A DNA stretch of 64,000 nucleotides from Chryseobacterium sp. (GTDB lineage: Bacteria; Bacteroidota; Bacteroidia; Flavobacteriales; Weeksellaceae): assembly GCF_029240215.1 (NCBI RefSeq), contig NZ_JARBTK010000007.1:1-64000 (forward strand), in the 5' to 3' direction. The position numbers were made by a program, and so were the translations under genes. Below the pieces are notes generated by a model that saw only the letters and a program-made list of their open reading frames with translations, ran no database searches and was not told the origin of the DNA. Positions 1-64,000 of the stretch are shown in pieces. The stretch's first letter is position 1. Each line of letters starts with the position of its first letter.

Positions 1-183
1 TGAAGTGATTTTTTTCGATTGAATCGAGCTTCCTGTAATCAAATATTGCTGATCGATTGTCGTAGTGACTTGTGAAAGAAAATCCTGAGTGGAGGATTTA
101 ATGTCTTTCTGCCAAACCACCTCCTGAGCTGAAATGCTCATGACGGTGCATAAGAATAATGCACTCATGTAGAGTTTTTTCAT
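1..183 (-). CDS. secreted protein, N-terminal part only (runs off window start)
   Basis: Reverse strand from ATG at 183 reads MKKLYMSALFLCTVMSISAQEVVWQKDIKSSTQDFLSQVTTTIDQQYLITGSSIQSKKITS, with a signal peptide and no stop before base 1. Confidence 0.7.
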   Translation of the reverse strand, partial: MKKLYMSALFLCTVMSISAQEVVWQKDIKSSTQDFLSQVTTTIDQQYLITGSSIQSKKITS

Positions 184-434
184 GATTTTTGTTTTTTAAT
201 TATTGTTAATTTTCTGCTAATATAAAATTATATTTTACTCCTGTTATGAGGAAAACCTTAATCTTCATTAAATATTGACAATAATTAAATTTTTTTATCT
301 TTTTTCATAACATTTGTTTGTTTTTAAGTTCTTAATGCAAATATCAATGCCAGATGCGACAAAACCTGTCGTGTTATTTTAATTGATTCTTTCTGATTTT
401 AGAAAATAAAAGGCACGGAGCAAAAGTCGATCCG

Positions 435-554
435 TTAAAGAGGTACTGCGAAGAACCCGACAACCAGAAAGACTACGCCCGTGCCCCATTTATGAACATG
501 GGCGTAAGCCTATCAAAATATGGTTGTCAAAAGAAGATTCGCAGTTTTCTTTAA
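435..554. ncRNA. candidate structured RNA: long four-stem hairpin, possibly 6S-like; strand not determined
   Basis: Nested complementary segments ttaaag/ctttaa (435-440/549-554), ctgcgaa/ttcgcag (446-452/538-544), gacaacca/tggttgtc (459-466/521-528), tacgccc/gggcgta (474-480/500-506), in an intergenic region without a plausible ORF. Confidence 0.5.
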
Positions 555-761
555 CCAATATGATAGCTTACGCTTTTATTATTTCGTTAAAATCTGCTGC
601 GAAGATAAAAATATTTTTCATATTTTAAAACATAATAGTGAATTTAAATAACTTTTTAATGGATAAGCAGGTGGGAGATAGGTAAACGTAATTTTTTTTA
701 ACAGAATTTGTACATATAAAAATATTTTTTAAATTTGTCATTAATATTAAAATAAAACACA

Positions 762-1433
762 ATGACGACAAAACAATCCAACAGGCTGAGCATGGCCAAA
801 ACCCTCAAACAGTTTTTTTCCGTTGAACAAGGAAAATATACAGGTAATAATCCCTTAACCGTAAGAATTTCAGAGCTGAACATCATTGTAGATAATCTGG
901 ATGCTTTAGCGGGAATTCAGACTACCGACACCACAGCAAATACCGGCTTAAAAACAGACGCAAGAACGAAGATGATCAGCCTTACGGTAGCATATGCCAA
1001 TACGGCTGCAGATTATTTTGATGGTCAGGACAGTCCTTTAGCCAAACAGCTTACTACAAGCAAATCGAAGATCAAAAACATGACCGGGGTAGAAGCGAAA
1101 ATTTACTGTCAAAAGCTGTACAATATAGTAAATGAAAACACTGTAAATCTTGATCCCGATTATGTGACCTCAGCCGAAGTACAGGACTGGCTGACAGCAA
1201 TTAATAATTTTGATGCAAAGGCATATGATGCAGGAGTAAGTATTGACACAACCCAAAATGCAACGCATGATCTGCAAAACGAATTTAAAAAGTTCAGCGT
1301 ATGTTTAAGCAAAATCGACAGGCTGATGAAGAAATATGATGTTCTCAATCCATCATTTCACGGAAACTATAAGCTTTCGCGCAAAATCTCAGATTTGGGA
1401 ACCCGTCACAACAACGAAATTCCATTAACATAA
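762..1433 (+). CDS. hypothetical protein
   Basis: 223-aa ORF followed by a terminator-like hairpin; no family recognised. Confidence 0.75.
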   Translation: MTTKQSNRLSMAKTLKQFFSVEQGKYTGNNPLTVRISELNIIVDNLDALAGIQTTDTTANTGLKTDARTKMISLTVAYANTAADYFDGQDSPLAKQLTTSKSKIKNMTGVEAKIYCQKLYNIVNENTVNLDPDYVTSAEVQDWLTAINNFDAKAYDAGVSIDTTQNATHDLQNEFKKFSVCLSKIDRLMKKYDVLNPSFHGNYKLSRKISDLGTRHNNEIPLT

Positions 1434-1441
1434 TAAATATA

Positions 1442-1473
1442 TGAAATACCTGATTTGATGATCGGGTATTTTT
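1442..1473 (+). terminator. Rho-independent-like terminator
   Basis: aaatacctgatttgatgatcgggtattttt hairpin with T-run just after the 762-1433 stop. Confidence 0.6.
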
Positions 1474-1482
1474 GTGTGAGAA

Positions 1483-1797
1483 ATTTCTTTACCATTCATC
1501 AAGATGTCTTTCCGTAGCAGTCAGAAGGTATTCCTGATCGTAAAGAAGGTATTCCTTTTAATACAGTTGATATTCTTTAACAGGCAGCTGGTATTCCGAA
1601 CCGTTAAGATGTCATTCTCAGTTAGATATTTTGCATTCCGGTGTTTCCATATAATATTCAATATGGGGAAGCCGGGATTCCTTGAAGGTAAGACCACATT
1701 CGGAGATAAACAGCTTGTTTTCCCGATCGTACGGATAGTATTCTTGAATAATGAGCGGCAATGATGGTCAGTAAAATAATATTCAACAGGTCAATAA
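1483..1797 (+). repeat. degenerate 21-bp tandem array (about 12-15 units)
   Basis: Units such as aaggtattcctgatcgtaaag / aaggtattccttttaatacag / ctggtattccgaaccgttaag follow each other every 21 bp; the overlapping ORF 1504-1764 shows a 7-aa period (KVFLIVK KVFLLIQ LIFFNRQ LVFRTVK ...). Confidence 0.8.
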
Positions 1798-2018
1798 AGT
1801 AGTATCGATATAAGGAAAATTCATAATTTCTTACAGTTACATTCGATCAGAAAAAAAATAAAATCAGTATGTTTGCAGCGATGTAATTAATATCTGAATG
1901 AAGGATAAGTTTACACTCAACAGGGATCATTTGACTTCCGTATTCCTGCTCATAGGTTTTTTCATAGAACTGATAAAGATTAGTTTGAAGGTTTTATCTG
2001 AAATCAAAGAAAAATAAG

Positions 2019-2026
2019 TAAATTTG
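2019..2026 (+). promoter_or_regulatory. candidate Bacteroidota -7 box TAAATTTG upstream of sucD
   Basis: Matches TAnnTTTG, 37 bp before the ATG; no clear -33 TTG. Confidence 0.4.
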
Positions 2027-2062
2027 TGAGCATTAATTAAAATAAATTAAAACAACAATAAA

Positions 2063-2935
2063 ATGTCAATTTTAGTAAACAAAGATTCTAAAGTAATTGT
2101 ACAAGGTTTTACAGGTAACGAAGGTACTTTCCATGCAGGTCAGATGATTGAATACGGAACGAACGTAGTAGGTGGTGTTACTCCCGGAAAAGGAGGAAGC
2201 GAGCACTTAGGAAAGCCGGTATTTAATACTGTTGCTGATGCTGTTGCAAAAGCCGGAGCTAATGTAAGTATCATTTTTGTACCACCTGCATTTGCTGCAG
2301 ATGCTATCATGGAAGCTGCTGAAGCGGGTATCAAAGTAATTGTATGTATTACAGAAGGTATTCCTGTTGCAGACATGGTAAAAGTAAAATCTTATATCGC
2401 TGACAAAGAATGCAGATTGATCGGGCCAAACTGTCCGGGAATCATCACTTCTGATGAAGCTAAAATTGGTATTATGCCAGGTTTCGTTTTCAAAAAAGGA
2501 AAAGTAGGGATCGTTTCAAAATCAGGAACTCTTACTTACGAAGCTGCTGATCAGGTTGTAAAAGCTGGTTACGGTGTTTCTACAGCGATCGGAATCGGTG
2601 GTGATCCAATCATTGGAACAACAACAAGAGAAGCTTTGGAATTATTCATCAACGACCCGGAAACTGAAGCGGTTGTAATGATCGGTGAAATCGGTGGTGG
2701 TCTTGAGGCTGAAGCTGCGAGATGGTACAAAGCTAGCGGTTCTACAAAACCTGTTGTTGGTTTTATTGCCGGGCAAACTGCTCCTAAAGGCAGAACAATG
2801 GGTCACGCAGGTGCTATTGTTGGAGGTGACGAAGACACAGCTCAGGCTAAAATGGAAATCATGAGAGAAAACGGTATCAATGTAGTAGATTCCCCTGCTG
2901 ATATTGGTGTTACTGTTGCAAAAGTTTTAGGATAA
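2063..2935 (+). CDS. sucD: succinyl-CoA ligase (ADP-forming) subunit alpha
   Basis: 290 aa with [44 protein letters not shown] and GHAGAIVGG motifs. Confidence 0.95.
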
Positions 2936-2953
2936 TTTAAAAAACAAAATGAT

Positions 2954-3631
2954 ATGAAAAAATTTTTATTAGCATCAGCTTTAGCGCTTTCTACTTTATC
3001 TTTCGCACAGATCGATTTTAGTAGTACAAGATTTGGTGTTACTGCTGGTGGAAACTATTCGAGAGTTAAGAATGCACATAATCCTTCAGGGGCAAGATTT
3101 GCTTTTCAGGGCGGTGCTTTAGCATTGATCCCAATGGGAGGAGCCAATCAGTTTTATCTTCAGCCAGAGGTTACATATTATGGAGCCGGAGAATCTGGGA
3201 AAGATAAAGATGCTAAAAATGCTGACGGTTATGATGCAATGTACGCTAATAATTATTTGAGCGTACCGATTTATTTCAAAGGATATTTTTCTGAAGCAGA
3301 ATCAGAATTTTTTGGAATGATTGGTCCGAGATTTAATTTTTTATTGAGTCAGAATGTTAAAAATGTACCTGCAAGCAGACCCTATTATGATCCGGATGTA
3401 ACAGTTCCCGACTATCCACAAATCAGCGGAAAAGCTAACAGCTTTAACTTCGCAGTAGGTGTCGGAATTGGGTATAGCTACAAAAGACAACTCGAATTAG
3501 CTTTAAAGTATGACTTCGGTGTTTCCAACACTTATCCTAAACTTATTGAGGATTTTACAAAAGATCCGAATACGGCAAAAAAGAAATCTGAACAGGTTCT
3601 TAGCTTAAGTTTAAGTTATATTTTCGAATAA
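2954..3631 (+). CDS. outer membrane beta-barrel (porin-family) protein
   Basis: Signal peptide MKKFLLASALALSTLSFAQ and beta-barrel-like repeats ending in SLSYIFE. Confidence 0.75.
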   Translation: MKKFLLASALALSTLSFAQIDFSSTRFGVTAGGNYSRVKNAHNPSGARFAFQGGALALIPMGGANQFYLQPEVTYYGAGESGKDKDAKNADGYDAMYANNYLSVPIYFKGYFSEAESEFFGMIGPRFNFLLSQNVKNVPASRPYYDPDVTVPDYPQISGKANSFNFAVGVGIGYSYKRQLELALKYDFGVSNTYPKLIEDFTKDPNTAKKKSEQVLSLSLSYIFE

Positions 3632-3647
3632 AATTCTTAATTTAAAT

Positions 3648-3680
3648 AAAAATCCCGGGATATTTATCTCGGGATTTTTT
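3648..3680 (+). terminator. Rho-independent terminator
   Basis: aaaaatcccgggatatttatctcgggatttttt. Confidence 0.8.
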
Positions 3681-3696
3681 ATGCTGTATATATTTA

Positions 3697-4191
3697 TTAG
3701 TGCCACATCAGCATTTCTTTGAAATCCTTGATGTATGAGAATTTCTCATAACCTAAATATTCAAATTTATTCTCAATTTGAAATTTAATTTCGAAATAAT
3801 TTTTATGGTAAGATTGTGAAATAGTAGCCACTGTCTTATTATTTCTAATGATAAGAATAAACTCACGTTGTGTATGATTATAAGTTTGATGAGATAATTT
3901 CCAGCCATCAATTACTGAATTTTTTATTATTCTTTCTTGTAAGCCCCAAAATCGTTTAATTTCTAACTTATTGTTATCTATATATAATTGTATGCATTTG
4001 TTTTTCAATTCCCCCATTGTCAAAAAAAAGAGAGCGAAAATAACAATTGAAGGAAGAAATATCTTTGGGAAAATTGTTCCATCATAGTAAGGATCAGTAA
4101 ACAGTTTTGGTACTAAACTAAATACAATATAGACGAATGCAATTATTACAATTGTAAGTGAATAATATAGTAGGGTGAATTTAGTTTTCAT
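3697..4191 (-). CDS. hypothetical membrane protein
   Basis: 164 aa with two N-terminal hydrophobic segments. Confidence 0.6.
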   Translation of the reverse strand: MKTKFTLLYYSLTIVIIAFVYIVFSLVPKLFTDPYYDGTIFPKIFLPSIVIFALFFLTMGELKNKCIQLYIDNNKLEIKRFWGLQERIIKNSVIDGWKLSHQTYNHTQREFILIIRNNKTVATISQSYHKNYFEIKFQIENKFEYLGYEKFSYIKDFKEMLMWH

Positions 4192-4226
4192 TTGCTAATC
4201 GTATAGAACAAAATTTTGTAGTAAAA

Positions 4227-5537
4227 TTAACTTCTGATCCACTTCCAAAGTTCCTTCAACGTGGCTTTATTTCCATACATTAAGATTCCTACTCTGTAAA
4301 TCTTTCCAGCAAGGAAAATCATAAAAATAGTCGTAGCTAAAAGTAAAAAAATAGACAAAGCAATTTCCCACGCCGGAACACCATAAGGTATCCTCGCAAT
4401 CATCGCAACAGGCGATGTGAAAGGAATTATTGATAACCAAAATCCTAAAGGTCCATCAGGATTATTCATTAAAGAAAAACTTCCGTACATTCCTAAAGTT
4501 AGCGGTAAAATGGCAAATAATGTGAATTGTTGGGTTTCTGTTTCGTTATCAACTGCAGAACCAATTGCTGCATAAATCGAGCTGTAAAAAATATATCCCA
4601 AAAGAAAAAATACAATAAATACAAATATGATTAAAGGAAAATTTAAATCCAATAAACTATGAGAAACCTGAGTCGCAATCTGTGCAATATCCAATTTGTC
4701 AGATAATTCTTCATTGCTGCCCGGAATATTTTTTTGAATGGATGAAGAGCCTGTATTTAAAACTAATGCGCCAATTACTGACATCGTAATCCAAATAATA
4801 AACTGTGTAAGTGCAACCATTGTTACGCCTAAAATTTTTCCCATCATCAGTTCAAAAGGTTTTACAGAAGAGATGATGATTTCTACTACACGGTTGTTTT
4901 TTTCTTCTAAAACACTTCTCATCACACGCACTCCGTAAATGATGATAAACATGAAAGTGACATACATTAAACCCAAACTCAACCCCGTTTTTACACCAAA
5001 AGCAAGATCAGAATCTTCTTTATTATCTTCTGAAACATTGATCGTTTTCAGTTCAAAAGTTTTATCAAGATTGTTAAGCTGAGATTCTGCAATCCCTAAT
5101 TGCTTTATTTTTTCTTTCTTAATAACGTTGCTGATATCAGAAATAATGCGTTGTTTCGTATCAAGACCGATTTTTGTATTGACAACCAGTCTTGTGTTTT
5201 TTTCTAAGTCATCAAAATTCTGACTGTTAATCTGAGGCAGAATCAAAATTCCATCTAAAGATTCATTGTCTTTAAGGTTTTTAATTTTAGATTTTTCATC
5301 TGCTACGGGAACGAAAACATATTCCAGCTTATCATTAGATTTAAGCTGACCATTGAAAAGTCCGCTGTTGTCTACAACTTCAATAACATTATGTGATTCA
5401 TTAGCTTTGAACATCAATCCGATCACTGCGCCAAATCCGATGATCATTAAAGGAGCCAATAAAGTCAATAGAATGAAAGATCTTTTCTTTACCTGCGTAA
5501 GAAATTCTCTTTTTGTAATTAAAATAATATTTTTCAT
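4227..5537 (-). CDS. ABC transporter permease (ABC-2/NatB-like)
   Basis: 436 aa, N-terminal TM segment, large extracytoplasmic domain, C-terminal TM bundle; adjacent to ATPase gene. Confidence 0.88.
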   Translation of the reverse strand: MKNIILITKREFLTQVKKRSFILLTLLAPLMIIGFGAVIGLMFKANESHNVIEVVDNSGLFNGQLKSNDKLEYVFVPVADEKSKIKNLKDNESLDGILILPQINSQNFDDLEKNTRLVVNTKIGLDTKQRIISDISNVIKKEKIKQLGIAESQLNNLDKTFELKTINVSEDNKEDSDLAFGVKTGLSLGLMYVTFMFIIIYGVRVMRSVLEEKNNRVVEIIISSVKPFELMMGKILGVTMVALTQFIIWITMSVIGALVLNTGSSSIQKNIPGSNEELSDKLDIAQIATQVSHSLLDLNFPLIIFVFIVFFLLGYIFYSSIYAAIGSAVDNETETQQFTLFAILPLTLGMYGSFSLMNNPDGPLGFWLSIIPFTSPVAMIARIPYGVPAWEIALSIFLLLATTIFMIFLAGKIYRVGILMYGNKATLKELWKWIRS

Positions 5538-5542
5538 AAAAT

Positions 5543-6454
5543 TTAAGAATGATTACCAACGGCATTAATAAATACTTCATTCATACTAGGGATTTTCTCG
5601 TCAAATGATCTTACTTTTCCGGCTTGCACAAGATCAAGCAAAATATCATTTTGATTGACTGTATTTTTCAGATCAAAAGAAATCAGATTGTTTTGTTCTG
5701 ATAAATTGAAAATATCGTACTTATTCTGAAAATTTTGAAGTTGCTCATTATTCACATCCGAAAGCGTAATTCCAAAAATATTTTTCTTGAATTTTTCTCG
5801 TACATCAAAAACTCTTCCGTCAATAATTTTTTTAGAATTGTCAATCAATGCCACATAATCACACATTTCTTCTACACTTTCCATCCGGTGAGTGGAAAGA
5901 ATAATCGTAGTGCCGTTATTTTTAAGTTCGATGATCTGATCTTTAATCAAATTGGCATTTACAGGATCAAAACCTGAAAATGGCTCGTCAAGAATCAACA
6001 AATGCGGTTTGTGAAGTACCGTTACAACAAACTGTATTTTCTGAGCCATCCCTTTTGAAAGTTCAGAAAGTTTTTTCTTCCACCATTGATCGATGTGTAA
6101 CTTTTCAAACCATTTTTTGGCTTCATTAAGAGCGTCACTTTTTTTCATCCCCTTCAGTTCTCCGAAATAGAGAATCTGATCTCCGACACTCATGTTTTTA
6201 TATAAACCTCGTTCTTCAGGCATATATCCGATGTCTTTGATATGATTCGGATTCAGTTTTTCACCGTTGATGAAAACATCTCCGGAATCTGCCTGTGTAA
6301 TCTGATTGATGATGCGGATAAATGAAGTTTTTCCTGCTCCGTTGGGTCCGAGAAGACCGTAGATACTTCCTTTCGGCACATGGATGCTAAAATCTTCCAA
6401 GGCTGTTTTCTTTCCGGCGTTGTAAGTTTTAGTAATGTGTTCAGCTTTTAGCAT
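5543..6454 (-). CDS. ABC transporter ATP-binding protein (NatA-like)
   Basis: Walker A GPNGAGKTS, LSKGM signature, LLILDEPFSGFDP. Confidence 0.92.
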   Translation of the reverse strand: MLKAEHITKTYNAGKKTALEDFSIHVPKGSIYGLLGPNGAGKTSFIRIINQITQADSGDVFINGEKLNPNHIKDIGYMPEERGLYKNMSVGDQILYFGELKGMKKSDALNEAKKWFEKLHIDQWWKKKLSELSKGMAQKIQFVVTVLHKPHLLILDEPFSGFDPVNANLIKDQIIELKNNGTTIILSTHRMESVEEMCDYVALIDNSKKIIDGRVFDVREKFKKNIFGITLSDVNNEQLQNFQNKYDIFNLSEQNNLISFDLKNTVNQNDILLDLVQAGKVRSFDEKIPSMNEVFINAVGNHS

Positions 6455-6530
6455 TAAGTTGTTTTTTTACTATGAGAATAAAAATAATCCGAAAGTTACG
6501 GAATTATTAAAACAGAAGAAATCTAAAAGA

Positions 6531-6562
6531 AAAAATCCTGATGATTATCAGGATTTAATATT
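6531..6562 (-). terminator. Rho-independent terminator
   Basis: aaatcctgataatcatcaggattttt on the minus strand after 6561-6911. Confidence 0.65.
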
Positions 6563-6911
6563 ATTGTTTTACTATTTGAGTAACCTTTTGAGTATTGTCG
6601 CTGAGAATATAGCGGATCAGATACTTTCCGGGTTTTAATTTTTCAATATTGATCTCAGCTTTATTGGTATTCACATTGTAATTGGCAACCTGCGTTCCTA
6701 ATATAGAGTAAAATATCACTGATTTTATTTTTAACGAAGAATCTTTGGCTTTTACCACCAAAAAATCTTTTGCAGGATTTGGGTAAGCAGTAAGAACACC
6801 ATCATCAGACTTCTGTAAAGTGGAGGAAGGCTCCTTTATTTGTGCTTTAATATTGTCGGAAAAACCAACAAAAGCGCCCGTAAATATAATTAATAGTAAA
6901 AGTTTTTTCAT
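6561..6911 (-). CDS. short T9SS type A sorting domain-containing protein
   Basis: Signal peptide, then AYPNPAKDFLVVKAK...KLKPGKYLIRYILSDNTQKVTQIVKQ. Confidence 0.85.
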   Translation of the reverse strand: MKKLLLLIIFTGAFVGFSDNIKAQIKEPSSTLQKSDDGVLTAYPNPAKDFLVVKAKDSSLKIKSVIFYSILGTQVANYNVNTNKAEINIEKLKPGKYLIRYILSDNTQKVTQIVKQ

Positions 6912-6994
6912 CTAACGTATTATTTGCATAATTATTACTAACAAAAGTAATAAATTCTATAATCATCCACAATAGTTTTTTATAGAACTTATAT

Positions 6995-7002
6995 TAAATT
7001 TG
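6995..7002 (+). promoter_or_regulatory. candidate -7 box TAAATTTG upstream of hemB
   Basis: TAnnTTTG match 29 bp before the ATG; no clear -33 TTG. Confidence 0.4.
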
Positions 7003-7030
7003 CAATAAATTATTCAAAAAGTATTCCAAA

Positions 7031-8020
7031 ATGATATATTCAAGAAACAGAAGATTGAGAGTAAATGAATCTATGAGAGGATTGGTAAGAGAATGCAGCC
7101 TTTCTACAGATGATTTTGTAATGCCGATTTTCGTAATGGAAGGTGAAAATAAAGAAGAAGCAATTTCATCAATGCCCGGAATTTTCAGACGAAGTATTGA
7201 CTTGACGGTAAAAGAATGTAAAGAATTATTTTCTTTAGGCGTAAAAGCGGTCAATCTTTATATGAAAGTTTCAGAACATTTAAAGGACAACACCGGAAAA
7301 GAAGCTTGGAACAAAGACGGATTGATGCAAAATACCATTAAAGCAATCAAAGATGCCGTTCCGGAAATGATTATTATGCCTGATGTAGCTTTAGATCCTT
7401 ATTCAATTTACGGTCACGACGGAATCATCGAAAACGGAAAAATTCTTAACGACGCGACCAATGAAGCTTTAGCAAGAATGTCAGTTTCACATGCAGAAGC
7501 CGGAGCAGACATTGTAGCACCGAGTGACATGATGGATGGGAGAGTTTTGGCGATTCGAGAAGCTTTAGAACAAAATGGGTTCCATGATGTGGGAATTTTG
7601 AGCTATGCTGCAAAATATGCAAGTTCATTCTACGGACCTTTCAGAAGTGCTTTAGACAGCGCTCCGAAAGACAATATGGAAATTCCAAAAGATAAAAAGA
7701 CCTATCAGATGGATTTTCACAATTCCCGTGAAGCTTTAAATGAAGTTTTCAAGGATGTGGAAGAAGGTGCAGATATCATCATGATAAAACCGGGACTTCC
7801 ATATCTGGATATCGTTGCAAAAGTACGTGAAGCCATCGACTTACCAATTGCAGTTTATAACGTAAGCGGAGAATATGCAATGTTGAAGGCTGCTGCTCAA
7901 AACGGTTGGTTAGACAATGATAAAGCCATTATTGAAAGTTTAACCTGCTTCAAAAGAGCAGGAGCAGATATGATTTTCACATATGCTGCAAAAGAAGCCG
8001 CAATGATTTTAAATAGATAA
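7031..8020 (+). CDS. hemB: porphobilinogen synthase (delta-aminolevulinic acid dehydratase)
   Basis: 329 aa; RRLRVNESMRGLVRE, MIIMPDVALDPYSIYGHDG, IMIKPGLPYLDI, YNVSGEYAM. Confidence 0.96.
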   Translation: MIYSRNRRLRVNESMRGLVRECSLSTDDFVMPIFVMEGENKEEAISSMPGIFRRSIDLTVKECKELFSLGVKAVNLYMKVSEHLKDNTGKEAWNKDGLMQNTIKAIKDAVPEMIIMPDVALDPYSIYGHDGIIENGKILNDATNEALARMSVSHAEAGADIVAPSDMMDGRVLAIREALEQNGFHDVGILSYAAKYASSFYGPFRSALDSAPKDNMEIPKDKKTYQMDFHNSREALNEVFKDVEEGADIIMIKPGLPYLDIVAKVREAIDLPIAVYNVSGEYAMLKAAAQNGWLDNDKAIIESLTCFKRAGADMIFTYAAKEAAMILNR

Positions 8021-8035
8021 ACAATGAAATATAAT

Positions 8036-8069
8036 AAAAAACCACTTCAATTTGAAGTGGTTTTTTTAT
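8036..8069. terminator. bidirectional-looking terminator
   Basis: aaaaaaccacttcaatttgaagtggttttttt between convergent genes. Confidence 0.8.
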
Positions 8070-8076
8070 TATATTG

Positions 8077-8259
8077 CTATCCGAAACATGCATTGTAATG
8101 AAGAGATCCCGGAACAATAGGATTTTGTCCACCGTTGTCATATACACATATATTAGAAGGGCATAGATACCATCCTGGCTGGCAATTACCATTTTCGTCT
8201 GGAAATCTTATGTTTCCACCATTAATTTTCATTAGATTTTTTCTTGTTAACTTTTTCAT
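8077..8259 (-). CDS. double-glycine leader, bacteriocin-like/RiPP precursor-type peptide
   Basis: 60 aa MKKLTRKNLMKINGG|NIRFPDENGNCQPGWYLCPSNICVYDNGGQNPIVPGSLHYNACFG; GG leader motif and 4 Cys in the core. Confidence 0.75.
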   Translation of the reverse strand: MKKLTRKNLMKINGGNIRFPDENGNCQPGWYLCPSNICVYDNGGQNPIVPGSLHYNACFG

Positions 8260-8305
8260 AATAATATTTTTTTGATTAGTGAAAAACTAAATTAACAAAA
8301 AAATA

Positions 8306-9034
8306 TCACATAATATCAAAATCTTTTCCTTTGGTGAATTTTGCTGCAAAAGGTGCTTGATTTCCTGAATATTTTAAAACAAAATGTTTTTTAGTATCCG
8401 TATCAACTTTGGCATCAACTTCCACATCCTCCGTTTGAAAACTCACATCTAGACCAATACCTGATTCTTTCTCCAAGAAAATTTCTACACTTTCAGCATA
8501 AAAAAGTGAGGTGCTTAAATAATTGAATTTAATATTCTTCCGGTAAGTTTTTGATTTTGAATCTGTGAACTCTGAATATTTCCTAAGAATTTCAATTCCG
8601 GGAGAATCAATATTGGTAATTCTTGATTTTGTTACTCCGTTCACGCGTACAGAAAAACTTTTGGCATTATTGATATTTCCATTAACTCCAATATTGAATA
8701 AAGATGGCAACGAAAGACCATATTCAACCATATTTTCCTTTGTAAATTCAAAATCGGGAATCAAAGCCGGATGTTTTGGAACATTCAAAAGTTGATCTTT
8801 AACTGTTTTCAATTGCTCTTCAGAAAAGAGAAAACCAATGAGATTATTGTTGGTTGTTCTCCAGTTTCTTCCGTTCCATTCGTAGATTTCGCAGAGCAAA
8901 GTATCTATAGAAGAATGGGGCAGAAGATCAATGTCCTGCCATTTAAAAACTTCTTTCGCGTATGGTCTTCGGTTAATCAGATTTATTCCGAGATCCGAAG
9001 CCAGCAAATCTGTCAGTTGTTGGTTATTTTCCAT
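8306..9034 (-). CDS. hypothetical protein
   Basis: 242-aa ORF, 46 bp upstream of and co-directional with the GG-leader peptide. Confidence 0.75.
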   Translation of the reverse strand: MENNQQLTDLLASDLGINLINRRPYAKEVFKWQDIDLLPHSSIDTLLCEIYEWNGRNWRTTNNNLIGFLFSEEQLKTVKDQLLNVPKHPALIPDFEFTKENMVEYGLSLPSLFNIGVNGNINNAKSFSVRVNGVTKSRITNIDSPGIEILRKYSEFTDSKSKTYRKNIKFNYLSTSLFYAESVEIFLEKESGIGLDVSFQTEDVEVDAKVDTDTKKHFVLKYSGNQAPFAAKFTKGKDFDIM

Positions 9035-9340
9035 AAAATTTAAATTGTGATTGGTGATTTAAATTTAAGAAAAATACCAATTGATATGATTCAGGAAAAG
9101 AAAATTGTTTTAAAATTTACAGCCAGCCATTATGATCACTTAATATTAAGCACAAAGTTTGTCATTCCGTTAGAAATCTAAACGACAAAACTATTTTACA
9201 ACCTTTGCTCCTTACGTGATGATAAAATGAGAGTTAATTTAAATTCACAACGTTCAAAATAACCTTAAATTTTCATAAAACTAAACCATCCGTTTTTTTA
9301 ATCTGAAATTTAAATTCAAAAAAACTTTATCTTTGCCTTT

Positions 9341-10402
9341 ATGATTTTACGAGGAGAAAACTTAATCAAAGAATACGGTCCGAAAAAAGTTGTAAAAGGC
9401 GTTTCTGTAGAAGTTCAACAGGGAGAAATTGTTGGTTTGCTTGGTCCAAACGGAGCCGGGAAAACGACTTCATTTTATATGATCGTAGGTTTGGTAAAGC
9501 CAACCTCCGGAAAAATTTTCCTCGATAAACAGGAGATCACGACCGATGCGATGTATCGAAGAGCCCAAAAAGGAATCGGTTATCTTGCACAGGAAGCATC
9601 CGTTTTCAGAAAATTATCTGTTGAAGATAATATCATGGGTGTTTTACAGCTAACGAAACTTTCAAAACGCGAGCAACAAATTAAATGTGATGAACTGATC
9701 GAAGAATTTTCTTTACAGCACGTCCGTAAAAACCGTGGAGATTTACTTTCAGGTGGTGAAAGACGTAGAACTGAGATCGCAAGATGTTTAGCAACCAGTC
9801 CGAGTTTTATTTTGCTGGATGAACCTTTTGCGGGAGTTGACCCGATTGCTGTGGAAGACATTCAGAAAATCGTAAGAAGTCTGACCGACAAAAATATAGG
9901 AATTCTGATTACCGATCACAACGTACAGCAGACTTTGGCGATCACCAACAAAACTTACATCATGTTTGAAGGAAAGATTTTAAAAGAAGGTCTTCCTGAA
10001 GAACTGGCAAACGATCCTCAGGTAAGAGAAGCCTATTTAGGGGAAAATTTTGTTTACCAGAGTATTTTCGACAAACCAAGTAAGAAAAAACATGCGTACA
10101 ATATCTGGGCAGGAAATTTTGATTCTAAATCTCAGTTTCAAAGTTTCGTAGATGAAAATTTCGCTCAGTTTGACGATTTGAGATTGATGTATGGGTTTGA
10201 AGACATCAGTTTTTCATCATTAGGAAATTCAGAAATCCAACATATTTTCAATGATATCGTAGATAAAAATGCCAACAACTCTTTTGTTTTTCAAAAGAAA
10301 GAAATCAATATGCAATATTCTCTCGAACAGGCAGAAGCGGAATCGAAAGCTGCAAGCAAACCTGACCTGCATTATCTTACAACATATATGTTTGAAGGAT
10401 AA
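9341..10402 (+). CDS. lptB: LPS export ABC transporter ATP-binding protein
   Basis: MILRGENLIKEYGPKKVVKGVS, GPNGAGKTTSFYMIVGL, LSGGERRRTEIARCLA, EDPFAGVDP-type Walker B; long C-terminal extension. Confidence 0.92.
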   Translation: MILRGENLIKEYGPKKVVKGVSVEVQQGEIVGLLGPNGAGKTTSFYMIVGLVKPTSGKIFLDKQEITTDAMYRRAQKGIGYLAQEASVFRKLSVEDNIMGVLQLTKLSKREQQIKCDELIEEFSLQHVRKNRGDLLSGGERRRTEIARCLATSPSFILLDEPFAGVDPIAVEDIQKIVRSLTDKNIGILITDHNVQQTLAITNKTYIMFEGKILKEGLPEELANDPQVREAYLGENFVYQSIFDKPSKKKHAYNIWAGNFDSKSQFQSFVDENFAQFDDLRLMYGFEDISFSSLGNSEIQHIFNDIVDKNANNSFVFQKKEINMQYSLEQAEAESKAASKPDLHYLTTYMFEG

Positions 10403-10425
10403 TCCTTAATAAAGTATTTAAGAAT

Positions 10426-11007
10426 ATGTTTTTTAAAAACTTGTTTAATAAAAGAAGGACTAACGCTTATTCTAAATCAAGTGATCTTTCTAAGATTGAG
10501 TATTTTGAAAAATATCAACTTCATAAACTATTCAATTTATTACATCAAGCTGAAGTATTACTCGAAGAACTTGCTTTAACAAATTCGGACTTGAAATTCT
10601 TGAAGTTTAAAAATGTTTTAATTGAAGAAATTTATGAGGTAGAGGGAGATAATGTTGCGGATTTTACAAATATCTGGAATTGGTTTAAGCCAAATAAAGA
10701 ATGGAGACAATTTACCGAATCTAAAGGAATGGAAATAGGTTCTCAAATATTTAATATTACCGATATTTGGAAGATAGATGATGATTTTATTTCTGGAAGT
10801 AAAGTTTTTTTGGATAACGAATATGGAGTTATTCTTGATAAAGAAAAAAATAATAATTTTGGAATTATTAAATGGGATACACCGAAAGAAATAGATGAAG
10901 AAGATTGGATTGGGATGTTTGGTACATTTAAGGAGTCAGGAGGTGTAATTGTAGATAAAAGTCACCCATTTAAATATATTGATGATCATGGAAGTTTTAA
11001 AAAATAG
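10426..11007 (+). CDS. hypothetical protein
   Basis: 193-aa ORF, AT-rich, no family recognised. Confidence 0.65.
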   Translation: MFFKNLFNKRRTNAYSKSSDLSKIEYFEKYQLHKLFNLLHQAEVLLEELALTNSDLKFLKFKNVLIEEIYEVEGDNVADFTNIWNWFKPNKEWRQFTESKGMEIGSQIFNITDIWKIDDDFISGSKVFLDNEYGVILDKEKNNNFGIIKWDTPKEIDEEDWIGMFGTFKESGGVIVDKSHPFKYIDDHGSFKK

Positions 11008-11044
11008 CTTAGAAGGAAAGAATTATTTGCCTTAAAAAATAATA

Positions 11045-11079
11045 AAACGTACCTTTTCTCTCAGAAACGGTACGTTTTT
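11045..11079 (+). terminator. Rho-independent terminator
   Basis: aaacgtaccttttctctcagaaacggtacgttttt. Confidence 0.7.
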
Positions 11080-11095
11080 CTTTTAACACCAATTC

Positions 11096-12898
11096 ATGGC
11101 AAAACCTTTTAACAGAACAGTCACTTTATTTGGAATTTACAAGCAGTTGATTCCTTTTATTAAGCCTTATCGTTTAATGATTTACGGAACTTTGTTTCTT
11201 ACTTTTCTCGGAGCTTTGGCGGCTCAGGTCAATCCTTTGGTCTTAAAATATACGGTAGATGAAGTTACAAAACTGACTCATTTGCCAGATCCGATGAATG
11301 AAGGAATTCATATTTTAATTATTATTTCAATCATTTTATTGGGTAAAGAACTACTGAATATTTTCATCAATTTCGGACAGAAATTTTATGGTGAAAAGAT
11401 CAGAATCAATGTCAGTTCGGTTTTAGCGCAATCAGCAATTGATAAAATTCTGACCTACAGAGTCGCTTATTTTAATGATGAGAACCACGAGTCAGGAAAG
11501 CTTCAGATCAGAATCGATCGCGGAATTGAAAGTCTGACGAGACTGGTTCAGAACTTCTTCATTGATATGCTTCCCTTGTTTTCAAATGCATTTATTGCTT
11601 TGATTATAATGTATATGCAGAATGTTTATGTTGGGATTGTTTCTACGGTTATCGTTCCTATTTATTTTTATATCAGTTCGTTACAGGCTAAAAAATTAGG
11701 AGGCGTGAGAAGAACTTTGAGAAATCAGCGAGAGCAAAAAACTTCCGGACTTTTAAATCTGATCAATTCAATTATGGTCATTAAAAGTTTTGTCCGTGAA
11801 AAATTTGAAGGCAAAAAACAGTATGATCTTCAGATGCAGTTGATGGGAAGCCAGATGTTTACAAGAAAAACCAATTTTATCTATGACGGTTTGAAAACTT
11901 TTATCGAGCAGTTCGGAGTGGTTTTAATTATACTTTTAACGGTTTATCTGGTTTTGGATCAGCAAATGACAATCGGTGCAATCATGCTTCATATTATGTT
12001 ATTTAATAATGTTTCGGCACCGATTCGGCAGTTGCACAGGATTTATGATGATATGAATGATGCGATGATTTATGCTGAAGGATATTTTGATATTTTAAAT
12101 GCCGAAAACGAAGAGGAACCCAACGGAACTTTCATTGAAAACAAAATCACAGGAAATTTTGAATTAAAAAATGTCAACTTCACTTATCCGAACGGTACAA
12201 AAGCTTTGAATAATGTTTCGATGGTGATTGAAAACGGTAAAACGACTGCTTTGGTCGGTTTAAGCGGAGCAGGAAAATCTACGATTATCAATCTTTTATG
12301 TAAATTCTACCTTCCCGATTCAGGCAAAATTATGTTAGATAAAGTTGATTTAAATGATTTTGAAAACTCTTACTTAAGGAATGATCTCGGTTTGGTGTTG
12401 CAGAAAAATCATATTTTTCAGGGAAGTATTGAGGACAACATCCGTTATGGAAATATGAATGCAAGTTTTGAAGAAATCCAGGAAGCTGCAAAAAAAGCCT
12501 ATCTCCATGATCAGATTATGGATCTTCCTCAAAAATACAATCATGATGCAACCCAACTTTCTGGCGGACAACAACAGAGAATAGCCATCGCAAGATTATT
12601 CTTAAAAAATCCCCCGATCATTTTTCTGGATGAACCGACTGCAAGTCTGGATGCGATCGCAACTGAGCAGATTAAAAACTCTTTGGATGCCATCAAAGAA
12701 GGAAGAACGGTTGTGATTATTTCTCATTCACTTTCTCAGATTTTAGATTCAGATAAAATTTATGTGATGAAAAAAGGAGAGGTGGTAGAAAGCGGAACTC
12801 ACGACGAACTTTTTGAAAAAGACGGATCGTACAGAGAGATTTTTGATGCTTCGGCAAGAAGTTTAAATCTGGATCGTCTGATAAAAACCTACAAATAA
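11096..12898 (+). CDS. ABC transporter, fused permease and ATP-binding protein
   Basis: 600 aa; TM domain, GLSGAGKST, LSGGQQQRIAIARLFL, IIFLDEPTASLD. Confidence 0.93.
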   Translation: MAKPFNRTVTLFGIYKQLIPFIKPYRLMIYGTLFLTFLGALAAQVNPLVLKYTVDEVTKLTHLPDPMNEGIHILIIISIILLGKELLNIFINFGQKFYGEKIRINVSSVLAQSAIDKILTYRVAYFNDENHESGKLQIRIDRGIESLTRLVQNFFIDMLPLFSNAFIALIIMYMQNVYVGIVSTVIVPIYFYISSLQAKKLGGVRRTLRNQREQKTSGLLNLINSIMVIKSFVREKFEGKKQYDLQMQLMGSQMFTRKTNFIYDGLKTFIEQFGVVLIILLTVYLVLDQQMTIGAIMLHIMLFNNVSAPIRQLHRIYDDMNDAMIYAEGYFDILNAENEEEPNGTFIENKITGNFELKNVNFTYPNGTKALNNVSMVIENGKTTALVGLSGAGKSTIINLLCKFYLPDSGKIMLDKVDLNDFENSYLRNDLGLVLQKNHIFQGSIEDNIRYGNMNASFEEIQEAAKKAYLHDQIMDLPQKYNHDATQLSGGQQQRIAIARLFLKNPPIIFLDEPTASLDAIATEQIKNSLDAIKEGRTVVIISHSLSQILDSDKIYVMKKGEVVESGTHDELFEKDGSYREIFDASARSLNLDRLIKTYK

Positions 12899-12903
12899 AT
12901 TCA

Positions 12904-13854
12904 ATGAACGATCATTATCTCAAAAAACTAGATCGGGTAACTGCAATTCTCACGCAATTACAATCGAAACCATTGGTACGTGCACAAGATTTGGCTGAAA
13001 AATTTGAAGTAAGTATAAGAACAATTTACCGTGACATCAAAACGCTTGAAAACGCTGGAATTCCGATTATTGGCGAAGCGGGAAGCGGTTATTCTCTGAT
13101 GGATGGTTACAAACTTCCGCCCGTGATGTTTACAAAAGAGGAGGTTTTAAGTTTCATTACCGCAGAAAAACTGATGCAAAAATTTTCGCATCAAAGTTTG
13201 GGAAATTATTATCAGACGGCAATGGAAAAGCTGCGTTCGGTATTGAGGCATTCTGATAAAAATTTAATTCAGAATATTGAAAATCAGATTGATATTTTTG
13301 ATTACAGTCCGAAATCTGATGATTCTATAAAAAATGTGATTCCGATTATTCTGGAAAGTATTGCCGAGAAAAAACAACTTTCAATTGAATATCAAAGTGT
13401 TGAAGGAAAAGTTTCAAATCGTGTAATCGAAGCCGTTGGAATTTTTTATGAATTTACTTACTGGTACATCATGGCTTTTTGCACCTTGAGGAAAGATTTC
13501 AGACAGTTCAGAGTCGACAGGATTTTGAAGATTTCTAAAACAGAAATCGCTTTTTCTCAGGAATACGGAAAAATCAACGACCATCGAAGAATTGCATCAA
13601 AAAACATCACAAAAGTAAAATTGTTGGTCGATAAAAAAATAATGGGATATTTAATTAATTCTAAAAGCTATTACGGATTGATTGAAGAAAAAGAAACCGA
13701 AAAAGGCATCGAGATGACCTTTGAAACGGAATGGATTGATGAGGGTTTCCCGCGCTGGCTGATTACTTTTGCAGATTATGCCGAAATTCTGGAACCGGAA
13801 TTGTTAAAGGTAAAAATGAAAAAATTAATTAATAGAATTTCAGAAAGAATTTAA
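12904..13854 (+). CDS. YafY-type HTH/WYL-domain transcriptional regulator
   Basis: HTH LAEKFEVSIRTIYRDIKTLENAGIPIIGEAGSGYSL and C-terminal WYL region. Confidence 0.9.
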   Translation: MNDHYLKKLDRVTAILTQLQSKPLVRAQDLAEKFEVSIRTIYRDIKTLENAGIPIIGEAGSGYSLMDGYKLPPVMFTKEEVLSFITAEKLMQKFSHQSLGNYYQTAMEKLRSVLRHSDKNLIQNIENQIDIFDYSPKSDDSIKNVIPIILESIAEKKQLSIEYQSVEGKVSNRVIEAVGIFYEFTYWYIMAFCTLRKDFRQFRVDRILKISKTEIAFSQEYGKINDHRRIASKNITKVKLLVDKKIMGYLINSKSYYGLIEEKETEKGIEMTFETEWIDEGFPRWLITFADYAEILEPELLKVKMKKLINRISERI

Positions 13855-13921
13855 AAGATGGTTTTAAAAAGAAAATCAGAGAATTTCTCCTATTAATCTA
13901 ATTAGTTAAATAAAAACTCCA

Positions 13922-14065
13922 CGTCAGTTTGAGTGTTTTAAGAAACAAAATGGAAAAAAATGTATCGAGAACTACTGAACCCTTCACAAAATCTCTTTCA
14001 AACAAAGACATTAATTAAAAACTTCTCGATACGATTTTTTCAAAATCTACTCGAAGTGACGATAG
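13922..14065. repeat. dispersed inverted-repeat element, family B, copy 1
   Basis: cgtcagtttgagtg...tgtatcgagaacta...acttctcgatacgattttttcaaaatctactcgaagtgacg; matches copies near 39130 and 62391. Confidence 0.75.
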
Positions 14066-14121
14066 TATAGATTTTAACAAAAAAACTTTCAGAAAAATTC
14101 CGAAAGCTTTTTTTAAGTTGA

Positions 14122-14619
14122 TTAAATGCTAAATCTTTCCCAGAAAAAAGGTGGCTCAATTCCTAAAGCTCTCAGGTAAACAAATCCCTGTCCACGGTGA
14201 TGAACTTCATTGTCAACGAAATAAAGAATATTCTGATAAACCGGAAACTCATACTGACCAAATAAATTAAAAGTTTCCTGAAATTTTTCTTCTGAAATCT
14301 GATTGAAATAATGGTTGATTACTTCGGTTTCTTCGTCCCATTTTTTCAGGATGTCTTCTTTAGTTTTTGGTTGAAAAGCTTCCTCTGAAAATCCTTCGAT
14401 TTGCGCTTCTACAATTCCTCTCAAACCCGGACCGGCAATGCTGATCAATTCAACTGCCAATTTCGCAAATGGTCTCATTCCGCCGATGGAAAATTCGAAT
14501 AAATCTTTTTCAGGGAACATCTCGATCACTCTTCTGGTGAGGTTTCTATGTCCTTGCCAATGTTCTAATAATTGTGCTGAAGAGATAAACTGTTTCGTTG
14601 CTGTTGCTGTAGTTGTCAT
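14122..14619 (-). CDS. DinB family protein
   Basis: 165 aa; LLEHWQGHRNLTRRVIEMFPEKDLFEF...VDNEVHHRGQGFVYLRALGIEPPFFWE. Confidence 0.88.
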   Translation of the reverse strand: MTTTATATKQFISSAQLLEHWQGHRNLTRRVIEMFPEKDLFEFSIGGMRPFAKLAVELISIAGPGLRGIVEAQIEGFSEEAFQPKTKEDILKKWDEETEVINHYFNQISEEKFQETFNLFGQYEFPVYQNILYFVDNEVHHRGQGFVYLRALGIEPPFFWERFSI

Positions 14620-14802
14620 AATATTTAATTTTATTTGTTAATGTTAAGACAAAGGTAAGTCGACGTTATGACAACAGATTGTCAGTAGGTTTTTTGGGAT
14701 TTAATTTTTTTTTCTTTAATTGTTAAATAAAATTCATCAGTTTGCGTTAAGTAAATAATTGGCAGCGAAATTGATGCTCAACTTTAAAATTTAGATTAAA
14801 AA

Positions 14803-15375
14803 ATGAAAAGAATTATTGTTGCAGGAATCATTGGTTTTACTGTGCTGTCATGTAATAAAGTAGAAGACAAAATCAATGAAACCGTACAGCAGACTAAAGA
14901 AAAAGTACAGCAAGAAGCTCAGAAAGTAATGGAAGAAACTGTTAGTGAATCGATTAATTCGCTAACTCACTCACAGGATGTTAAATTTGATGATGTTTTT
15001 AAAAATGCCGGAACTAATATGATTTCGGAAGCAAAAGGAAAAACTTTTAAATTTCCGAATGGTACCGAAGGGTTTATTTTTAAATATAAAGCCGACAAAG
15101 CTGTATTAATTCCTTTTTTGGAAAACCAGCTAACAACTGATGAAAGCAAATCAGATCAGAAAGTCCGGAGAATTGACGGACAAAGTATTGTAGATAAAAT
15201 AAGTTTAGTTGAGAAATTTCTTCCCGAAAATACTGTTGATACAGGTTTTCTTGAAGATATGAAAAATGATCAGAGTATAGAATATTATAAGCTAAAAAGA
15301 TTTCCAAACAGCAGTACAATCATCTACAATCCGAAAAATCAGACCGTTTTACAATATGTAGAGGTAGATAAATAA
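14803..15375 (+). CDS. hypothetical lipoprotein
   Basis: Lipobox GFTVLSCNK, then amphipathic helical stretch. Confidence 0.75.
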   Translation: MKRIIVAGIIGFTVLSCNKVEDKINETVQQTKEKVQQEAQKVMEETVSESINSLTHSQDVKFDDVFKNAGTNMISEAKGKTFKFPNGTEGFIFKYKADKAVLIPFLENQLTTDESKSDQKVRRIDGQSIVDKISLVEKFLPENTVDTGFLEDMKNDQSIEYYKLKRFPNSSTIIYNPKNQTVLQYVEVDK

Positions 15376-15384
15376 TTTTGAATG

Positions 15385-15412
15385 AGACCGGTTTTATTAA
15401 CCGGTCTTTTTT
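15385..15412 (+). terminator. Rho-independent terminator
   Basis: agaccggttttattaaccggtctttttt. Confidence 0.8.
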
Positions 15413-15552
15413 ATGATGTGTAACTGGGAATTTATTTTTAGTTTCTAAAGCTTTCCTGTTTTTTACTTTTGAAATTGTACAAAATAAACTATTTTAGTCT
15501 TATGAAATCGCCATGATTGCGTATGGCTTTTAAAGACAATGAAAATTTACAT

Positions 15553-16122
15553 ATGAAAATTTACACCAAAACAGGTGACAAAGGACAAACCGCTTTGTAC
15601 GGCGGAACCCGTGTTTCCAAGGCGAGTGCGAGAGTAGAAAGTTACGGAAACATTGATGAGCTCAATTCGTTCATCGGAATTTCAAAAAGCCATATTACTG
15701 ATGATGAGGTTTTAATACAATTAAAGAAAATTCAGTTTGATTTGTTTACGGTTGGCTCCGAAGCAGCAACCCCGGTTGATAAACTGATGTTGGCAAATGG
15801 AAAATCCCGGCTTCCTTTAATTATTACAGATAAAGAAATCGAAGAGTTGGAAAACTGGATGGATGCTTTTGAAGAAAAACTCGAGCCATTACAATACTTT
15901 ATTCTTCCCGGTGGCGGAAAATCTGCAACATTTTTGCATGCTGCGAGAACGATTTGCAGAAGAGCCGAACGTTCTTTGGTTTTTTTAAATGAATCTGAAG
16001 AAGTGCGTCCAGAATTGATAAAGTATCTCAACAGACTTTCAGATTATCTTTTTGTTTTAGCAAGATATATTTCAAAAATCAACGACGAACCGGAAGAATA
16101 CTGGAACCCGAATGAAAGATAA
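15553..16122 (+). CDS. cob(I)yrinic acid a,c-diamide adenosyltransferase (PduO type)
   Basis: MKIYTKTGDKGQTALYGGTRVSKASARVESYGNIDELNSFIG; start moved from 15517 to internal ATG 15553. Confidence 0.92.
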   Translation: MKIYTKTGDKGQTALYGGTRVSKASARVESYGNIDELNSFIGISKSHITDDEVLIQLKKIQFDLFTVGSEAATPVDKLMLANGKSRLPLIITDKEIEELENWMDAFEEKLEPLQYFILPGGGKSATFLHAARTICRRAERSLVFLNESEEVRPELIKYLNRLSDYLFVLARYISKINDEPEEYWNPNER

Positions 16123-16741
16123 AGCACTTCTTTTCATCAATGGTGATGTACCAAAGTCACTTCCCAATCCAGAAAACTATAATCTCATAGCGTGTACAGA
16201 CGGTGCTTTTCATTATCTGAAAAATCTTAATTTCCCATTAGAAAAACTGGATTTTATTTCCGGCGATTTTGATTCGCATTCAGGTGTTGATGAAAACATT
16301 TATGAAGACAAATTCATATATACTCCGGATCAGGAAAAGACAGATTTTCATAAAGCTTTGGAACTTATTTCAGAAAAAAGCTTTAAAAATATTGATGTTT
16401 TTGGTGGAAGTGGAGGAGAGCAGGATCATTTTTTAGGAAATCTAACAGTTGCCTATTCATTTAAAAATACTTTAAACATAAAATTTTATGATGAGTTTTC
16501 TGAATATTTTTTTATTTCCGAAAATGTTGTTTTAAAAAATGTCAAAAATAAACTCATTTCACTGTATCCTTTTCCAACGGTTGAAAATGTGACAACTAAA
16601 GGTTTAAATTGGTCATTAACTGATGAAAATCTGAGTATTACGTCAAGAATCGGAACGAGAAATTTTGCAATTGAGGACGAAGTTTTTATCCAATATGAAA
16701 AAGGAGATTTGCTGGTATTTATCGGAAAGAATTATCTCTGA
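16112..16741 (+). CDS. thiamine diphosphokinase
   Basis: CTDGAFHYL, DFISGDFDSH, TPDQEKTDFHKAL, DVFGGSGGEQDHFLGNL. Confidence 0.9.
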   Translation: MKDKALLFINGDVPKSLPNPENYNLIACTDGAFHYLKNLNFPLEKLDFISGDFDSHSGVDENIYEDKFIYTPDQEKTDFHKALELISEKSFKNIDVFGGSGGEQDHFLGNLTVAYSFKNTLNIKFYDEFSEYFFISENVVLKNVKNKLISLYPFPTVENVTTKGLNWSLTDENLSITSRIGTRNFAIEDEVFIQYEKGDLLVFIGKNYL

Positions 16742-16860
16742 TTTTTACATAGAAAATAACGATACGGGTAATTTCAAATCTGTGAAAACTTTAAGAAAAT
16801 TTAAAACTAAAAAATCAATCTTTTTTAGCAATTTTGCATTCTTAATTCACTTGTCAGAAA

Positions 16861-18252
16861 ATGAAAATAAAATACTCGGAACTTATTGATCAGACATTGT
16901 ATTTTCCAACGGAAGAATTCAATGTTTCTGAGAACAATTTGTCTTTTCACGATATTCCTTTGATGGAGGTTGTTGAAAAGTTTGGAACACCTCTTAAGGT
17001 AAGTTACCTCCCGAAGATTTCTCAGAATATCCAGAAAGCAAAAGGCTGGTTCAAAGAAGCTTTTGAGAAAATCGATTACAAAAAAAACTACAGATACTGT
17101 TACTGTACAAAATCCAGCCATTTCAAATTTGTAATTGAAGAAGCCCTGAAGAACGATATTTCTATCGAAACGTCTTCGGCTTATGATATGGATATTGTAA
17201 AATCGCTTTACAATGAAGGTAAGGTTGATAAAAATATTGAAGTGATCTGCAACGGTTTCAAAACGGATGATTATCTGGCGAAAATTTCAGATATGATTAA
17301 TAGTGGTTTTGAAAACATCACTCCGATTCTGGATAATTATCGTGAATTGGATAAATTAACGGAAAGCATTGACACAACATTCGACATCGGAATCAGAATT
17401 GCTTCCGAAGAAGAGCCAAAGTTTGAATTCTATACTTCAAGATTAGGAATCGGATATAAAGATATTATTCCTTATTACAGTCAGAAAATTGCGGAACATC
17501 CGAATGCAAGACTGAAAATGCTTCACTTTTTCATCAATACCGGAATCAAAGACACAGCGTATTATTGGAATGAATTGTATAAATGTCTTCGTGTATATGC
17601 ACGTTTGAAGAAAATTGCTCCGGAAGTTAATTCATTAAATATCGGTGGTGGATTTCCAATCAAAACTTCTTTAAATTTCGATTATGATTACCAATATATG
17701 GTAGAAGAAATTGTTTCTCAGATCAAAAAATTCTGTGAAGAGGAAGGAGTAGAAGAACCCAATATTTATACTGAATTTGGAAGCTTTACAGTTGGTGAAA
17801 GTGGCGCAAATCTATATAAAATTATTTCTCAGAAACGTCAGAACGACAGAGAAAAGTGGAACATGATCGATTCATCTTTCATGACTACACTTCCTGATAC
17901 TTGGGCGATCTCAAGACACTTTATCATGCTTCCGTTAAACCGTTGGGAAGATTCTTATGAAAGAGTTTTCTTAGGTGGATTAACTTGTGATTCAGATGAT
18001 TATTATAATTCTGAACAGCATACGAATGCAATTTATTTACCTGTTTTCAGTGATACGAAACCTTTATATATTGGTTTTTTCCACACTGGAGCTTATCAGG
18101 AAACTATTGGCGGCTACGGTGGAGTTCATCACTGTTTGATGCCTCAACCGAGACATATTCTGATTCAGAAAGATGAAAATGGAGAATTTCAATATGAAAT
18201 CTTTAGAGAAAGACAGGAACCGGAAGATATTTTGAAAATATTAGGCTACTAA
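16861..18252 (+). CDS. speA: arginine decarboxylase (PLP-dependent, speA-like)
   Basis: 463 aa; YCYCTKSSHF, LNIGGGFPIKTS, TEFGSFTVGESG, HHCLMPQPRHI. Confidence 0.85.
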   Translation: MKIKYSELIDQTLYFPTEEFNVSENNLSFHDIPLMEVVEKFGTPLKVSYLPKISQNIQKAKGWFKEAFEKIDYKKNYRYCYCTKSSHFKFVIEEALKNDISIETSSAYDMDIVKSLYNEGKVDKNIEVICNGFKTDDYLAKISDMINSGFENITPILDNYRELDKLTESIDTTFDIGIRIASEEEPKFEFYTSRLGIGYKDIIPYYSQKIAEHPNARLKMLHFFINTGIKDTAYYWNELYKCLRVYARLKKIAPEVNSLNIGGGFPIKTSLNFDYDYQYMVEEIVSQIKKFCEEEGVEEPNIYTEFGSFTVGESGANLYKIISQKRQNDREKWNMIDSSFMTTLPDTWAISRHFIMLPLNRWEDSYERVFLGGLTCDSDDYYNSEQHTNAIYLPVFSDTKPLYIGFFHTGAYQETIGGYGGVHHCLMPQPRHILIQKDENGEFQYEIFRERQEPEDILKILGY

Positions 18253-18297
18253 ATAACTGAAGCACTCTAAACGAAGGCGACGAACAGTTTGCAATTT

Positions 18298-18336
18298 TAA
18301 AAAGACAGCTCTCAGATTTTTGAGAGCTGTCTTTTT
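18298..18336. terminator. terminator between convergent genes
   Basis: aaaaagacagctctcagatttttgagagctgtcttttt. Confidence 0.8.
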
Positions 18337-18338
18337 AT

Positions 18339-18998
18339 TCAAAAGAACTTTGAAATCTTATCAACTTCCAATTCAGAATAATCTGATACAATTATATTTG
18401 CCAGAGTATAATCCTGATTATGTGTATGCAGACTTTTGTATGCCGCACAGAAAATATTAGCACGATGAGCTGCCAAAATTCCGTTGGTGGAGTCTTCAAT
18501 GACCATACAGTTTTCAATTGGTTTACCAGCCATTTCTGCTGCCTTCATAAAAATTTCAGGATGTGGTTTTGATTCCTTTAAATCGGCACCGCTGATTTTT
18601 CCGCTGAAATATTTTTCTAATTCAAATTTCTCAAAAACCATATTGATGGTGGTCATCGTTGCGGAAGATGCTAAAATTAAAGTAATTCCGTTTTCGTAAT
18701 AATGTTGAATTAATGTTCTTACTCCAAGAATTAAATCAAACTCTTCATCATGATAAAAATAATCTTTGAAGTGTGCTCTTTTGATGCCGGCAATTTCTTC
18801 AAAAGTTTGAGAAAGATTGAATTTTTGAATTAACGTTTCGCAAACCTTTCTCGTGGAAGCACCAGTGAAGGAGGTGTAAAGTTCTTCAGAAACTTCAATT
18901 CCCAATTGATTAAATGTTTTGAAATACGCTTTTCTGTGCAAAGGTTCTGTATCTACAATAACGCCATCCATATCGAACAGCACAGCTTTTAATGACAT
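18339..18998 (-). CDS. HAD family hydrolase (beta-phosphoglucomutase-like)
   Basis: LFDMDGVIVDTEPLH, ILASSATMTT, KPHPEIFMKAA, VIEDSTNGILAA. Confidence 0.92.
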   Translation of the reverse strand: MSLKAVLFDMDGVIVDTEPLHRKAYFKTFNQLGIEVSEELYTSFTGASTRKVCETLIQKFNLSQTFEEIAGIKRAHFKDYFYHDEEFDLILGVRTLIQHYYENGITLILASSATMTTINMVFEKFELEKYFSGKISGADLKESKPHPEIFMKAAEMAGKPIENCMVIEDSTNGILAAHRANIFCAAYKSLHTHNQDYTLANIIVSDYSELEVDKISKFF

Positions 18999-19029
18999 GT
19001 TTTAAATTTTTGCAAAGGTAGGAAATTTG

Positions 19030-19190
19030 GATGGATGCTGGGAGTTGGATGCTTGTAGCTTAAGAGATATACATATTTCGGAAATTTGTTTTAAAAGTAA
19101 AATCAGCAAAATCAACGAGAGTTTTAAAAATTAATACGAATTTATTTTTTCACTGCAAAAATTTCAAGCTTCCAACTCCCAGCTTCCATC
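19030..19190. repeat. 25-bp inverted repeat pair (2 mismatches) with 111-nt spacer
   Basis: gatggatgctgggagttggatgctt (19030-19054) vs aagcttccaactcccagcttccatc (19166-19190). Confidence 0.8.
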
Positions 19191-19196
19191 TTTTAC

Positions 19197-19204
19197 TATC
19201 TTTG
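19197..19204 (+). promoter_or_regulatory. candidate -7 box TATCTTTG upstream of agmatinase
   Basis: TAnnTTTG match 28 bp before ATG 19232. Confidence 0.5.
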
Positions 19205-19231
19205 CAAAAATCATTTAACTTTAAAAACATT

Positions 19232-20083
19232 ATGAAAACATACGCAGGAATTCCTGAAGAAAATGCTTCATTAGAAAATTCAAAAGTAGTTTTGGTAACG
19301 GTTCCTTACGACGGAACGTCAACCTGGGGAAAAGGTGCCGACAAAGGTCCGGAATTGTTCTTAGAAGCTTCCGAAAATATGGAACTATATGACATAGAAA
19401 CAGGAACAGAGCCTTATCTTGAAGGAGTTTACATGGCAGGAGAAGTTTCAGAAAACTCTACTCCTGAGGCAATGACAGAAGCGGTTTATCAGAAAACAAA
19501 AGAGCTTTTGGCAACAGATAAATTATTTACGCTATTTGGTGGTGAGCATTCAGTTTCTATCGGTTCGATTCGTGCGGTTGGAGAGAAATTTGAAAATCTG
19601 ACGGTTTTACAATTGGATGCTCATACAGATCTTCGTCCTGAGTTCCATGGTTCTACTTCCAATCATGCTTGTGCGGTTTTTGAAGCAAACCAGAAACATA
19701 ATCTGGTTCAGGTCGGAATCCGCTCTATGGATGTTGAGGAAGCTGAATATTTACCTGAAGGAAGAGTGTTTTTCGCTCACGAAATTGCCAATAACGAAAA
19801 CTGGGTAAATGATGTTTTAGAAAAAGTTTCAGGAAATGTTTATATCACAATCGATTTGGATGCTTTTGATCCGTCAATCGCACCTTCAACAGGAACTCCG
19901 GAACCAGGTGGTTTACAATGGTATCCAACATTGGAATTATTAAGAAAAGTTTTCGAAAAATGTAACGTTGTTGCTTTTGATATTGTTGAATTAATGGATT
20001 CTGCTTATTCAAAACCAAGTGCATTTTTAGCGGCAAAACTGTATTATAAAATGTTGGCATATTATCACATCAACAGAGACTAA
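19232..20083 (+). CDS. speB: agmatinase
   Basis: VPYDGTSTWGKGADKGP, LFGGEHSVS, QLDAHTDLR, DLDAFDPSIAPSTGTPEPGG. Confidence 0.93.
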   Translation: MKTYAGIPEENASLENSKVVLVTVPYDGTSTWGKGADKGPELFLEASENMELYDIETGTEPYLEGVYMAGEVSENSTPEAMTEAVYQKTKELLATDKLFTLFGGEHSVSIGSIRAVGEKFENLTVLQLDAHTDLRPEFHGSTSNHACAVFEANQKHNLVQVGIRSMDVEEAEYLPEGRVFFAHEIANNENWVNDVLEKVSGNVYITIDLDAFDPSIAPSTGTPEPGGLQWYPTLELLRKVFEKCNVVAFDIVELMDSAYSKPSAFLAAKLYYKMLAYYHINRD

Positions 20084-20151
20084 AATTCCGCAGGAAACGG
20101 ATTTTTTTATTCAGGATTTCTTTGGAAATTTGTGATATAAAACAAAAGTAA

Positions 20152-21006
20152 ATGTCCATACAAAACGAAATAGACTATCAGAGAATTGCCAAAGCGATCG
20201 AGTTTATCAAAATCAATTTCAGAAATCAGCCAAATTTGGACGAGGTTGCTGAAAAAGTAAATTTAAGTCCGGCACATTTTCAGAAAATATTTACGGATTG
20301 GGCAGGAACAAGTCCGAAGAAATTTTTGCAGTTCATTAGTCTTGAACACGCAAAAAGTTTACTGAAAGAAGAAAAAGCCACGTTGTTTGATGCAGCTTTA
20401 GAGACCGGACTTTCAAGCACGAGCAGATTGCACGATTTATTTGTGAAGATTGAAGGAATGTCGCCTGCAGAATATAAAAACGGCGGTAAAAATTTAAATA
20501 TCAATTACAGTTTTTCAGAAAGTCCATTTGGAAAAATCATTACAGCTTCCACAGAAAAAGGAATCTGCTACATGGCTTTCGAAGAAGATAAAGAAAATGC
20601 ATTGAGAGATTTACAAAATAAATTTCCCAATGCATCTTTTTTTGAAAAAAAGAATGAGTTTCAGCAAAATGCATTATCCATTTTTAATAAAGACTGGACG
20701 AAGCTGAATACGATAAAACTTCATCTCAAAGGAACCGATTTCCAGCTCAAAGTCTGGGAAAGTTTACTAAAAATTCCACTTGGGAAATTATCAACTTATG
20801 GAAATTTAGCCAATGAAATCGGAAATCCAAAAGCTTCAAGAGCAGTCGGAACTGCGATTGGAAGTAATCCGGTTGCATTTTTAATTCCTTGCCACAGAGT
20901 GATACAATCTTCGGGAAAAATTGGCGGCTATATGTGGGGAAGTGACAGGAAACAGTTGATGATTGGGTGGGAAAGTTCGCAGGTTTATTCTGATGATTTT
21001 ATTTAA
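20152..21006 (+). CDS. AraC-type HTH / methylated-DNA--[protein]-cysteine S-methyltransferase fusion
   Basis: N-terminal AraC HTH; C-terminal ASRAVGTAIGSNPVAFLIPCHRVIQSSGKIGGYMWG. Confidence 0.93.
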   Translation: MSIQNEIDYQRIAKAIEFIKINFRNQPNLDEVAEKVNLSPAHFQKIFTDWAGTSPKKFLQFISLEHAKSLLKEEKATLFDAALETGLSSTSRLHDLFVKIEGMSPAEYKNGGKNLNINYSFSESPFGKIITASTEKGICYMAFEEDKENALRDLQNKFPNASFFEKKNEFQQNALSIFNKDWTKLNTIKLHLKGTDFQLKVWESLLKIPLGKLSTYGNLANEIGNPKASRAVGTAIGSNPVAFLIPCHRVIQSSGKIGGYMWGSDRKQLMIGWESSQVYSDDFI

Positions 21007-21019
21007 AAAATATTCGGCT

Positions 21020-21117
21020 TTTTGACATTGACTTCGTCGAATCTGCGATTTCCGCAGGAATCTCAACAGTTAAAAAAATAATATTGCTTAGATTCATATG
21101 GAATGACAAACTAAGTT
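21020..21117. repeat. dispersed inverted-repeat element, family A (extended arm form)
   Basis: tttgacattgacttcgtcgaatctgcgatttccgcaggaatctcaac ... gattcatatggaatgacaaact. Confidence 0.7.
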
Positions 21118-21149
21118 TTGATAAATAGGTAATTAATTTTAGTTTAATC

Positions 21150-21761
21150 ATGAACAATTTATTTGAAGAAATACAAGATTTCCCCATCAATATTCTTCCC
21201 AAAGACGGAAATGCAGAATATTATGGCAAAATTTTTTCTGATGCTGAATGCGAAAAATATTATCAGTATTTATTCAGTCAAATTCCGTGGGAAAATGATG
21301 AGGCTGTTATTTTTGGAAAACTGATTATTACTAAACGAAAAGTTGCATGGTTTGGTGAAAAAGAGTTTGAATACACCTATTCCAACCGGACAAAATACGC
21401 AAAACTCTGGACTTCCGAATTGTTAGAATTAAAACAAAAATGTGAAGAAGCTTCAGGTGAAACCTACAATTCATGTCTGCTAAATTTATACCATGACGGA
21501 AGCGAGGGAATGGCTTATCATAGTGATGCCGAAAAAGATCTTAAAAAACACGGTGCAATCGCTTCTTTAACTTTCGGAGCAGAACGTAAATTTTCTTTTA
21601 AACATAAATTATCTAAAGAAAGAATTGATGTGATGCTTGAAAACGGAAGTTTACTCGTGATGAAAGGGACAACTCAGGAAAACTGGCTTCACAGACTTCC
21701 GCCAACCAAAAAAGTGACAACTCCGAGAGTGAATCTGACGTTTAGAACAATTAAGGATTGA
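21150..21761 (+). CDS. alkB: alpha-ketoglutarate-dependent dioxygenase AlkB family
   Basis: NSCLLNLYHDGSEGMAYHSDAEKDL, IASLTFGAERKFSFKHK, LLVMKGTTQENWLHRLPPT. Confidence 0.9.
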   Translation: MNNLFEEIQDFPINILPKDGNAEYYGKIFSDAECEKYYQYLFSQIPWENDEAVIFGKLIITKRKVAWFGEKEFEYTYSNRTKYAKLWTSELLELKQKCEEASGETYNSCLLNLYHDGSEGMAYHSDAEKDLKKHGAIASLTFGAERKFSFKHKLSKERIDVMLENGSLLVMKGTTQENWLHRLPPTKKVTTPRVNLTFRTIKD

Positions 21762-21792
21762 TTTTAAGTGTAAAGATTTTATAACATTAATA

Positions 21793-21899
21793 TTATCCAC
21801 TCAGTTTGTCATTCCGTAGGAATCTCAACAGGGATTTTTACGATTCGATCTCTACAAAATGAACCTAGATTCCTACGGAATGACAAACTGAGTGGATAA
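21793..21899. repeat. dispersed inverted-repeat element, family A: perfect 33-bp arms
   Basis: ttatccactcagtttgtcattccgtaggaatct (21793-21825) and its exact reverse complement (21867-21899), 41-nt spacer. Confidence 0.95.
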
Positions 21900-21909
21900 G
21901 TTGATGCGA

Positions 21910-21941
21910 AAAAAAAGCTGTTCAAAACGAACAGCTTTTTA
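21910..21941 (-). terminator. terminator
   Basis: aaaaagctgttcgttttgaacagctttttt on minus strand. Confidence 0.75.
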
Positions 21942-21945
21942 AAAT

Positions 21946-23805
21946 TTATTTCAAAACCTCAACTTCAATCGCAGAATCCTCAAAAACTTTAATAAAAGCT
22001 TTCGTATAATCTTCCTTTTTCGCCATATTCGGATTGTCTAAGAACTTTTGTGGATTCACCGAGAAAAGCGGAAACCAGGTTGAAGAAATTTGAATCTGAA
22101 TTTTATGCCCTTTTTTAAATGTATGCACCACATCCTGCAATCTGAAATTCACTGCAGTTTTCTGATTAGCAACTAAAGCTTCAGGTTTTTCTCTCGAATT
22201 TCTGAATCTTGCCGGCATAATTTCGCTTCTTACCATCTGATGATAATTTCCATAAATAATACCTTCTTTTTTCTCAACAGGTTTAAAATCTTCCGGATAA
22301 ACATCGATTAATTTCACAGCAAAATCTGCATCAGTAGAAGTTGAAGCGATATTTAATTTAGCCATAATTTCTCCTGCGAAAATCATATCTTCTGTCAAAA
22401 CATCTGTTGTGAAAGTCAAAACATCAGGTCTTCCGACTGCAAATCTCTGGTCTTCCGACATATAATTTCTTGGAGTAAAACCGTTAAAGTCTTTTAGATT
22501 GTCAGAACTTAAAACAGGGTTATTCGGATCACTGTAATATTCCGAAGAGCCTTGTTGTGGGGAATTTTTCAATGTTCCGTTTGCCAAATAGAAATTGACT
22601 TTCTGAGTGTTTTTCGGAGGATATTGTGCAAATTCTTTCCATTCTTTGGCTCCGGTGTCGTACATCAAAGCTTCCGGCAAACCTGCGTCTTCTTTTGTAT
22701 TTCCTTTTAAATAATGATTAAAAAATTTAGTCTCAATATTTTTCTGATAATACGTTGCGATGCTGTCTCTAAAATAAATTTGGTTATGGAAATGTTTTCC
22801 TTCTTCTCTTGACCATCCGCCGTGTGAGAAAGGTCCCATGACGATTGTATTTTTAGCTTTCGGACTTGTTTTTTCAATCGTTTTGTAAATATTTAAAGGT
22901 CCTGAAAGATCTTCGGCATCAAACCAGCCTCCGACAGTCATTACCGCATGATTTACATTTTTCAGGTGAGGGAGAAGATTTCTTTTTTGCCAGTATTCAT
23001 CGTAATTCGGATGATTCATAATTTCGGTTATGAAGAAGTTGTCTTTGTAATATTTGTCGTAAGCTTCTTTCAAAGTTCCTAATTCTCTATAAAATTTCAA
23101 ACCGTCTTCTGATGTAGATTTAATCATAGAATCAGAATACCATGCTTTTTGTTCAGGCTTAGTTTTTTGAACTCCAAAAACAGGAAACGTTCTGAAATAA
23201 CCCAACATAAATTTTCCGTTGTGAAGAAAATCGTCATTCCAGAAATCTGAAATCGGAGCTTGAGGTGAAGAAGCCACCAAAGCTGGATGTTGCGCCAAAG
23301 TTCCTACTGCAGTGTAAAATCCCGGATATGAAGTTCCGTATTGACCAACTTTTCCGTTGTTGTCTTTGATGTTTTTGATCAACCAGTCTATCGTATCATA
23401 CGTATCAGTGCTTTCGTCGACATCTTTTTTTGTTTTCCGCTCAACCTGCGGAGTCATATTGGTAAAAGTTCCTTCGCTCATGTATCTTCCTCTCACGTCC
23501 TGAAAAACAAAAATGTATTTGTCTTTCATCAAATATTGATTGGGACCAAGCTTGGTTCTGTATTCGTTTTCTCCGTAAGGTGCAATGCTGTAGCAGGTTC
23601 TTTGCATTAAAAATGGATATTTTTGCTTTTTTGAAATGTCTTTCGGAATGTAAACAGCTGTGAAAAGTTTTACGCCGTCACGCATCGTAATGTAAAATTC
23701 TTTTTTGGTGAAATTATCTTTCACGAAGCTTTCTGCCTGCGCCGGGTTTTGAGATTTTCCTAAAATAAGAAAGAAAATAAGTACAATTGAAAAAGGAATC
23801 TTCAT
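21946..23805 (-). CDS. CocE/NonD family hydrolase (X-Pro dipeptidyl-peptidase / acylase-like), secreted
   Basis: RDGVKLFTAVYIPKD, GRYMSEGTF, GQYGTSYPGFYT, VGGWFDAEDLSGPL, MGPFSHGGWS. Confidence 0.92.
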   Translation of the reverse strand: MKIPFSIVLIFFLILGKSQNPAQAESFVKDNFTKKEFYITMRDGVKLFTAVYIPKDISKKQKYPFLMQRTCYSIAPYGENEYRTKLGPNQYLMKDKYIFVFQDVRGRYMSEGTFTNMTPQVERKTKKDVDESTDTYDTIDWLIKNIKDNNGKVGQYGTSYPGFYTAVGTLAQHPALVASSPQAPISDFWNDDFLHNGKFMLGYFRTFPVFGVQKTKPEQKAWYSDSMIKSTSEDGLKFYRELGTLKEAYDKYYKDNFFITEIMNHPNYDEYWQKRNLLPHLKNVNHAVMTVGGWFDAEDLSGPLNIYKTIEKTSPKAKNTIVMGPFSHGGWSREEGKHFHNQIYFRDSIATYYQKNIETKFFNHYLKGNTKEDAGLPEALMYDTGAKEWKEFAQYPPKNTQKVNFYLANGTLKNSPQQGSSEYYSDPNNPVLSSDNLKDFNGFTPRNYMSEDQRFAVGRPDVLTFTTDVLTEDMIFAGEIMAKLNIASTSTDADFAVKLIDVYPEDFKPVEKKEGIIYGNYHQMVRSEIMPARFRNSREKPEALVANQKTAVNFRLQDVVHTFKKGHKIQIQISSTWFPLFSVNPQKFLDNPNMAKKEDYTKAFIKVFEDSAIEVEVLK

Positions 23806-23918
23806 AGTTGAAATTTGTTGCTAATTTATTAAAATAAATATCTCCATTTAATTTAAAAAAGAAAATGACCAGAATCTCTCCTGATCATTTCAAATATATA
23901 TAAAAGTGGGTTTGGTCG

Positions 23919-26693
23919 CTATTTGGTTTCCATTTTTTTACCTGCAAACTTATTAAGCTTCATCGTCAATGAAAACATCACATAACGTTTCAGAATAAGA
24001 TCTTCACGGTCTTCAAAATAAGCAGGCATAATGGTTCTTCTTACACTTTGATTTTGATTCAGAATATCATATACTTTCACTTTTGCAGTCAGCTGTTTGT
24101 TGAAAAATGAATATCCCAAACTCGTATTCCAGAAGTAAAAATCTCTTTTGAAACCTGGTGCTATGTTTGAGTTGGTGTTGTATTCAAAATCGTTGCCAAA
24201 GACGAGTTTTGTTTTAAAAATATAGTTGGTAAGTTCAAGTTTTACGACCTGATTTGTAGTCTGCACTCTTCCGATATCATAGTTGGTGTAATCTGAAAAA
24301 TTGTAACCGATTTTGTATGAGGGTTTTATAGTAATTTTGTCTTTAATTTCATAGGTAAGGTTAAATCCGGGATTGATAGTGTAAGAATCACTGGTATATT
24401 GCACCGAATTAATAAAACCTCGATTATATCCGTAATTCATGCTGAATCTTGGGTTGAGTGTAAGTTTATTTTCTTTCCATTTAAATGTTTTGGTAAACCC
24501 GCCGCCAAAATTCAGGTTTTTATTCCCGCTCACATTAGCATAGGTCACAAATTGTTTCCCCGAATCATCGAAATACGAATAGTTCACCACATCATTATTA
24601 CCATATGTGAAACCAATATTAATATAATAGCTGATGTTTTTTATCATATTAAAATTGTTAAAATAAAGATAAGCCTGATTTCGCCAGGAGTTTTTTAGAT
24701 CGGGATTACCCTGATAAGCGATCAACGGATTAGCAAGATCTACATAAGGGGTAAGTTGCTCCGCAGTAGGAATTGTAAAATCTGAGTAATTGTAAAAGCT
24801 TAATCTTTTGTTTTGCGAAAACTGATACTGCACATTAAAATTATAACCAGGAAGTGCAAAGTTTTTCTGAAGATCATATTGTTTTCCATCAAATACAGAA
24901 TTAACTCTCATATTTGAAATGTCAAGATCTGCGGTTGCCCACAAATTCAGTTTGTTTTTATTGATTTCATAGACTAATTCCGGACTGATTTTGTCGATTT
25001 TTTGATTCATTCTGTTGGATAATCCCATATTGTAATTGGAATATTGACCTGTGTTTTGATCAAAATCATTTACTTCTCTCAGATTTCGGTCAACATTGTT
25101 TTCATAGTTTAAACTAAGACTTATTGATGTCGAATCGGATAATGGTTCAGAATATCCTGCGCTGAATCTGTAGCTGTTTGTCTGAGTTTTGTTTTTTGAA
25201 AGCTGATTTCTAATATCGTTGGGCTCACTCGTTTGATAGAATAAAGTTTGAGATTTGTTTAATTGATCTTTTTTTGATTCAGAGATCGTAGAATTCATAT
25301 TGACATACGCAGACCGTCCTTTTTTCTTAAATTTTTTAGAAAAATAAATGTTCGGAGTGAATGAATTGCTTTCAGAATCTGTACTAGTGTAAGCATCACT
25401 TTCATTCAGAAGAAGATCATCTCTTAATGTGCTTGATTTTGAATTGTTAAAATTAAAGCCTTCATTTCGCGAAAATGACGGAGAGAAATAGATGCTGGTT
25501 AAAGAATCCAGTTTTATTCTTGCTGATGTATCAAAATTATACTGTCTGTTATCATTTTCACCATTGCTTTCCGAGTTGGTTTTTAAAGTATAGTCAGGAA
25601 GTAGAGTTGTTCGTGAAACTTTAGACCTGGTTTTAAGATTATTATCTGAATGCATCAGACTTAAAGTTTCCAGATCAGCATCATTAGACAGTTTATCACT
25701 GTAGTTAAAACCTACTGTGGTTGATCTTTGAATTCCTTTGGTATTTCCGCTTCCACCCTGATTATAAAATGTTGTTCCGCCAACGGTCATAACGCTTCCG
25801 CCCTGCATCAGCCATGAATTTCTTCCGTGTCCCATACTGTCGAAAACCTCATCATTTGAAAATCCTTGAGAATTGATGTTGTTGGATGATGCAAGAAGAC
25901 TTATTTTGGTATCCTTTTTAAAGTAACTTAAAAGTCCGCTTCCTTCATATCTTTTGTCTGAACCATAGCCCAATGTAAGTCTTGAGATCAGACCTTTGTT
26001 TTTCTTTTCATCAATATTAAAATTGATTGTCGTATTATTTGATTTGGCAGTTTTTCCGCTGAGTTCTTCTTCTTTGGTTTTGGTCGTTGTAAATTGAATG
26101 TTTTTAATAATATCTGCAGGGAGATTCTGTAAAGCGATTTTTCCGTCTTTGTCGAAGAACGGTTTTCCGTTGATCATGATTTGGTCAACTTCTTTTCCGT
26201 TAACGGTAATTTTCCCTTCATTGCTGATTTCCACTCCCGGAATTTGTTTTAAAAGCTCTTCAATCTTACTGTCCGGACGAACTTTGATCGCAGAAGCATT
26301 AAATTCAATCGTATCTTTTTTGATTTTAACAGGAGAAGCAGAAATTTTGACTTCTTCAATATTGAAAACAGAATTTTTTTCCAGTTCGATATCACCTAAT
26401 GACATTGACTGGGTAATTGACTCGTATTTTTTTGAAAAGGAAATAAGTTTATCAGCATCAATTTTCAGAACGGTCGGCTCCTTTACTTCGTCAGCTTTCA
26501 GAGAAAATTTCCCTTCGCGGTTGGTCGCGGTGTAATTGATGATTGATGAATCTTTTTGTTTGAGAAGATAAACGGTAGCATTTTCTACAGGTTTTTTTTC
26601 GAAGTCTGATACTTTTCCGTCGATGTTTAACTTTTGTGCATTGAGAATAACTGCGTTGAAAACAAAGAACAGCAACAATAAAATTTTCTTCAT
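23919..26693 (-). CDS. TonB-dependent receptor / outer membrane beta-barrel family protein
   Basis: 924 aa; signal peptide, carboxypeptidase-regulatory-like N-domain, plug-like IEELLKQIPGVEISNEGKITVNGKEVDQIMINGKPFF, beta-barrel. Confidence 0.88.
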   Translation of the reverse strand: MKKILLLLFFVFNAVILNAQKLNIDGKVSDFEKKPVENATVYLLKQKDSSIINYTATNREGKFSLKADEVKEPTVLKIDADKLISFSKKYESITQSMSLGDIELEKNSVFNIEEVKISASPVKIKKDTIEFNASAIKVRPDSKIEELLKQIPGVEISNEGKITVNGKEVDQIMINGKPFFDKDGKIALQNLPADIIKNIQFTTTKTKEEELSGKTAKSNNTTINFNIDEKKNKGLISRLTLGYGSDKRYEGSGLLSYFKKDTKISLLASSNNINSQGFSNDEVFDSMGHGRNSWLMQGGSVMTVGGTTFYNQGGSGNTKGIQRSTTVGFNYSDKLSNDADLETLSLMHSDNNLKTRSKVSRTTLLPDYTLKTNSESNGENDNRQYNFDTSARIKLDSLTSIYFSPSFSRNEGFNFNNSKSSTLRDDLLLNESDAYTSTDSESNSFTPNIYFSKKFKKKGRSAYVNMNSTISESKKDQLNKSQTLFYQTSEPNDIRNQLSKNKTQTNSYRFSAGYSEPLSDSTSISLSLNYENNVDRNLREVNDFDQNTGQYSNYNMGLSNRMNQKIDKISPELVYEINKNKLNLWATADLDISNMRVNSVFDGKQYDLQKNFALPGYNFNVQYQFSQNKRLSFYNYSDFTIPTAEQLTPYVDLANPLIAYQGNPDLKNSWRNQAYLYFNNFNMIKNISYYINIGFTYGNNDVVNYSYFDDSGKQFVTYANVSGNKNLNFGGGFTKTFKWKENKLTLNPRFSMNYGYNRGFINSVQYTSDSYTINPGFNLTYEIKDKITIKPSYKIGYNFSDYTNYDIGRVQTTNQVVKLELTNYIFKTKLVFGNDFEYNTNSNIAPGFKRDFYFWNTSLGYSFFNKQLTAKVKVYDILNQNQSVRRTIMPAYFEDREDLILKRYVMFSLTMKLNKFAGKKMETK

Positions 26694-26790
26694 CTATTTT
26701 TTTTTGATGGCGCAAAAGTATAAAAAAAACATCCCCAATTGGGGATGTCAAATGTTAAATATTTCTAAAAAGCGTGAGTTTTTGAGAAAC

Positions 26791-27210
26791 TTATGCTCTT
26801 AAATATCTTGAGTATGCGTAACCTTCCTGTCCGTCGGCAGTTTTCACTTTCCACCAGTCGTCAGAAGTCTGTTCTACTAATGTTACTGATGAACCTTTTG
26901 CCGCTTTACCCACAACAGCAGCTTCCGTGGAAGGCTCTTGTCTGATGTTCAGGTTAGAATCTTCTGTAGCAATAGTTAAAGTTGCTCCTGCTGCTAAACC
27001 AGCTACCTGTACATCAATGTTGATGTCTGAAGCTGAGTAAGTAGAATCGATAGCTCCTAAAGCATTCCAAACTGCATCTTTTGCTGCAGTATTAGAAGCG
27101 TTTCCCGAAACATAAAGAATTCCGTCCTGCTCCTGAACCTGCAAATTTGAAACTCCCGCAGACTGAGCTGCAGAAACTACACTCGAATATTTATCTTGTA
27201 ATGTGCTCAT
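26791..27210 (-). CDS. BON-like plus bacterial SH3 domain protein
   Basis: N-terminal BON-like LQVQEQDGILYVSGNASN; C-terminal LNIRQEPSTEAAVVGKAAKGSSVTLVEQTSDDWWKVKTADGQEGYAYSRYL; no obvious signal peptide. Confidence 0.8.
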   Translation of the reverse strand: MSTLQDKYSSVVSAAQSAGVSNLQVQEQDGILYVSGNASNTAAKDAVWNALGAIDSTYSASDINIDVQVAGLAAGATLTIATEDSNLNIRQEPSTEAAVVGKAAKGSSVTLVEQTSDDWWKVKTADGQEGYAYSRYLRA

Positions 27211-27216
27211 CTCTAA

Positions 27217-27708
27217 TTATTTTACAGTGTAATTATAGTTTACTTTTCCAACTTTCAAAGCATCCACAGATTCTTTGATTTTTCTAGCCTGAGCAGAAGA
27301 TGCAGTTCCTGTAAGCGTCAATTCTCCGTTTACTACTTCCACATTTACAGATGGAAAATCTTTCAAAGCATCTTTTACTTTCTGCTGAACCATAGGATCT
27401 ACAGCAACAGTAGTTTCTACCGGTGGTGGAGGTGGAGCTACTTCAGCAATAGTTGCCATATCGTGTACGTCTTTTACACCTTTAATTTCTTTAAGAGATT
27501 TAATAGCTGCATCTTTTTCAGCTTGCGAAGCAAATGTTCCTCCTAAATGAGCTACACCTTCTTTTACTTCTACAGTTGCTGAAGGATTAGCTGCTACAAT
27601 TGTCGTTGCTGAAGTTTGCAGATCAGCATCAGAAACTTTCTTTTTGCACGAAATAGATCCAAACGATACTGCCAAAGCTAAGGCAGAAATTGCGATTGTT
27701 TTTTTCAT
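27217..27708 (-). CDS. tandem BON domain lipoprotein
   Basis: Lipobox SFGSISCKKK; two BON-like repeats separated by APPPPPVETT. Confidence 0.85.
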   Translation of the reverse strand: MKKTIAISALALAVSFGSISCKKKVSDADLQTSATTIVAANPSATVEVKEGVAHLGGTFASQAEKDAAIKSLKEIKGVKDVHDMATIAEVAPPPPPVETTVAVDPMVQQKVKDALKDFPSVNVEVVNGELTLTGTASSAQARKIKESVDALKVGKVNYNYTVK

Positions 27709-27919
27709 AATTGATTTAATTTAATGTTTTTAATTAGACTCAAATGTAATAATAAAATCTATACCATTTATCTAAAAAAAGAATAAATATATCAGAGTTT
27801 TACTTTAAACGTTTCATTATCTGTATATTAATTTTTGTTTGGTGAATTTTAAGTAATTTTAACATAAGTTTAGGCTTCAATTGAAAAACCATTATATTTG
27901 TGGCAATTGAACTCTATAT

Positions 27920-29170
27920 ATGAAAGGACAGAATAAATTATTCATAGCAATCATTATTGCACTTATCGTAGGTGTGGCAATTGGAGGATTTGTACACATT
28001 CAATATCCTGAAAGCGCAAAACCATTTTCAGATAATATCAAACTGCTCGGAACCGTTTTCATCAGATTGGTTCAGATGATCATTGCTCCTCTGGTTTTTA
28101 CCACATTAGTGGTTGGAATTGCCAAAATGAGCGACATCAAAATGATCGGAAGGGTAGGAACAAAAGCGATGCTTTGGTTTATTTCTGCCTCACTGGTTTC
28201 GCTTTTCATCGGTTTGATTTTAGTGAATTGGTTAGAGCCGGGTCACGTAACGAAGCTTCCTATTCAGGATGCAGCTTCTGTGGATGAGCTTTTAAAATCA
28301 AGCAAAGGTTTTTCAATGGAAGATTTTGTGAAACATATTATTCCTAAAAGTTTATTCGAAGCTTTTGCAACGAATGAAGTCCTTCAGATTGTGGTTTTTT
28401 CTATTATGTTTGGGGTTGCTTTGGCTAATTTAGGTGATGAATATGCTCAACCTGTTATCAAATTATTTGACGTTATAGCTCATGCAATTCTGAAAATGGT
28501 AGGTTACATTATGTGGTTTGCACCGCTTGGAGTTTTGGGTGCAATTGCGGCAGTCGTTGCAACCAATGGTTTTGAAATCTTTAAAGTCTATGCCATTTAT
28601 TTAAGAGATTTCTTCTTCGCTATAGCAGTTTTGTGGCTCGTACTTTTAATCGTTGGATATTTAATTTTAGGAAACCGACTTTTTGAATTATTAAGAAGAA
28701 TAAAATCACCATTATTGATCGCTTTCTCGACGACAAGTTCGGAAGCTGTTTTCCCTAAATTGGTTGAAGAATTGGAAAGATTTGGCTGTAATAATAGAGT
28801 AGTGTCATTTATTTTACCTCTAGGATATTCATTCAATCTGGACGGAAGTATGATGTACATGACGTTTGCATCAATTTTCATCGCTCAGATCTACGGAATT
28901 GAAATGACTGTCGGACAGCAAATTACCATGCTTTTGGTGTTAATGTTAACCTCAAAAGGAATTGCCGGAGTTCCGAGAGCTTCTTTGGTAATTATCGTGG
29001 CAACCTGCTCTATGTTCGGAATTCCGCCGGAAGGAATTGCTTTAATTCTTCCAATTGATCACTTCTGCGATATGGCGAGAAGTATGACGAATGTTTTAGG
29101 AAATGCTTTAGCAACTTCAGCCGTTTCAAAATGGGAAGGACAGTTGGATAATCATGGTGGAAATATGTAA
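27920..29170 (+). CDS. dicarboxylate/amino acid:cation symporter (DAACS/GltP-DctA family)
   Basis: TTSSEAVFPKLVEELERFG, GYSFNLDGSMMYMTFASIFIAQ, SKGIAGVPRAS. Confidence 0.93.
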   Translation: MKGQNKLFIAIIIALIVGVAIGGFVHIQYPESAKPFSDNIKLLGTVFIRLVQMIIAPLVFTTLVVGIAKMSDIKMIGRVGTKAMLWFISASLVSLFIGLILVNWLEPGHVTKLPIQDAASVDELLKSSKGFSMEDFVKHIIPKSLFEAFATNEVLQIVVFSIMFGVALANLGDEYAQPVIKLFDVIAHAILKMVGYIMWFAPLGVLGAIAAVVATNGFEIFKVYAIYLRDFFFAIAVLWLVLLIVGYLILGNRLFELLRRIKSPLLIAFSTTSSEAVFPKLVEELERFGCNNRVVSFILPLGYSFNLDGSMMYMTFASIFIAQIYGIEMTVGQQITMLLVLMLTSKGIAGVPRASLVIIVATCSMFGIPPEGIALILPIDHFCDMARSMTNVLGNALATSAVSKWEGQLDNHGGNM

Positions 29171-29251
29171 AGATATAAGTAATGTGTAATTGGTAATAAG
29201 TAATTTGAACACTCTTCAATTTTAATTAAGAACACTAAAGTTTAAATAAAA

Positions 29252-29968
29252 ATGTTGAATTTACCACAACATAAAAATACAATTGCTGATAAAGGATTTT
29301 CCGTTATCAGCAATGTTTTTTCTGAGGAAGAAATTGAGAAAATAATTGAAGTCATTCAGAATATTGACACTTCAAAAGATACCTTCAGGAAATCAGAAGA
29401 TCTTTTTGCGATCAGACAGTTTTTAAAGGAAATTCATGAAGTAAAAGATTTGATTTTTAATGAAAATTTAAAAACGATTATTAAAGAAATTTTTGGCGAA
29501 AATTATTTTGTCGTTAAAAGTATTTACTTCGATAAACCAGAAAAATCAAACTGGTACGTGGCTTATCATCAGGATCTGACCATTTCAGTTGATAAAAAAG
29601 TTGAACTGGAAAACTTCGGACCCTGGACGACAAAACAAAATCAGTTTGCCGTTCAGCCACCTTTACATATTCTTGAAAATATTTTTACGATAAGAATTCA
29701 TTTAGACGATACTGATGAGAATAACGGAGCCTTAAAAGTAGTTCCAAAATCTCACGCAAAAGGAATTTACAGACCAGAAAACATCGACTGGAATGTTGAG
29801 GCAGAAAATATTTGCAACGTAGAAAAAGGTGGTATTATGATCATGAAACCACTGCTTCTACATGGTTCGAACCGAACAACAAACGGAAAGAAAAGAAGAG
29901 TGATTCATATCGAATTTTCAGATAAAGAGCTTCCTGAAGAATTGAATTGGTCGGAGAAGATGAATTGA
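29252..29968 (+). CDS. phytanoyl-CoA dioxygenase family protein
   Basis: YHQDLTISVDKK, IRIHLDDTDENNGALKVVPKSHAKG, HGSNRTTNGKKRRVIHIEF. Confidence 0.88.
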   Translation: MLNLPQHKNTIADKGFSVISNVFSEEEIEKIIEVIQNIDTSKDTFRKSEDLFAIRQFLKEIHEVKDLIFNENLKTIIKEIFGENYFVVKSIYFDKPEKSNWYVAYHQDLTISVDKKVELENFGPWTTKQNQFAVQPPLHILENIFTIRIHLDDTDENNGALKVVPKSHAKGIYRPENIDWNVEAENICNVEKGGIMIMKPLLLHGSNRTTNGKKRRVIHIEFSDKELPEELNWSEKMN

Positions 29969-30108
29969 TTTTATTTTATTTAAGTTTGAATCTAATACTT
30001 TAATTATTTAAGATTTGCAGATATAAAAAAAAATATTGATTTGACAAGAAATGCTAATCCTAATTTAGACTTTTGGAATTATTTATTAGAATGATTCTTT
30101 TGGGCAGC

Positions 30109-30263
30109 TGAGATTCCTCCGGAATGACAAACTTTGCAGTAAATTGGAAAATCAGAAGAGCCTTTGTCATTCCGGAGGAATCTTAACAACGTCTGTATTT
30201 AAATAATAATGTGAAGATTCCTCCAAAATCGCAGATTCGACGAAGTCAATGACAAACCTTTGG
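30109..30263. repeat. dispersed inverted-repeat element, family A, composite with three arms
   Basis: gagattcctccggaatgacaaac / gtcattccggaggaatcttaac / gaagattcctccaaaatcgcagattcgacgaagtcaatgacaaac; third arm is related to the reverse complement of 21020-21066. Confidence 0.8.
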
Positions 30264-30310
30264 TCCATTTATTTCATTATTGCTCTAAACCGATAATCAT
30301 AAATAAATAA

Positions 30311-30356
30311 ATAAATAAATAAACCTCTTCCAAATCGAAAGAGGTTTATTTATTAA
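30311..30356 (-). terminator. terminator with TAAA-repeat-extended stem
   Basis: aataaataaacctcttccaaatcgaaagaggtttatttatt. Confidence 0.7.
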
Positions 30357-30369
30357 AAAAAAATCAGTC

Positions 30370-33180
30370 TTACTTCACAGAAATCTCATCCACAAAAATG
30401 TAAGCATCACCACCTGCACCTTGATGCCATTCCGGAAGTTTACCGAAGTGATATGCTTTTACCTTAAGATAACGGGCTTCTGTCGGAAGAACTTCAGTCG
30501 AGAAATTTTTCACCTGAACTTTTTCGTCTTTAGCATCAATGTCATTTTCCAAAGTTTTTAGAAGAATAAAAGTTTTACCATCCATTGATGCATAATATTC
30601 CACTTTTTTAGGCATTAAAATCCATGCGCGGCTGTCCTGTAAGTACGTTGAAGAAATCTGACTGATCTGTTGGGGAGACTTAAAATCAATAATTGCTTCC
30701 ACAGTTTGCCCTTGGTAACCCTGCCATTCTCCTTTTCTCCAATTGGTATCACCGTTGATTCCGTCAATTAAAGAGAACTTTCCGCCTGCTGTGTATTGAG
30801 GATTAACGTTGGCATTGATGGTAATATCCCAATGATTGGGTCTTCTGTTAAAATTCGCAGTCGTAATGCCGCTTTTCTCGCCATTTCTTTCAGCATATGT
30901 AGAAACTTGCGTTGTTTTATTGATGGTAAATGGTTCTTTGTAGACTTTAAACGTTTTTCTCACATTGGCGTCATTTTCATCCATCGTTATGTAATAGACT
31001 TTATCTTTTTCGTTCAACGGTGTGATTTTTACCTGAGTGGTAAAATCAAAAAGTCTGTCAGCAGCGATTACCGGAGAAGCAGTTTGTTCAGGATATTTTA
31101 AATCTTTTGCAACTTTTACATTTTCAAAACCTAAATGTTTAAGTTCACTTTTCGGAGTGTTTTTAGTAATAATTCTAGTCGTTCCATCTTCGAGATGTAA
31201 TTTAATTTCATCAAAATAAGGTGTCACCGTTTCCCATTCAGGTTTCCCCGGAGTTACAGCATAAATTCCCATAGAACTCAAAATAAACCATGCACTCATC
31301 TGTCCACAATCTTCATTTCCAATCAATCCATCTGGCGAATTTTTGTAGAAATTATCAAGAATATATTTGATTTTCGCTTCCGTTTTTTGTGGTTTATCAA
31401 CGAAATTATAAAGGTAAGCAATGTGATGACTCGGCTCATTTCCTTGTGCATACTGTCCCATTAATCCTGTAATATCTACTTGTTCTCTTCCTGTTGTTTT
31501 ATCAGAAGCAGAGAAAATCGCATCAATGAATTGTTCAAATTTTTCTTTTCCGCCATGTACTTCGATCAATCCCGGAATATCCTGCGGAACGGAGTATGAG
31601 TAATGCCACGAATTTCCTTCCGTATAATTGTTGTTCACTTCACTTGGATCAAACGGTTCATACCAGTTTCCGTTCTTTCTTGCCTGCATAAAACCGTTTT
31701 TCGGATTGTAAAGGTTTTTCCAATTTTGAGAACGTTTCATGAAGTATTCGTAATCTTCTTTTTTGTTTAAAATTTTTGCCATTTGAGCAATACACCAGTC
31801 ATCATAGGCATATTCTACAGTTTTAGAAACGCTTTCATGCTCATCATCAATGCTGATGTAGTTGTTCTGTTTGTAAGCGTTTAACCCAAAAAGATCCTTC
31901 ATTGCCGAATTTTTTGAAGCTTCAAACGCTTTTTCATAATCAAAACCTGTAATTCCTTTTGCCATCGCATCTGCAATCACAGAAACGCCATGGTAACCAA
32001 TCATACATTCCGTTTCATTGGAAGCCAGTTCCCAAACAGGAATTCTTCCGCCTTGTTCACGTTGTTTAATGAAAGTGTTGATGAAATCTGCCGTTCTTTT
32101 TCTGTCGATTAAAGTCATCAAAGGATGCGCTCCTCTGAAAGTATCCCAAAGCGAGAAAACGGAGTAGTATCCAAAATCTTTCGCCATGTAAAATTTGTTA
32201 TCTCTTCCACGATATTTTCCGTCAACATCCATATTGATATTGGGTTGCGTGAAAACGTGGTATAAAGCCGTGTAGAAAACGGTAAGTTTATCTTTGTCAG
32301 AAGATTTTACTTCAATTTTTGAAAGTTCTTTGTTCCAATCTGCTTCGGCTTGTTTTTTAATGATTTCAAAATCATTTGAATTTCCTTCAGCCAGCATGTT
32401 TTTTCCTGCACCTTCGTAATCTGTAGGAGAAATTGAAACTTTTACGAGAATTTTCTCGCCTTTTTTGACCTTTGTCGAAAACGCCATCTTCCGTTCAGTC
32501 AATTTCTCAGTTACAAAACCTATTTGTGGATTTTCTGTTCCTTTCACATTCCTGCTCCAAGGCATCGGTTTAGAAAACTCAATTCTTGCATAGATATATT
32601 GGTTTGTCGCCCAGGCTTCACTTCTTCTAAAAACCTCAATCGTTTTATCATCGATAATTTTAACTTCACCTTCCAACAATTTATCTCTGTGATTTAAATC
32701 TAAAATAATATTGGCGTTTCCGGCTTTGTTAAATGTGTACTCGTGATAACCAACCCTTTTTGTTGTGGTTAAACGTACATCGATGTTGTGTTTGTCTAAT
32801 TTAACCGAATAAAATCCAGCCGTTGCTTTCTCGTTTTTGTGTGAAAATTTTGATGAATATTCTTTTGGAGTCAGTCCCGGATTTCCCATTGTCGGCATCA
32901 ACATAATGTCTCCGTAATCAGAAACTCCCGTTCCATTTAAGTGTGTATGTGAAAATCCATAAATTACCGAATCTGAATAATGATAACCACTGCAGCCGTC
33001 CCAACTTCCGTCAATTCTTGTATCGGGAGAAAGCTGAACCATCCCGAAAGGGACGATGGCGCCGGGAAAAGTATGACCGTGACCGCCTGTTCCAATGAAA
33101 GGATTCACGTATTGCGAATAATTTTGTGAAAATAAATTATGGCTAATCAATCCTAAAAGAATGAAGAAAAATTTTTGCAT
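30370..33180 (-). CDS. GH92 family glycosyl hydrolase (alpha-mannosidase), secreted
   Basis: YVNPFIGTGGHGHTFPGAIVPFGMVQLSPDTR, SLWDTFRGAHPL, GNEDCGQMSAWFILSSMGIYAVTPG; C-terminal discoidin-like region. Confidence 0.95.
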   Translation of the reverse strand: MQKFFFILLGLISHNLFSQNYSQYVNPFIGTGGHGHTFPGAIVPFGMVQLSPDTRIDGSWDGCSGYHYSDSVIYGFSHTHLNGTGVSDYGDIMLMPTMGNPGLTPKEYSSKFSHKNEKATAGFYSVKLDKHNIDVRLTTTKRVGYHEYTFNKAGNANIILDLNHRDKLLEGEVKIIDDKTIEVFRRSEAWATNQYIYARIEFSKPMPWSRNVKGTENPQIGFVTEKLTERKMAFSTKVKKGEKILVKVSISPTDYEGAGKNMLAEGNSNDFEIIKKQAEADWNKELSKIEVKSSDKDKLTVFYTALYHVFTQPNINMDVDGKYRGRDNKFYMAKDFGYYSVFSLWDTFRGAHPLMTLIDRKRTADFINTFIKQREQGGRIPVWELASNETECMIGYHGVSVIADAMAKGITGFDYEKAFEASKNSAMKDLFGLNAYKQNNYISIDDEHESVSKTVEYAYDDWCIAQMAKILNKKEDYEYFMKRSQNWKNLYNPKNGFMQARKNGNWYEPFDPSEVNNNYTEGNSWHYSYSVPQDIPGLIEVHGGKEKFEQFIDAIFSASDKTTGREQVDITGLMGQYAQGNEPSHHIAYLYNFVDKPQKTEAKIKYILDNFYKNSPDGLIGNEDCGQMSAWFILSSMGIYAVTPGKPEWETVTPYFDEIKLHLEDGTTRIITKNTPKSELKHLGFENVKVAKDLKYPEQTASPVIAADRLFDFTTQVKITPLNEKDKVYYITMDENDANVRKTFKVYKEPFTINKTTQVSTYAERNGEKSGITTANFNRRPNHWDITINANVNPQYTAGGKFSLIDGINGDTNWRKGEWQGYQGQTVEAIIDFKSPQQISQISSTYLQDSRAWILMPKKVEYYASMDGKTFILLKTLENDIDAKDEKVQVKNFSTEVLPTEARYLKVKAYHFGKLPEWHQGAGGDAYIFVDEISVK

Positions 33181-33255
33181 GAGTTTAAAATTAAAATCCC
33201 CCTAAAATACTACAATAATTCGTTCCACAAAAGAATTTATCTATCGCCATCTTTA

Positions 33256-33289
33256 TTGATTCTAAATAGCTAAAATTTCCGTAAATTTG
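33256..33289 (+). promoter_or_regulatory. candidate promoter TTG-N23-TAAATTTG for mrp
   Basis: TTG 33256-33258, TAAATTTG 33282-33289, ATG at 33308. Confidence 0.55.
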
Positions 33290-33307
33290 TTGACAATTTA
33301 TATTTTT

Positions 33308-34411
33308 ATGTTGACTAAAGAAAAGGTTCAGGATTTCCTTAAAGAAATAGAAGTAGATGATTTGGTGAGTAACTTTCAGGTAATGGGCAGCGATGTGTAT
33401 ATTGACATGACCGCTCATTCACCGGCAATGCACGAAAAAAAGAAGCTTGAGGCAGCAATGAAACAGGCTTTTGCAAGTGAATTTGGAGAAGAAATTAATT
33501 TAAAATTAAAAATAGTTTCTCCCGAGCCGAGCGAAGTTCAGCTAAGTCAGATTAAAGGAAAACAAATTCCTGGAATTCAAAATATTATCGCCATCGCATC
33601 CGGAAAGGGTGGTGTTGGTAAGTCTACGGTTGCTGCCAATCTTGCCGTGACTTTAGCAAAAATGGGTTTTAAAGTTGGAATTTTAGATGCCGATATTTAC
33701 GGACCGTCTGTTCCGACAATGTTTGACACAGAAGGTCAAAAGCCAATTTCTGTTGACGTCAACGGAAAAAGCTTAATGAAGCCTATCGAAAATTACGGTG
33801 TGAAAATGCTTTCCATCGGATATTTTTCAGGAGCAAACCAGGCGGTAGTCTGGAGAGGTCCAATGGCTTCAAAAGCCTTAAACCAGATGATCAGAGATGC
33901 GGCTTGGGGAGAATTGGATTTCTTGTTGATTGACCTTCCTCCGGGAACGGGTGATATTCATTTATCAATCATTCAGGAAGTTCCGGTAACGGGAGCGGTG
34001 ATTGTAAGTACACCTCAACACGTTGCTTTGGCGGATGTTAGAAAAGGAATTGCAATGTTCCAGATGGAAAGTATCAACATTCCGGTACTTGGATTGATAG
34101 AAAACATGGCGTATTTTACACCGGAAGAATTACCTGACAATAAATATTATATCTTTGGAAACCAGGGAGCACAATATTTAGCTGAAGATTTGAACATTCC
34201 TGTTTTGGGTGAAATTCCATTGATTCAGAGCATTAGAGAAGCGGGAGACGTAGGAAGACCTGCAGCGCTTCAGGAAAATTCAAAAATTGCAGAAATCTAT
34301 GTAGAGACTGCAAGAAAAATGGTTGAGAGTCTAGTAGAAAGGAATAAATTTCTACCGCCTACAGAAGCCGTGAAAATCACGACTATGGCAGGTTGCTCAC
34401 CAAAAAAATAA
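33308..34411 (+). CDS. Mrp/NBP35 family ATP-binding protein (Fe-S carrier)
   Basis: IASGKGGVGKSTVAANLAVTLAK, LDADIYGPSVPTMF, LIDLPPGTGDIHLS; start set at internal ATG 33308. Confidence 0.94.
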   Translation: MLTKEKVQDFLKEIEVDDLVSNFQVMGSDVYIDMTAHSPAMHEKKKLEAAMKQAFASEFGEEINLKLKIVSPEPSEVQLSQIKGKQIPGIQNIIAIASGKGGVGKSTVAANLAVTLAKMGFKVGILDADIYGPSVPTMFDTEGQKPISVDVNGKSLMKPIENYGVKMLSIGYFSGANQAVVWRGPMASKALNQMIRDAAWGELDFLLIDLPPGTGDIHLSIIQEVPVTGAVIVSTPQHVALADVRKGIAMFQMESINIPVLGLIENMAYFTPEELPDNKYYIFGNQGAQYLAEDLNIPVLGEIPLIQSIREAGDVGRPAALQENSKIAEIYVETARKMVESLVERNKFLPPTEAVKITTMAGCSPKK

Positions 34412-34452
34412 ATAATGATTTCAAATTAATTTTTGAAAAACCAAATTCAAAT

Positions 34453-34701
34453 ATGGAGACAAATATAGCACACGAACAAACTGTAACTAAGGTAATGGAA
34501 GCTCTTGAAAGCATTCGTCCGTTTCTGAACAAAGACGGTGGAGATATTGAGTTGATTGATGTGAAAGAAGATACTGTTTATGTAAAGCTTTTGGGAAACT
34601 GCTCTGGCTGTTCTCTGAACTTTTCAACCCTGAAACTGGGTGTAGAAAATACCATTAAACAACACGCTCCTGAGATTACGAAAGTAGTGAACGTAGAATA
34701 A
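34453..34701 (+). CDS. NifU family (C-terminal domain) Fe-S scaffold protein
   Basis: IRPFLNKDGGDIELIDVKEDTVYVKLLGNCSGCSLNFSTLK; start set at ATG 34453. Confidence 0.92.
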   Translation: METNIAHEQTVTKVMEALESIRPFLNKDGGDIELIDVKEDTVYVKLLGNCSGCSLNFSTLKLGVENTIKQHAPEITKVVNVE

Positions 34702-34724
34702 AAAATACCTAATATATTTTTTGA

Positions 34725-34751
34725 AGACAGGCTTTTAGTCTGTCTTTTTTT
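34725..34751 (+). terminator. terminator
   Basis: agacaggcttttagtctgtcttttttt. Confidence 0.65.
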
Positions 34752-35061
34752 GCTTTTAACAAAATCGTTTTTGTTCTGAAAAGTGTGGTTTTGGTTGATT
34801 AGTGATCTGTTTTGGTCTCACACTGGGAATTTTACCTTCCGAACCGAAAATTTCTGCTTCAGGATAAACTTGTTTAGGTATTGTATCGAATTTTTTTGGT
34901 TTTGAACGATATTCTTTCGGTCTTTTACTCTATCGTTTCGGTTGTTTAGAGGTTGGTTTCGGTTATTAACCGAAAAATATACGTTATGAACCAGAAACTT
35001 TAGGTATTGAACCGAATCGTTTATGTTTAGAACCGAATCTTATTATTAAATAACCGTATTG
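34747..35061. repeat. phase-locked 21-bp degenerate tandem array, 15 units
   Basis: Unit starts at 34747+21n without any indel, e.g. ttttggttttgaacgatattc, tttcggttattaaccgaaaaa, tttaggtattgaaccgaatcg, tttatgtttagaaccgaatct. Confidence 0.88.
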
Positions 35062-35121
35062 TATAAATGAAAACCACAGGCTAAACCTTGACAAGGTTGA
35101 CTGCACAAGATTTACTTAAAC

Positions 35122-35148
35122 AAAAAAGCCCCGGAAAAACCGAGGCTA
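35122..35148 (-). terminator. terminator
   Basis: agcctcggtttttccggggcttttttg on minus strand. Confidence 0.6.
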
Positions 35149-35171
35149 CATTAAAATCAAATATATAAAAG

Positions 35172-38100
35172 TTACTTTACAATTACTCTTTTTACCTGTC
35201 CTTCAGAAGTTTTGATTAAATAAACTCCTGTTGATAATTTTGAAGTATCAATCGTCAAAGCATTCTTTTCTTTTCCAAGTAATTTTCCAGACATATCGTA
35301 CAATTCATAACCTTGAGCTCTGTTAAAATACAATATATTTCCTTTGTTTACAGGATTCGGGAAGATATTGAATGTTGCTTTTTCAGTTTTCACTTCTCCT
35401 GTAGATAAAGTTGGGGAAGGAGCAACTTCGTACATTGATAAAGTTCCGCTGATTTCGTTGGCAACAATTACATAGCCTTTTCCTGTTGTTGTATTTTGAG
35501 GAGCGATGTATGTAATTCCTTCCGGACCGTTATCACCTCCAAATGCAGAAGTGCTTCTGGAATGCTTGTAATCTGTAAATGTTACATTGTTGGGATCTGT
35601 TACGTTGTATACCATGACACCTCCCGTTCTTTCTAATGTGATGAAGGCGAAAGTTTGTCCGTTGATCGTTCCTAAAGTTACGCCTTCAGGTTCCGGACCT
35701 TTTGCACGGCTTCTTGCTTTTGCGCCGTTTGCTTCATTATCAGCGTTGAAAATTAATGGATGATTGGCTGCAGTATATCTTTCAAACTGATCTCCGCTGT
35801 CATAAACGATTTGTTTTGTGTCAGCATTGAAGATTGAGAACGAACGAGCTCCCAAAGCATGAATTTCCTCATATTCTGCATCGGCATCTGTATTTCCGTT
35901 CACACTTGTTACTCTGAATCTTCCTAAATTATTTGAAGATTTTAAAATTGAAGCATTTGGGAAAACTGTTGAATCTAAACCGTAAGTTGCGGCACCCACA
36001 GTAGTTCTTTCGCTGAATCCTCCCAAATCTTTTTCATCTCCTTCGTTGGCTGTAACGATATAGTTTGTATTTCCTACTTGATAAGATGCCATTGCATCCG
36101 GATTGTAATAAGCTTTTACAGGCCAGTTGGCGATTAATATTTCTCCGTTGTTATCAGAAGCATCAAAACCGTTTCCTGGAAGACTCATGTCTTTTTTACC
36201 TAATCCCCAAATGTTGGTAAGTGTTTTTGTAGCTAAATTTACCTCAATCACGGCATTGTTTTCCTGACAAGAAACCCAGGCTTTTTGGTTATCTGCGCTG
36301 ATTGCGATGTATTCAGGTTCAAGATCCTGAGCCAAAGTGCTTGTAGATTTTACTTTTCTTACTCCTGAAGCAGCCAATGTTGCTTCCTGACCGTTAAACT
36401 GAGTAAATCCAAGTGTAGTTACATTCGTTTGTGTTAATGCCTGAATTCCAGCAACAGTTAATGAAGGAATGTCAATAATACTGATCGAGCCTTCCGGATC
36501 AACTGTGTATGCATCGTTTGGTTCGCCTTCATTCGCCGTCATTACTTTTGTTCCGTCCGGTGAAAAAGTAATCATATCCGGTAAAACTCCTACAGAAACC
36601 TGCTTCAGGAAAGTCCCGTTAATATCGAAGAAAACAACAGATCCATTGCTTTGTGCATTGGTTCCGTTTGGAGAAGCTACTGCAATTATTCCGTTTTTCA
36701 CGGCGATACTTGTGATTCCACCGTAAGGAAGCATATTTACTGTACTAATTACAGTTGGTGCAAGTGGATTGGCAAAATTGATGATGTCGAAAACATCTGT
36801 TAAAGAACTGATTGTGAAAAGTCTTTGTGTTGCAGGATCGTGAACTACAATTTCTGTTGAGCTTGTGCTATTTCCTGAAGGGTCAAAGCTTCCGATATAA
36901 TTTAACTGAACCTGATTTGATGCAACCGGAGCTGCTTTATCATTATCAACAATATAAACAGTAGATAAGGCTTCACCGGAAATGGTTGCTCCAACAGGAT
37001 TTTCAAGACTTAAAACAAAATATTCAGCCATTTGTTCTTCCAAAGTATCATCAATAATTGGAATATTAACCGTAACGCTTGTCGTTGCCGGAGTAATATT
37101 AATGGTTTGATTTGCTAAAGTAAAATCACTGGTGTTTGCTGTATTAAAAGGTGCAGGTTTTACAACCAGATTCACCGTTGCATTTGAAGGATTGTTAACA
37201 TTGATCTTAAATGCCAACGTTCCTGAATTTTCGTTAACCTTTACAAATGTTTTATCTAATGAAATTGATGTTCCTGCCGTAGTGAAAGTTGTAGAAGTTG
37301 CCGTTGTCACTGCATTATCACTTGTGTCTTCTACCATATTTGGTTTTAATGCTAAATAATACGCCTGATTCGGAACCAAACCTCCAGTAGGAATTACCGT
37401 AATCTGATTATTAGCAAAAGTTGTAGTGAAAGGAACAACTGCTCCTGTTGCATTGCTTAATCTTAATTCGATTAAATTTTGAGCATTTGCGGCGGTAATT
37501 GCTGAGTTGTCAAGCAGTCTTACATTTTCGTTAAATGTAATGGTAGGATTTGTTGTTGTAGAAGCGTTGTTTACATTATTCGCAGGCAAATAGGTCACAG
37601 TGGGTGGAGTAGTGTCAACTCCACCAACTGCCGTTGCGTCAACCGTGAAATTGTCAAAACGATTGTTTCCTACATTTCCTCCTGCTCCTGTTGCGAACTG
37701 AACTTTAAGTTTAAAATTAGGGTTGTTTGATGCTCCCGAAATTGTTGAAAAATCAAAAGTAACCAGTTGCGGATTGGCATCTAAAGTAGTAACGGTTTGA
37801 TAGGGTATAAAAGTAGTTCCGTCCAAAGAATAAGACCACGATTGCGTTCCAGCTCCCGAACCAGACCTTCTTGTTGTAAATTTTACAACCACATTATTAT
37901 ATCCAGTGGTTGGTAAATTAAATTGTACATTCCCGTTGATCGGATAATTGTATCTCAAATGTGTACCTGAAGGGTCTCCGTTTCTTGCGTTTAAATTCTC
38001 AACATTAAAGTTTTGTGATGTTCCTCCTGCAAAATCAATGAAAGTATCTGTATTTCCCGTTCCTGTTGAAACCGCAGTGATAGATCCGTTTAAAAGCGTT

Positions 38101-38237
38101 GAAGTGGGAGCTGTAATAGCTGCAACTGAAGCGTTGTTGTTAAAATTCCAGTAATGAATCAAAGTCTGTCCGGAAACTGCGCCATGAAACAACGCAGCAA
38201 TGGGTAATAAACTTCTTAAAAGGTATTTGTTCCTCAT
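35172..38237 (-). CDS. choice-of-anchor I family protein with Ig-like and Calx-beta-like regions and T9SS type A sorting domain
   Basis: 1021 aa; ITFNENVRLLDN Ig-like, Calx-beta-like segment, EPEGVTLGTINGQTFAFITLERTGGVMVYNV, C-terminal FNIFPNPVNKGN...STGVYLIKTSEGQVKRVIVK. Confidence 0.85.
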   Translation of the reverse strand: MRNKYLLRSLLPIAALFHGAVSGQTLIHYWNFNNNASVAAITAPTSTLLNGSITAVSTGTGNTDTFIDFAGGTSQNFNVENLNARNGDPSGTHLRYNYPINGNVQFNLPTTGYNNVVVKFTTRRSGSGAGTQSWSYSLDGTTFIPYQTVTTLDANPQLVTFDFSTISGASNNPNFKLKVQFATGAGGNVGNNRFDNFTVDATAVGGVDTTPPTVTYLPANNVNNASTTTNPTITFNENVRLLDNSAITAANAQNLIELRLSNATGAVVPFTTTFANNQITVIPTGGLVPNQAYYLALKPNMVEDTSDNAVTTATSTTFTTAGTSISLDKTFVKVNENSGTLAFKINVNNPSNATVNLVVKPAPFNTANTSDFTLANQTINITPATTSVTVNIPIIDDTLEEQMAEYFVLSLENPVGATISGEALSTVYIVDNDKAAPVASNQVQLNYIGSFDPSGNSTSSTEIVVHDPATQRLFTISSLTDVFDIINFANPLAPTVISTVNMLPYGGITSIAVKNGIIAVASPNGTNAQSNGSVVFFDINGTFLKQVSVGVLPDMITFSPDGTKVMTANEGEPNDAYTVDPEGSISIIDIPSLTVAGIQALTQTNVTTLGFTQFNGQEATLAASGVRKVKSTSTLAQDLEPEYIAISADNQKAWVSCQENNAVIEVNLATKTLTNIWGLGKKDMSLPGNGFDASDNNGEILIANWPVKAYYNPDAMASYQVGNTNYIVTANEGDEKDLGGFSERTTVGAATYGLDSTVFPNASILKSSNNLGRFRVTSVNGNTDADAEYEEIHALGARSFSIFNADTKQIVYDSGDQFERYTAANHPLIFNADNEANGAKARSRAKGPEPEGVTLGTINGQTFAFITLERTGGVMVYNVTDPNNVTFTDYKHSRSTSAFGGDNGPEGITYIAPQNTTTGKGYVIVANEISGTLSMYEVAPSPTLSTGEVKTEKATFNIFPNPVNKGNILYFNRAQGYELYDMSGKLLGKEKNALTIDTSKLSTGVYLIKTSEGQVKRVIVK

Positions 38238-38336
38238 TTTTACAATATTTAGATTGTTGCAAAAATGAAGATTATTCTCTGTGAGGGTTTTAATTAAACT
38301 TTAACAAATGATTAATTGTGTGTATCAAATCCTGAA

Positions 38337-38981
38337 TCAGTTTGCCAGATTTTTAATGTCTTCGATTTCCAGAACAGATTCGGGGTAACCTCGTTTTACG
38401 ACATTAATCATTGCTTCTCCGACCTGATGTAGCGATAATGTTTTTGAAGGCGAAATCATCGGGAAAAACCAGACGAAAGGTTTGAAAAGCATTTTTACGT
38501 TTTTTTGACCTTCAACCGGTTTCATAAACCCCGGACGGAAATTGTAGACCGCTTTAAAACCAAGTTTCTGTAAATTATTTTCGGTTTTTCCTTTTACTCT
38601 TGCCCACATGAATTTTCCATTTTCGGAGCTGTCTGTGTAAACTCCTGACACAAAATTGAAAGTGCTTTCAGGGTTTTGATTTAAAACTGCTTTTGCAAAA
38701 TGTAGTGTTGTATCATAAGTAATTTTGGTGTAATCTTGTTCGTTCATTCCCATGCTGCTGATTCCTGCGCAGAAAAAACATGCGTCGTAACCTTTTAAAT
38801 TTTCGTCGTTAAGGTTTATTTTTAAAAAATCAGGGACGAGATATTCTTTCAGCTTTGCATGTTTTTTCCCGGATGGTTTTCTGCTGACGCTCAGGATTTC
38901 AAAAACATCAGGATTTTCAAGACATTCCATTAACACTCCTTCACCTACCATTCCTGTTGCTCCTGTGAGAATTACTTTCAT
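38337..38981 (-). CDS. NAD(P)-binding epimerase/SDR-like protein
   Basis: MKVILTGATGMVGEGVLMECLENPDVFEILSVSRK. Confidence 0.85.
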   Translation of the reverse strand: MKVILTGATGMVGEGVLMECLENPDVFEILSVSRKPSGKKHAKLKEYLVPDFLKINLNDENLKGYDACFFCAGISSMGMNEQDYTKITYDTTLHFAKAVLNQNPESTFNFVSGVYTDSSENGKFMWARVKGKTENNLQKLGFKAVYNFRPGFMKPVEGQKNVKMLFKPFVWFFPMISPSKTLSLHQVGEAMINVVKRGYPESVLEIEDIKNLAN

Positions 38982-39129
38982 TTAAGTTTATTTTTTAGTT
39001 GTTTTGAATGACGTTTGTTTCTTTAGAATTACTTTAATAATAGAGTACGATTAATGAAAATTTAAATCTGATATGTGAAGATTATGCTTATAAAAATTAT
39101 AAAGTTAACCTGAATTTCTGTTTATTGGT

Positions 39130-39251
39130 TCGTCACTTCGAGTAGATTTTGAAAAAATCGTATCGAGAAGTTTTTGATTGATGGGCTGTCTGCAGTTCAC
39201 AAAATTCTCGATACAAAATTCTTTTAGAATTTTTACTCGAACTGACGATAG
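39130..39251. repeat. dispersed inverted-repeat element, family B, copy 2
   Basis: tcgtcacttcgagtagattttgaaaaaatcgtatcgagaagttttt...aaaattctcgatacaaaattcttttagaatttttactcgaactgacga. Confidence 0.8.
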
Positions 39252-39313
39252 TTTAAAATTATCTTATCCAGATTTAAGGACTGTAAGACTTCTTGTGAAT
39301 TGGAAACGATCAT

Positions 39314-39410
39314 TTTTAGCCCCGATTGAAGTGGCATCCTTTTTTGCAGTTTTCTGAGCGTAGCCGATGGAAACTGCAAAAAAGATATAACGGAAAGCGG
39401 GATTAAGCTT
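39314..39410. repeat. intergenic hairpin element with asymmetric flanks
   Basis: ttagccccgattgaagtggc-atccttttttgcagttttc...gaaactgcaaaaaagat-ataacggaaagcgggattaagctt. Confidence 0.6.
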
Positions 39411-39472
39411 CTGAAAAAATCCGGTCACAAAAAATGCAGCCGGCTAGTATGTTAAATCAAAGATCCAGATAA

Positions 39473-40357
39473 TTATTTTTCCCCGGAAACCCTCTCATAA
39501 ATATTGTGAATCAATCCATCCGCAACCGAGATCTTTGGAACATATATTTTGTTGATTTCTGCCCAATGCATCACGAAGTTGTAGATTTTCAAGGCATGTA
39601 CCAAAACATCTGCTCTGTCTTCACGGAAACCATATTTTGTCATTCTTTCTTCAACGGTAAGATCGTTGAATTCTTTGTAAGCTTTCTTCAGATAAGCAAT
39701 AGACATTGGTTTTCCGTCTTTGGTTTTGCTCATTGAGAAGACTTTGTTGATGTTTCCGCCGGAACCAATGGCAACGATCTGTTTTTTGCTGCTGATGTTG
39801 GCTTTTATTTCTTCTTTCATTTCTTGCCAGTTGTCTTCTGTTACGAGATTGTTGAGAAGGCGGATGGTTCCAATGTTGAAAGATTTTTCGTAAATCATTG
39901 TATCATTTTCATAGAACGTCAACTCGGTAGAACCACCGCCAACATCTACATATAGATAAGCGAAGTCTTTGTCGAGACCTTCTGCAACGTGGTTTTCGTA
40001 AACTAAAGTCGCTTCTTCATCTCCCGAAATGATTTCGATATTGATTTCTGAAGTATTTTTCACTTTTTCAATGATGTCTTTTCCGTTGGAAGCATCACGC
40101 ATTGCGCTTGTAGCACAGGCTCTGTAATGTTCTACTTTGTACACTTTCATCAGATCGCTGAAAATCTTCATTGAATCTAAGACCATTTTTTCTCTTTCTT
40201 CACCAATTTTTCCGAGGGTGAAAACATCCATCCCTAATCGTAGAGGAATTCGCAGGAGATTTAATTTAATAAATTCAGGCTTTCCGTTTTGAATTTTTAC
40301 CTCGTTGATTAAAAGTCGGGCTGCATTACTTCCTATGTCTATCGCTGCAATGATCAT
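39473..40357 (-). CDS. exopolyphosphatase, Ppx/GppA family
   Basis: AAIDIGSNAARLLI, YRACATSAMRDASNG, EATLVYENHVAEG, LYVDVGGGSTELTF. Confidence 0.93.
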   Translation of the reverse strand: MIIAAIDIGSNAARLLINEVKIQNGKPEFIKLNLLRIPLRLGMDVFTLGKIGEEREKMVLDSMKIFSDLMKVYKVEHYRACATSAMRDASNGKDIIEKVKNTSEINIEIISGDEEATLVYENHVAEGLDKDFAYLYVDVGGGSTELTFYENDTMIYEKSFNIGTIRLLNNLVTEDNWQEMKEEIKANISSKKQIVAIGSGGNINKVFSMSKTKDGKPMSIAYLKKAYKEFNDLTVEERMTKYGFREDRADVLVHALKIYNFVMHWAEINKIYVPKISVADGLIHNIYERVSGEK

Positions 40358-40482
40358 TCTTGGGGTTTGTATTTTATTGAATTTCAGTAATTTGATTGAA
40401 AATGTAATGTTTTTTAAAAGTCGAATTTACAAAAATAATTTCTTTAAGTTATTTAGATGACCTTTAAAACCTCTTTCGGCAG

Positions 40483-42555
40483 TTATTTTCCTGTTGTTTT
40501 TGCTTTTAGGTAATTATAGGTTTCTATTTGTGATCGACATTCTTTTTGGTCATTGCTGATGTATTCGTTGCTCAGTTTCTTATCTAAAATCCTTGCTTTT
40601 ACATTATCCCTCAACTGAATGTCAAGAATATCTCTCAATTCTTTTTTAAGATTTTTATCGGTGATTTTTGCAGCAGCTTCTATTCTGTAATCCAGGTTTC
40701 TGTTCATCCAATCGGCTGAAGAAATATATATATCTTCTGCACCTTTGTTATAGAAATACATTACCCTTGCATGTTCAAGATATTCATCAACAATACTGAT
40801 CGCTTTTATTTTTTGCTTAAAATCTTTCTGATTGATGGCGCAGTAAATACCTCTCACAATAACTCTTATCACGACACCGGCTTCTGCTGCTTCGTACATT
40901 TTCAGAATAAGACCACGATCACTGACTGAGTTGGCTTTGATGATCATTTCGGCTTTACGTCCAGCTTTTGCCTCTTCAATTTCTTTATCAATATGCTGTA
41001 CAATTTTTTCACGCATAAACTGTGGACAGACCAACAGGTGTTTACAGGTTTTTAAAACCGACAAATAATCTTCCTTTGGTTTCTTAAGTACAGTGAAAAC
41101 TTTATTGATATCTGCCATTACCCCTCTGTCGGAAGTCATGATGAGATGGTCTCCATAGATTCTTGCAGTTTTTTCATTAAAGTTTCCGGTGCTGATAAAT
41201 CCGTATTGAAGTGTTTTATTATGAACTCTTTTTTTGATCACACAAAGCTTCGCATGAACTTTTTTGTCAGGAATTCCGATTAAAACCGTAATTCCTTCAG
41301 GTTCCAGCATTTCTTTCCACTCAAGATTTGATTCTTCGTCAAATCTTGCCTGAAGCTCGAGCATCACCGTGACATCTTTTCCGTTTCTTGCAGCGTAAAT
41401 CAATGCATTAATGATTTTTGAACTGCTTGCCAAACGATATGCCGTAATCTGAATTGATTTTACATCAGGGTCCATCGCAGCTTCACGCAGAAGATCAATA
41501 ACAGGAGTGTATGTGTGATATGGAAAACTTAATAAAACGTCTTGTTTCAAAATAACATCCGTCACTCTTTCGCCGTGTTCAAAAGCAGGATGGGTGAATG
41601 AAGTTCTCTCAATAGGCTTTTTGTAATATTCAAAAACATCCGGGAAATCCATAAAATGTTTGAAGTTATGAATTTTTCCGCCGGGAATGATGCTGTCTTT
41701 TTTACTTAAATTTAATTTTCGGATCAGTAACTCAAGCAGAGCTTTATCCATATCTTTATCAAAAACAAAACGGGTAGGTTTACCTTTTCGTCTGTTTTTA
41801 AGACCTTTTTCTATTTTTTCTGCGAAATTTGTTCTGATGTCATTATCGATGTCCATTTCTGCATCTTTGGTTACTTTAAATGCATTGGCAGAAAACTCGT
41901 CATATCCGAAATAAGAGAAAATATGTGGGAGATTGAAAGTAATAACATCTTCCAAAAGCATAACATTTTTTTCCTCTAAATCTTCTGTAGGTAACAAAAC
42001 AAATCTTCCCACAAAACGTGAAGGAATCTCAATAATGGCATAATTGCTGTGGTACTGCCAGTCTTTTTTTCTCATTGCCACACCCAGATACAAACTTTTA
42101 TCTCTGTAATAAGGCATTGGTGTATTTTCATGAAGTAGAATAGGGATCACATTAGATTCTACCACTTCATCAAAATATTGTCTTACAAATTCTTTCTGTT
42201 TTGCAGTCAGGTTTTTTGCAGTTTTGATGAAAACTTTCTGCTCTGCCATTTCAACCTGAATTTTTTTCCAGGTTTTGTCGAAATCGGCTTGTTGTGTGAT
42301 GACAATTTCGTTGATTCTCTGAAGAATTTTTGATGGTGGCTGATAAAATGATTCTGCAATCACTTTTTCTTTAAAATCCATTGCGCGTTTCAATCCTGCA
42401 ACACGCACTCTAAAAAATTCATCTAAATTATTTGAGAAAATCCCGAGAAATCTGATTCTGAGATGCAAAGGTACTTTTTCGTCCATTGCTTCCTGTAAAA
42501 CTCTTTCATTAAACGCTAACCAGGTAATATCTCTGGGATTAAAATGTACTGACAT
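40483..42555 (-). CDS. ppk1: polyphosphate kinase 1
   Basis: RDITWLAFNERVLQEAMDE, QDVLLSFPYHTYTPVIDLLREAA, HAKLCVIKK, STGNFNEKTARIYGD. Confidence 0.96.
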   Translation of the reverse strand: MSVHFNPRDITWLAFNERVLQEAMDEKVPLHLRIRFLGIFSNNLDEFFRVRVAGLKRAMDFKEKVIAESFYQPPSKILQRINEIVITQQADFDKTWKKIQVEMAEQKVFIKTAKNLTAKQKEFVRQYFDEVVESNVIPILLHENTPMPYYRDKSLYLGVAMRKKDWQYHSNYAIIEIPSRFVGRFVLLPTEDLEEKNVMLLEDVITFNLPHIFSYFGYDEFSANAFKVTKDAEMDIDNDIRTNFAEKIEKGLKNRRKGKPTRFVFDKDMDKALLELLIRKLNLSKKDSIIPGGKIHNFKHFMDFPDVFEYYKKPIERTSFTHPAFEHGERVTDVILKQDVLLSFPYHTYTPVIDLLREAAMDPDVKSIQITAYRLASSSKIINALIYAARNGKDVTVMLELQARFDEESNLEWKEMLEPEGITVLIGIPDKKVHAKLCVIKKRVHNKTLQYGFISTGNFNEKTARIYGDHLIMTSDRGVMADINKVFTVLKKPKEDYLSVLKTCKHLLVCPQFMREKIVQHIDKEIEEAKAGRKAEMIIKANSVSDRGLILKMYEAAEAGVVIRVIVRGIYCAINQKDFKQKIKAISIVDEYLEHARVMYFYNKGAEDIYISSADWMNRNLDYRIEAAAKITDKNLKKELRDILDIQLRDNVKARILDKKLSNEYISNDQKECRSQIETYNYLKAKTTGK

Positions 42556-42880
42556 ACGTATTCATAAAATTTATCAAAAATACTAATAAAAACAGTTCTT
42601 TTATTTGATTTTAAAGTTAATTCTTAATTAAATTTTTAGTTGAAAAAACAGCATATAAATAGAAAAAACAGATTTTATCAAATCCAATGTATTACTTATA
42701 TATTTTTAAAATTAATTAAAGCTATTAAACATTCATTGCAGGACAGAATGATAATATTTTTCCTCAAAATTTATGGAAAGATTCTCAAGTCTGTCAATTT
42801 GTCATAAAAAATCTAATGGTACAGATATTGAGAAAGTGAGAGTGTAATTAAAACTTAAAAATTAGAAAAATATAAATATT

Positions 42881-44776
42881 ATGAGTAAAATAATCGGAAT
42901 TGACTTAGGAACAACCAACTCTTGCGTAGCAGTAATGGAAGGAAAAGATCCCGTAGTTATCCCTAACTCGGAAGGTAAAAGAACGACTCCTTCTATCGTA
43001 GCATTTACAGAAGATGGTGAAAGAAAGGTTGGAGATCCTGCAAAAAGACAGGCTGTAACCAATCCTACGAAAACAGTATATTCTATCAAAAGATTTATCG
43101 GAACACATTTTAAAGATGATTCTGCCGAGATCTCAAGAGTACCTTATAAAGTTGTAAGCGGACCAAACGATACTGTAAAAGTAAAAATCGACGACAGAGA
43201 ATATACTCCACAGGAGATTTCTGCAATGACTCTTCAGAAAATGAAGAAAACTGCTGAAGATTATCTTGGACAAGAAGTAACAAGAGCGGTAATCACTGTT
43301 CCTGCTTATTTTAATGATGCTCAAAGACAGGCTACAAAAGAAGCTGGAGAAATTGCAGGTCTTACAGTAGAAAGAATCATCAATGAGCCTACAGCAGCTG
43401 CTTTGGCTTATGGTTTAGATAAATCTCATAAAGATCAGAAAATTGCAGTTTATGACCTTGGAGGTGGTACTTTTGACGTTTCTATCCTTGATTTAGGTGA
43501 CGGCGTTTTCGAAGTATTATCTACAAATGGTGATACACACTTAGGTGGTGATGACTTTGATGATGTAATTATCAATTGGATGGCAGACGAATTCAAAGCT
43601 GAAGAAGGTGTTGACTTAAAATCTGATGCAATTGCATTACAAAGATTGAAAGAAGCAGCTGAAAAAGCAAAAATCGAATTGTCTTCTTCTCCTCAAACTG
43701 AAATCAACCTTCCTTATATTACAGCTACAGCTACAGGTCCTAAACATATGGTGAAGACTTTAACTAAAGCTAAATTCGAGCAATTATCTGCAGACTTGGT
43801 AAGACGTTCTATGGAGCCTTGTAAAAAAGCGCTTTCTGATGCAGGTCTTTCTATTTCAGATATCGACGAAGTGATCTTGGTAGGTGGTTCTACAAGAATC
43901 CCGATCATCCAGGAGGAAGTTGAAAAATTCTTTGGTAAAAAGCCATCGAAAGGTGTTAACCCGGATGAGGTTGTAGCAATTGGTGCAGCGATCCAAGGTG
44001 GAGTTTTAACCGGAGATGTGAAAGACGTACTTTTATTAGACGTTACGCCACTTTCTTTAGGTATTGAAACAATGGGTTCTGTTTTCACTAAATTAATTGA
44101 AGCAAATACTACAATCCCAACTAAAAAATCTGAAGTATTCTCTACAGCTTCTGACAATCAGCCGGCTGTAAGCATCAGAGTAGGACAAGGTGAAAGACCA
44201 ATGTTCAACGATAACAAAGAAATTGGTAGATTCGATTTAACGGATATTCCACCAGCACAAAGAGGAGTTCCTCAGATCGAAGTGACTTTCGATATCGATG
44301 CGAATGGTATCTTGAGTGTTTCAGCTAAAGATAAAGGAACTGGTAAAGAGCAGTCTATTAAAATTCAGGCTTCTTCTGGTCTTTCTGATGAAGAAATCGA
44401 AAGAATGAAAAAAGAAGCTCAGGAAAACTCTGCGGCTGATGCGAAGAGAAAAGAAGAAGTTGAGGTTTTCAACAAAGCTGACGGATTGATCTTCCAGACT
44501 GAAAAGCAATTGAAAGAATTCGGTGATAAATTGTCTGCTGACAAAAAAGCAGCAATCGAATCAGCTCACGCAGAATTGAAGACAGCTTACGAAGCTAAAA
44601 ACGGTGACGATGTAAAAGCTAAAACTGAAGCTCTTGATGCAGCTTGGATGGCAGCTTCGGAAGAAATGTATGCAGCAGGACAACAAGGTCAGGGTGCTGA
44701 TGCAGGAGCTCAGAATCAAGGAAATGCAGGCGGTGCAGAAGATGTACAGGATGCAGACTTTGAAGAAGTAAAATAA
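42881..44776 (+). CDS. dnaK: chaperone protein DnaK
   Basis: [42 protein letters not shown] and full-length Hsp70. Confidence 0.98.
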
Positions 44777-44799
44777 GCAGTCACAGACTGATTAGATAT

Positions 44800-44832
44800 G
44801 AAATCCCCGAACTTATGTTCGGGGATTTTTTT
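44800..44832 (+). terminator. Rho-independent terminator
   Basis: aaatccccgaacttatgttcggggattttttt. Confidence 0.85.
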
Positions 44833-45095
44833 GTGTTTAAAAGCTATCTATCTGTAATTTTCTCTTACGATTTTCAAAAATTTTAGCTTAAAACATATTA
44901 GAAATGATTATTAAGTCCCATTCCTATATTGAAAAGACATGAGCAGGTAACAGCAGGATAGCAGAAATTGATGATAAGTATACTTTTATAAAATTAAAAT
45001 ATGAGAAATATCATGTCGATTCCAATCTCCTTGTTCTTATATTTTGATTTCATAGAAATTGTATAAATAAATTTTAAATAATCACCCACCACAGA

Positions 45096-48020
45096 ATGAA
45101 GAAATCTATAATAACGCTTGGTATCTTACTGAACACTACAGGTTTAGTCTTCGCTCAAGAAGAACAAACGACAGGCAAGGTCAAGGATCAGGATACTATA
45201 CAACCAAGTCCTAGTAATAAAACTAAAGATATCGAGGAAGTGGTTATCATCGCCTACGGTACACAGAAAAAAGGAGAAGTTACCGGTTCTGTTGGCAGAG
45301 TAAATGCCGAAAGTTTTAAAGATCGTCCCATAGCAAGGGTTGATCAGGCATTAACAGGTCAGATTGCGGGTGTTAAAACACGGGCAACGTCAGGAAAACC
45401 CGGAGAACCTTTAGAAATCAGAGTGCGTGGTACAGCGTCAATCTCAGCAAGTAATTCTCCTCTTTATGTAGTGGATGGAATGGTGGCAGATGATATGGCA
45501 AACGTTTCTCCGGACGATGTGCAATCGATTGAAGTTTTGAAGGATGCTGCTTCTACTGCAATGTACGGATCTAGGGGTTCTAACGGTATTGTTATTGTAA
45601 CGACCAAGAAAGGAGTATCAGGAAAACCATCATTTTCATTTTCTCAATATTATGGTGTCCAAACGATTGAAAAAAAGTTAGATATTATGACAAGTTCAGA
45701 GTGGATTGATTACGCCACTGAATCGATTAATAAAAGATGGGTTGCTCTAGCTCCGGGTAATTCTGCATCAGATAGTTACGCAGTGAGAGCTAATTATTTT
45801 AATTTAGCAAATACCACAAATTATAATCTTGCCAATGTCAACTATATGGTTGATCCCAGATGGGGAACCGATCAGGTTGCTTATATTGACTGGCAGGATG
45901 CTTTCTACCGTCCGGCTTCTATTCAAAATTATCAGTTGTCGGTAAGAGGAGGAAGCAAGGATGTGAAGTATGCAATTTCGGCTGCGTATTTCGATCAGGA
46001 AGGTTTGGCTCTCAATACAGGCTTCAACAGATATAACCTAAGTGCAGTTGTTGATATCAACATTTCGGATAAATGGAAAGCCGGAATTGCTTTGAGGCCA
46101 AGTTATTCACAAAGTTACGGAGCAGCGGTTGACGGAAAAGACAATGAAGCTCATAAAATGCTTTCTATGGTCCCTGTGGCAGAATTGTCAGCTGGTCTCT
46201 ACACCAATTTCTGGAAAAATGATCGGTATCGATGGGCGAGTTCTTCGCAAAGCTCAATTGGTGTTTTAGAAAATACTACCAATAATACTAATGAATTCAG
46301 GTTATTGTCAAGTCTCTATATGTCCTATGATATTTTACCAAATTTAAATTTTAAAATTTCAGGGGGTGCAACCAATAATTTTAATCTCAATAACAGCTAT
46401 ACCCCTACTTTCAATTTGATTACAAATATTCCTGGGCAGGTAAGTATTGCCAGTCGTAGAACGGTAAATTATAACCGATATTTGGGAGAAGCATTATTAA
46501 ATTATAAAAAGACTTTCGGAAGCCACAGTGTAGCCGCTCTTGCAGGTTATAGTGCGGAAAATTACAGAACGACAAGTCAATATAACCGAAACAAAGGTTT
46601 TCCTAATGATGATTTAAAAACATTTAATTTTACCCAATCTGCATCAGTGCTTAATTCAGAATATACAGCTTCAGAATGGATGTTGGTTTCAATGTTCGGT
46701 CGTGTAAATTATGATTATAAAAAAAAGTATATGTTATTTGCAAGTATTCGTAGAGACGGTTCTTCCAGATTTGGCTGGAATAATCTTTGGGGAACATTTG
46801 CAGCATTTGGAAGTGCGTGGAAGATAGATGAAGAAGAATTTTTAAAGAATAAAACATGGTTGAGCAACTTAAAACTGAGATACAGCTGGGGAGAAAACGG
46901 AAATAATAACATAGGAGATTACAGAGCTTTCGGTACGCTTTCAGGGGGAAATTATTCATTCGGAGGTAATTTATCTAATGGTTTAATACCAAACACTATT
47001 GAAAATCCTAATCTGACCTGGGAAAAAACGCAGTCATCAGATTTTGGTTTTGAATTGGGACTTTTTAATAGAATTGACTTCACGGCAGATTATTATATCA
47101 AAAAAACCAATGACCTTCTTTTGCAACAACCAATTCCGTTTGCAACAGGTTACAATATCATGTGGAAAAATGTAGGTTCGGTTCAGAATACAGGTTTGGA
47201 ATTAGATTTAAGCACCAAAAATTTAACAGGAGCATTCAAATGGAATACCTCCGCAAATATTGCATTTAATAATAATAAAGTGCTGCAATTGGGTTCTGAT
47301 AATGCACCGATCTACACTGGTTTTAGTAACACGACAAATATTATCAAAGTAGGAGAAGAGCTCAACTCTTTTTATTTGTATGAAGCGATAGGAGTGCTTT
47401 CAACTGCAGATCTTACCAATACAGGTGTTGCAAAAACAGCGGGGGCTATTGCAGGAGATGTAAAGTACAAAGATTTCAACGGAGACGGTAAAATTACAGA
47501 AGATGACCGCCATATCATCGGAAGTCCTACTCCGGATTATTATTGGGGTTTCACCAATACGTTTTCTTATAAAGGCTTCGATCTTTCTGTATTTTTTCAA
47601 GGACAAAAAGGTGGTTACAGCTACGCATTGTTAGGTCGTGCAATTGACCGTCCAGGTATGGGAACCACTACCAACGTAATGGGGAACTGGGCAAATCGTT
47701 GGCGTTCTGATGCGGATCCCGGAGACGGAAAGACACCACGTTTGGACGGAACTACAGGAAGTCTTCTCGATACAAGATGGTTGTATGATGCGACCTACAT
47801 TCAGTTAAAAAATGTGACATTAGGTTATAATTTTGAACAGGAATTAGTCAGTAAATTGAAAATTTCTAATCTAAGAGTTTATGTCAGTTTAGAAAATGTT
47901 TGGAGAAAAGATCATTATTATGGTGGTTATAACCCGGAATCTGTACAGTCAGACGGTACCGATTATGGAGCATATCCGAATGCAAAAGTGTATATGATGG
48001 GCTTAAACTTTAACTTTTAA
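45096..48020 (+). CDS. SusC/RagA family TonB-linked outer membrane protein
   Basis: IEEVVIIAYGTQKKGEVTGSVGRV, PLYVVDGMVADDMANVSPDDVQSIEVLKDAASTAMYGSRGSNGIVIVTTKKG. Confidence 0.95.
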   Translation: MKKSIITLGILLNTTGLVFAQEEQTTGKVKDQDTIQPSPSNKTKDIEEVVIIAYGTQKKGEVTGSVGRVNAESFKDRPIARVDQALTGQIAGVKTRATSGKPGEPLEIRVRGTASISASNSPLYVVDGMVADDMANVSPDDVQSIEVLKDAASTAMYGSRGSNGIVIVTTKKGVSGKPSFSFSQYYGVQTIEKKLDIMTSSEWIDYATESINKRWVALAPGNSASDSYAVRANYFNLANTTNYNLANVNYMVDPRWGTDQVAYIDWQDAFYRPASIQNYQLSVRGGSKDVKYAISAAYFDQEGLALNTGFNRYNLSAVVDINISDKWKAGIALRPSYSQSYGAAVDGKDNEAHKMLSMVPVAELSAGLYTNFWKNDRYRWASSSQSSIGVLENTTNNTNEFRLLSSLYMSYDILPNLNFKISGGATNNFNLNNSYTPTFNLITNIPGQVSIASRRTVNYNRYLGEALLNYKKTFGSHSVAALAGYSAENYRTTSQYNRNKGFPNDDLKTFNFTQSASVLNSEYTASEWMLVSMFGRVNYDYKKKYMLFASIRRDGSSRFGWNNLWGTFAAFGSAWKIDEEEFLKNKTWLSNLKLRYSWGENGNNNIGDYRAFGTLSGGNYSFGGNLSNGLIPNTIENPNLTWEKTQSSDFGFELGLFNRIDFTADYYIKKTNDLLLQQPIPFATGYNIMWKNVGSVQNTGLELDLSTKNLTGAFKWNTSANIAFNNNKVLQLGSDNAPIYTGFSNTTNIIKVGEELNSFYLYEAIGVLSTADLTNTGVAKTAGAIAGDVKYKDFNGDGKITEDDRHIIGSPTPDYYWGFTNTFSYKGFDLSVFFQGQKGGYSYALLGRAIDRPGMGTTTNVMGNWANRWRSDADPGDGKTPRLDGTTGSLLDTRWLYDATYIQLKNVTLGYNFEQELVSKLKISNLRVYVSLENVWRKDHYYGGYNPESVQSDGTDYGAYPNAKVYMMGLNFNF

Positions 48021-48072
48021 ATTAAAAAAAATGAAAATCACTACAATAAATACATCCTTTTTACAATTAAAT

Positions 48073-49566
48073 ATGAAGTCGCTTAGTAAAGCATTGATAT
48101 GCGGAATCATGATGTTGGGAATGGTCAGCTGCGAAGATGATCTGATGCTGGAACCTGAAAACAATATTACCCAAAACTCTTTTTATACTACCGAATTACA
48201 AATTCAGCAAGCTTTGTCGGGGGTTTATTCTGCGATGGTGAATGCTTCATCGAGAGGCGGTTATGATGTTAATTTTTATTTATTGGCATCGGAAGTTCGT
48301 TCTAATAATTTCAATGCAATTTCACAAAACGGAAACAGAGATTATTACGCAATCAATCGTTTTCAGGACACCTCTTCAACAGATGAGATGGAAATTCTTT
48401 GGGAAGACGCTTACCAACAGATTTCTTATGCGAATATGCTTTTGTCAAGAATAGATGCAGTGCCATTTGCGGATCCTGCAACAAGGGAACAATATCGTTC
48501 TGAAGCTCGTTTTCTAAGATCATATGCCTATTTTGAGTTAATGAGAAGTTTTGGAAAAGTTCCTTTAATCGATAAACCGGTTAGTCCTGAAGAGGCATCC
48601 AAGATACCGAGAACAGACTTAGCAACGCTTTATAATTTCATCACTTCGGAAATTGAAGCATCGATAGCAGGTTTGAAAAATGTGTACGATGCCGCAAATA
48701 AAGGAAGAATAACAAAATCAGCGGCTCATGCGATGTTGGGTAGAATTTACCTTACGGGTTCGGGTTATCCGCTCAATAACAGTTCTTATGTTGCAAAAGC
48801 GAAAGACCATTTGTTTGCGGTTATTCAGGGAGAAGGTCAGTTTGTGACGTTTGCACCTAATTATGCAGATTTATTTAAAAGTTCAAACGATAACAAATTC
48901 CATATTTTTGAAATTCAGCATATCAGTGGTGGTTTGTCGCAGGGTTCTTACTTGCCAAGTTATGTGTCGCCAAACTTTGGGAGTGCTGATCCTTACTATA
49001 ATGCACAAGGCAGTTTATTCAGTTCTGCTGAATTAGGAGTTTCTCAATCTTTGATTGATACTTATGAGCCGGGTGATTTAAGACTTCCTTTAACGATCAA
49101 AACAAGTTTTATTGGGACAAACGGACAACCTGATCAGGCTAAATTTTTCGTGAAATTCCGTGAAAAGGGAATTGTTTTGAGCAACAGATACGACTGGCCA
49201 ATCAACTTCCCAATCATTCGATATGAAGATGTTATGTTGATGTATGCCGAAATTTTGAATAATGAAGGAAGTACAAGTGCAGCTGTTTTTCAGTTAAACA
49301 GAATCCGTCAGAGAGCAGGCCTTGCACCTTTATCTACATCAATCTCAGCTGCAGATTTCACGACAGCACTTCGTAAAGAAAGAAGAGTGGAGTTTGCCGG
49401 TGAAGGGGTTTATTGGCATGATTTAGTTCGCTGGAATACAGGAGTTTCTGTTATTAATCAGGCTGCTGCACAGCTCAACTATAATTATACAATTACAACG
49501 AATGATTATTTATATCAAGTACCTTTATCTCAAATTCAGGTGGCAGGATATGATCAGAATCCTTAA
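48073..49566 (+). CDS. RagB/SusD family nutrient-uptake outer membrane lipoprotein
   Basis: Lipobox MLGMVSCEDD; EARFLRSYAYFELMRSFGKVPLI; FAGEGVYWHDLVRW; start set at ATG 48073. Confidence 0.93.
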   Translation: MKSLSKALICGIMMLGMVSCEDDLMLEPENNITQNSFYTTELQIQQALSGVYSAMVNASSRGGYDVNFYLLASEVRSNNFNAISQNGNRDYYAINRFQDTSSTDEMEILWEDAYQQISYANMLLSRIDAVPFADPATREQYRSEARFLRSYAYFELMRSFGKVPLIDKPVSPEEASKIPRTDLATLYNFITSEIEASIAGLKNVYDAANKGRITKSAAHAMLGRIYLTGSGYPLNNSSYVAKAKDHLFAVIQGEGQFVTFAPNYADLFKSSNDNKFHIFEIQHISGGLSQGSYLPSYVSPNFGSADPYYNAQGSLFSSAELGVSQSLIDTYEPGDLRLPLTIKTSFIGTNGQPDQAKFFVKFREKGIVLSNRYDWPINFPIIRYEDVMLMYAEILNNEGSTSAAVFQLNRIRQRAGLAPLSTSISAADFTTALRKERRVEFAGEGVYWHDLVRWNTGVSVINQAAAQLNYNYTITTNDYLYQVPLSQIQVAGYDQNP

Positions 49567-49578
49567 ATATTTTTAAAT

Positions 49579-49624
49579 TAAATGTGAAATCCCTTTGCGA
49601 AAGCGAAGGGATTTCACATTTAAA
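49579..49624. terminator. long-stem terminator between convergent genes
   Basis: aaatgtgaaatccctt-tgcgaaagcg-aagggatttcacattt, about 16-bp perfect stem. Confidence 0.8.
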
Positions 49625-50273
49625 TTCTTGATATAGTTGGTATTTGTAATTTTTTGTCTATCCAATTTTTTTGAATTTCTTCATAAGATTCTATTCTTTG
49701 TGGAATGAAGAGTTTATCAATTTTATCAAATTCAACAATCAAATTTTCAAACGGTGTAATATCTAAATTTTCGTAATAAACTATTTCATCTTTAGAATAA
49801 AAATCCGATAAAGATTGATTTTTAATTAATTTTTTAGTGTTTTGGTAATCGTTGTAATTAATTAATTGCGAAAAGATCTGAGCTCTGATGTTACTAAGTG
49901 CCATATCTTGCTTAGATATGACATGACCAATCTTGGTTTCATATTCGAGTGGAAATTCAGAATAATATCGATATAATTTGATTATTCTATGGTCTTTTCG
50001 TGCCACTAAAACTGAAACTGAATTTATTCTAACAAATGTACTTCCATTTAATGCTAAATAGAATAGTTCATCATTCGTTGCAATAGCAGAAACTTTACTA
50101 AACATTTTGTATAAGCTGGAATATCCTTCTTCATCATAATTTTCAGTAAGTATAATTTTGAAATATTGATGATCAATTGGCTCGACAACTTTTTTTACTT
50201 TATTACTGATTTGTGCGGAATAGAATAATGTCTGAAGTAATAGTATTAGAATGATTTTAAATTTAGATCCCAT
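49620..50273 (-). CDS. hypothetical secreted protein
   Basis: 217 aa with N-terminal signal peptide; no family recognised. Confidence 0.65.
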   Translation of the reverse strand: MGSKFKIILILLLQTLFYSAQISNKVKKVVEPIDHQYFKIILTENYDEEGYSSLYKMFSKVSAIATNDELFYLALNGSTFVRINSVSVLVARKDHRIIKLYRYYSEFPLEYETKIGHVISKQDMALSNIRAQIFSQLINYNDYQNTKKLIKNQSLSDFYSKDEIVYYENLDITPFENLIVEFDKIDKLFIPQRIESYEEIQKNWIDKKLQIPTISRI

Positions 50274-50398
50274 AATTTAATTTTGTTTTAAATATATATT
50301 TTATTTAATTAAAATCGTATCATCAATTTAAATCTAACCGACAAAAAATTTAGCAAAGAAATATCAAAAAAAATCTCAATATTTACCAAAATAAAACG

Positions 50399-50429
50399 AC
50401 AGCGCCCAAACTAAAAGCTTGGGCGCTGT
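50399..50429 (-). terminator. terminator-like hairpin
   Basis: acagcgcccaa...ttgggcgctgt. Confidence 0.65.
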
Positions 50430-50441
50430 CTATTGCAAAAT

Positions 50442-50840
50442 TTAATTCTTCTTAAACATGATCTCATCCAGCCTGGTCTGGTTAAGATAAATCTGCTGAA
50501 ACTCGATCGGCATATACTGATACAAAATGTTCCATTGTTGGTTGTCAGTATGTTTTTTTAAACTTCCGAACGATCTGATAAACAGATTTTCAATAATGTG
50601 TTTCACGTTGAATGTTCCATTTTTGTAAAGCCATTCCATCATTTTGATGTTCCGGTTGACGATATTGATTTTAGATTCCTGTAAAAGAACTTTCAGATAA
50701 TCGACAGTCGATTGAATGATTGCAGGAAAATTGTTCTGTGCAGAAAGTTGCGCTATTTCGTTCTGAATTGTTGGATAAAATATTTTCAAATGCTCAATTG
50801 CCTGAGTTTCATTAATAGTATCCGCTTCAAAATTCTTCAT
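50442..50840 (-). CDS. hypothetical protein
   Basis: 132-aa ORF followed by terminator. Confidence 0.7.
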   Translation of the reverse strand: MKNFEADTINETQAIEHLKIFYPTIQNEIAQLSAQNNFPAIIQSTVDYLKVLLQESKINIVNRNIKMMEWLYKNGTFNVKHIIENLFIRSFGSLKKHTDNQQWNILYQYMPIEFQQIYLNQTRLDEIMFKKN

Positions 50841-51338
50841 TGTTAAAATATTTTTTAAACATTCTAAGACTTACTAAAAGTGTACCAAAACCAACGGGAA
50901 ATTTAAAATAAATTGATTTTGTTTAATTTAAAAATTTAAATTTCAAATTCTTCTGGAATCCTTTATTTACCAATGATTTTGAGCTTTTAATACAATATAG
51001 TTTTTTGTAAGTGTTTGATTATTAAATCTAATTGTTTGTGTTGAATTTTAGAAATATGTAATCAAACATTTAAAATCTGTAATGAAATGGGAAACAAATT
51101 TATAAAAGCAATATTTTTTTACTGACAATTTATAACATAATAGATGTCTCTTCAATAATTAACTCATTAATTTGAAAATGTTAATTAAGAAACAAATAAT
51201 GGAAAGTGATTTTTTGATTTTAGAAATTTAAAAAAATCAAGTTAGCATTATTTTAAAGGATAATCAGTCTCAAAAAACAATTGAATTTCCAAGGAAATCT
51301 GACAGAAATGAAATGAATTTGAAATTAAAGCAAAGCAA

Positions 51339-51824
51339 TCAGCGAAGAAGCATATAAATTCCAACGCCAATACCGGCGTAAACAAGTACAGTTATAATGT
51401 CGGACAATGGTTTAGAGAAGCGTCTTTCTGTGATAGATTCAGCGTTGATTTGATTTTTATGTAATTTCAGGATTGCTTCAGGTTTATGTACTCGATGCGA
51501 AACCAGAGTGTCACCTTCCCATTTGTCAACTATTATTTTATACGATCTGCCATCAACTTTAATTTTATAATTTTTAGTAGGCCGAAGCTCATTTTGGATA
51601 TTGATAGGAACGAGTTCTTTTTCATTAACCGTTTGCGGTGATTTCTTATTTTGAGTTTCGGTTGCTGTATTGTTGAGTTGAGCCGAAGCAATATTACCAT
51701 CAACAGCTTTCTTCTTTGATTCCTGAATGTTTTCGGGTGGTAATGTCACGTGCTTTTTACGTTGATAAGTATAGCAACTCGTAACAAAAAATGATAGTAT
51801 AATGAGATATAGATATTTTTGCAT
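51339..51824 (-). CDS. hypothetical lipoprotein
   Basis: Lipobox FFVTSCYTY; C-terminal hydrophobic segment. Confidence 0.7.
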   Translation of the reverse strand: MQKYLYLIILSFFVTSCYTYQRKKHVTLPPENIQESKKKAVDGNIASAQLNNTATETQNKKSPQTVNEKELVPINIQNELRPTKNYKIKVDGRSYKIIVDKWEGDTLVSHRVHKPEAILKLHKNQINAESITERRFSKPLSDIITVLVYAGIGVGIYMLLR

Positions 51825-52010
51825 TATTCAAATTTAAGAATTAAACGCATTATTCTGTGTTTTCTTTTGAGGGATTTTGTTTTTCTAGAAAAAATGCCGA
51901 AAAACTCAATAAATTAAACGGTGTTGCATTGATGTGTTGAATCTACCTTTTATATCTTTTAGCGAAATCAAATTGTGCATTTTTGTTACCTTTTTATGGA
52001 AAAAAATAAT

Positions 52011-52043
52011 TTGTCCTTTTTAAGTCAGAGATTAATATCTTTG
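52011..52043 (+). promoter_or_regulatory. candidate promoter TTG-N22-TATCTTTG
   Basis: TTG 52011-52013, TATCTTTG 52036-52043, ATG at 52064. Confidence 0.55.
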
Positions 52044-52063
52044 CAGTCCACAAAAAATCAAAG

Positions 52064-53077
52064 ATGTTTTCAAAAATTGTAGTACACAGAGTCGGAAATA
52101 AAATCAACGGAGAATCTCTTTTACTTTCTCAGGAAGAGCTTGAGCTGGACGAAGGAACCGTAGAAATGCTGGAAAATTATTTTTTAGGATCATTTAAAAC
52201 TGAAGAAACTTATCAGTTTTATAGTGACTCTTACCTGGTCAATAATCCTGTTTACAGTTCTGTTTCCGAAATTTTTGAAGACAAAGCTAAATTCCTTTGG
52301 GAATCTGAAAACCTTGCCAAGCATCTTTTTGAAGCGGCAGAAAACCCGAGAGTTCAAGGAGGTGAGCTATTCGTTGTTTATTTTGAAGACGAACGAGAAA
52401 GCGACGAAAAAGTAGATAAAATCGGAATTTTTAAAACCGAAAAAAGAGAATCTTTCCTTAAAATTTTCCCTAAAAACGAATCATTTGAGATCGATAAAGA
52501 TCAGGGAATTAGCCTTTCAAAAATCGATAAAGCAGCGTTGATTTACAACAGCAGTAAAGAAAGCGGATATGTACTTTCTGTAGTAGACAACAACAAAAAC
52601 GGAGATATGTACTACTGGTTTGAAGATTTCCTGAAAGTAAAACAGCGTGACGATGAATATTTTCACACCCAGGAAGCGTTGATGGTTTATAAAGACTATA
52701 TCACCAAGCAGCTTCCGCAGGAATTTGAGGTTTCAAAGGCAGATCAGGCAGATTTTTTGAATCAGTCTATCAATTTTTTTAAGGAAAAAGAAGAATTTAA
52801 GTTAGATGATTTTACAGCTGAGGTTTTGAAAGACGAGCACGTAATTGAAAGTTTTAATAATTATAAAACCGATTACGAGCAGGAAATGCAGATCAATATT
52901 GCAGAAGAATTCCCGATCAGTGAGGCGGCGGTAAAAAAAACGCAGAGACATTTTAAAAGTATCATCAAATTAGATAAAAACTTCCATATTTACATCCACG
53001 GAGACCGGAAAATGCTTGAGCAGGGTCAGGATGAAAAAGGAAAATACTATATGCTTTACTTCGACAAAGAAGTGTAA
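52064..53077 (+). CDS. nucleoid-associated protein (NdpA/YejK-like)
   Basis: 337 aa; organisation VVHRVGNKINGESLLLS...YFEDERESDEKVDKIGIFKT...VDNNKNGDMYYWFEDFLKVKQRDDEYFHT. Confidence 0.82.
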   Translation: MFSKIVVHRVGNKINGESLLLSQEELELDEGTVEMLENYFLGSFKTEETYQFYSDSYLVNNPVYSSVSEIFEDKAKFLWESENLAKHLFEAAENPRVQGGELFVVYFEDERESDEKVDKIGIFKTEKRESFLKIFPKNESFEIDKDQGISLSKIDKAALIYNSSKESGYVLSVVDNNKNGDMYYWFEDFLKVKQRDDEYFHTQEALMVYKDYITKQLPQEFEVSKADQADFLNQSINFFKEKEEFKLDDFTAEVLKDEHVIESFNNYKTDYEQEMQINIAEEFPISEAAVKKTQRHFKSIIKLDKNFHIYIHGDRKMLEQGQDEKGKYYMLYFDKEV

Positions 53078-53321
53078 AATAGCATAGTAATTTTATGAAA
53101 TTCTCTTATTGATTTGTTTCTTATTATCCTAAGATTGATGAAGTCTTGATAGAAAAGTATTTAAAGATTATCAATTACCGCTGCGTAATCTGAAAATAAT
53201 GTTAAGAAAATATTAAAAAAATATAATTATTATTAATTATTGGTGTAAATTTCATCTCGTATACCACAAAGTAATTTTTAGGAAAAAAAATGATTAACTT
53301 TGATATCTTTAAGTGTTATTT

Positions 53322-55529
53322 ATGAATTTTGTTGAATGTCATGAGGAGCCCATCCATATTCCGGGCTACATACAAAGTTTTGGGTATCTGATTGGCATCG
53401 ATTCAGAATCTCATACCATTACTTTCTTCAGTGAAAATATTACAGATATTTTTAATGTTGAAAATTCTGAAATCTTTTTTGGAAAGAAATTATCAGATTT
53501 TCCGGTGCTTTTTCAGAGTGTTATGGCTTCTGATATTTTTGAATCTTTAGAAAATCTTACCAAAAGAGATAACGAAATTTATTTTGATAAAATTTTTATC
53601 GGAGAAAAAGAATATCACTTTTCTGTTTTTCGCAGTCAGGATCATATTTTCTTTGAATTTGAAGCAGTTATCAATAATCCTCATAAACGGATAACCAATA
53701 AATATGATAACTTCTACATCATTGATAACGAAAAAGAAATCTGGGATCAGCTTTTGGGGACACTTTTCAGTATCATCAATTATGACCGGATTATGGTCTA
53801 TAAATTCATGGAAGACGGTTCAGGTAAAGTGATAGCTGAAAAAACCAATGAAAATATAGAAAGTTATTTAGGCCTGCATTATCCCGAATCTGATATTCCG
53901 AGACAGGCACGCGAACTTTATAAAAAGAAAAGAAAAAGAATCTTCAGCAATGTATATTCTGAACCTGTGAAAATTCTCAGCAAAACGATTGACAAAATAG
54001 ATCTTACTTTTTCATCATCACGTGCAATGTCACCCATTCACGGGCAGTATGTCAAAAATTCCGGAGCATCGTCAAGTTTCAGCATTTCTATTATTATTGA
54101 TGATCAACTTTGGGGTTTGGTAACCTGTCAGAATTCTGAGCCCAAACATATTGATTTGGAAGACCGTGTACAGGCAGGAATTTTTACTGTTTTGGCATCC
54201 AATGCCTATTCATCGTTCAAATCAAAAAAAGAACTCGAATACCGTTTGGATTTAAGTTTAAAAGCTTCTCAGCTGAAATCTGAATTTTTAAAACACAATA
54301 CTTTATTTGAATCACTTGTCGAAAACAAATCTGCAATCAGAAACCTTCCTGAAGCAGACGGTTTGGCAGTTGTTTCTGAAAATTATATCGTAACAGACGG
54401 AATAACTCCGGAAAGGGAAACGATTCACAAAATTGTAGATTGGGCTTACCGGAATACGGAAGAAATGATTTTCATCAGCCGTAGTTTTCTTAAAGATTTT
54501 GGCGAAGAATTAGGTCTTGACGAAACGGTGGGCGGAATTGTTATTTATTTTGTTGAAAAAAGTAAAAATGAACTGCTAATGTGGTTCAGAAAAGAATTTG
54601 ACGACCATATCAACTGGGCAGGAAATCCGGAAAAGAAAATCGAAGTGTTTTCTCAAAATGGGGAAGAGAAAAAAATCGTTTCACCAAGAACGTCTTTTGA
54701 AGTTTTTACAGAAGACATTAAAGGAAATTCCAGAAGATGGAGCAGCAGAAACGAAATTGCGATACAGGCTGTACGTGATGTGATTTTAGAAACTTCTCAC
54801 AAGCAATACGTTACAATAAAAAGACTAAATGAACAGCTTAAAAAAGTAAACGAAGAACTGGATAGTTTCTCATACACGATTTCCCATGATTTGGGAACTC
54901 CATTGACTGTCATGAAACTGAACGCTCAGATGTTGCTGAAGAGCCTTTCTGAAACTTCAGATAAAAATAAGCATAAGATCAGCTCAATTATTGATGAAAT
55001 CGACAATATGGCTGAAATGATGCACGATGTATTGCAGCTAAGCCGTGCAAAACACAGTGAAATTGAACTTGAAAATATCGAAACTCAGCAAACGATCGAG
55101 AAGATTACCGAGAATGCCAAATTGACTTTTGACAGTCCGAACAGTATCGTGATTATCAAAAATTGTCCGAGCGTTCTGGCAGATAAAACTTTGCTGCATC
55201 AGGTTTTCCTGAATATTATCAACAACGCCATCAAATATTCGTCTAAACAGGATCAGCCAACCGTACAGATTGAAGGGACAGAAGAAGGTGATCAGGTGAT
55301 CTACCGAATCACAGACAACGGCATCGGAATTCCCGAAACTGAGAAACACAGAATGTTTAAGATCTTCAACAGAATGGATAATGCCAGAAAATTCAAAGGA
55401 AACGGAATCGGCCTTTCTATCGTTCACAGGATTATGAACAGAATCGGCGGAAATGTAGATTACGAAAGCAATAATAACGGAACCTGTTTTATTTTGACGT
55501 TCCAAAACCCTAAATTTGTGGAACTTTAA
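53322..55529 (+). CDS. bacteriophytochrome histidine kinase (PAS-GAF-PHY-HisKA-HATPase)
   Basis: MNFVECHEEPIHIPGYIQSFGYLI with N-terminal Cys; YPESDIPRQAREL; MSPIHGQYVKN; PRTSF tongue motif; SYTISHDLGTPLTVMKLN; N/G-box HATPase. Confidence 0.93.
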   Translation: MNFVECHEEPIHIPGYIQSFGYLIGIDSESHTITFFSENITDIFNVENSEIFFGKKLSDFPVLFQSVMASDIFESLENLTKRDNEIYFDKIFIGEKEYHFSVFRSQDHIFFEFEAVINNPHKRITNKYDNFYIIDNEKEIWDQLLGTLFSIINYDRIMVYKFMEDGSGKVIAEKTNENIESYLGLHYPESDIPRQARELYKKKRKRIFSNVYSEPVKILSKTIDKIDLTFSSSRAMSPIHGQYVKNSGASSSFSISIIIDDQLWGLVTCQNSEPKHIDLEDRVQAGIFTVLASNAYSSFKSKKELEYRLDLSLKASQLKSEFLKHNTLFESLVENKSAIRNLPEADGLAVVSENYIVTDGITPERETIHKIVDWAYRNTEEMIFISRSFLKDFGEELGLDETVGGIVIYFVEKSKNELLMWFRKEFDDHINWAGNPEKKIEVFSQNGEEKKIVSPRTSFEVFTEDIKGNSRRWSSRNEIAIQAVRDVILETSHKQYVTIKRLNEQLKKVNEELDSFSYTISHDLGTPLTVMKLNAQMLLKSLSETSDKNKHKISSIIDEIDNMAEMMHDVLQLSRAKHSEIELENIETQQTIEKITENAKLTFDSPNSIVIIKNCPSVLADKTLLHQVFLNIINNAIKYSSKQDQPTVQIEGTEEGDQVIYRITDNGIGIPETEKHRMFKIFNRMDNARKFKGNGIGLSIVHRIMNRIGGNVDYESNNNGTCFILTFQNPKFVEL

Positions 55530-55542
55530 ATCTAATCAAACA

Positions 55543-56094
55543 ATGGTATCTGAATATCTAAAACAAAACACAGCTGAGTTTCATGATGCAGCCGAAAAAC
55601 TATTTAGCTCTGATAAAATTTTCAGCAAAACTTTCACTTTAGAAGATTATAAAAAAATAATCAATACCAATTATCTGATGCTTCTTCACAGTGAAGACAA
55701 AATCTTCAGCAGTCTTTCTGAGAAATTCTCTGAAAAACTTCATTTAGATAAAAGAATAAAACTTCCTTTGATAGAAAAAGATCTGGCAAGTTTAGCATTA
55801 GAAAACCAAACGACAACTCATACCCTTGAATTTGCGAATGAGCATGAAGCTTTGGGAGCAATGTACGTGATTGAAGGTTCTACTTTGGGTGGAAACGTAA
55901 TCGCAAAACAGCTTTCAAAAACGGAAGGTTTTGATGATGTGACATTCAATTTTTTCGGGTGTTATCAGGAAAATACAGGACCGATGTGGAAGAACTTCAA
56001 AGAGGTTTTGGATACTGAAGTGATTGAAGAAAACTACAATGAAGTATTATCAGGAGCCAAAAAATTATATACATTTTTACTAAGCGTTAATTAA
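55543..56094 (+). CDS. biliverdin-producing heme oxygenase (bacteriophytochrome-associated type)
   Basis: LKQNTAEFHDAAEKLF; EALGAMYVIEGSTLGGNVIAKQL; starts 13 bp after bacteriophytochrome stop. Confidence 0.88.
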   Translation: MVSEYLKQNTAEFHDAAEKLFSSDKIFSKTFTLEDYKKIINTNYLMLLHSEDKIFSSLSEKFSEKLHLDKRIKLPLIEKDLASLALENQTTTHTLEFANEHEALGAMYVIEGSTLGGNVIAKQLSKTEGFDDVTFNFFGCYQENTGPMWKNFKEVLDTEVIEENYNEVLSGAKKLYTFLLSVN

Positions 56095-56111
56095 TTTCCT
56101 TAAATAATAAT

Positions 56112-56150
56112 TAAAATTCCCGAAAGATTGCTCAATTTTTCGGGAATTTG
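56112..56150 (+). terminator. terminator-like hairpin
   Basis: aaaattcccgaaagattgctcaatttttcgggaattt. Confidence 0.6.
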
Positions 56151-56264
56151 TACATTTGGGAGGCAAAAATTAAAAGCTAAACAAAAAATAAATAATTAAA
56201 AAAAAGTAACATTATGAAACTATAAAGTTCCATAATACCATTAAAAACAATAAATAAATATATT

Positions 56265-57191
56265 ATGAAAGTAACTGTAGTAGGTGCAGGCGCTGTAGGA
56301 GCAAGTTGTGCAGAATACATCGCAATGAAAGACTTCTGTTCGGAAGTAGTTTTAGTAGATATCAAAGAAGGTTTTGCTGAAGGAAAAGCAATGGACTTGA
56401 TGCAGACTGCATCTCTGAACGGATTTGATACAAAAATTACCGGAACAACAGGAGATTACAGCAAAACAGCAGGTTCTCATGTAGCAGTAATCACTTCCGG
56501 AATTCCAAGAAAACCGGGAATGACAAGAGAAGAATTGATCGGTATCAACGCAGGAATCGTAAAAGAAGTTACTGAAAATTTAGTAAAAAATTCTCCTGAA
56601 GTCATTATCATTGTGGTTTCCAACCCAATGGATACGATGGCTTATCTGGTACACAAAACTTCAGGTCTTCCTAAGCACAAGATCATCGGAATGGGTGGTG
56701 CTTTAGACTCTGCAAGATTCAAATACAGATTGGCAGAAGCTTTGGAAGCTCCAATCTCTGACGTAGACGGAATGGTAATCGCTGCTCACAGTGATACTGG
56801 AATGCTACCTCTATTAAGCAAAGCAACAAGAAACGGAGTTCCTGTAACTGAGTTCCTTGATGATGCAAAACAAAAATATGTAATCGAAGAAACTAAAGTT
56901 GGTGGAGCTACATTGACTAAATTGTTGGGTACTTCAGCTTGGTATGCTCCGGGTGCGGCAGTTTCTGTAATGGTTCAGGCAATTGCTTGTGATCAAAAGA
57001 AAATGATCCCTTGTTCATTAATGCTAGACGGAGAATATGGCGAAAGCGATATCTGCTTGGGTGTTCCTGCAATCATCGGGAAAAACGGTGTTGAAAGCAT
57101 TGTCAACATATCTTTAACTGAAGAAGAGAAAGCTAAATTTGCTGAAGCTGCACAAGCAGTAAGAGAAGTAAATGGTGATTTGAAGTTTTAA
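56265..57191 (+). CDS. mdh: malate dehydrogenase
   Basis: MKVTVVGAGAVGASCAEYIA, TSGIPRKPGMTREELIGINAGIV, VVSNPMDTMAYL, MGGALDSARFKYRLAEAL. Confidence 0.95.
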   Translation: MKVTVVGAGAVGASCAEYIAMKDFCSEVVLVDIKEGFAEGKAMDLMQTASLNGFDTKITGTTGDYSKTAGSHVAVITSGIPRKPGMTREELIGINAGIVKEVTENLVKNSPEVIIIVVSNPMDTMAYLVHKTSGLPKHKIIGMGGALDSARFKYRLAEALEAPISDVDGMVIAAHSDTGMLPLLSKATRNGVPVTEFLDDAKQKYVIEETKVGGATLTKLLGTSAWYAPGAAVSVMVQAIACDQKKMIPCSLMLDGEYGESDICLGVPAIIGKNGVESIVNISLTEEEKAKFAEAAQAVREVNGDLKF

Positions 57192-57210
57192 TTTTTATTA
57201 AACTTATCAT

Positions 57211-57248
57211 AAATACGAAGCCTGAAATTTATTTCAGGCTTCGTATTT
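57211..57248 (+). terminator. Rho-independent terminator
   Basis: aaatacgaagcctgaaatttatttcaggcttcgtattt. Confidence 0.8.
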
Positions 57249-57354
57249 GATTTTGAATAAATAATTTACGACAGTTTTACAAATCTTTATAACCTCTTTT
57301 ATAACTACCAACAGGGGGTTAGGTAAGGGGGGTAAAGCCCCTTTGGAAGTGGCT

Positions 57355-57530
57355 GTGACCGGTTGTTCAAGTGTTTATTGGCTGTTGTGAAGTGTCTACA
57401 GATATTTATCTAACGGGTTGGAGACACTTTCTCAAGTTGTCGGAGGCAGTTATACCAATGGTCGGAAGTAGTTTTTAAGTGCCTTGACATACTTATATAA
57501 CCTCATCTATACACTTTTGTAAATGATTAC
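57355..57530. repeat. weak degenerate repeat, about 22-bp period, about 8 units
   Basis: cagatatttatctaacgggttg / gagacactttctcaagttgtcg / gaggcagttataccaatggtcg / gaagtagtttttaagtgccttg at 22-bp steps. Confidence 0.5.
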
Positions 57531-57568
57531 AGATGGTCGGAGAAGGGGCAAATGGATCTACATCAATA

Positions 57569-57591
57569 GGGTCGGGCTAAAGCCCGACTAC
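57569..57591. repeat. REP-like palindrome
   Basis: gtcgggct-aa-agcccgac, perfect 8-bp complementary arms. Confidence 0.7.
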
Positions 57592-57660
57592 AATTAAAGG
57601 TTTCAAATCTGGCTTCAACCAAATTTATTTTAAAAAATAGATCAACTCTTTAAGATTAGA

Positions 57661-57700
57661 AAAATTCTCGATACGCTTCGCTACTCGAACTGACGGAGTA
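57661..57700. repeat. dispersed element, family B, partial copy
   Basis: aaaattctcgatacgcttcgctactcgaactgacgg matches the right half of 39130-39251. Confidence 0.65.
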
Positions 57701-57722
57701 TTAGAGTTAGTTTTGAGAGAAA

Positions 57723-58112
57723 TTACTTTACAACGGTCGCTTCCATTTCGACTTTCAAGGTTTCGAATAGTGTTTTTACTTCTATGACCGTACTTGCCTG
57801 CTGAATACCGTGTTGGGTAATCCAGTTTTGCCAGAGGTCAAAGTTTTCGAAAAATGCAGGATGATCTGTCGTGTAAACATTAAGACGAACAATATTTTTC
57901 AGTTCAAAATCTGCCTTTAAGATTACTTTTTCCAGATTTTCAAAGGTCTTGATGATTTGTGTTCTCATATCTGCATCGTTTGAGATCCCATTATCATCGA
58001 TAGCAGTCTGTCCGGAAACATACAGTGTGCTCTGTACGTTTTTTACTTCTACTGCCTGTACGTAATTTCTTGTGTCCTGCCATTTCCACGGGTTGATGAT
58101 TCTTTTTTCCAT
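57723..58112 (-). CDS. RidA family protein
   Basis: 129 aa; TLYVSGQTAIDDNG, IVRLNVYTTDHPAFF, QQASTVIEVKTL. Confidence 0.9.
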   Translation of the reverse strand: MEKRIINPWKWQDTRNYVQAVEVKNVQSTLYVSGQTAIDDNGISNDADMRTQIIKTFENLEKVILKADFELKNIVRLNVYTTDHPAFFENFDLWQNWITQHGIQQASTVIEVKTLFETLKVEMEATVVK

Positions 58113-58189
58113 GCTGAATTTATTTAATTAAACAATGAAACAAAGTTCTCACAGTTGCAGAAATTTGTTGTGTGACCTGTGTCACAATT

Positions 58190-58759
58190 TTATTTTGAAT
58201 CTGCAAATAAACGGCTCAGAGTTTCTCGGGAAACACCAAGATATGAAGCCAATACTGTTTTAGGAATTCTCTGTAAAAGAGTGGGATATGATTGAAGAAG
58301 CTGCTCGTATCGTTCTTTCGCAGTTAATGTAAGCAAAGACAATATTCTTTTTTGATTGGCAATATGTCCGCCGATGGCTTTTTTTAGAAAGAAATGTTCC
58401 ATTTTAGGAATCTGACTGCAGAGTTTTTCGTAGTCTTTAAATGATAAGCTAAGAACTTCCGTTTCTTCCAGACACTGTAAAAATTGGGTGGCTTTCGATT
58501 GCGTGTAAAACGCCATGTAGTCGGTTTCCCACCAGTCTTCCATTGAAAAAGAAATGATGTGCTCTTTGGCTCCCCTATCATTAATAAAGAGTTTCATTAA
58601 TCCGGAAATAATAAAGTAAACATCTTCCACAGTATCATTTTCACGAATAACAAATTCTCTTTTTGAAAATTTTTTAGAATGAAAACAAGATTTGATCAGT
58701 TCAAATTCTTCGTCTGCGAGCGGGATGATTTTTTCAATGTGGGTTCTGAGGATATTCAT
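58190..58759 (-). CDS. Crp/Fnr family transcriptional regulator
   Basis: cNMP-binding-like domain and C-terminal HTH RIPKTVLASYLGVSRETLSRLF. Confidence 0.9.
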   Translation of the reverse strand: MNILRTHIEKIIPLADEEFELIKSCFHSKKFSKREFVIRENDTVEDVYFIISGLMKLFINDRGAKEHIISFSMEDWWETDYMAFYTQSKATQFLQCLEETEVLSLSFKDYEKLCSQIPKMEHFFLKKAIGGHIANQKRILSLLTLTAKERYEQLLQSYPTLLQRIPKTVLASYLGVSRETLSRLFADSK

Positions 58760-58860
58760 TAAAAAATAAATTAGATAATCATTATATGCGAATGATAAAT
58801 ATAATAAAGTTAGTCTTTTAAGAAAATATCAAATATTTTAAATGCTTATATATAATTCAC

Positions 58861-59769
58861 TTAAAAACAATCTGTCACCAATTCCATATTCGTCATTGCT
58901 CCGGCTACATTCCCGGTCATCACGGCATTGGAAACTGCGCGCATCATCGAAGAATTGTCACCACAAACGAAAAGTCCCGGAACATTTGTTTTCTGAAACT
59001 GATCTGTCTTGATGTGACCAAAGTCGGTCAATCCACAACCGAGCTTTTCCGGAATATCGGAATGCTGTAGAAAAGGAAAAGCTCCGTATACAGCCTCAAA
59101 ATTTATTTCTTTTCCATCTTCAAAAACAAGACTTTTTACATAACCATTTTCATGTGTGAGTTCTGTGATTTCTATTTCAATGATTTCAATATTGTTGCGA
59201 ACAAGTTTTTCCAATTGTTCATCTGTAAAACTTGCTTTGCCTCTGGTAAGAATTGTGACATCTTCCGTTAGATTTTTAACAAGTGAAGATAGGTGTATCG
59301 CTCTGTCTCCGTTGGCAATAATTCCGGTTTTCTTTCCTCTGTATTCGTAACCGTGACAGTACGGACAGTGAATCAAAGAAATTCCCCAAGATTCTTTAAA
59401 ACCTTTAATATCAGGAATTTCATCTGTAATTCCTGTTGCAGTGATCAGTTTTTTTGAATTAAATTTTTCACCGTTTTCAGTGATAACTTCAAATCCTGAA
59501 TCTGTCTTTTTGGCTGAAACTGCTTTCCCATTATAAAATTCAACTGTTTCATATTCTCTGACCTGATTTTTCGCTAAAGTTGAAATTTCTGAGGGCGAAC
59601 TACCGTCCTGAGTCAGAAAATTATGAGAATGCGGTGTCTGTTGGTTACACGGTTTTCCGTTATCAATGACTAAAGTTTTTCTTAAAGATCTTCCTAAAGA
59701 CATTGCAGCAGAAAGTCCTGCATAGCTTCCGCCGATGATGATGACGTCAAATAGTGTATTTTCATTCAT
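58861..59769 (-). CDS. NAD(P)/FAD-dependent oxidoreductase (thioredoxin reductase-like)
   Basis: DVIIIGGSYAGLSAAMSLGRS, HCPYCHGYEYRGKK (CxxC), GLFVCGDNSSMMRAVSNAVMTGNVAG. Confidence 0.92.
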   Translation of the reverse strand: MNENTLFDVIIIGGSYAGLSAAMSLGRSLRKTLVIDNGKPCNQQTPHSHNFLTQDGSSPSEISTLAKNQVREYETVEFYNGKAVSAKKTDSGFEVITENGEKFNSKKLITATGITDEIPDIKGFKESWGISLIHCPYCHGYEYRGKKTGIIANGDRAIHLSSLVKNLTEDVTILTRGKASFTDEQLEKLVRNNIEIIEIEITELTHENGYVKSLVFEDGKEINFEAVYGAFPFLQHSDIPEKLGCGLTDFGHIKTDQFQKTNVPGLFVCGDNSSMMRAVSNAVMTGNVAGAMTNMELVTDCF

Positions 59770-59892
59770 AATTTTAGAGTTTTGTTGTTTAGAATTGATG
59801 TAATAGCAACTTTATCCTATAAAAGTTTTTGTTGAATTACTTGCCAAAGTTAAACAATTATTTTATTATTGCAATATTGTCGCATTAATAAA

Positions 59893-60267
59893 ATGAAAAG
59901 AAGAAGTACCCCTACCAAAGAAGCGGTTTTAACTTTGCTTACCAATACCGGAAAAGCAATGAGCCAGGATGCCATTGAAAAAAAAATCCAAATGAATATA
60001 GATCGTGCAACGATTTATCGCGTGCTCAACCGTTTTTGCGAAGACGGAATTCTTCACAGGATTGTGGCAGAAGACGGCAAACAGTATTTTGCAGTCTGCA
60101 TCAGATGTGATGAAAAAAAACTTGCTGATCATCATTTTCATTTTCGATGTACAGCTTGTCAGACCATAGAATGTCTTCCTGTCCCGGTGCAGTTTTCTTT
60201 ACCACAAGGTTATCATGTGGAAAGCGTGAATTGTATTTTGACGGGTATTTGTAAGGATTGTGCGTAG
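59893..60267 (+). CDS. Fur family transcriptional regulator
   Basis: RATIYRVLNRFCEDGILHRI, HHFHFRCTACQTIECL, GICKDCA; start set at ATG 59893. Confidence 0.9.
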   Translation: MKRRSTPTKEAVLTLLTNTGKAMSQDAIEKKIQMNIDRATIYRVLNRFCEDGILHRIVAEDGKQYFAVCIRCDEKKLADHHFHFRCTACQTIECLPVPVQFSLPQGYHVESVNCILTGICKDCA

Positions 60268-60304
60268 TCAAAATTTAATCTGAATACTTGCTTTTATAGA
60301 AAAA

Positions 60305-61240
60305 TTATTTTTTTAAATCTTTTTTCCATTCGGAGATAGGTTTGTTAAAGCTGAAAGATTGATATTTTGAAGCAATGCCAATATCAAATCCTGAAACGAC
60401 AACCATATTTAAAATGTCGTTATCAGATTCGTAGGCATTACTGTTGATAAAAGTTTTTGCAGCTTGTAGAAGTTCCGGATTTTTGATGCTTTGATTCTGT
60501 GGTGTTCTGTCAACTGAAATATTTACGGTGTAAATATTGCTTTTATCCCTGTTTGTTAGATAATTTATTGAGACACTTGCACGGGAAATATGATCCTGTT
60601 TATTTATTTCCTCATACACAGGAATCAATTTCGAAAGTTTCAAATCACTATTATACGTATAAAATGATATTCCTAAAGTAACAACAAATATTCCTGCTGT
60701 AATGTAAAATGGCAGTTTTTTTATCTTTGGCATCACTGTAATTTTGTCATTTTTATAGTCTTGAACGACATAAGTTTTTACAGCTAAATCATGAAGAGAC
60801 TGTCTTGTGGCTTTGTTAAATATGTAAAAAATTATAATACCAAGACCAATTGTGGAAATAACCAATCCCTGAATTACACTTATTGGAGAAAATGTTGATA
60901 ATCCTTTGATTTTTAAGCCATTTATAAAAAATGGTGTTGTGAGAATCAAAGCTCTAACAAATGATTTTTTTAGATCGATGAAGTCACCATTAATATCGAC
61001 AACCTTAATATTCAGTATTTTCTTACCAAATGTTTGTCCTTTATATAATTTTGAATTTAAAATTGAGAAGTAAAATAATGAGATGATCCACCCAATTAAT
61101 TTTGCATTTTCACCAAGGGAAGTAAAAAAATTATAAAAAATTGAACCTAATATAAATCCGAAAATTCCAAGAATAATAGAATCAATAAATAACGCCCAGA
61201 TTCTTGCCCAAAATTTTGACAACAATAAATTATTTTCCAT
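60305..61240 (-). CDS. RDD family membrane protein
   Basis: FWARIWALFIDSIILGIFGF, YKGQTFGKKILNIKVVD. Confidence 0.85.
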   Translation of the reverse strand: MENNLLLSKFWARIWALFIDSIILGIFGFILGSIFYNFFTSLGENAKLIGWIISLFYFSILNSKLYKGQTFGKKILNIKVVDINGDFIDLKKSFVRALILTTPFFINGLKIKGLSTFSPISVIQGLVISTIGLGIIIFYIFNKATRQSLHDLAVKTYVVQDYKNDKITVMPKIKKLPFYITAGIFVVTLGISFYTYNSDLKLSKLIPVYEEINKQDHISRASVSINYLTNRDKSNIYTVNISVDRTPQNQSIKNPELLQAAKTFINSNAYESDNDILNMVVVSGFDIGIASKYQSFSFNKPISEWKKDLKK

Positions 61241-61269
61241 GTATTAGCTTTATCAAGTTAAGATTTTTA

Positions 61270-61420
61270 TGAATGTCCGTTTTTGATCATAATGCTAAAA
61301 TAAGCAGTAATTTTGTCATTCCGTAGGAATCTAAACTACTCAATTTTCAGCGTATTGAGATCCTAACGGAATGACAAACAGTCCGCTAAAAACTAAATTA
61401 TTACTAATTACGGACATTCA
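61270..61420. repeat. dispersed inverted-repeat element, family A, with nested outer inverted repeat
   Basis: Inner tttgtcattccgtaggaatct ... agatcctaacggaatgacaaac; outer gaatgtccgt ... acggacattc. Confidence 0.8.
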
Positions 61421-61533
61421 TTAAGATTTTTTAAAAGTAATGAATTTCAATCTTAATTTTGTATAATATTTCTTTAAATTATCTCAATAATCAACAGTCA
61501 TTCCTAATTTTAAAACAAATATTTAAATTGATA

Positions 61534-62325
61534 TCAATTTTTTTCATTCACTTCCGAAGGTGCAATTCCAAACTCCTTCTTAAACACAAAAGAAAAATGC
61601 GAAAGATCTTCAAAGCCAAGATCTATATAAATATCTGTTGGTTTTTTACGTTCCTTTTCCAGCAAAAAATACGCTTCCTGAAGACGTTTATTCATCAGCC
61701 ATTTTCCGGGAGTGGTGTTGAAAATTGCTTTGAATTCTCTTTTAAAAGTTGATAAACTTCGTCCCGTCATAAAGGCAAAACGTTCTAAACTAATGTTAAA
61801 TTTAAAATTATGATTCATAAATAATTCCAGATCAATTTTATGCGGAACATTGAAATTGAAGAAAATATCTTTCAGATCTGGATTGTTTTTCAATAAAATC
61901 ATCAACAATTCTTCACGCTTAATATCCACAAAAGTATCATCCAACTGTTCGGTTCCGTTGTAATAAGGTTCTAAAGATTGTATGTAATTTTTAATCAATT
62001 TATCTTCATTGATAAACAAAAAAGAATCGTCATTATCTGTCGGTTTTACCTGATAAGAATGGCGTTCCAGAAATTTCTTTAAAAACGGTTCATCAAAGGC
62101 AATAATTACTTTTTCAAAATCCCCGTCTTCCTTGTATTTTGTATATCGAACGAGATGATTTTTCCTTGCAATACAGTAATCGCCGGGTTTCATCGCATAA
62201 TGTTTGTAACCGTCATATGAAATCATTGAGCCTTTTAGCAAAAACAAAAAGAAATGTTCCGGAATAAACTGTTCCGGTGAAATTTCGGGTCCCAGATGAC
62301 AGGATTGTATGTTGTTGAATTTCAT
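61534..62325 (-). CDS. AraC family transcriptional regulator
   Basis: C-terminal HTH SLERFAFMTGRSLSTFKREFKAIFNTTPGKWLMNKRLQEAYFLL...IYIDLGFEDLSHFSFVFKKEFGIAPSE. Confidence 0.93.
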   Translation of the reverse strand: MKFNNIQSCHLGPEISPEQFIPEHFFLFLLKGSMISYDGYKHYAMKPGDYCIARKNHLVRYTKYKEDGDFEKVIIAFDEPFLKKFLERHSYQVKPTDNDDSFLFINEDKLIKNYIQSLEPYYNGTEQLDDTFVDIKREELLMILLKNNPDLKDIFFNFNVPHKIDLELFMNHNFKFNISLERFAFMTGRSLSTFKREFKAIFNTTPGKWLMNKRLQEAYFLLEKERKKPTDIYIDLGFEDLSHFSFVFKKEFGIAPSEVNEKN

Positions 62326-62390
62326 TTTAATATTTTTCTTTTGTCTTAAAGTAAATATAAGGATTCGTTTTAAAATTGCCTGTCACACAT

Positions 62391-62496
62391 TTCGTCACTT
62401 CGAGTAAGTTTTGAAAAAACTGTATCGAGAAGTTCTCGTGTTTTAGATTCTCGATACAAAATTATTCTTCTAATAATTTTTACTCGAATTGACGAA
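62391..62496. repeat. dispersed inverted-repeat element, family B, copy 4
   Basis: tcgtcacttcgagtaagttttgaaaaaactgtatcgagaagttctcg...attctcgatacaaaattattcttctaataatttttactcgaattgacga. Confidence 0.8.
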
Positions 62497-62505
62497 AAGC
62501 ACTTG

Positions 62506-63480
62506 TTATTTTCCCATCAAACTATCTGCGCTTGCCAGCAAAGCGTGTTCACGACTTCTTGGAGTCCAGTTTAAGATGGTTTTTGCTTTTTTGTTGGTCA
62601 TTTCTTTGTAGAATTCTTTGCCAATTGGTTCTAAATTCTGAATGTTGGAAGCGTATTGAGGTCTTTCTTTTTTGAAAAGTTCGGCAACATCATAAAAGCT
62701 CATCACACTGTCTGAAGTTGCGATAAAACGTTCTCCATTAGCTTCGGGATGCAGCATCGCTTTGATATGGATGTCCGCAACATCTCTCACATCGACAACA
62801 CCCATTGTAAAAGGCGGAGTATGATTCATCGTCCCGTTTAGAATCCCTGAAACTGCAATATCCAACGAAGCTGAAGTAATTCCGCCGATGACAGGACCGA
62901 AAATCCCTACAGGATTGATGACAGAAAGTTCCAATCCGTTTCCTTCTTTTTCGATAAATTCCCATGCAGATTTTTCAGCGACAGTTTTTGATTTGATGTA
63001 AGCCGGAAGTGGAGTATTGGTGTCTGTCCAGTCGTCTTCTGTGAAAATATGATCTTTTGCATCAATGCTATAACCGACTGCAGCAAAAGAAGAGGTCAAA
63101 ACCACTCTTTTCACTCCCGCATCACTCGATGCCTTCAAAACGCGCAAAGCTCCGTCTCTTGCAGGAATAATGAGTTCGTTTTCATCTTTCGGATCCTGAG
63201 CAGGGAAGGGTGATGCAACATGAAGCACATAATCACAGCCTTTTACGGCTTCGTCCCAATTGTTGTCGCTCGTAAGGTCGGCTTCAATAAATGAAAGGTT
63301 TGAAAAATCTGTAATTCCGCCTTCTTCTAATGCTTTTAGAATGTTATCTTTTTTTGTTAATGAACGAAGCGTAGTTTTTACTTCGTATTCCTGTTGTAGT
63401 AATTGCAGAACAGTATGAATTCCCAAAAATCCTGTTCCTCCCGTCACCAAAACTGTTTTCTTTGTCTGTACGTTTTCCAT
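62506..63480 (-). CDS. NAD-dependent epimerase/dehydratase (extended SDR, aldehyde reductase-like)
   Basis: VLVTGGTGFLGIHTVLQLLQQ, YVLHVASPFPAQDPKDE, YIKSKTVAEKSAW. Confidence 0.92.
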   Translation of the reverse strand: MENVQTKKTVLVTGGTGFLGIHTVLQLLQQEYEVKTTLRSLTKKDNILKALEEGGITDFSNLSFIEADLTSDNNWDEAVKGCDYVLHVASPFPAQDPKDENELIIPARDGALRVLKASSDAGVKRVVLTSSFAAVGYSIDAKDHIFTEDDWTDTNTPLPAYIKSKTVAEKSAWEFIEKEGNGLELSVINPVGIFGPVIGGITSASLDIAVSGILNGTMNHTPPFTMGVVDVRDVADIHIKAMLHPEANGERFIATSDSVMSFYDVAELFKKERPQYASNIQNLEPIGKEFYKEMTNKKAKTILNWTPRSREHALLASADSLMGK

Positions 63481-63760
63481 TTTGTTTAAATTTTAAAGGA
63501 CAAAGTTGGGGTTTATTTTGGGTGGGGATTTTGTTGTGGAGTTCAATTTTTGTTTGTTGTGAGGGTCATATTCTAATCTTTACAAATTGCGTAGATTAGG
63601 CAGATTTATAACACAAACATCTGTAAAATCCGTTTAATCTGCGAGAAATATAAATTCCAATTAAATATATTGTAGAAAAGCTGACGCAAAAAATACATCA
63701 GCTTGTCTATGAAATTTATATATTGAAAACTACCAATAAAATGGCAGTATAATTCTCTCA

Positions 63761-64000
63761 TTATGCATTAAAAGCACCAAATGCACCCTCCGTCCCTGCA
63801 AAGAAATTCTGGTACAATAATTCTGTATATCCTACACGAACTTCATAAATATTTTCCTGAAGAGCTTTTACCAAATCATTGGCAACATCTGAAGGCGGAA
63901 TTCCGTTTTCTTTTCCTCCGATTTCTGCAGAAAAATCAGTATTGACCAATGGTGGCATCAATTCAAAAACCTTAATGTTGCTTTCTTTTGCCAGTTCATA
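63761..64000 (-). CDS. SDR family oxidoreductase, C-terminal part (runs off window end)
   Basis: Minus strand from 64000 reads YELAKESNIKVFELMPPLVNTDFSAEIGGKENG... Confidence 0.75.
   Translation of the reverse strand, partial: YELAKESNIKVFELMPPLVNTDFSAEIGGKENGIPPSDVANDLVKALQENIYEVRVGYTELLYQNFFAGTEGAFGAFNA

Follow-up and report, generated by a model that had tools for sequence, protein, structure and literature searches.

A degenerate 21-bp palindrome array between convergent genes of a Chryseobacterium, and a class of related arrays linked to small helical proteins

Known systems of iterated palindromic repeats

Iterated, often palindromic sites that lie in helical phase beside the gene of a partner protein are a feature of sopC, parC and replication iterons. 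In sponge RNAs of the CsrB/RsmZ type, many short imperfect palindromes are found within a few hundred bases, and the ToxI RNA of type III toxin-antitoxin systems is a tandem repeat, with a period of about 36, that lies upstream of a small gene. In REP/REPIN clusters associated with RAYT genes, the pairing of repeat and gene is specific to the repeat variety (Bertels & Rainey 2011, PMC3116915).

The array described here lies in a window of 64,000 nucleotides of a Chryseobacterium sp. contig, and it and its relatives resemble each of these systems in part. As in the REP/RAYT case, the array consists of intergenic palindromic units, with a cluster beside a single-copy gene, copies elsewhere in the genome and a pairing of each repeat variety with its gene (PMC3116915). 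However, each array is a series of 8-20 direct repeats with a spacing of exactly 21-22 bp, and the linked gene encodes a helical protein with no match to a transposase, of the Y1 (HUH) tyrosine type or any other. With plasmid centromeres and iterons they share direct repeats in helical phase (21-bp steps in 244 of 247 cases) and the frequent proximity of a gene for a possible partner protein, but they are chromosomal, their unit sequence varies while the period is constant, and the linked protein matches neither plasmid or phage proteins nor families of the ParA, ParB or Rep type. The packing of short imperfect palindromes into a few hundred bases recalls CsrB/RsmZ, whereas no sign of selection on RNA structure was found and the arrays often lie past terminators. 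Finally, a tandem repeat adjoining a small gene is reminiscent of ToxI, although here the repeat is downstream, its period is 21 and the linked protein has no toxin match. The gene-plus-array locus type is absent from the literature searched, and no description of such arrays was found in the full-text literature, in which few subscription journals were covered.

The array and its surroundings

The array is flanked by convergent genes and follows the intrinsic terminator of the left one, as the initial annotation had described (table 1); this terminator is conserved in relatives. The left gene is taken, from that annotation, to be NifU C-terminal-domain-like, and the product of the right one is presumably of the surface/T9SS type.

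Table 1. Features of the window discussed in the text.
Feature	Positions	Strand	Basis
Gene for uncharacterised 223-aa protein, followed by terminator and second 21-bp array	762..1433	+	
Intrinsic terminator between the 223-aa protein gene and its array	1445..1474	+	sequence
Second non-coding 21-bp array, units ending ATTC, z=11.9	1471..1764	.	
Presumed NifU C-terminal-domain-like gene, left neighbour	34453..34701	+	
Intrinsic terminator AAGACAGGCTTTTAGTCTGTCTTTTTTTG of the nifU-like gene, directly preceding the array	34724..34752	+	sequence
T-rich stretch, units 1-2 of the initial annotation	34747..34788	.	no GGT/ACC core
Degenerate 21-bp dyad array, 13 units	34789..35061	.	autocorrelation, dyad test, segmentation
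Presumed gene for large surface/T9SS-type protein, right neighbour, convergent	35172..38237	-	
Dyad array of about 22 bp, AAGTGNCTNNAGNCACTT-like, beyond the terminator of a malate dehydrogenase-like gene	57300..57520	.	

Over positions 34740-35065 the autocorrelation peaks at lag 21, with an identity of 0.561 (z=10.7 against dinucleotide shuffles), and the runner-up lags (84, 42, 63 and 105) are each a multiple of 21; since the maximum reached by 1000 dinucleotide shuffles at any lag from 3 to 109 was 0.42, the initially claimed periodicity is indeed beyond that of shuffled sequence. Segmentation from 34789 yields 13 units, every step being 21 bp. Thus, of the 15 units originally counted from 34747, 13 are clear, while those at 34747 and 34768 lack the GGT/ACC core. 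The left border is uncertain, because this coreless segment also resembles the T-rich sequence that follows the terminator in C. edaphi; to judge from its sequence, it is probably terminator flank and not array.

The unit, with the consensus TTTnGGTTnTGAACCGAATnn, is a degenerate palindrome, GGT-N5-ACC, with a 10-bp linker (form TTTnGGTTnTGAACCGAA), and of the two half-sites GGT is dominant in the left units and ACC in the right ones. The unit profile has a dyad symmetry of 0.68, a value reached by none of 5000 column permutations; this property is absent from the initial annotation. The copies are so degenerate that Tandem Repeats Finder reports only 34987-35041, and, being contiguous and devoid of spacers, they do not have a CRISPR layout. 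Stop codons are present in all six frames, which bears out the non-coding status first assigned to the array. A/T phasing at 10.5 bp, an indirect gauge of curvature, is weak in the arrays (median z 1.1).

In 80 of 80 Chryseobacterium-group relatives the array is absent from the nifU locus. The same nifU-downstream gap holds, in C. edaphi, an unrelated 238-aa open reading frame (L009 3351-4067).

Two more arrays are found in the window (table 1). That at the left end also has stop codons in six of six frames, and the layout of 762-1764 (gene, terminator, array) is like that of gene-linked arrays elsewhere. Its 223-aa protein has no homologue in 139 other genomes of the family, and no relation to the helical-protein superfamily described below was detected. 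A periodicity census, the scope of which was 860 kb, part of the host genome, returned several non-coding arrays of 21-22 bp; non-coding arrays with a different period were few. Three further host arrays were found with a sequence-only model, and an additional one, at C10:59.0 kb, with the pattern (GGTN5ACC-N10)x4.

Related arrays and the linked protein

Searching with a five-unit consensus led to arrays in three congeners, and the sequence-only model, at E<=0.001, matched 27 of 175 genomes, although what the weaker matches represent is uncertain. The (GGTN5ACC-N10)x4 pattern, with up to 3 mismatches allowed, gave 51 matches in 9 of the 175 congeners, in which both its spacing-22 and its mirrored versions gave 0; at the family level it matched 15 of 140 genomes, in 8 of 33 sampled genera. 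The best-kept arrays approach the ideal form GGTTCNGAACC with a linker such as CCAAATTTGG. Steps of 21 bp account for 244 of the 247 segmented in related arrays, under a segmentation that penalises other steps. Arrays are internally homogenised, yet every lineage has its own unit sequence.

Comparison of 13 orthologous pairs of arrays gave 0.08-0.20 changes per site at the GT/AC core positions and 0.32-0.45 around the dyad centre, the core being more conserved than the rest (P=5e-10), and in 11 of the 13 arrays conservation exceeds that of the flanks. The indels between orthologues include three of 21 bp and one of 84 bp, together with others of 1-2 bp, so that the phase lock initially proposed, with length changes in multiples of 21, is strong but not absolute. 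Judged from these comparisons, the spacing and the palindromic core are maintained by selection. In a separate case, an array (L129 about 7383-7558, L232 3036-3203) is nearly identical, flanks included, in the host genome and in a member of another genus, which suggests recent transfer of the region. An origin from plasmids, phages or viruses was considered and rejected for the array as well as for the linked gene; for the array, the sole phage matches were of 27 bp at E=0.3.

Many of the arrays follow immediately 3′ of a gene whose product is an uncharacterised protein of about 160 residues. The protein search alone recovered this protein from 44 of the 140 genomes of the family, in 14 of the 33 genera. 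When 30 distinct gene loci were chosen by that search, independently of the array, the best downstream period was 21 bp, at a score of at least 0.43, in 23 (and 42 in one more), as compared with 13 of 592 control ORF ends, and none of the 30 had a 21-bp array upstream. Distant homologues group into one superfamily when profiles are compared, and class-wide they show a 21-22-bp (or doubled) period downstream in 24 of 34 cases and upstream in 1 of 35. At 24 of 49 loci the gene and its array are separated by an intrinsic terminator, as compared with one at 76 of 613 control gene ends; the array is therefore often outside the mRNA of the gene. The existence of the array class is hardly in doubt, and nearly the same certainty attaches to its link with the superfamily.

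The protein itself has no match above chance in Pfam, NCBIfam, PHROG or PDB, no transposase match in the first three and no relative in plasmid or phage collections. Its AlphaFold model is all-helical (pLDDT 84.7), and a fold search with this model in PDB and viral libraries gave no match. Superfamily members are mildly acidic (median pI 5.25) and have no DNA-binding domain or fold match, so that the protein may not be the one that binds the array. The host genome has at least five arrays and one superfamily gene, at C10:59154-59645, which adjoins the array at C10:59.0 kb; no such gene is found beside the nifU-linked array. A superfamily without assigned function tied to period-locked arrays in many Bacteroidota points to an unrecognised chromosomal system, and the gene-array link makes the roles of both the orphan superfamily and this widespread intergenic DNA testable.

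Possible roles of the arrays

The reading to which we give the most weight, with a probability of roughly 45%, is that the array is a row of putative protein-binding sites in DNA spaced by two helical turns. Indeed, the conservation of the core and the lack of an RNA-structure signal (see below) favour sites read by a protein at the DNA level, although binding itself is what we infer. The nifU-linked array would then be a stand-alone copy of a DNA-level class with 8-20 imperfect palindromes per array; palindromes exactly two turns apart would let a dimeric or polymerising protein occupy every unit from one face of the helix and assemble cooperatively along the array. The superfamily protein may act as partner or co-factor of the binder, and arrays that, like this one, have no superfamily gene beside them may be served in trans. 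More tentatively still, the gene-plus-array locus type of the Bacteroidia may be a lineage-specific DNA-protein assembly platform, in which fast-diversifying palindromes are combined with the helical superfamily and further copies are served in trans; that the two-helical-turn spacing is the only fixed property of its palindrome rows is a proposal held with equal reserve. Three observations count against the platform: the mildly acidic superfamily protein with no DNA-binding match, the complete divergence of unit sequences between lineages, which would require a fast co-evolving or shape-reading binder, and the dyad symmetry, which is significant in no more than 13 of 24 distant arrays.

It is rather unlikely, but conceivable, that the arrays are a dispersing repeat family, similar to REP/RAYT, mobilised to new intergenic sites and, where no gene is present, without function of their own. 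The empty nifU site in the 80 relatives and the excess of host arrays over superfamily genes would fit such dispersal, as would the in-register alignment of two arrays from separate loci in a single genome (identity 0.61, z 3.5). On the other hand, the linked protein is no recognisable transposase, a target duplication was not identified, the core is conserved between orthologues, and no clear common unit order joins the nifU-linked array to others (z does not exceed about 2.7 on the + strand, which is suggestive only).

An origin as a functionless tandem satellite, in which slippage and homogenisation set the period and template switching improves the palindromes, is improbable. It would account for units that are lineage-specific and homogenised inside each array, but not readily for a period that stays at 21-22 in unrelated sequences, for the tie to a specific gene superfamily or for core positions conserved above the others.

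Even less probable is a non-coding RNA in which many small hairpins titrate an RNA-binding protein, in the manner of CsrB and CsrA. Every unit is a potential hairpin, one locus (L091) folds better than its dinucleotide shuffles (z=-3.8), and mismatches in the linker, on the gene strand, are somewhat more often G-T than A-C (177 versus 118). Against it, arrays fold no better than with their units in shuffled order, and within-unit pairing is below that of within-array shuffles (z=-5.3, where the core part of the deficit comes partly from unit selection; z=-3.2 for the linker alone). In the core, G-T mismatches are not in excess over A-C (153 versus 148), no Rfam family matches the array, and the position is often past a terminator. 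The RNA-level role raised in the initial annotation is thus not supported, whereas its preference for a role of the DNA itself over a coding one holds. A single long fold-back RNA was rejected, along with RNA hairpins, on the folding tests.

A relic of a protein-coding heptapeptide repeat, to which the divisibility of 21 by 3 and RFGSIPK-like heptads in some frames might point, is already close to refuted by stop codons, which interrupt every frame of this array and of nearly all its relatives, by the 22-bp arrays within the same class and by the dyad symmetry of the units.

Two further sites on contig C1 of the host may be mentioned. At L184 5098-5185, between an HU-like gene and the gene of an Xre-type regulator, four TCATGCGCATGA-like palindromes are spaced 22 bp apart and are probably an operator, outside the array class; near the end of the same contig, L188 15861-16049 is a strong 21-bp array of GGAATnnCATCT units.
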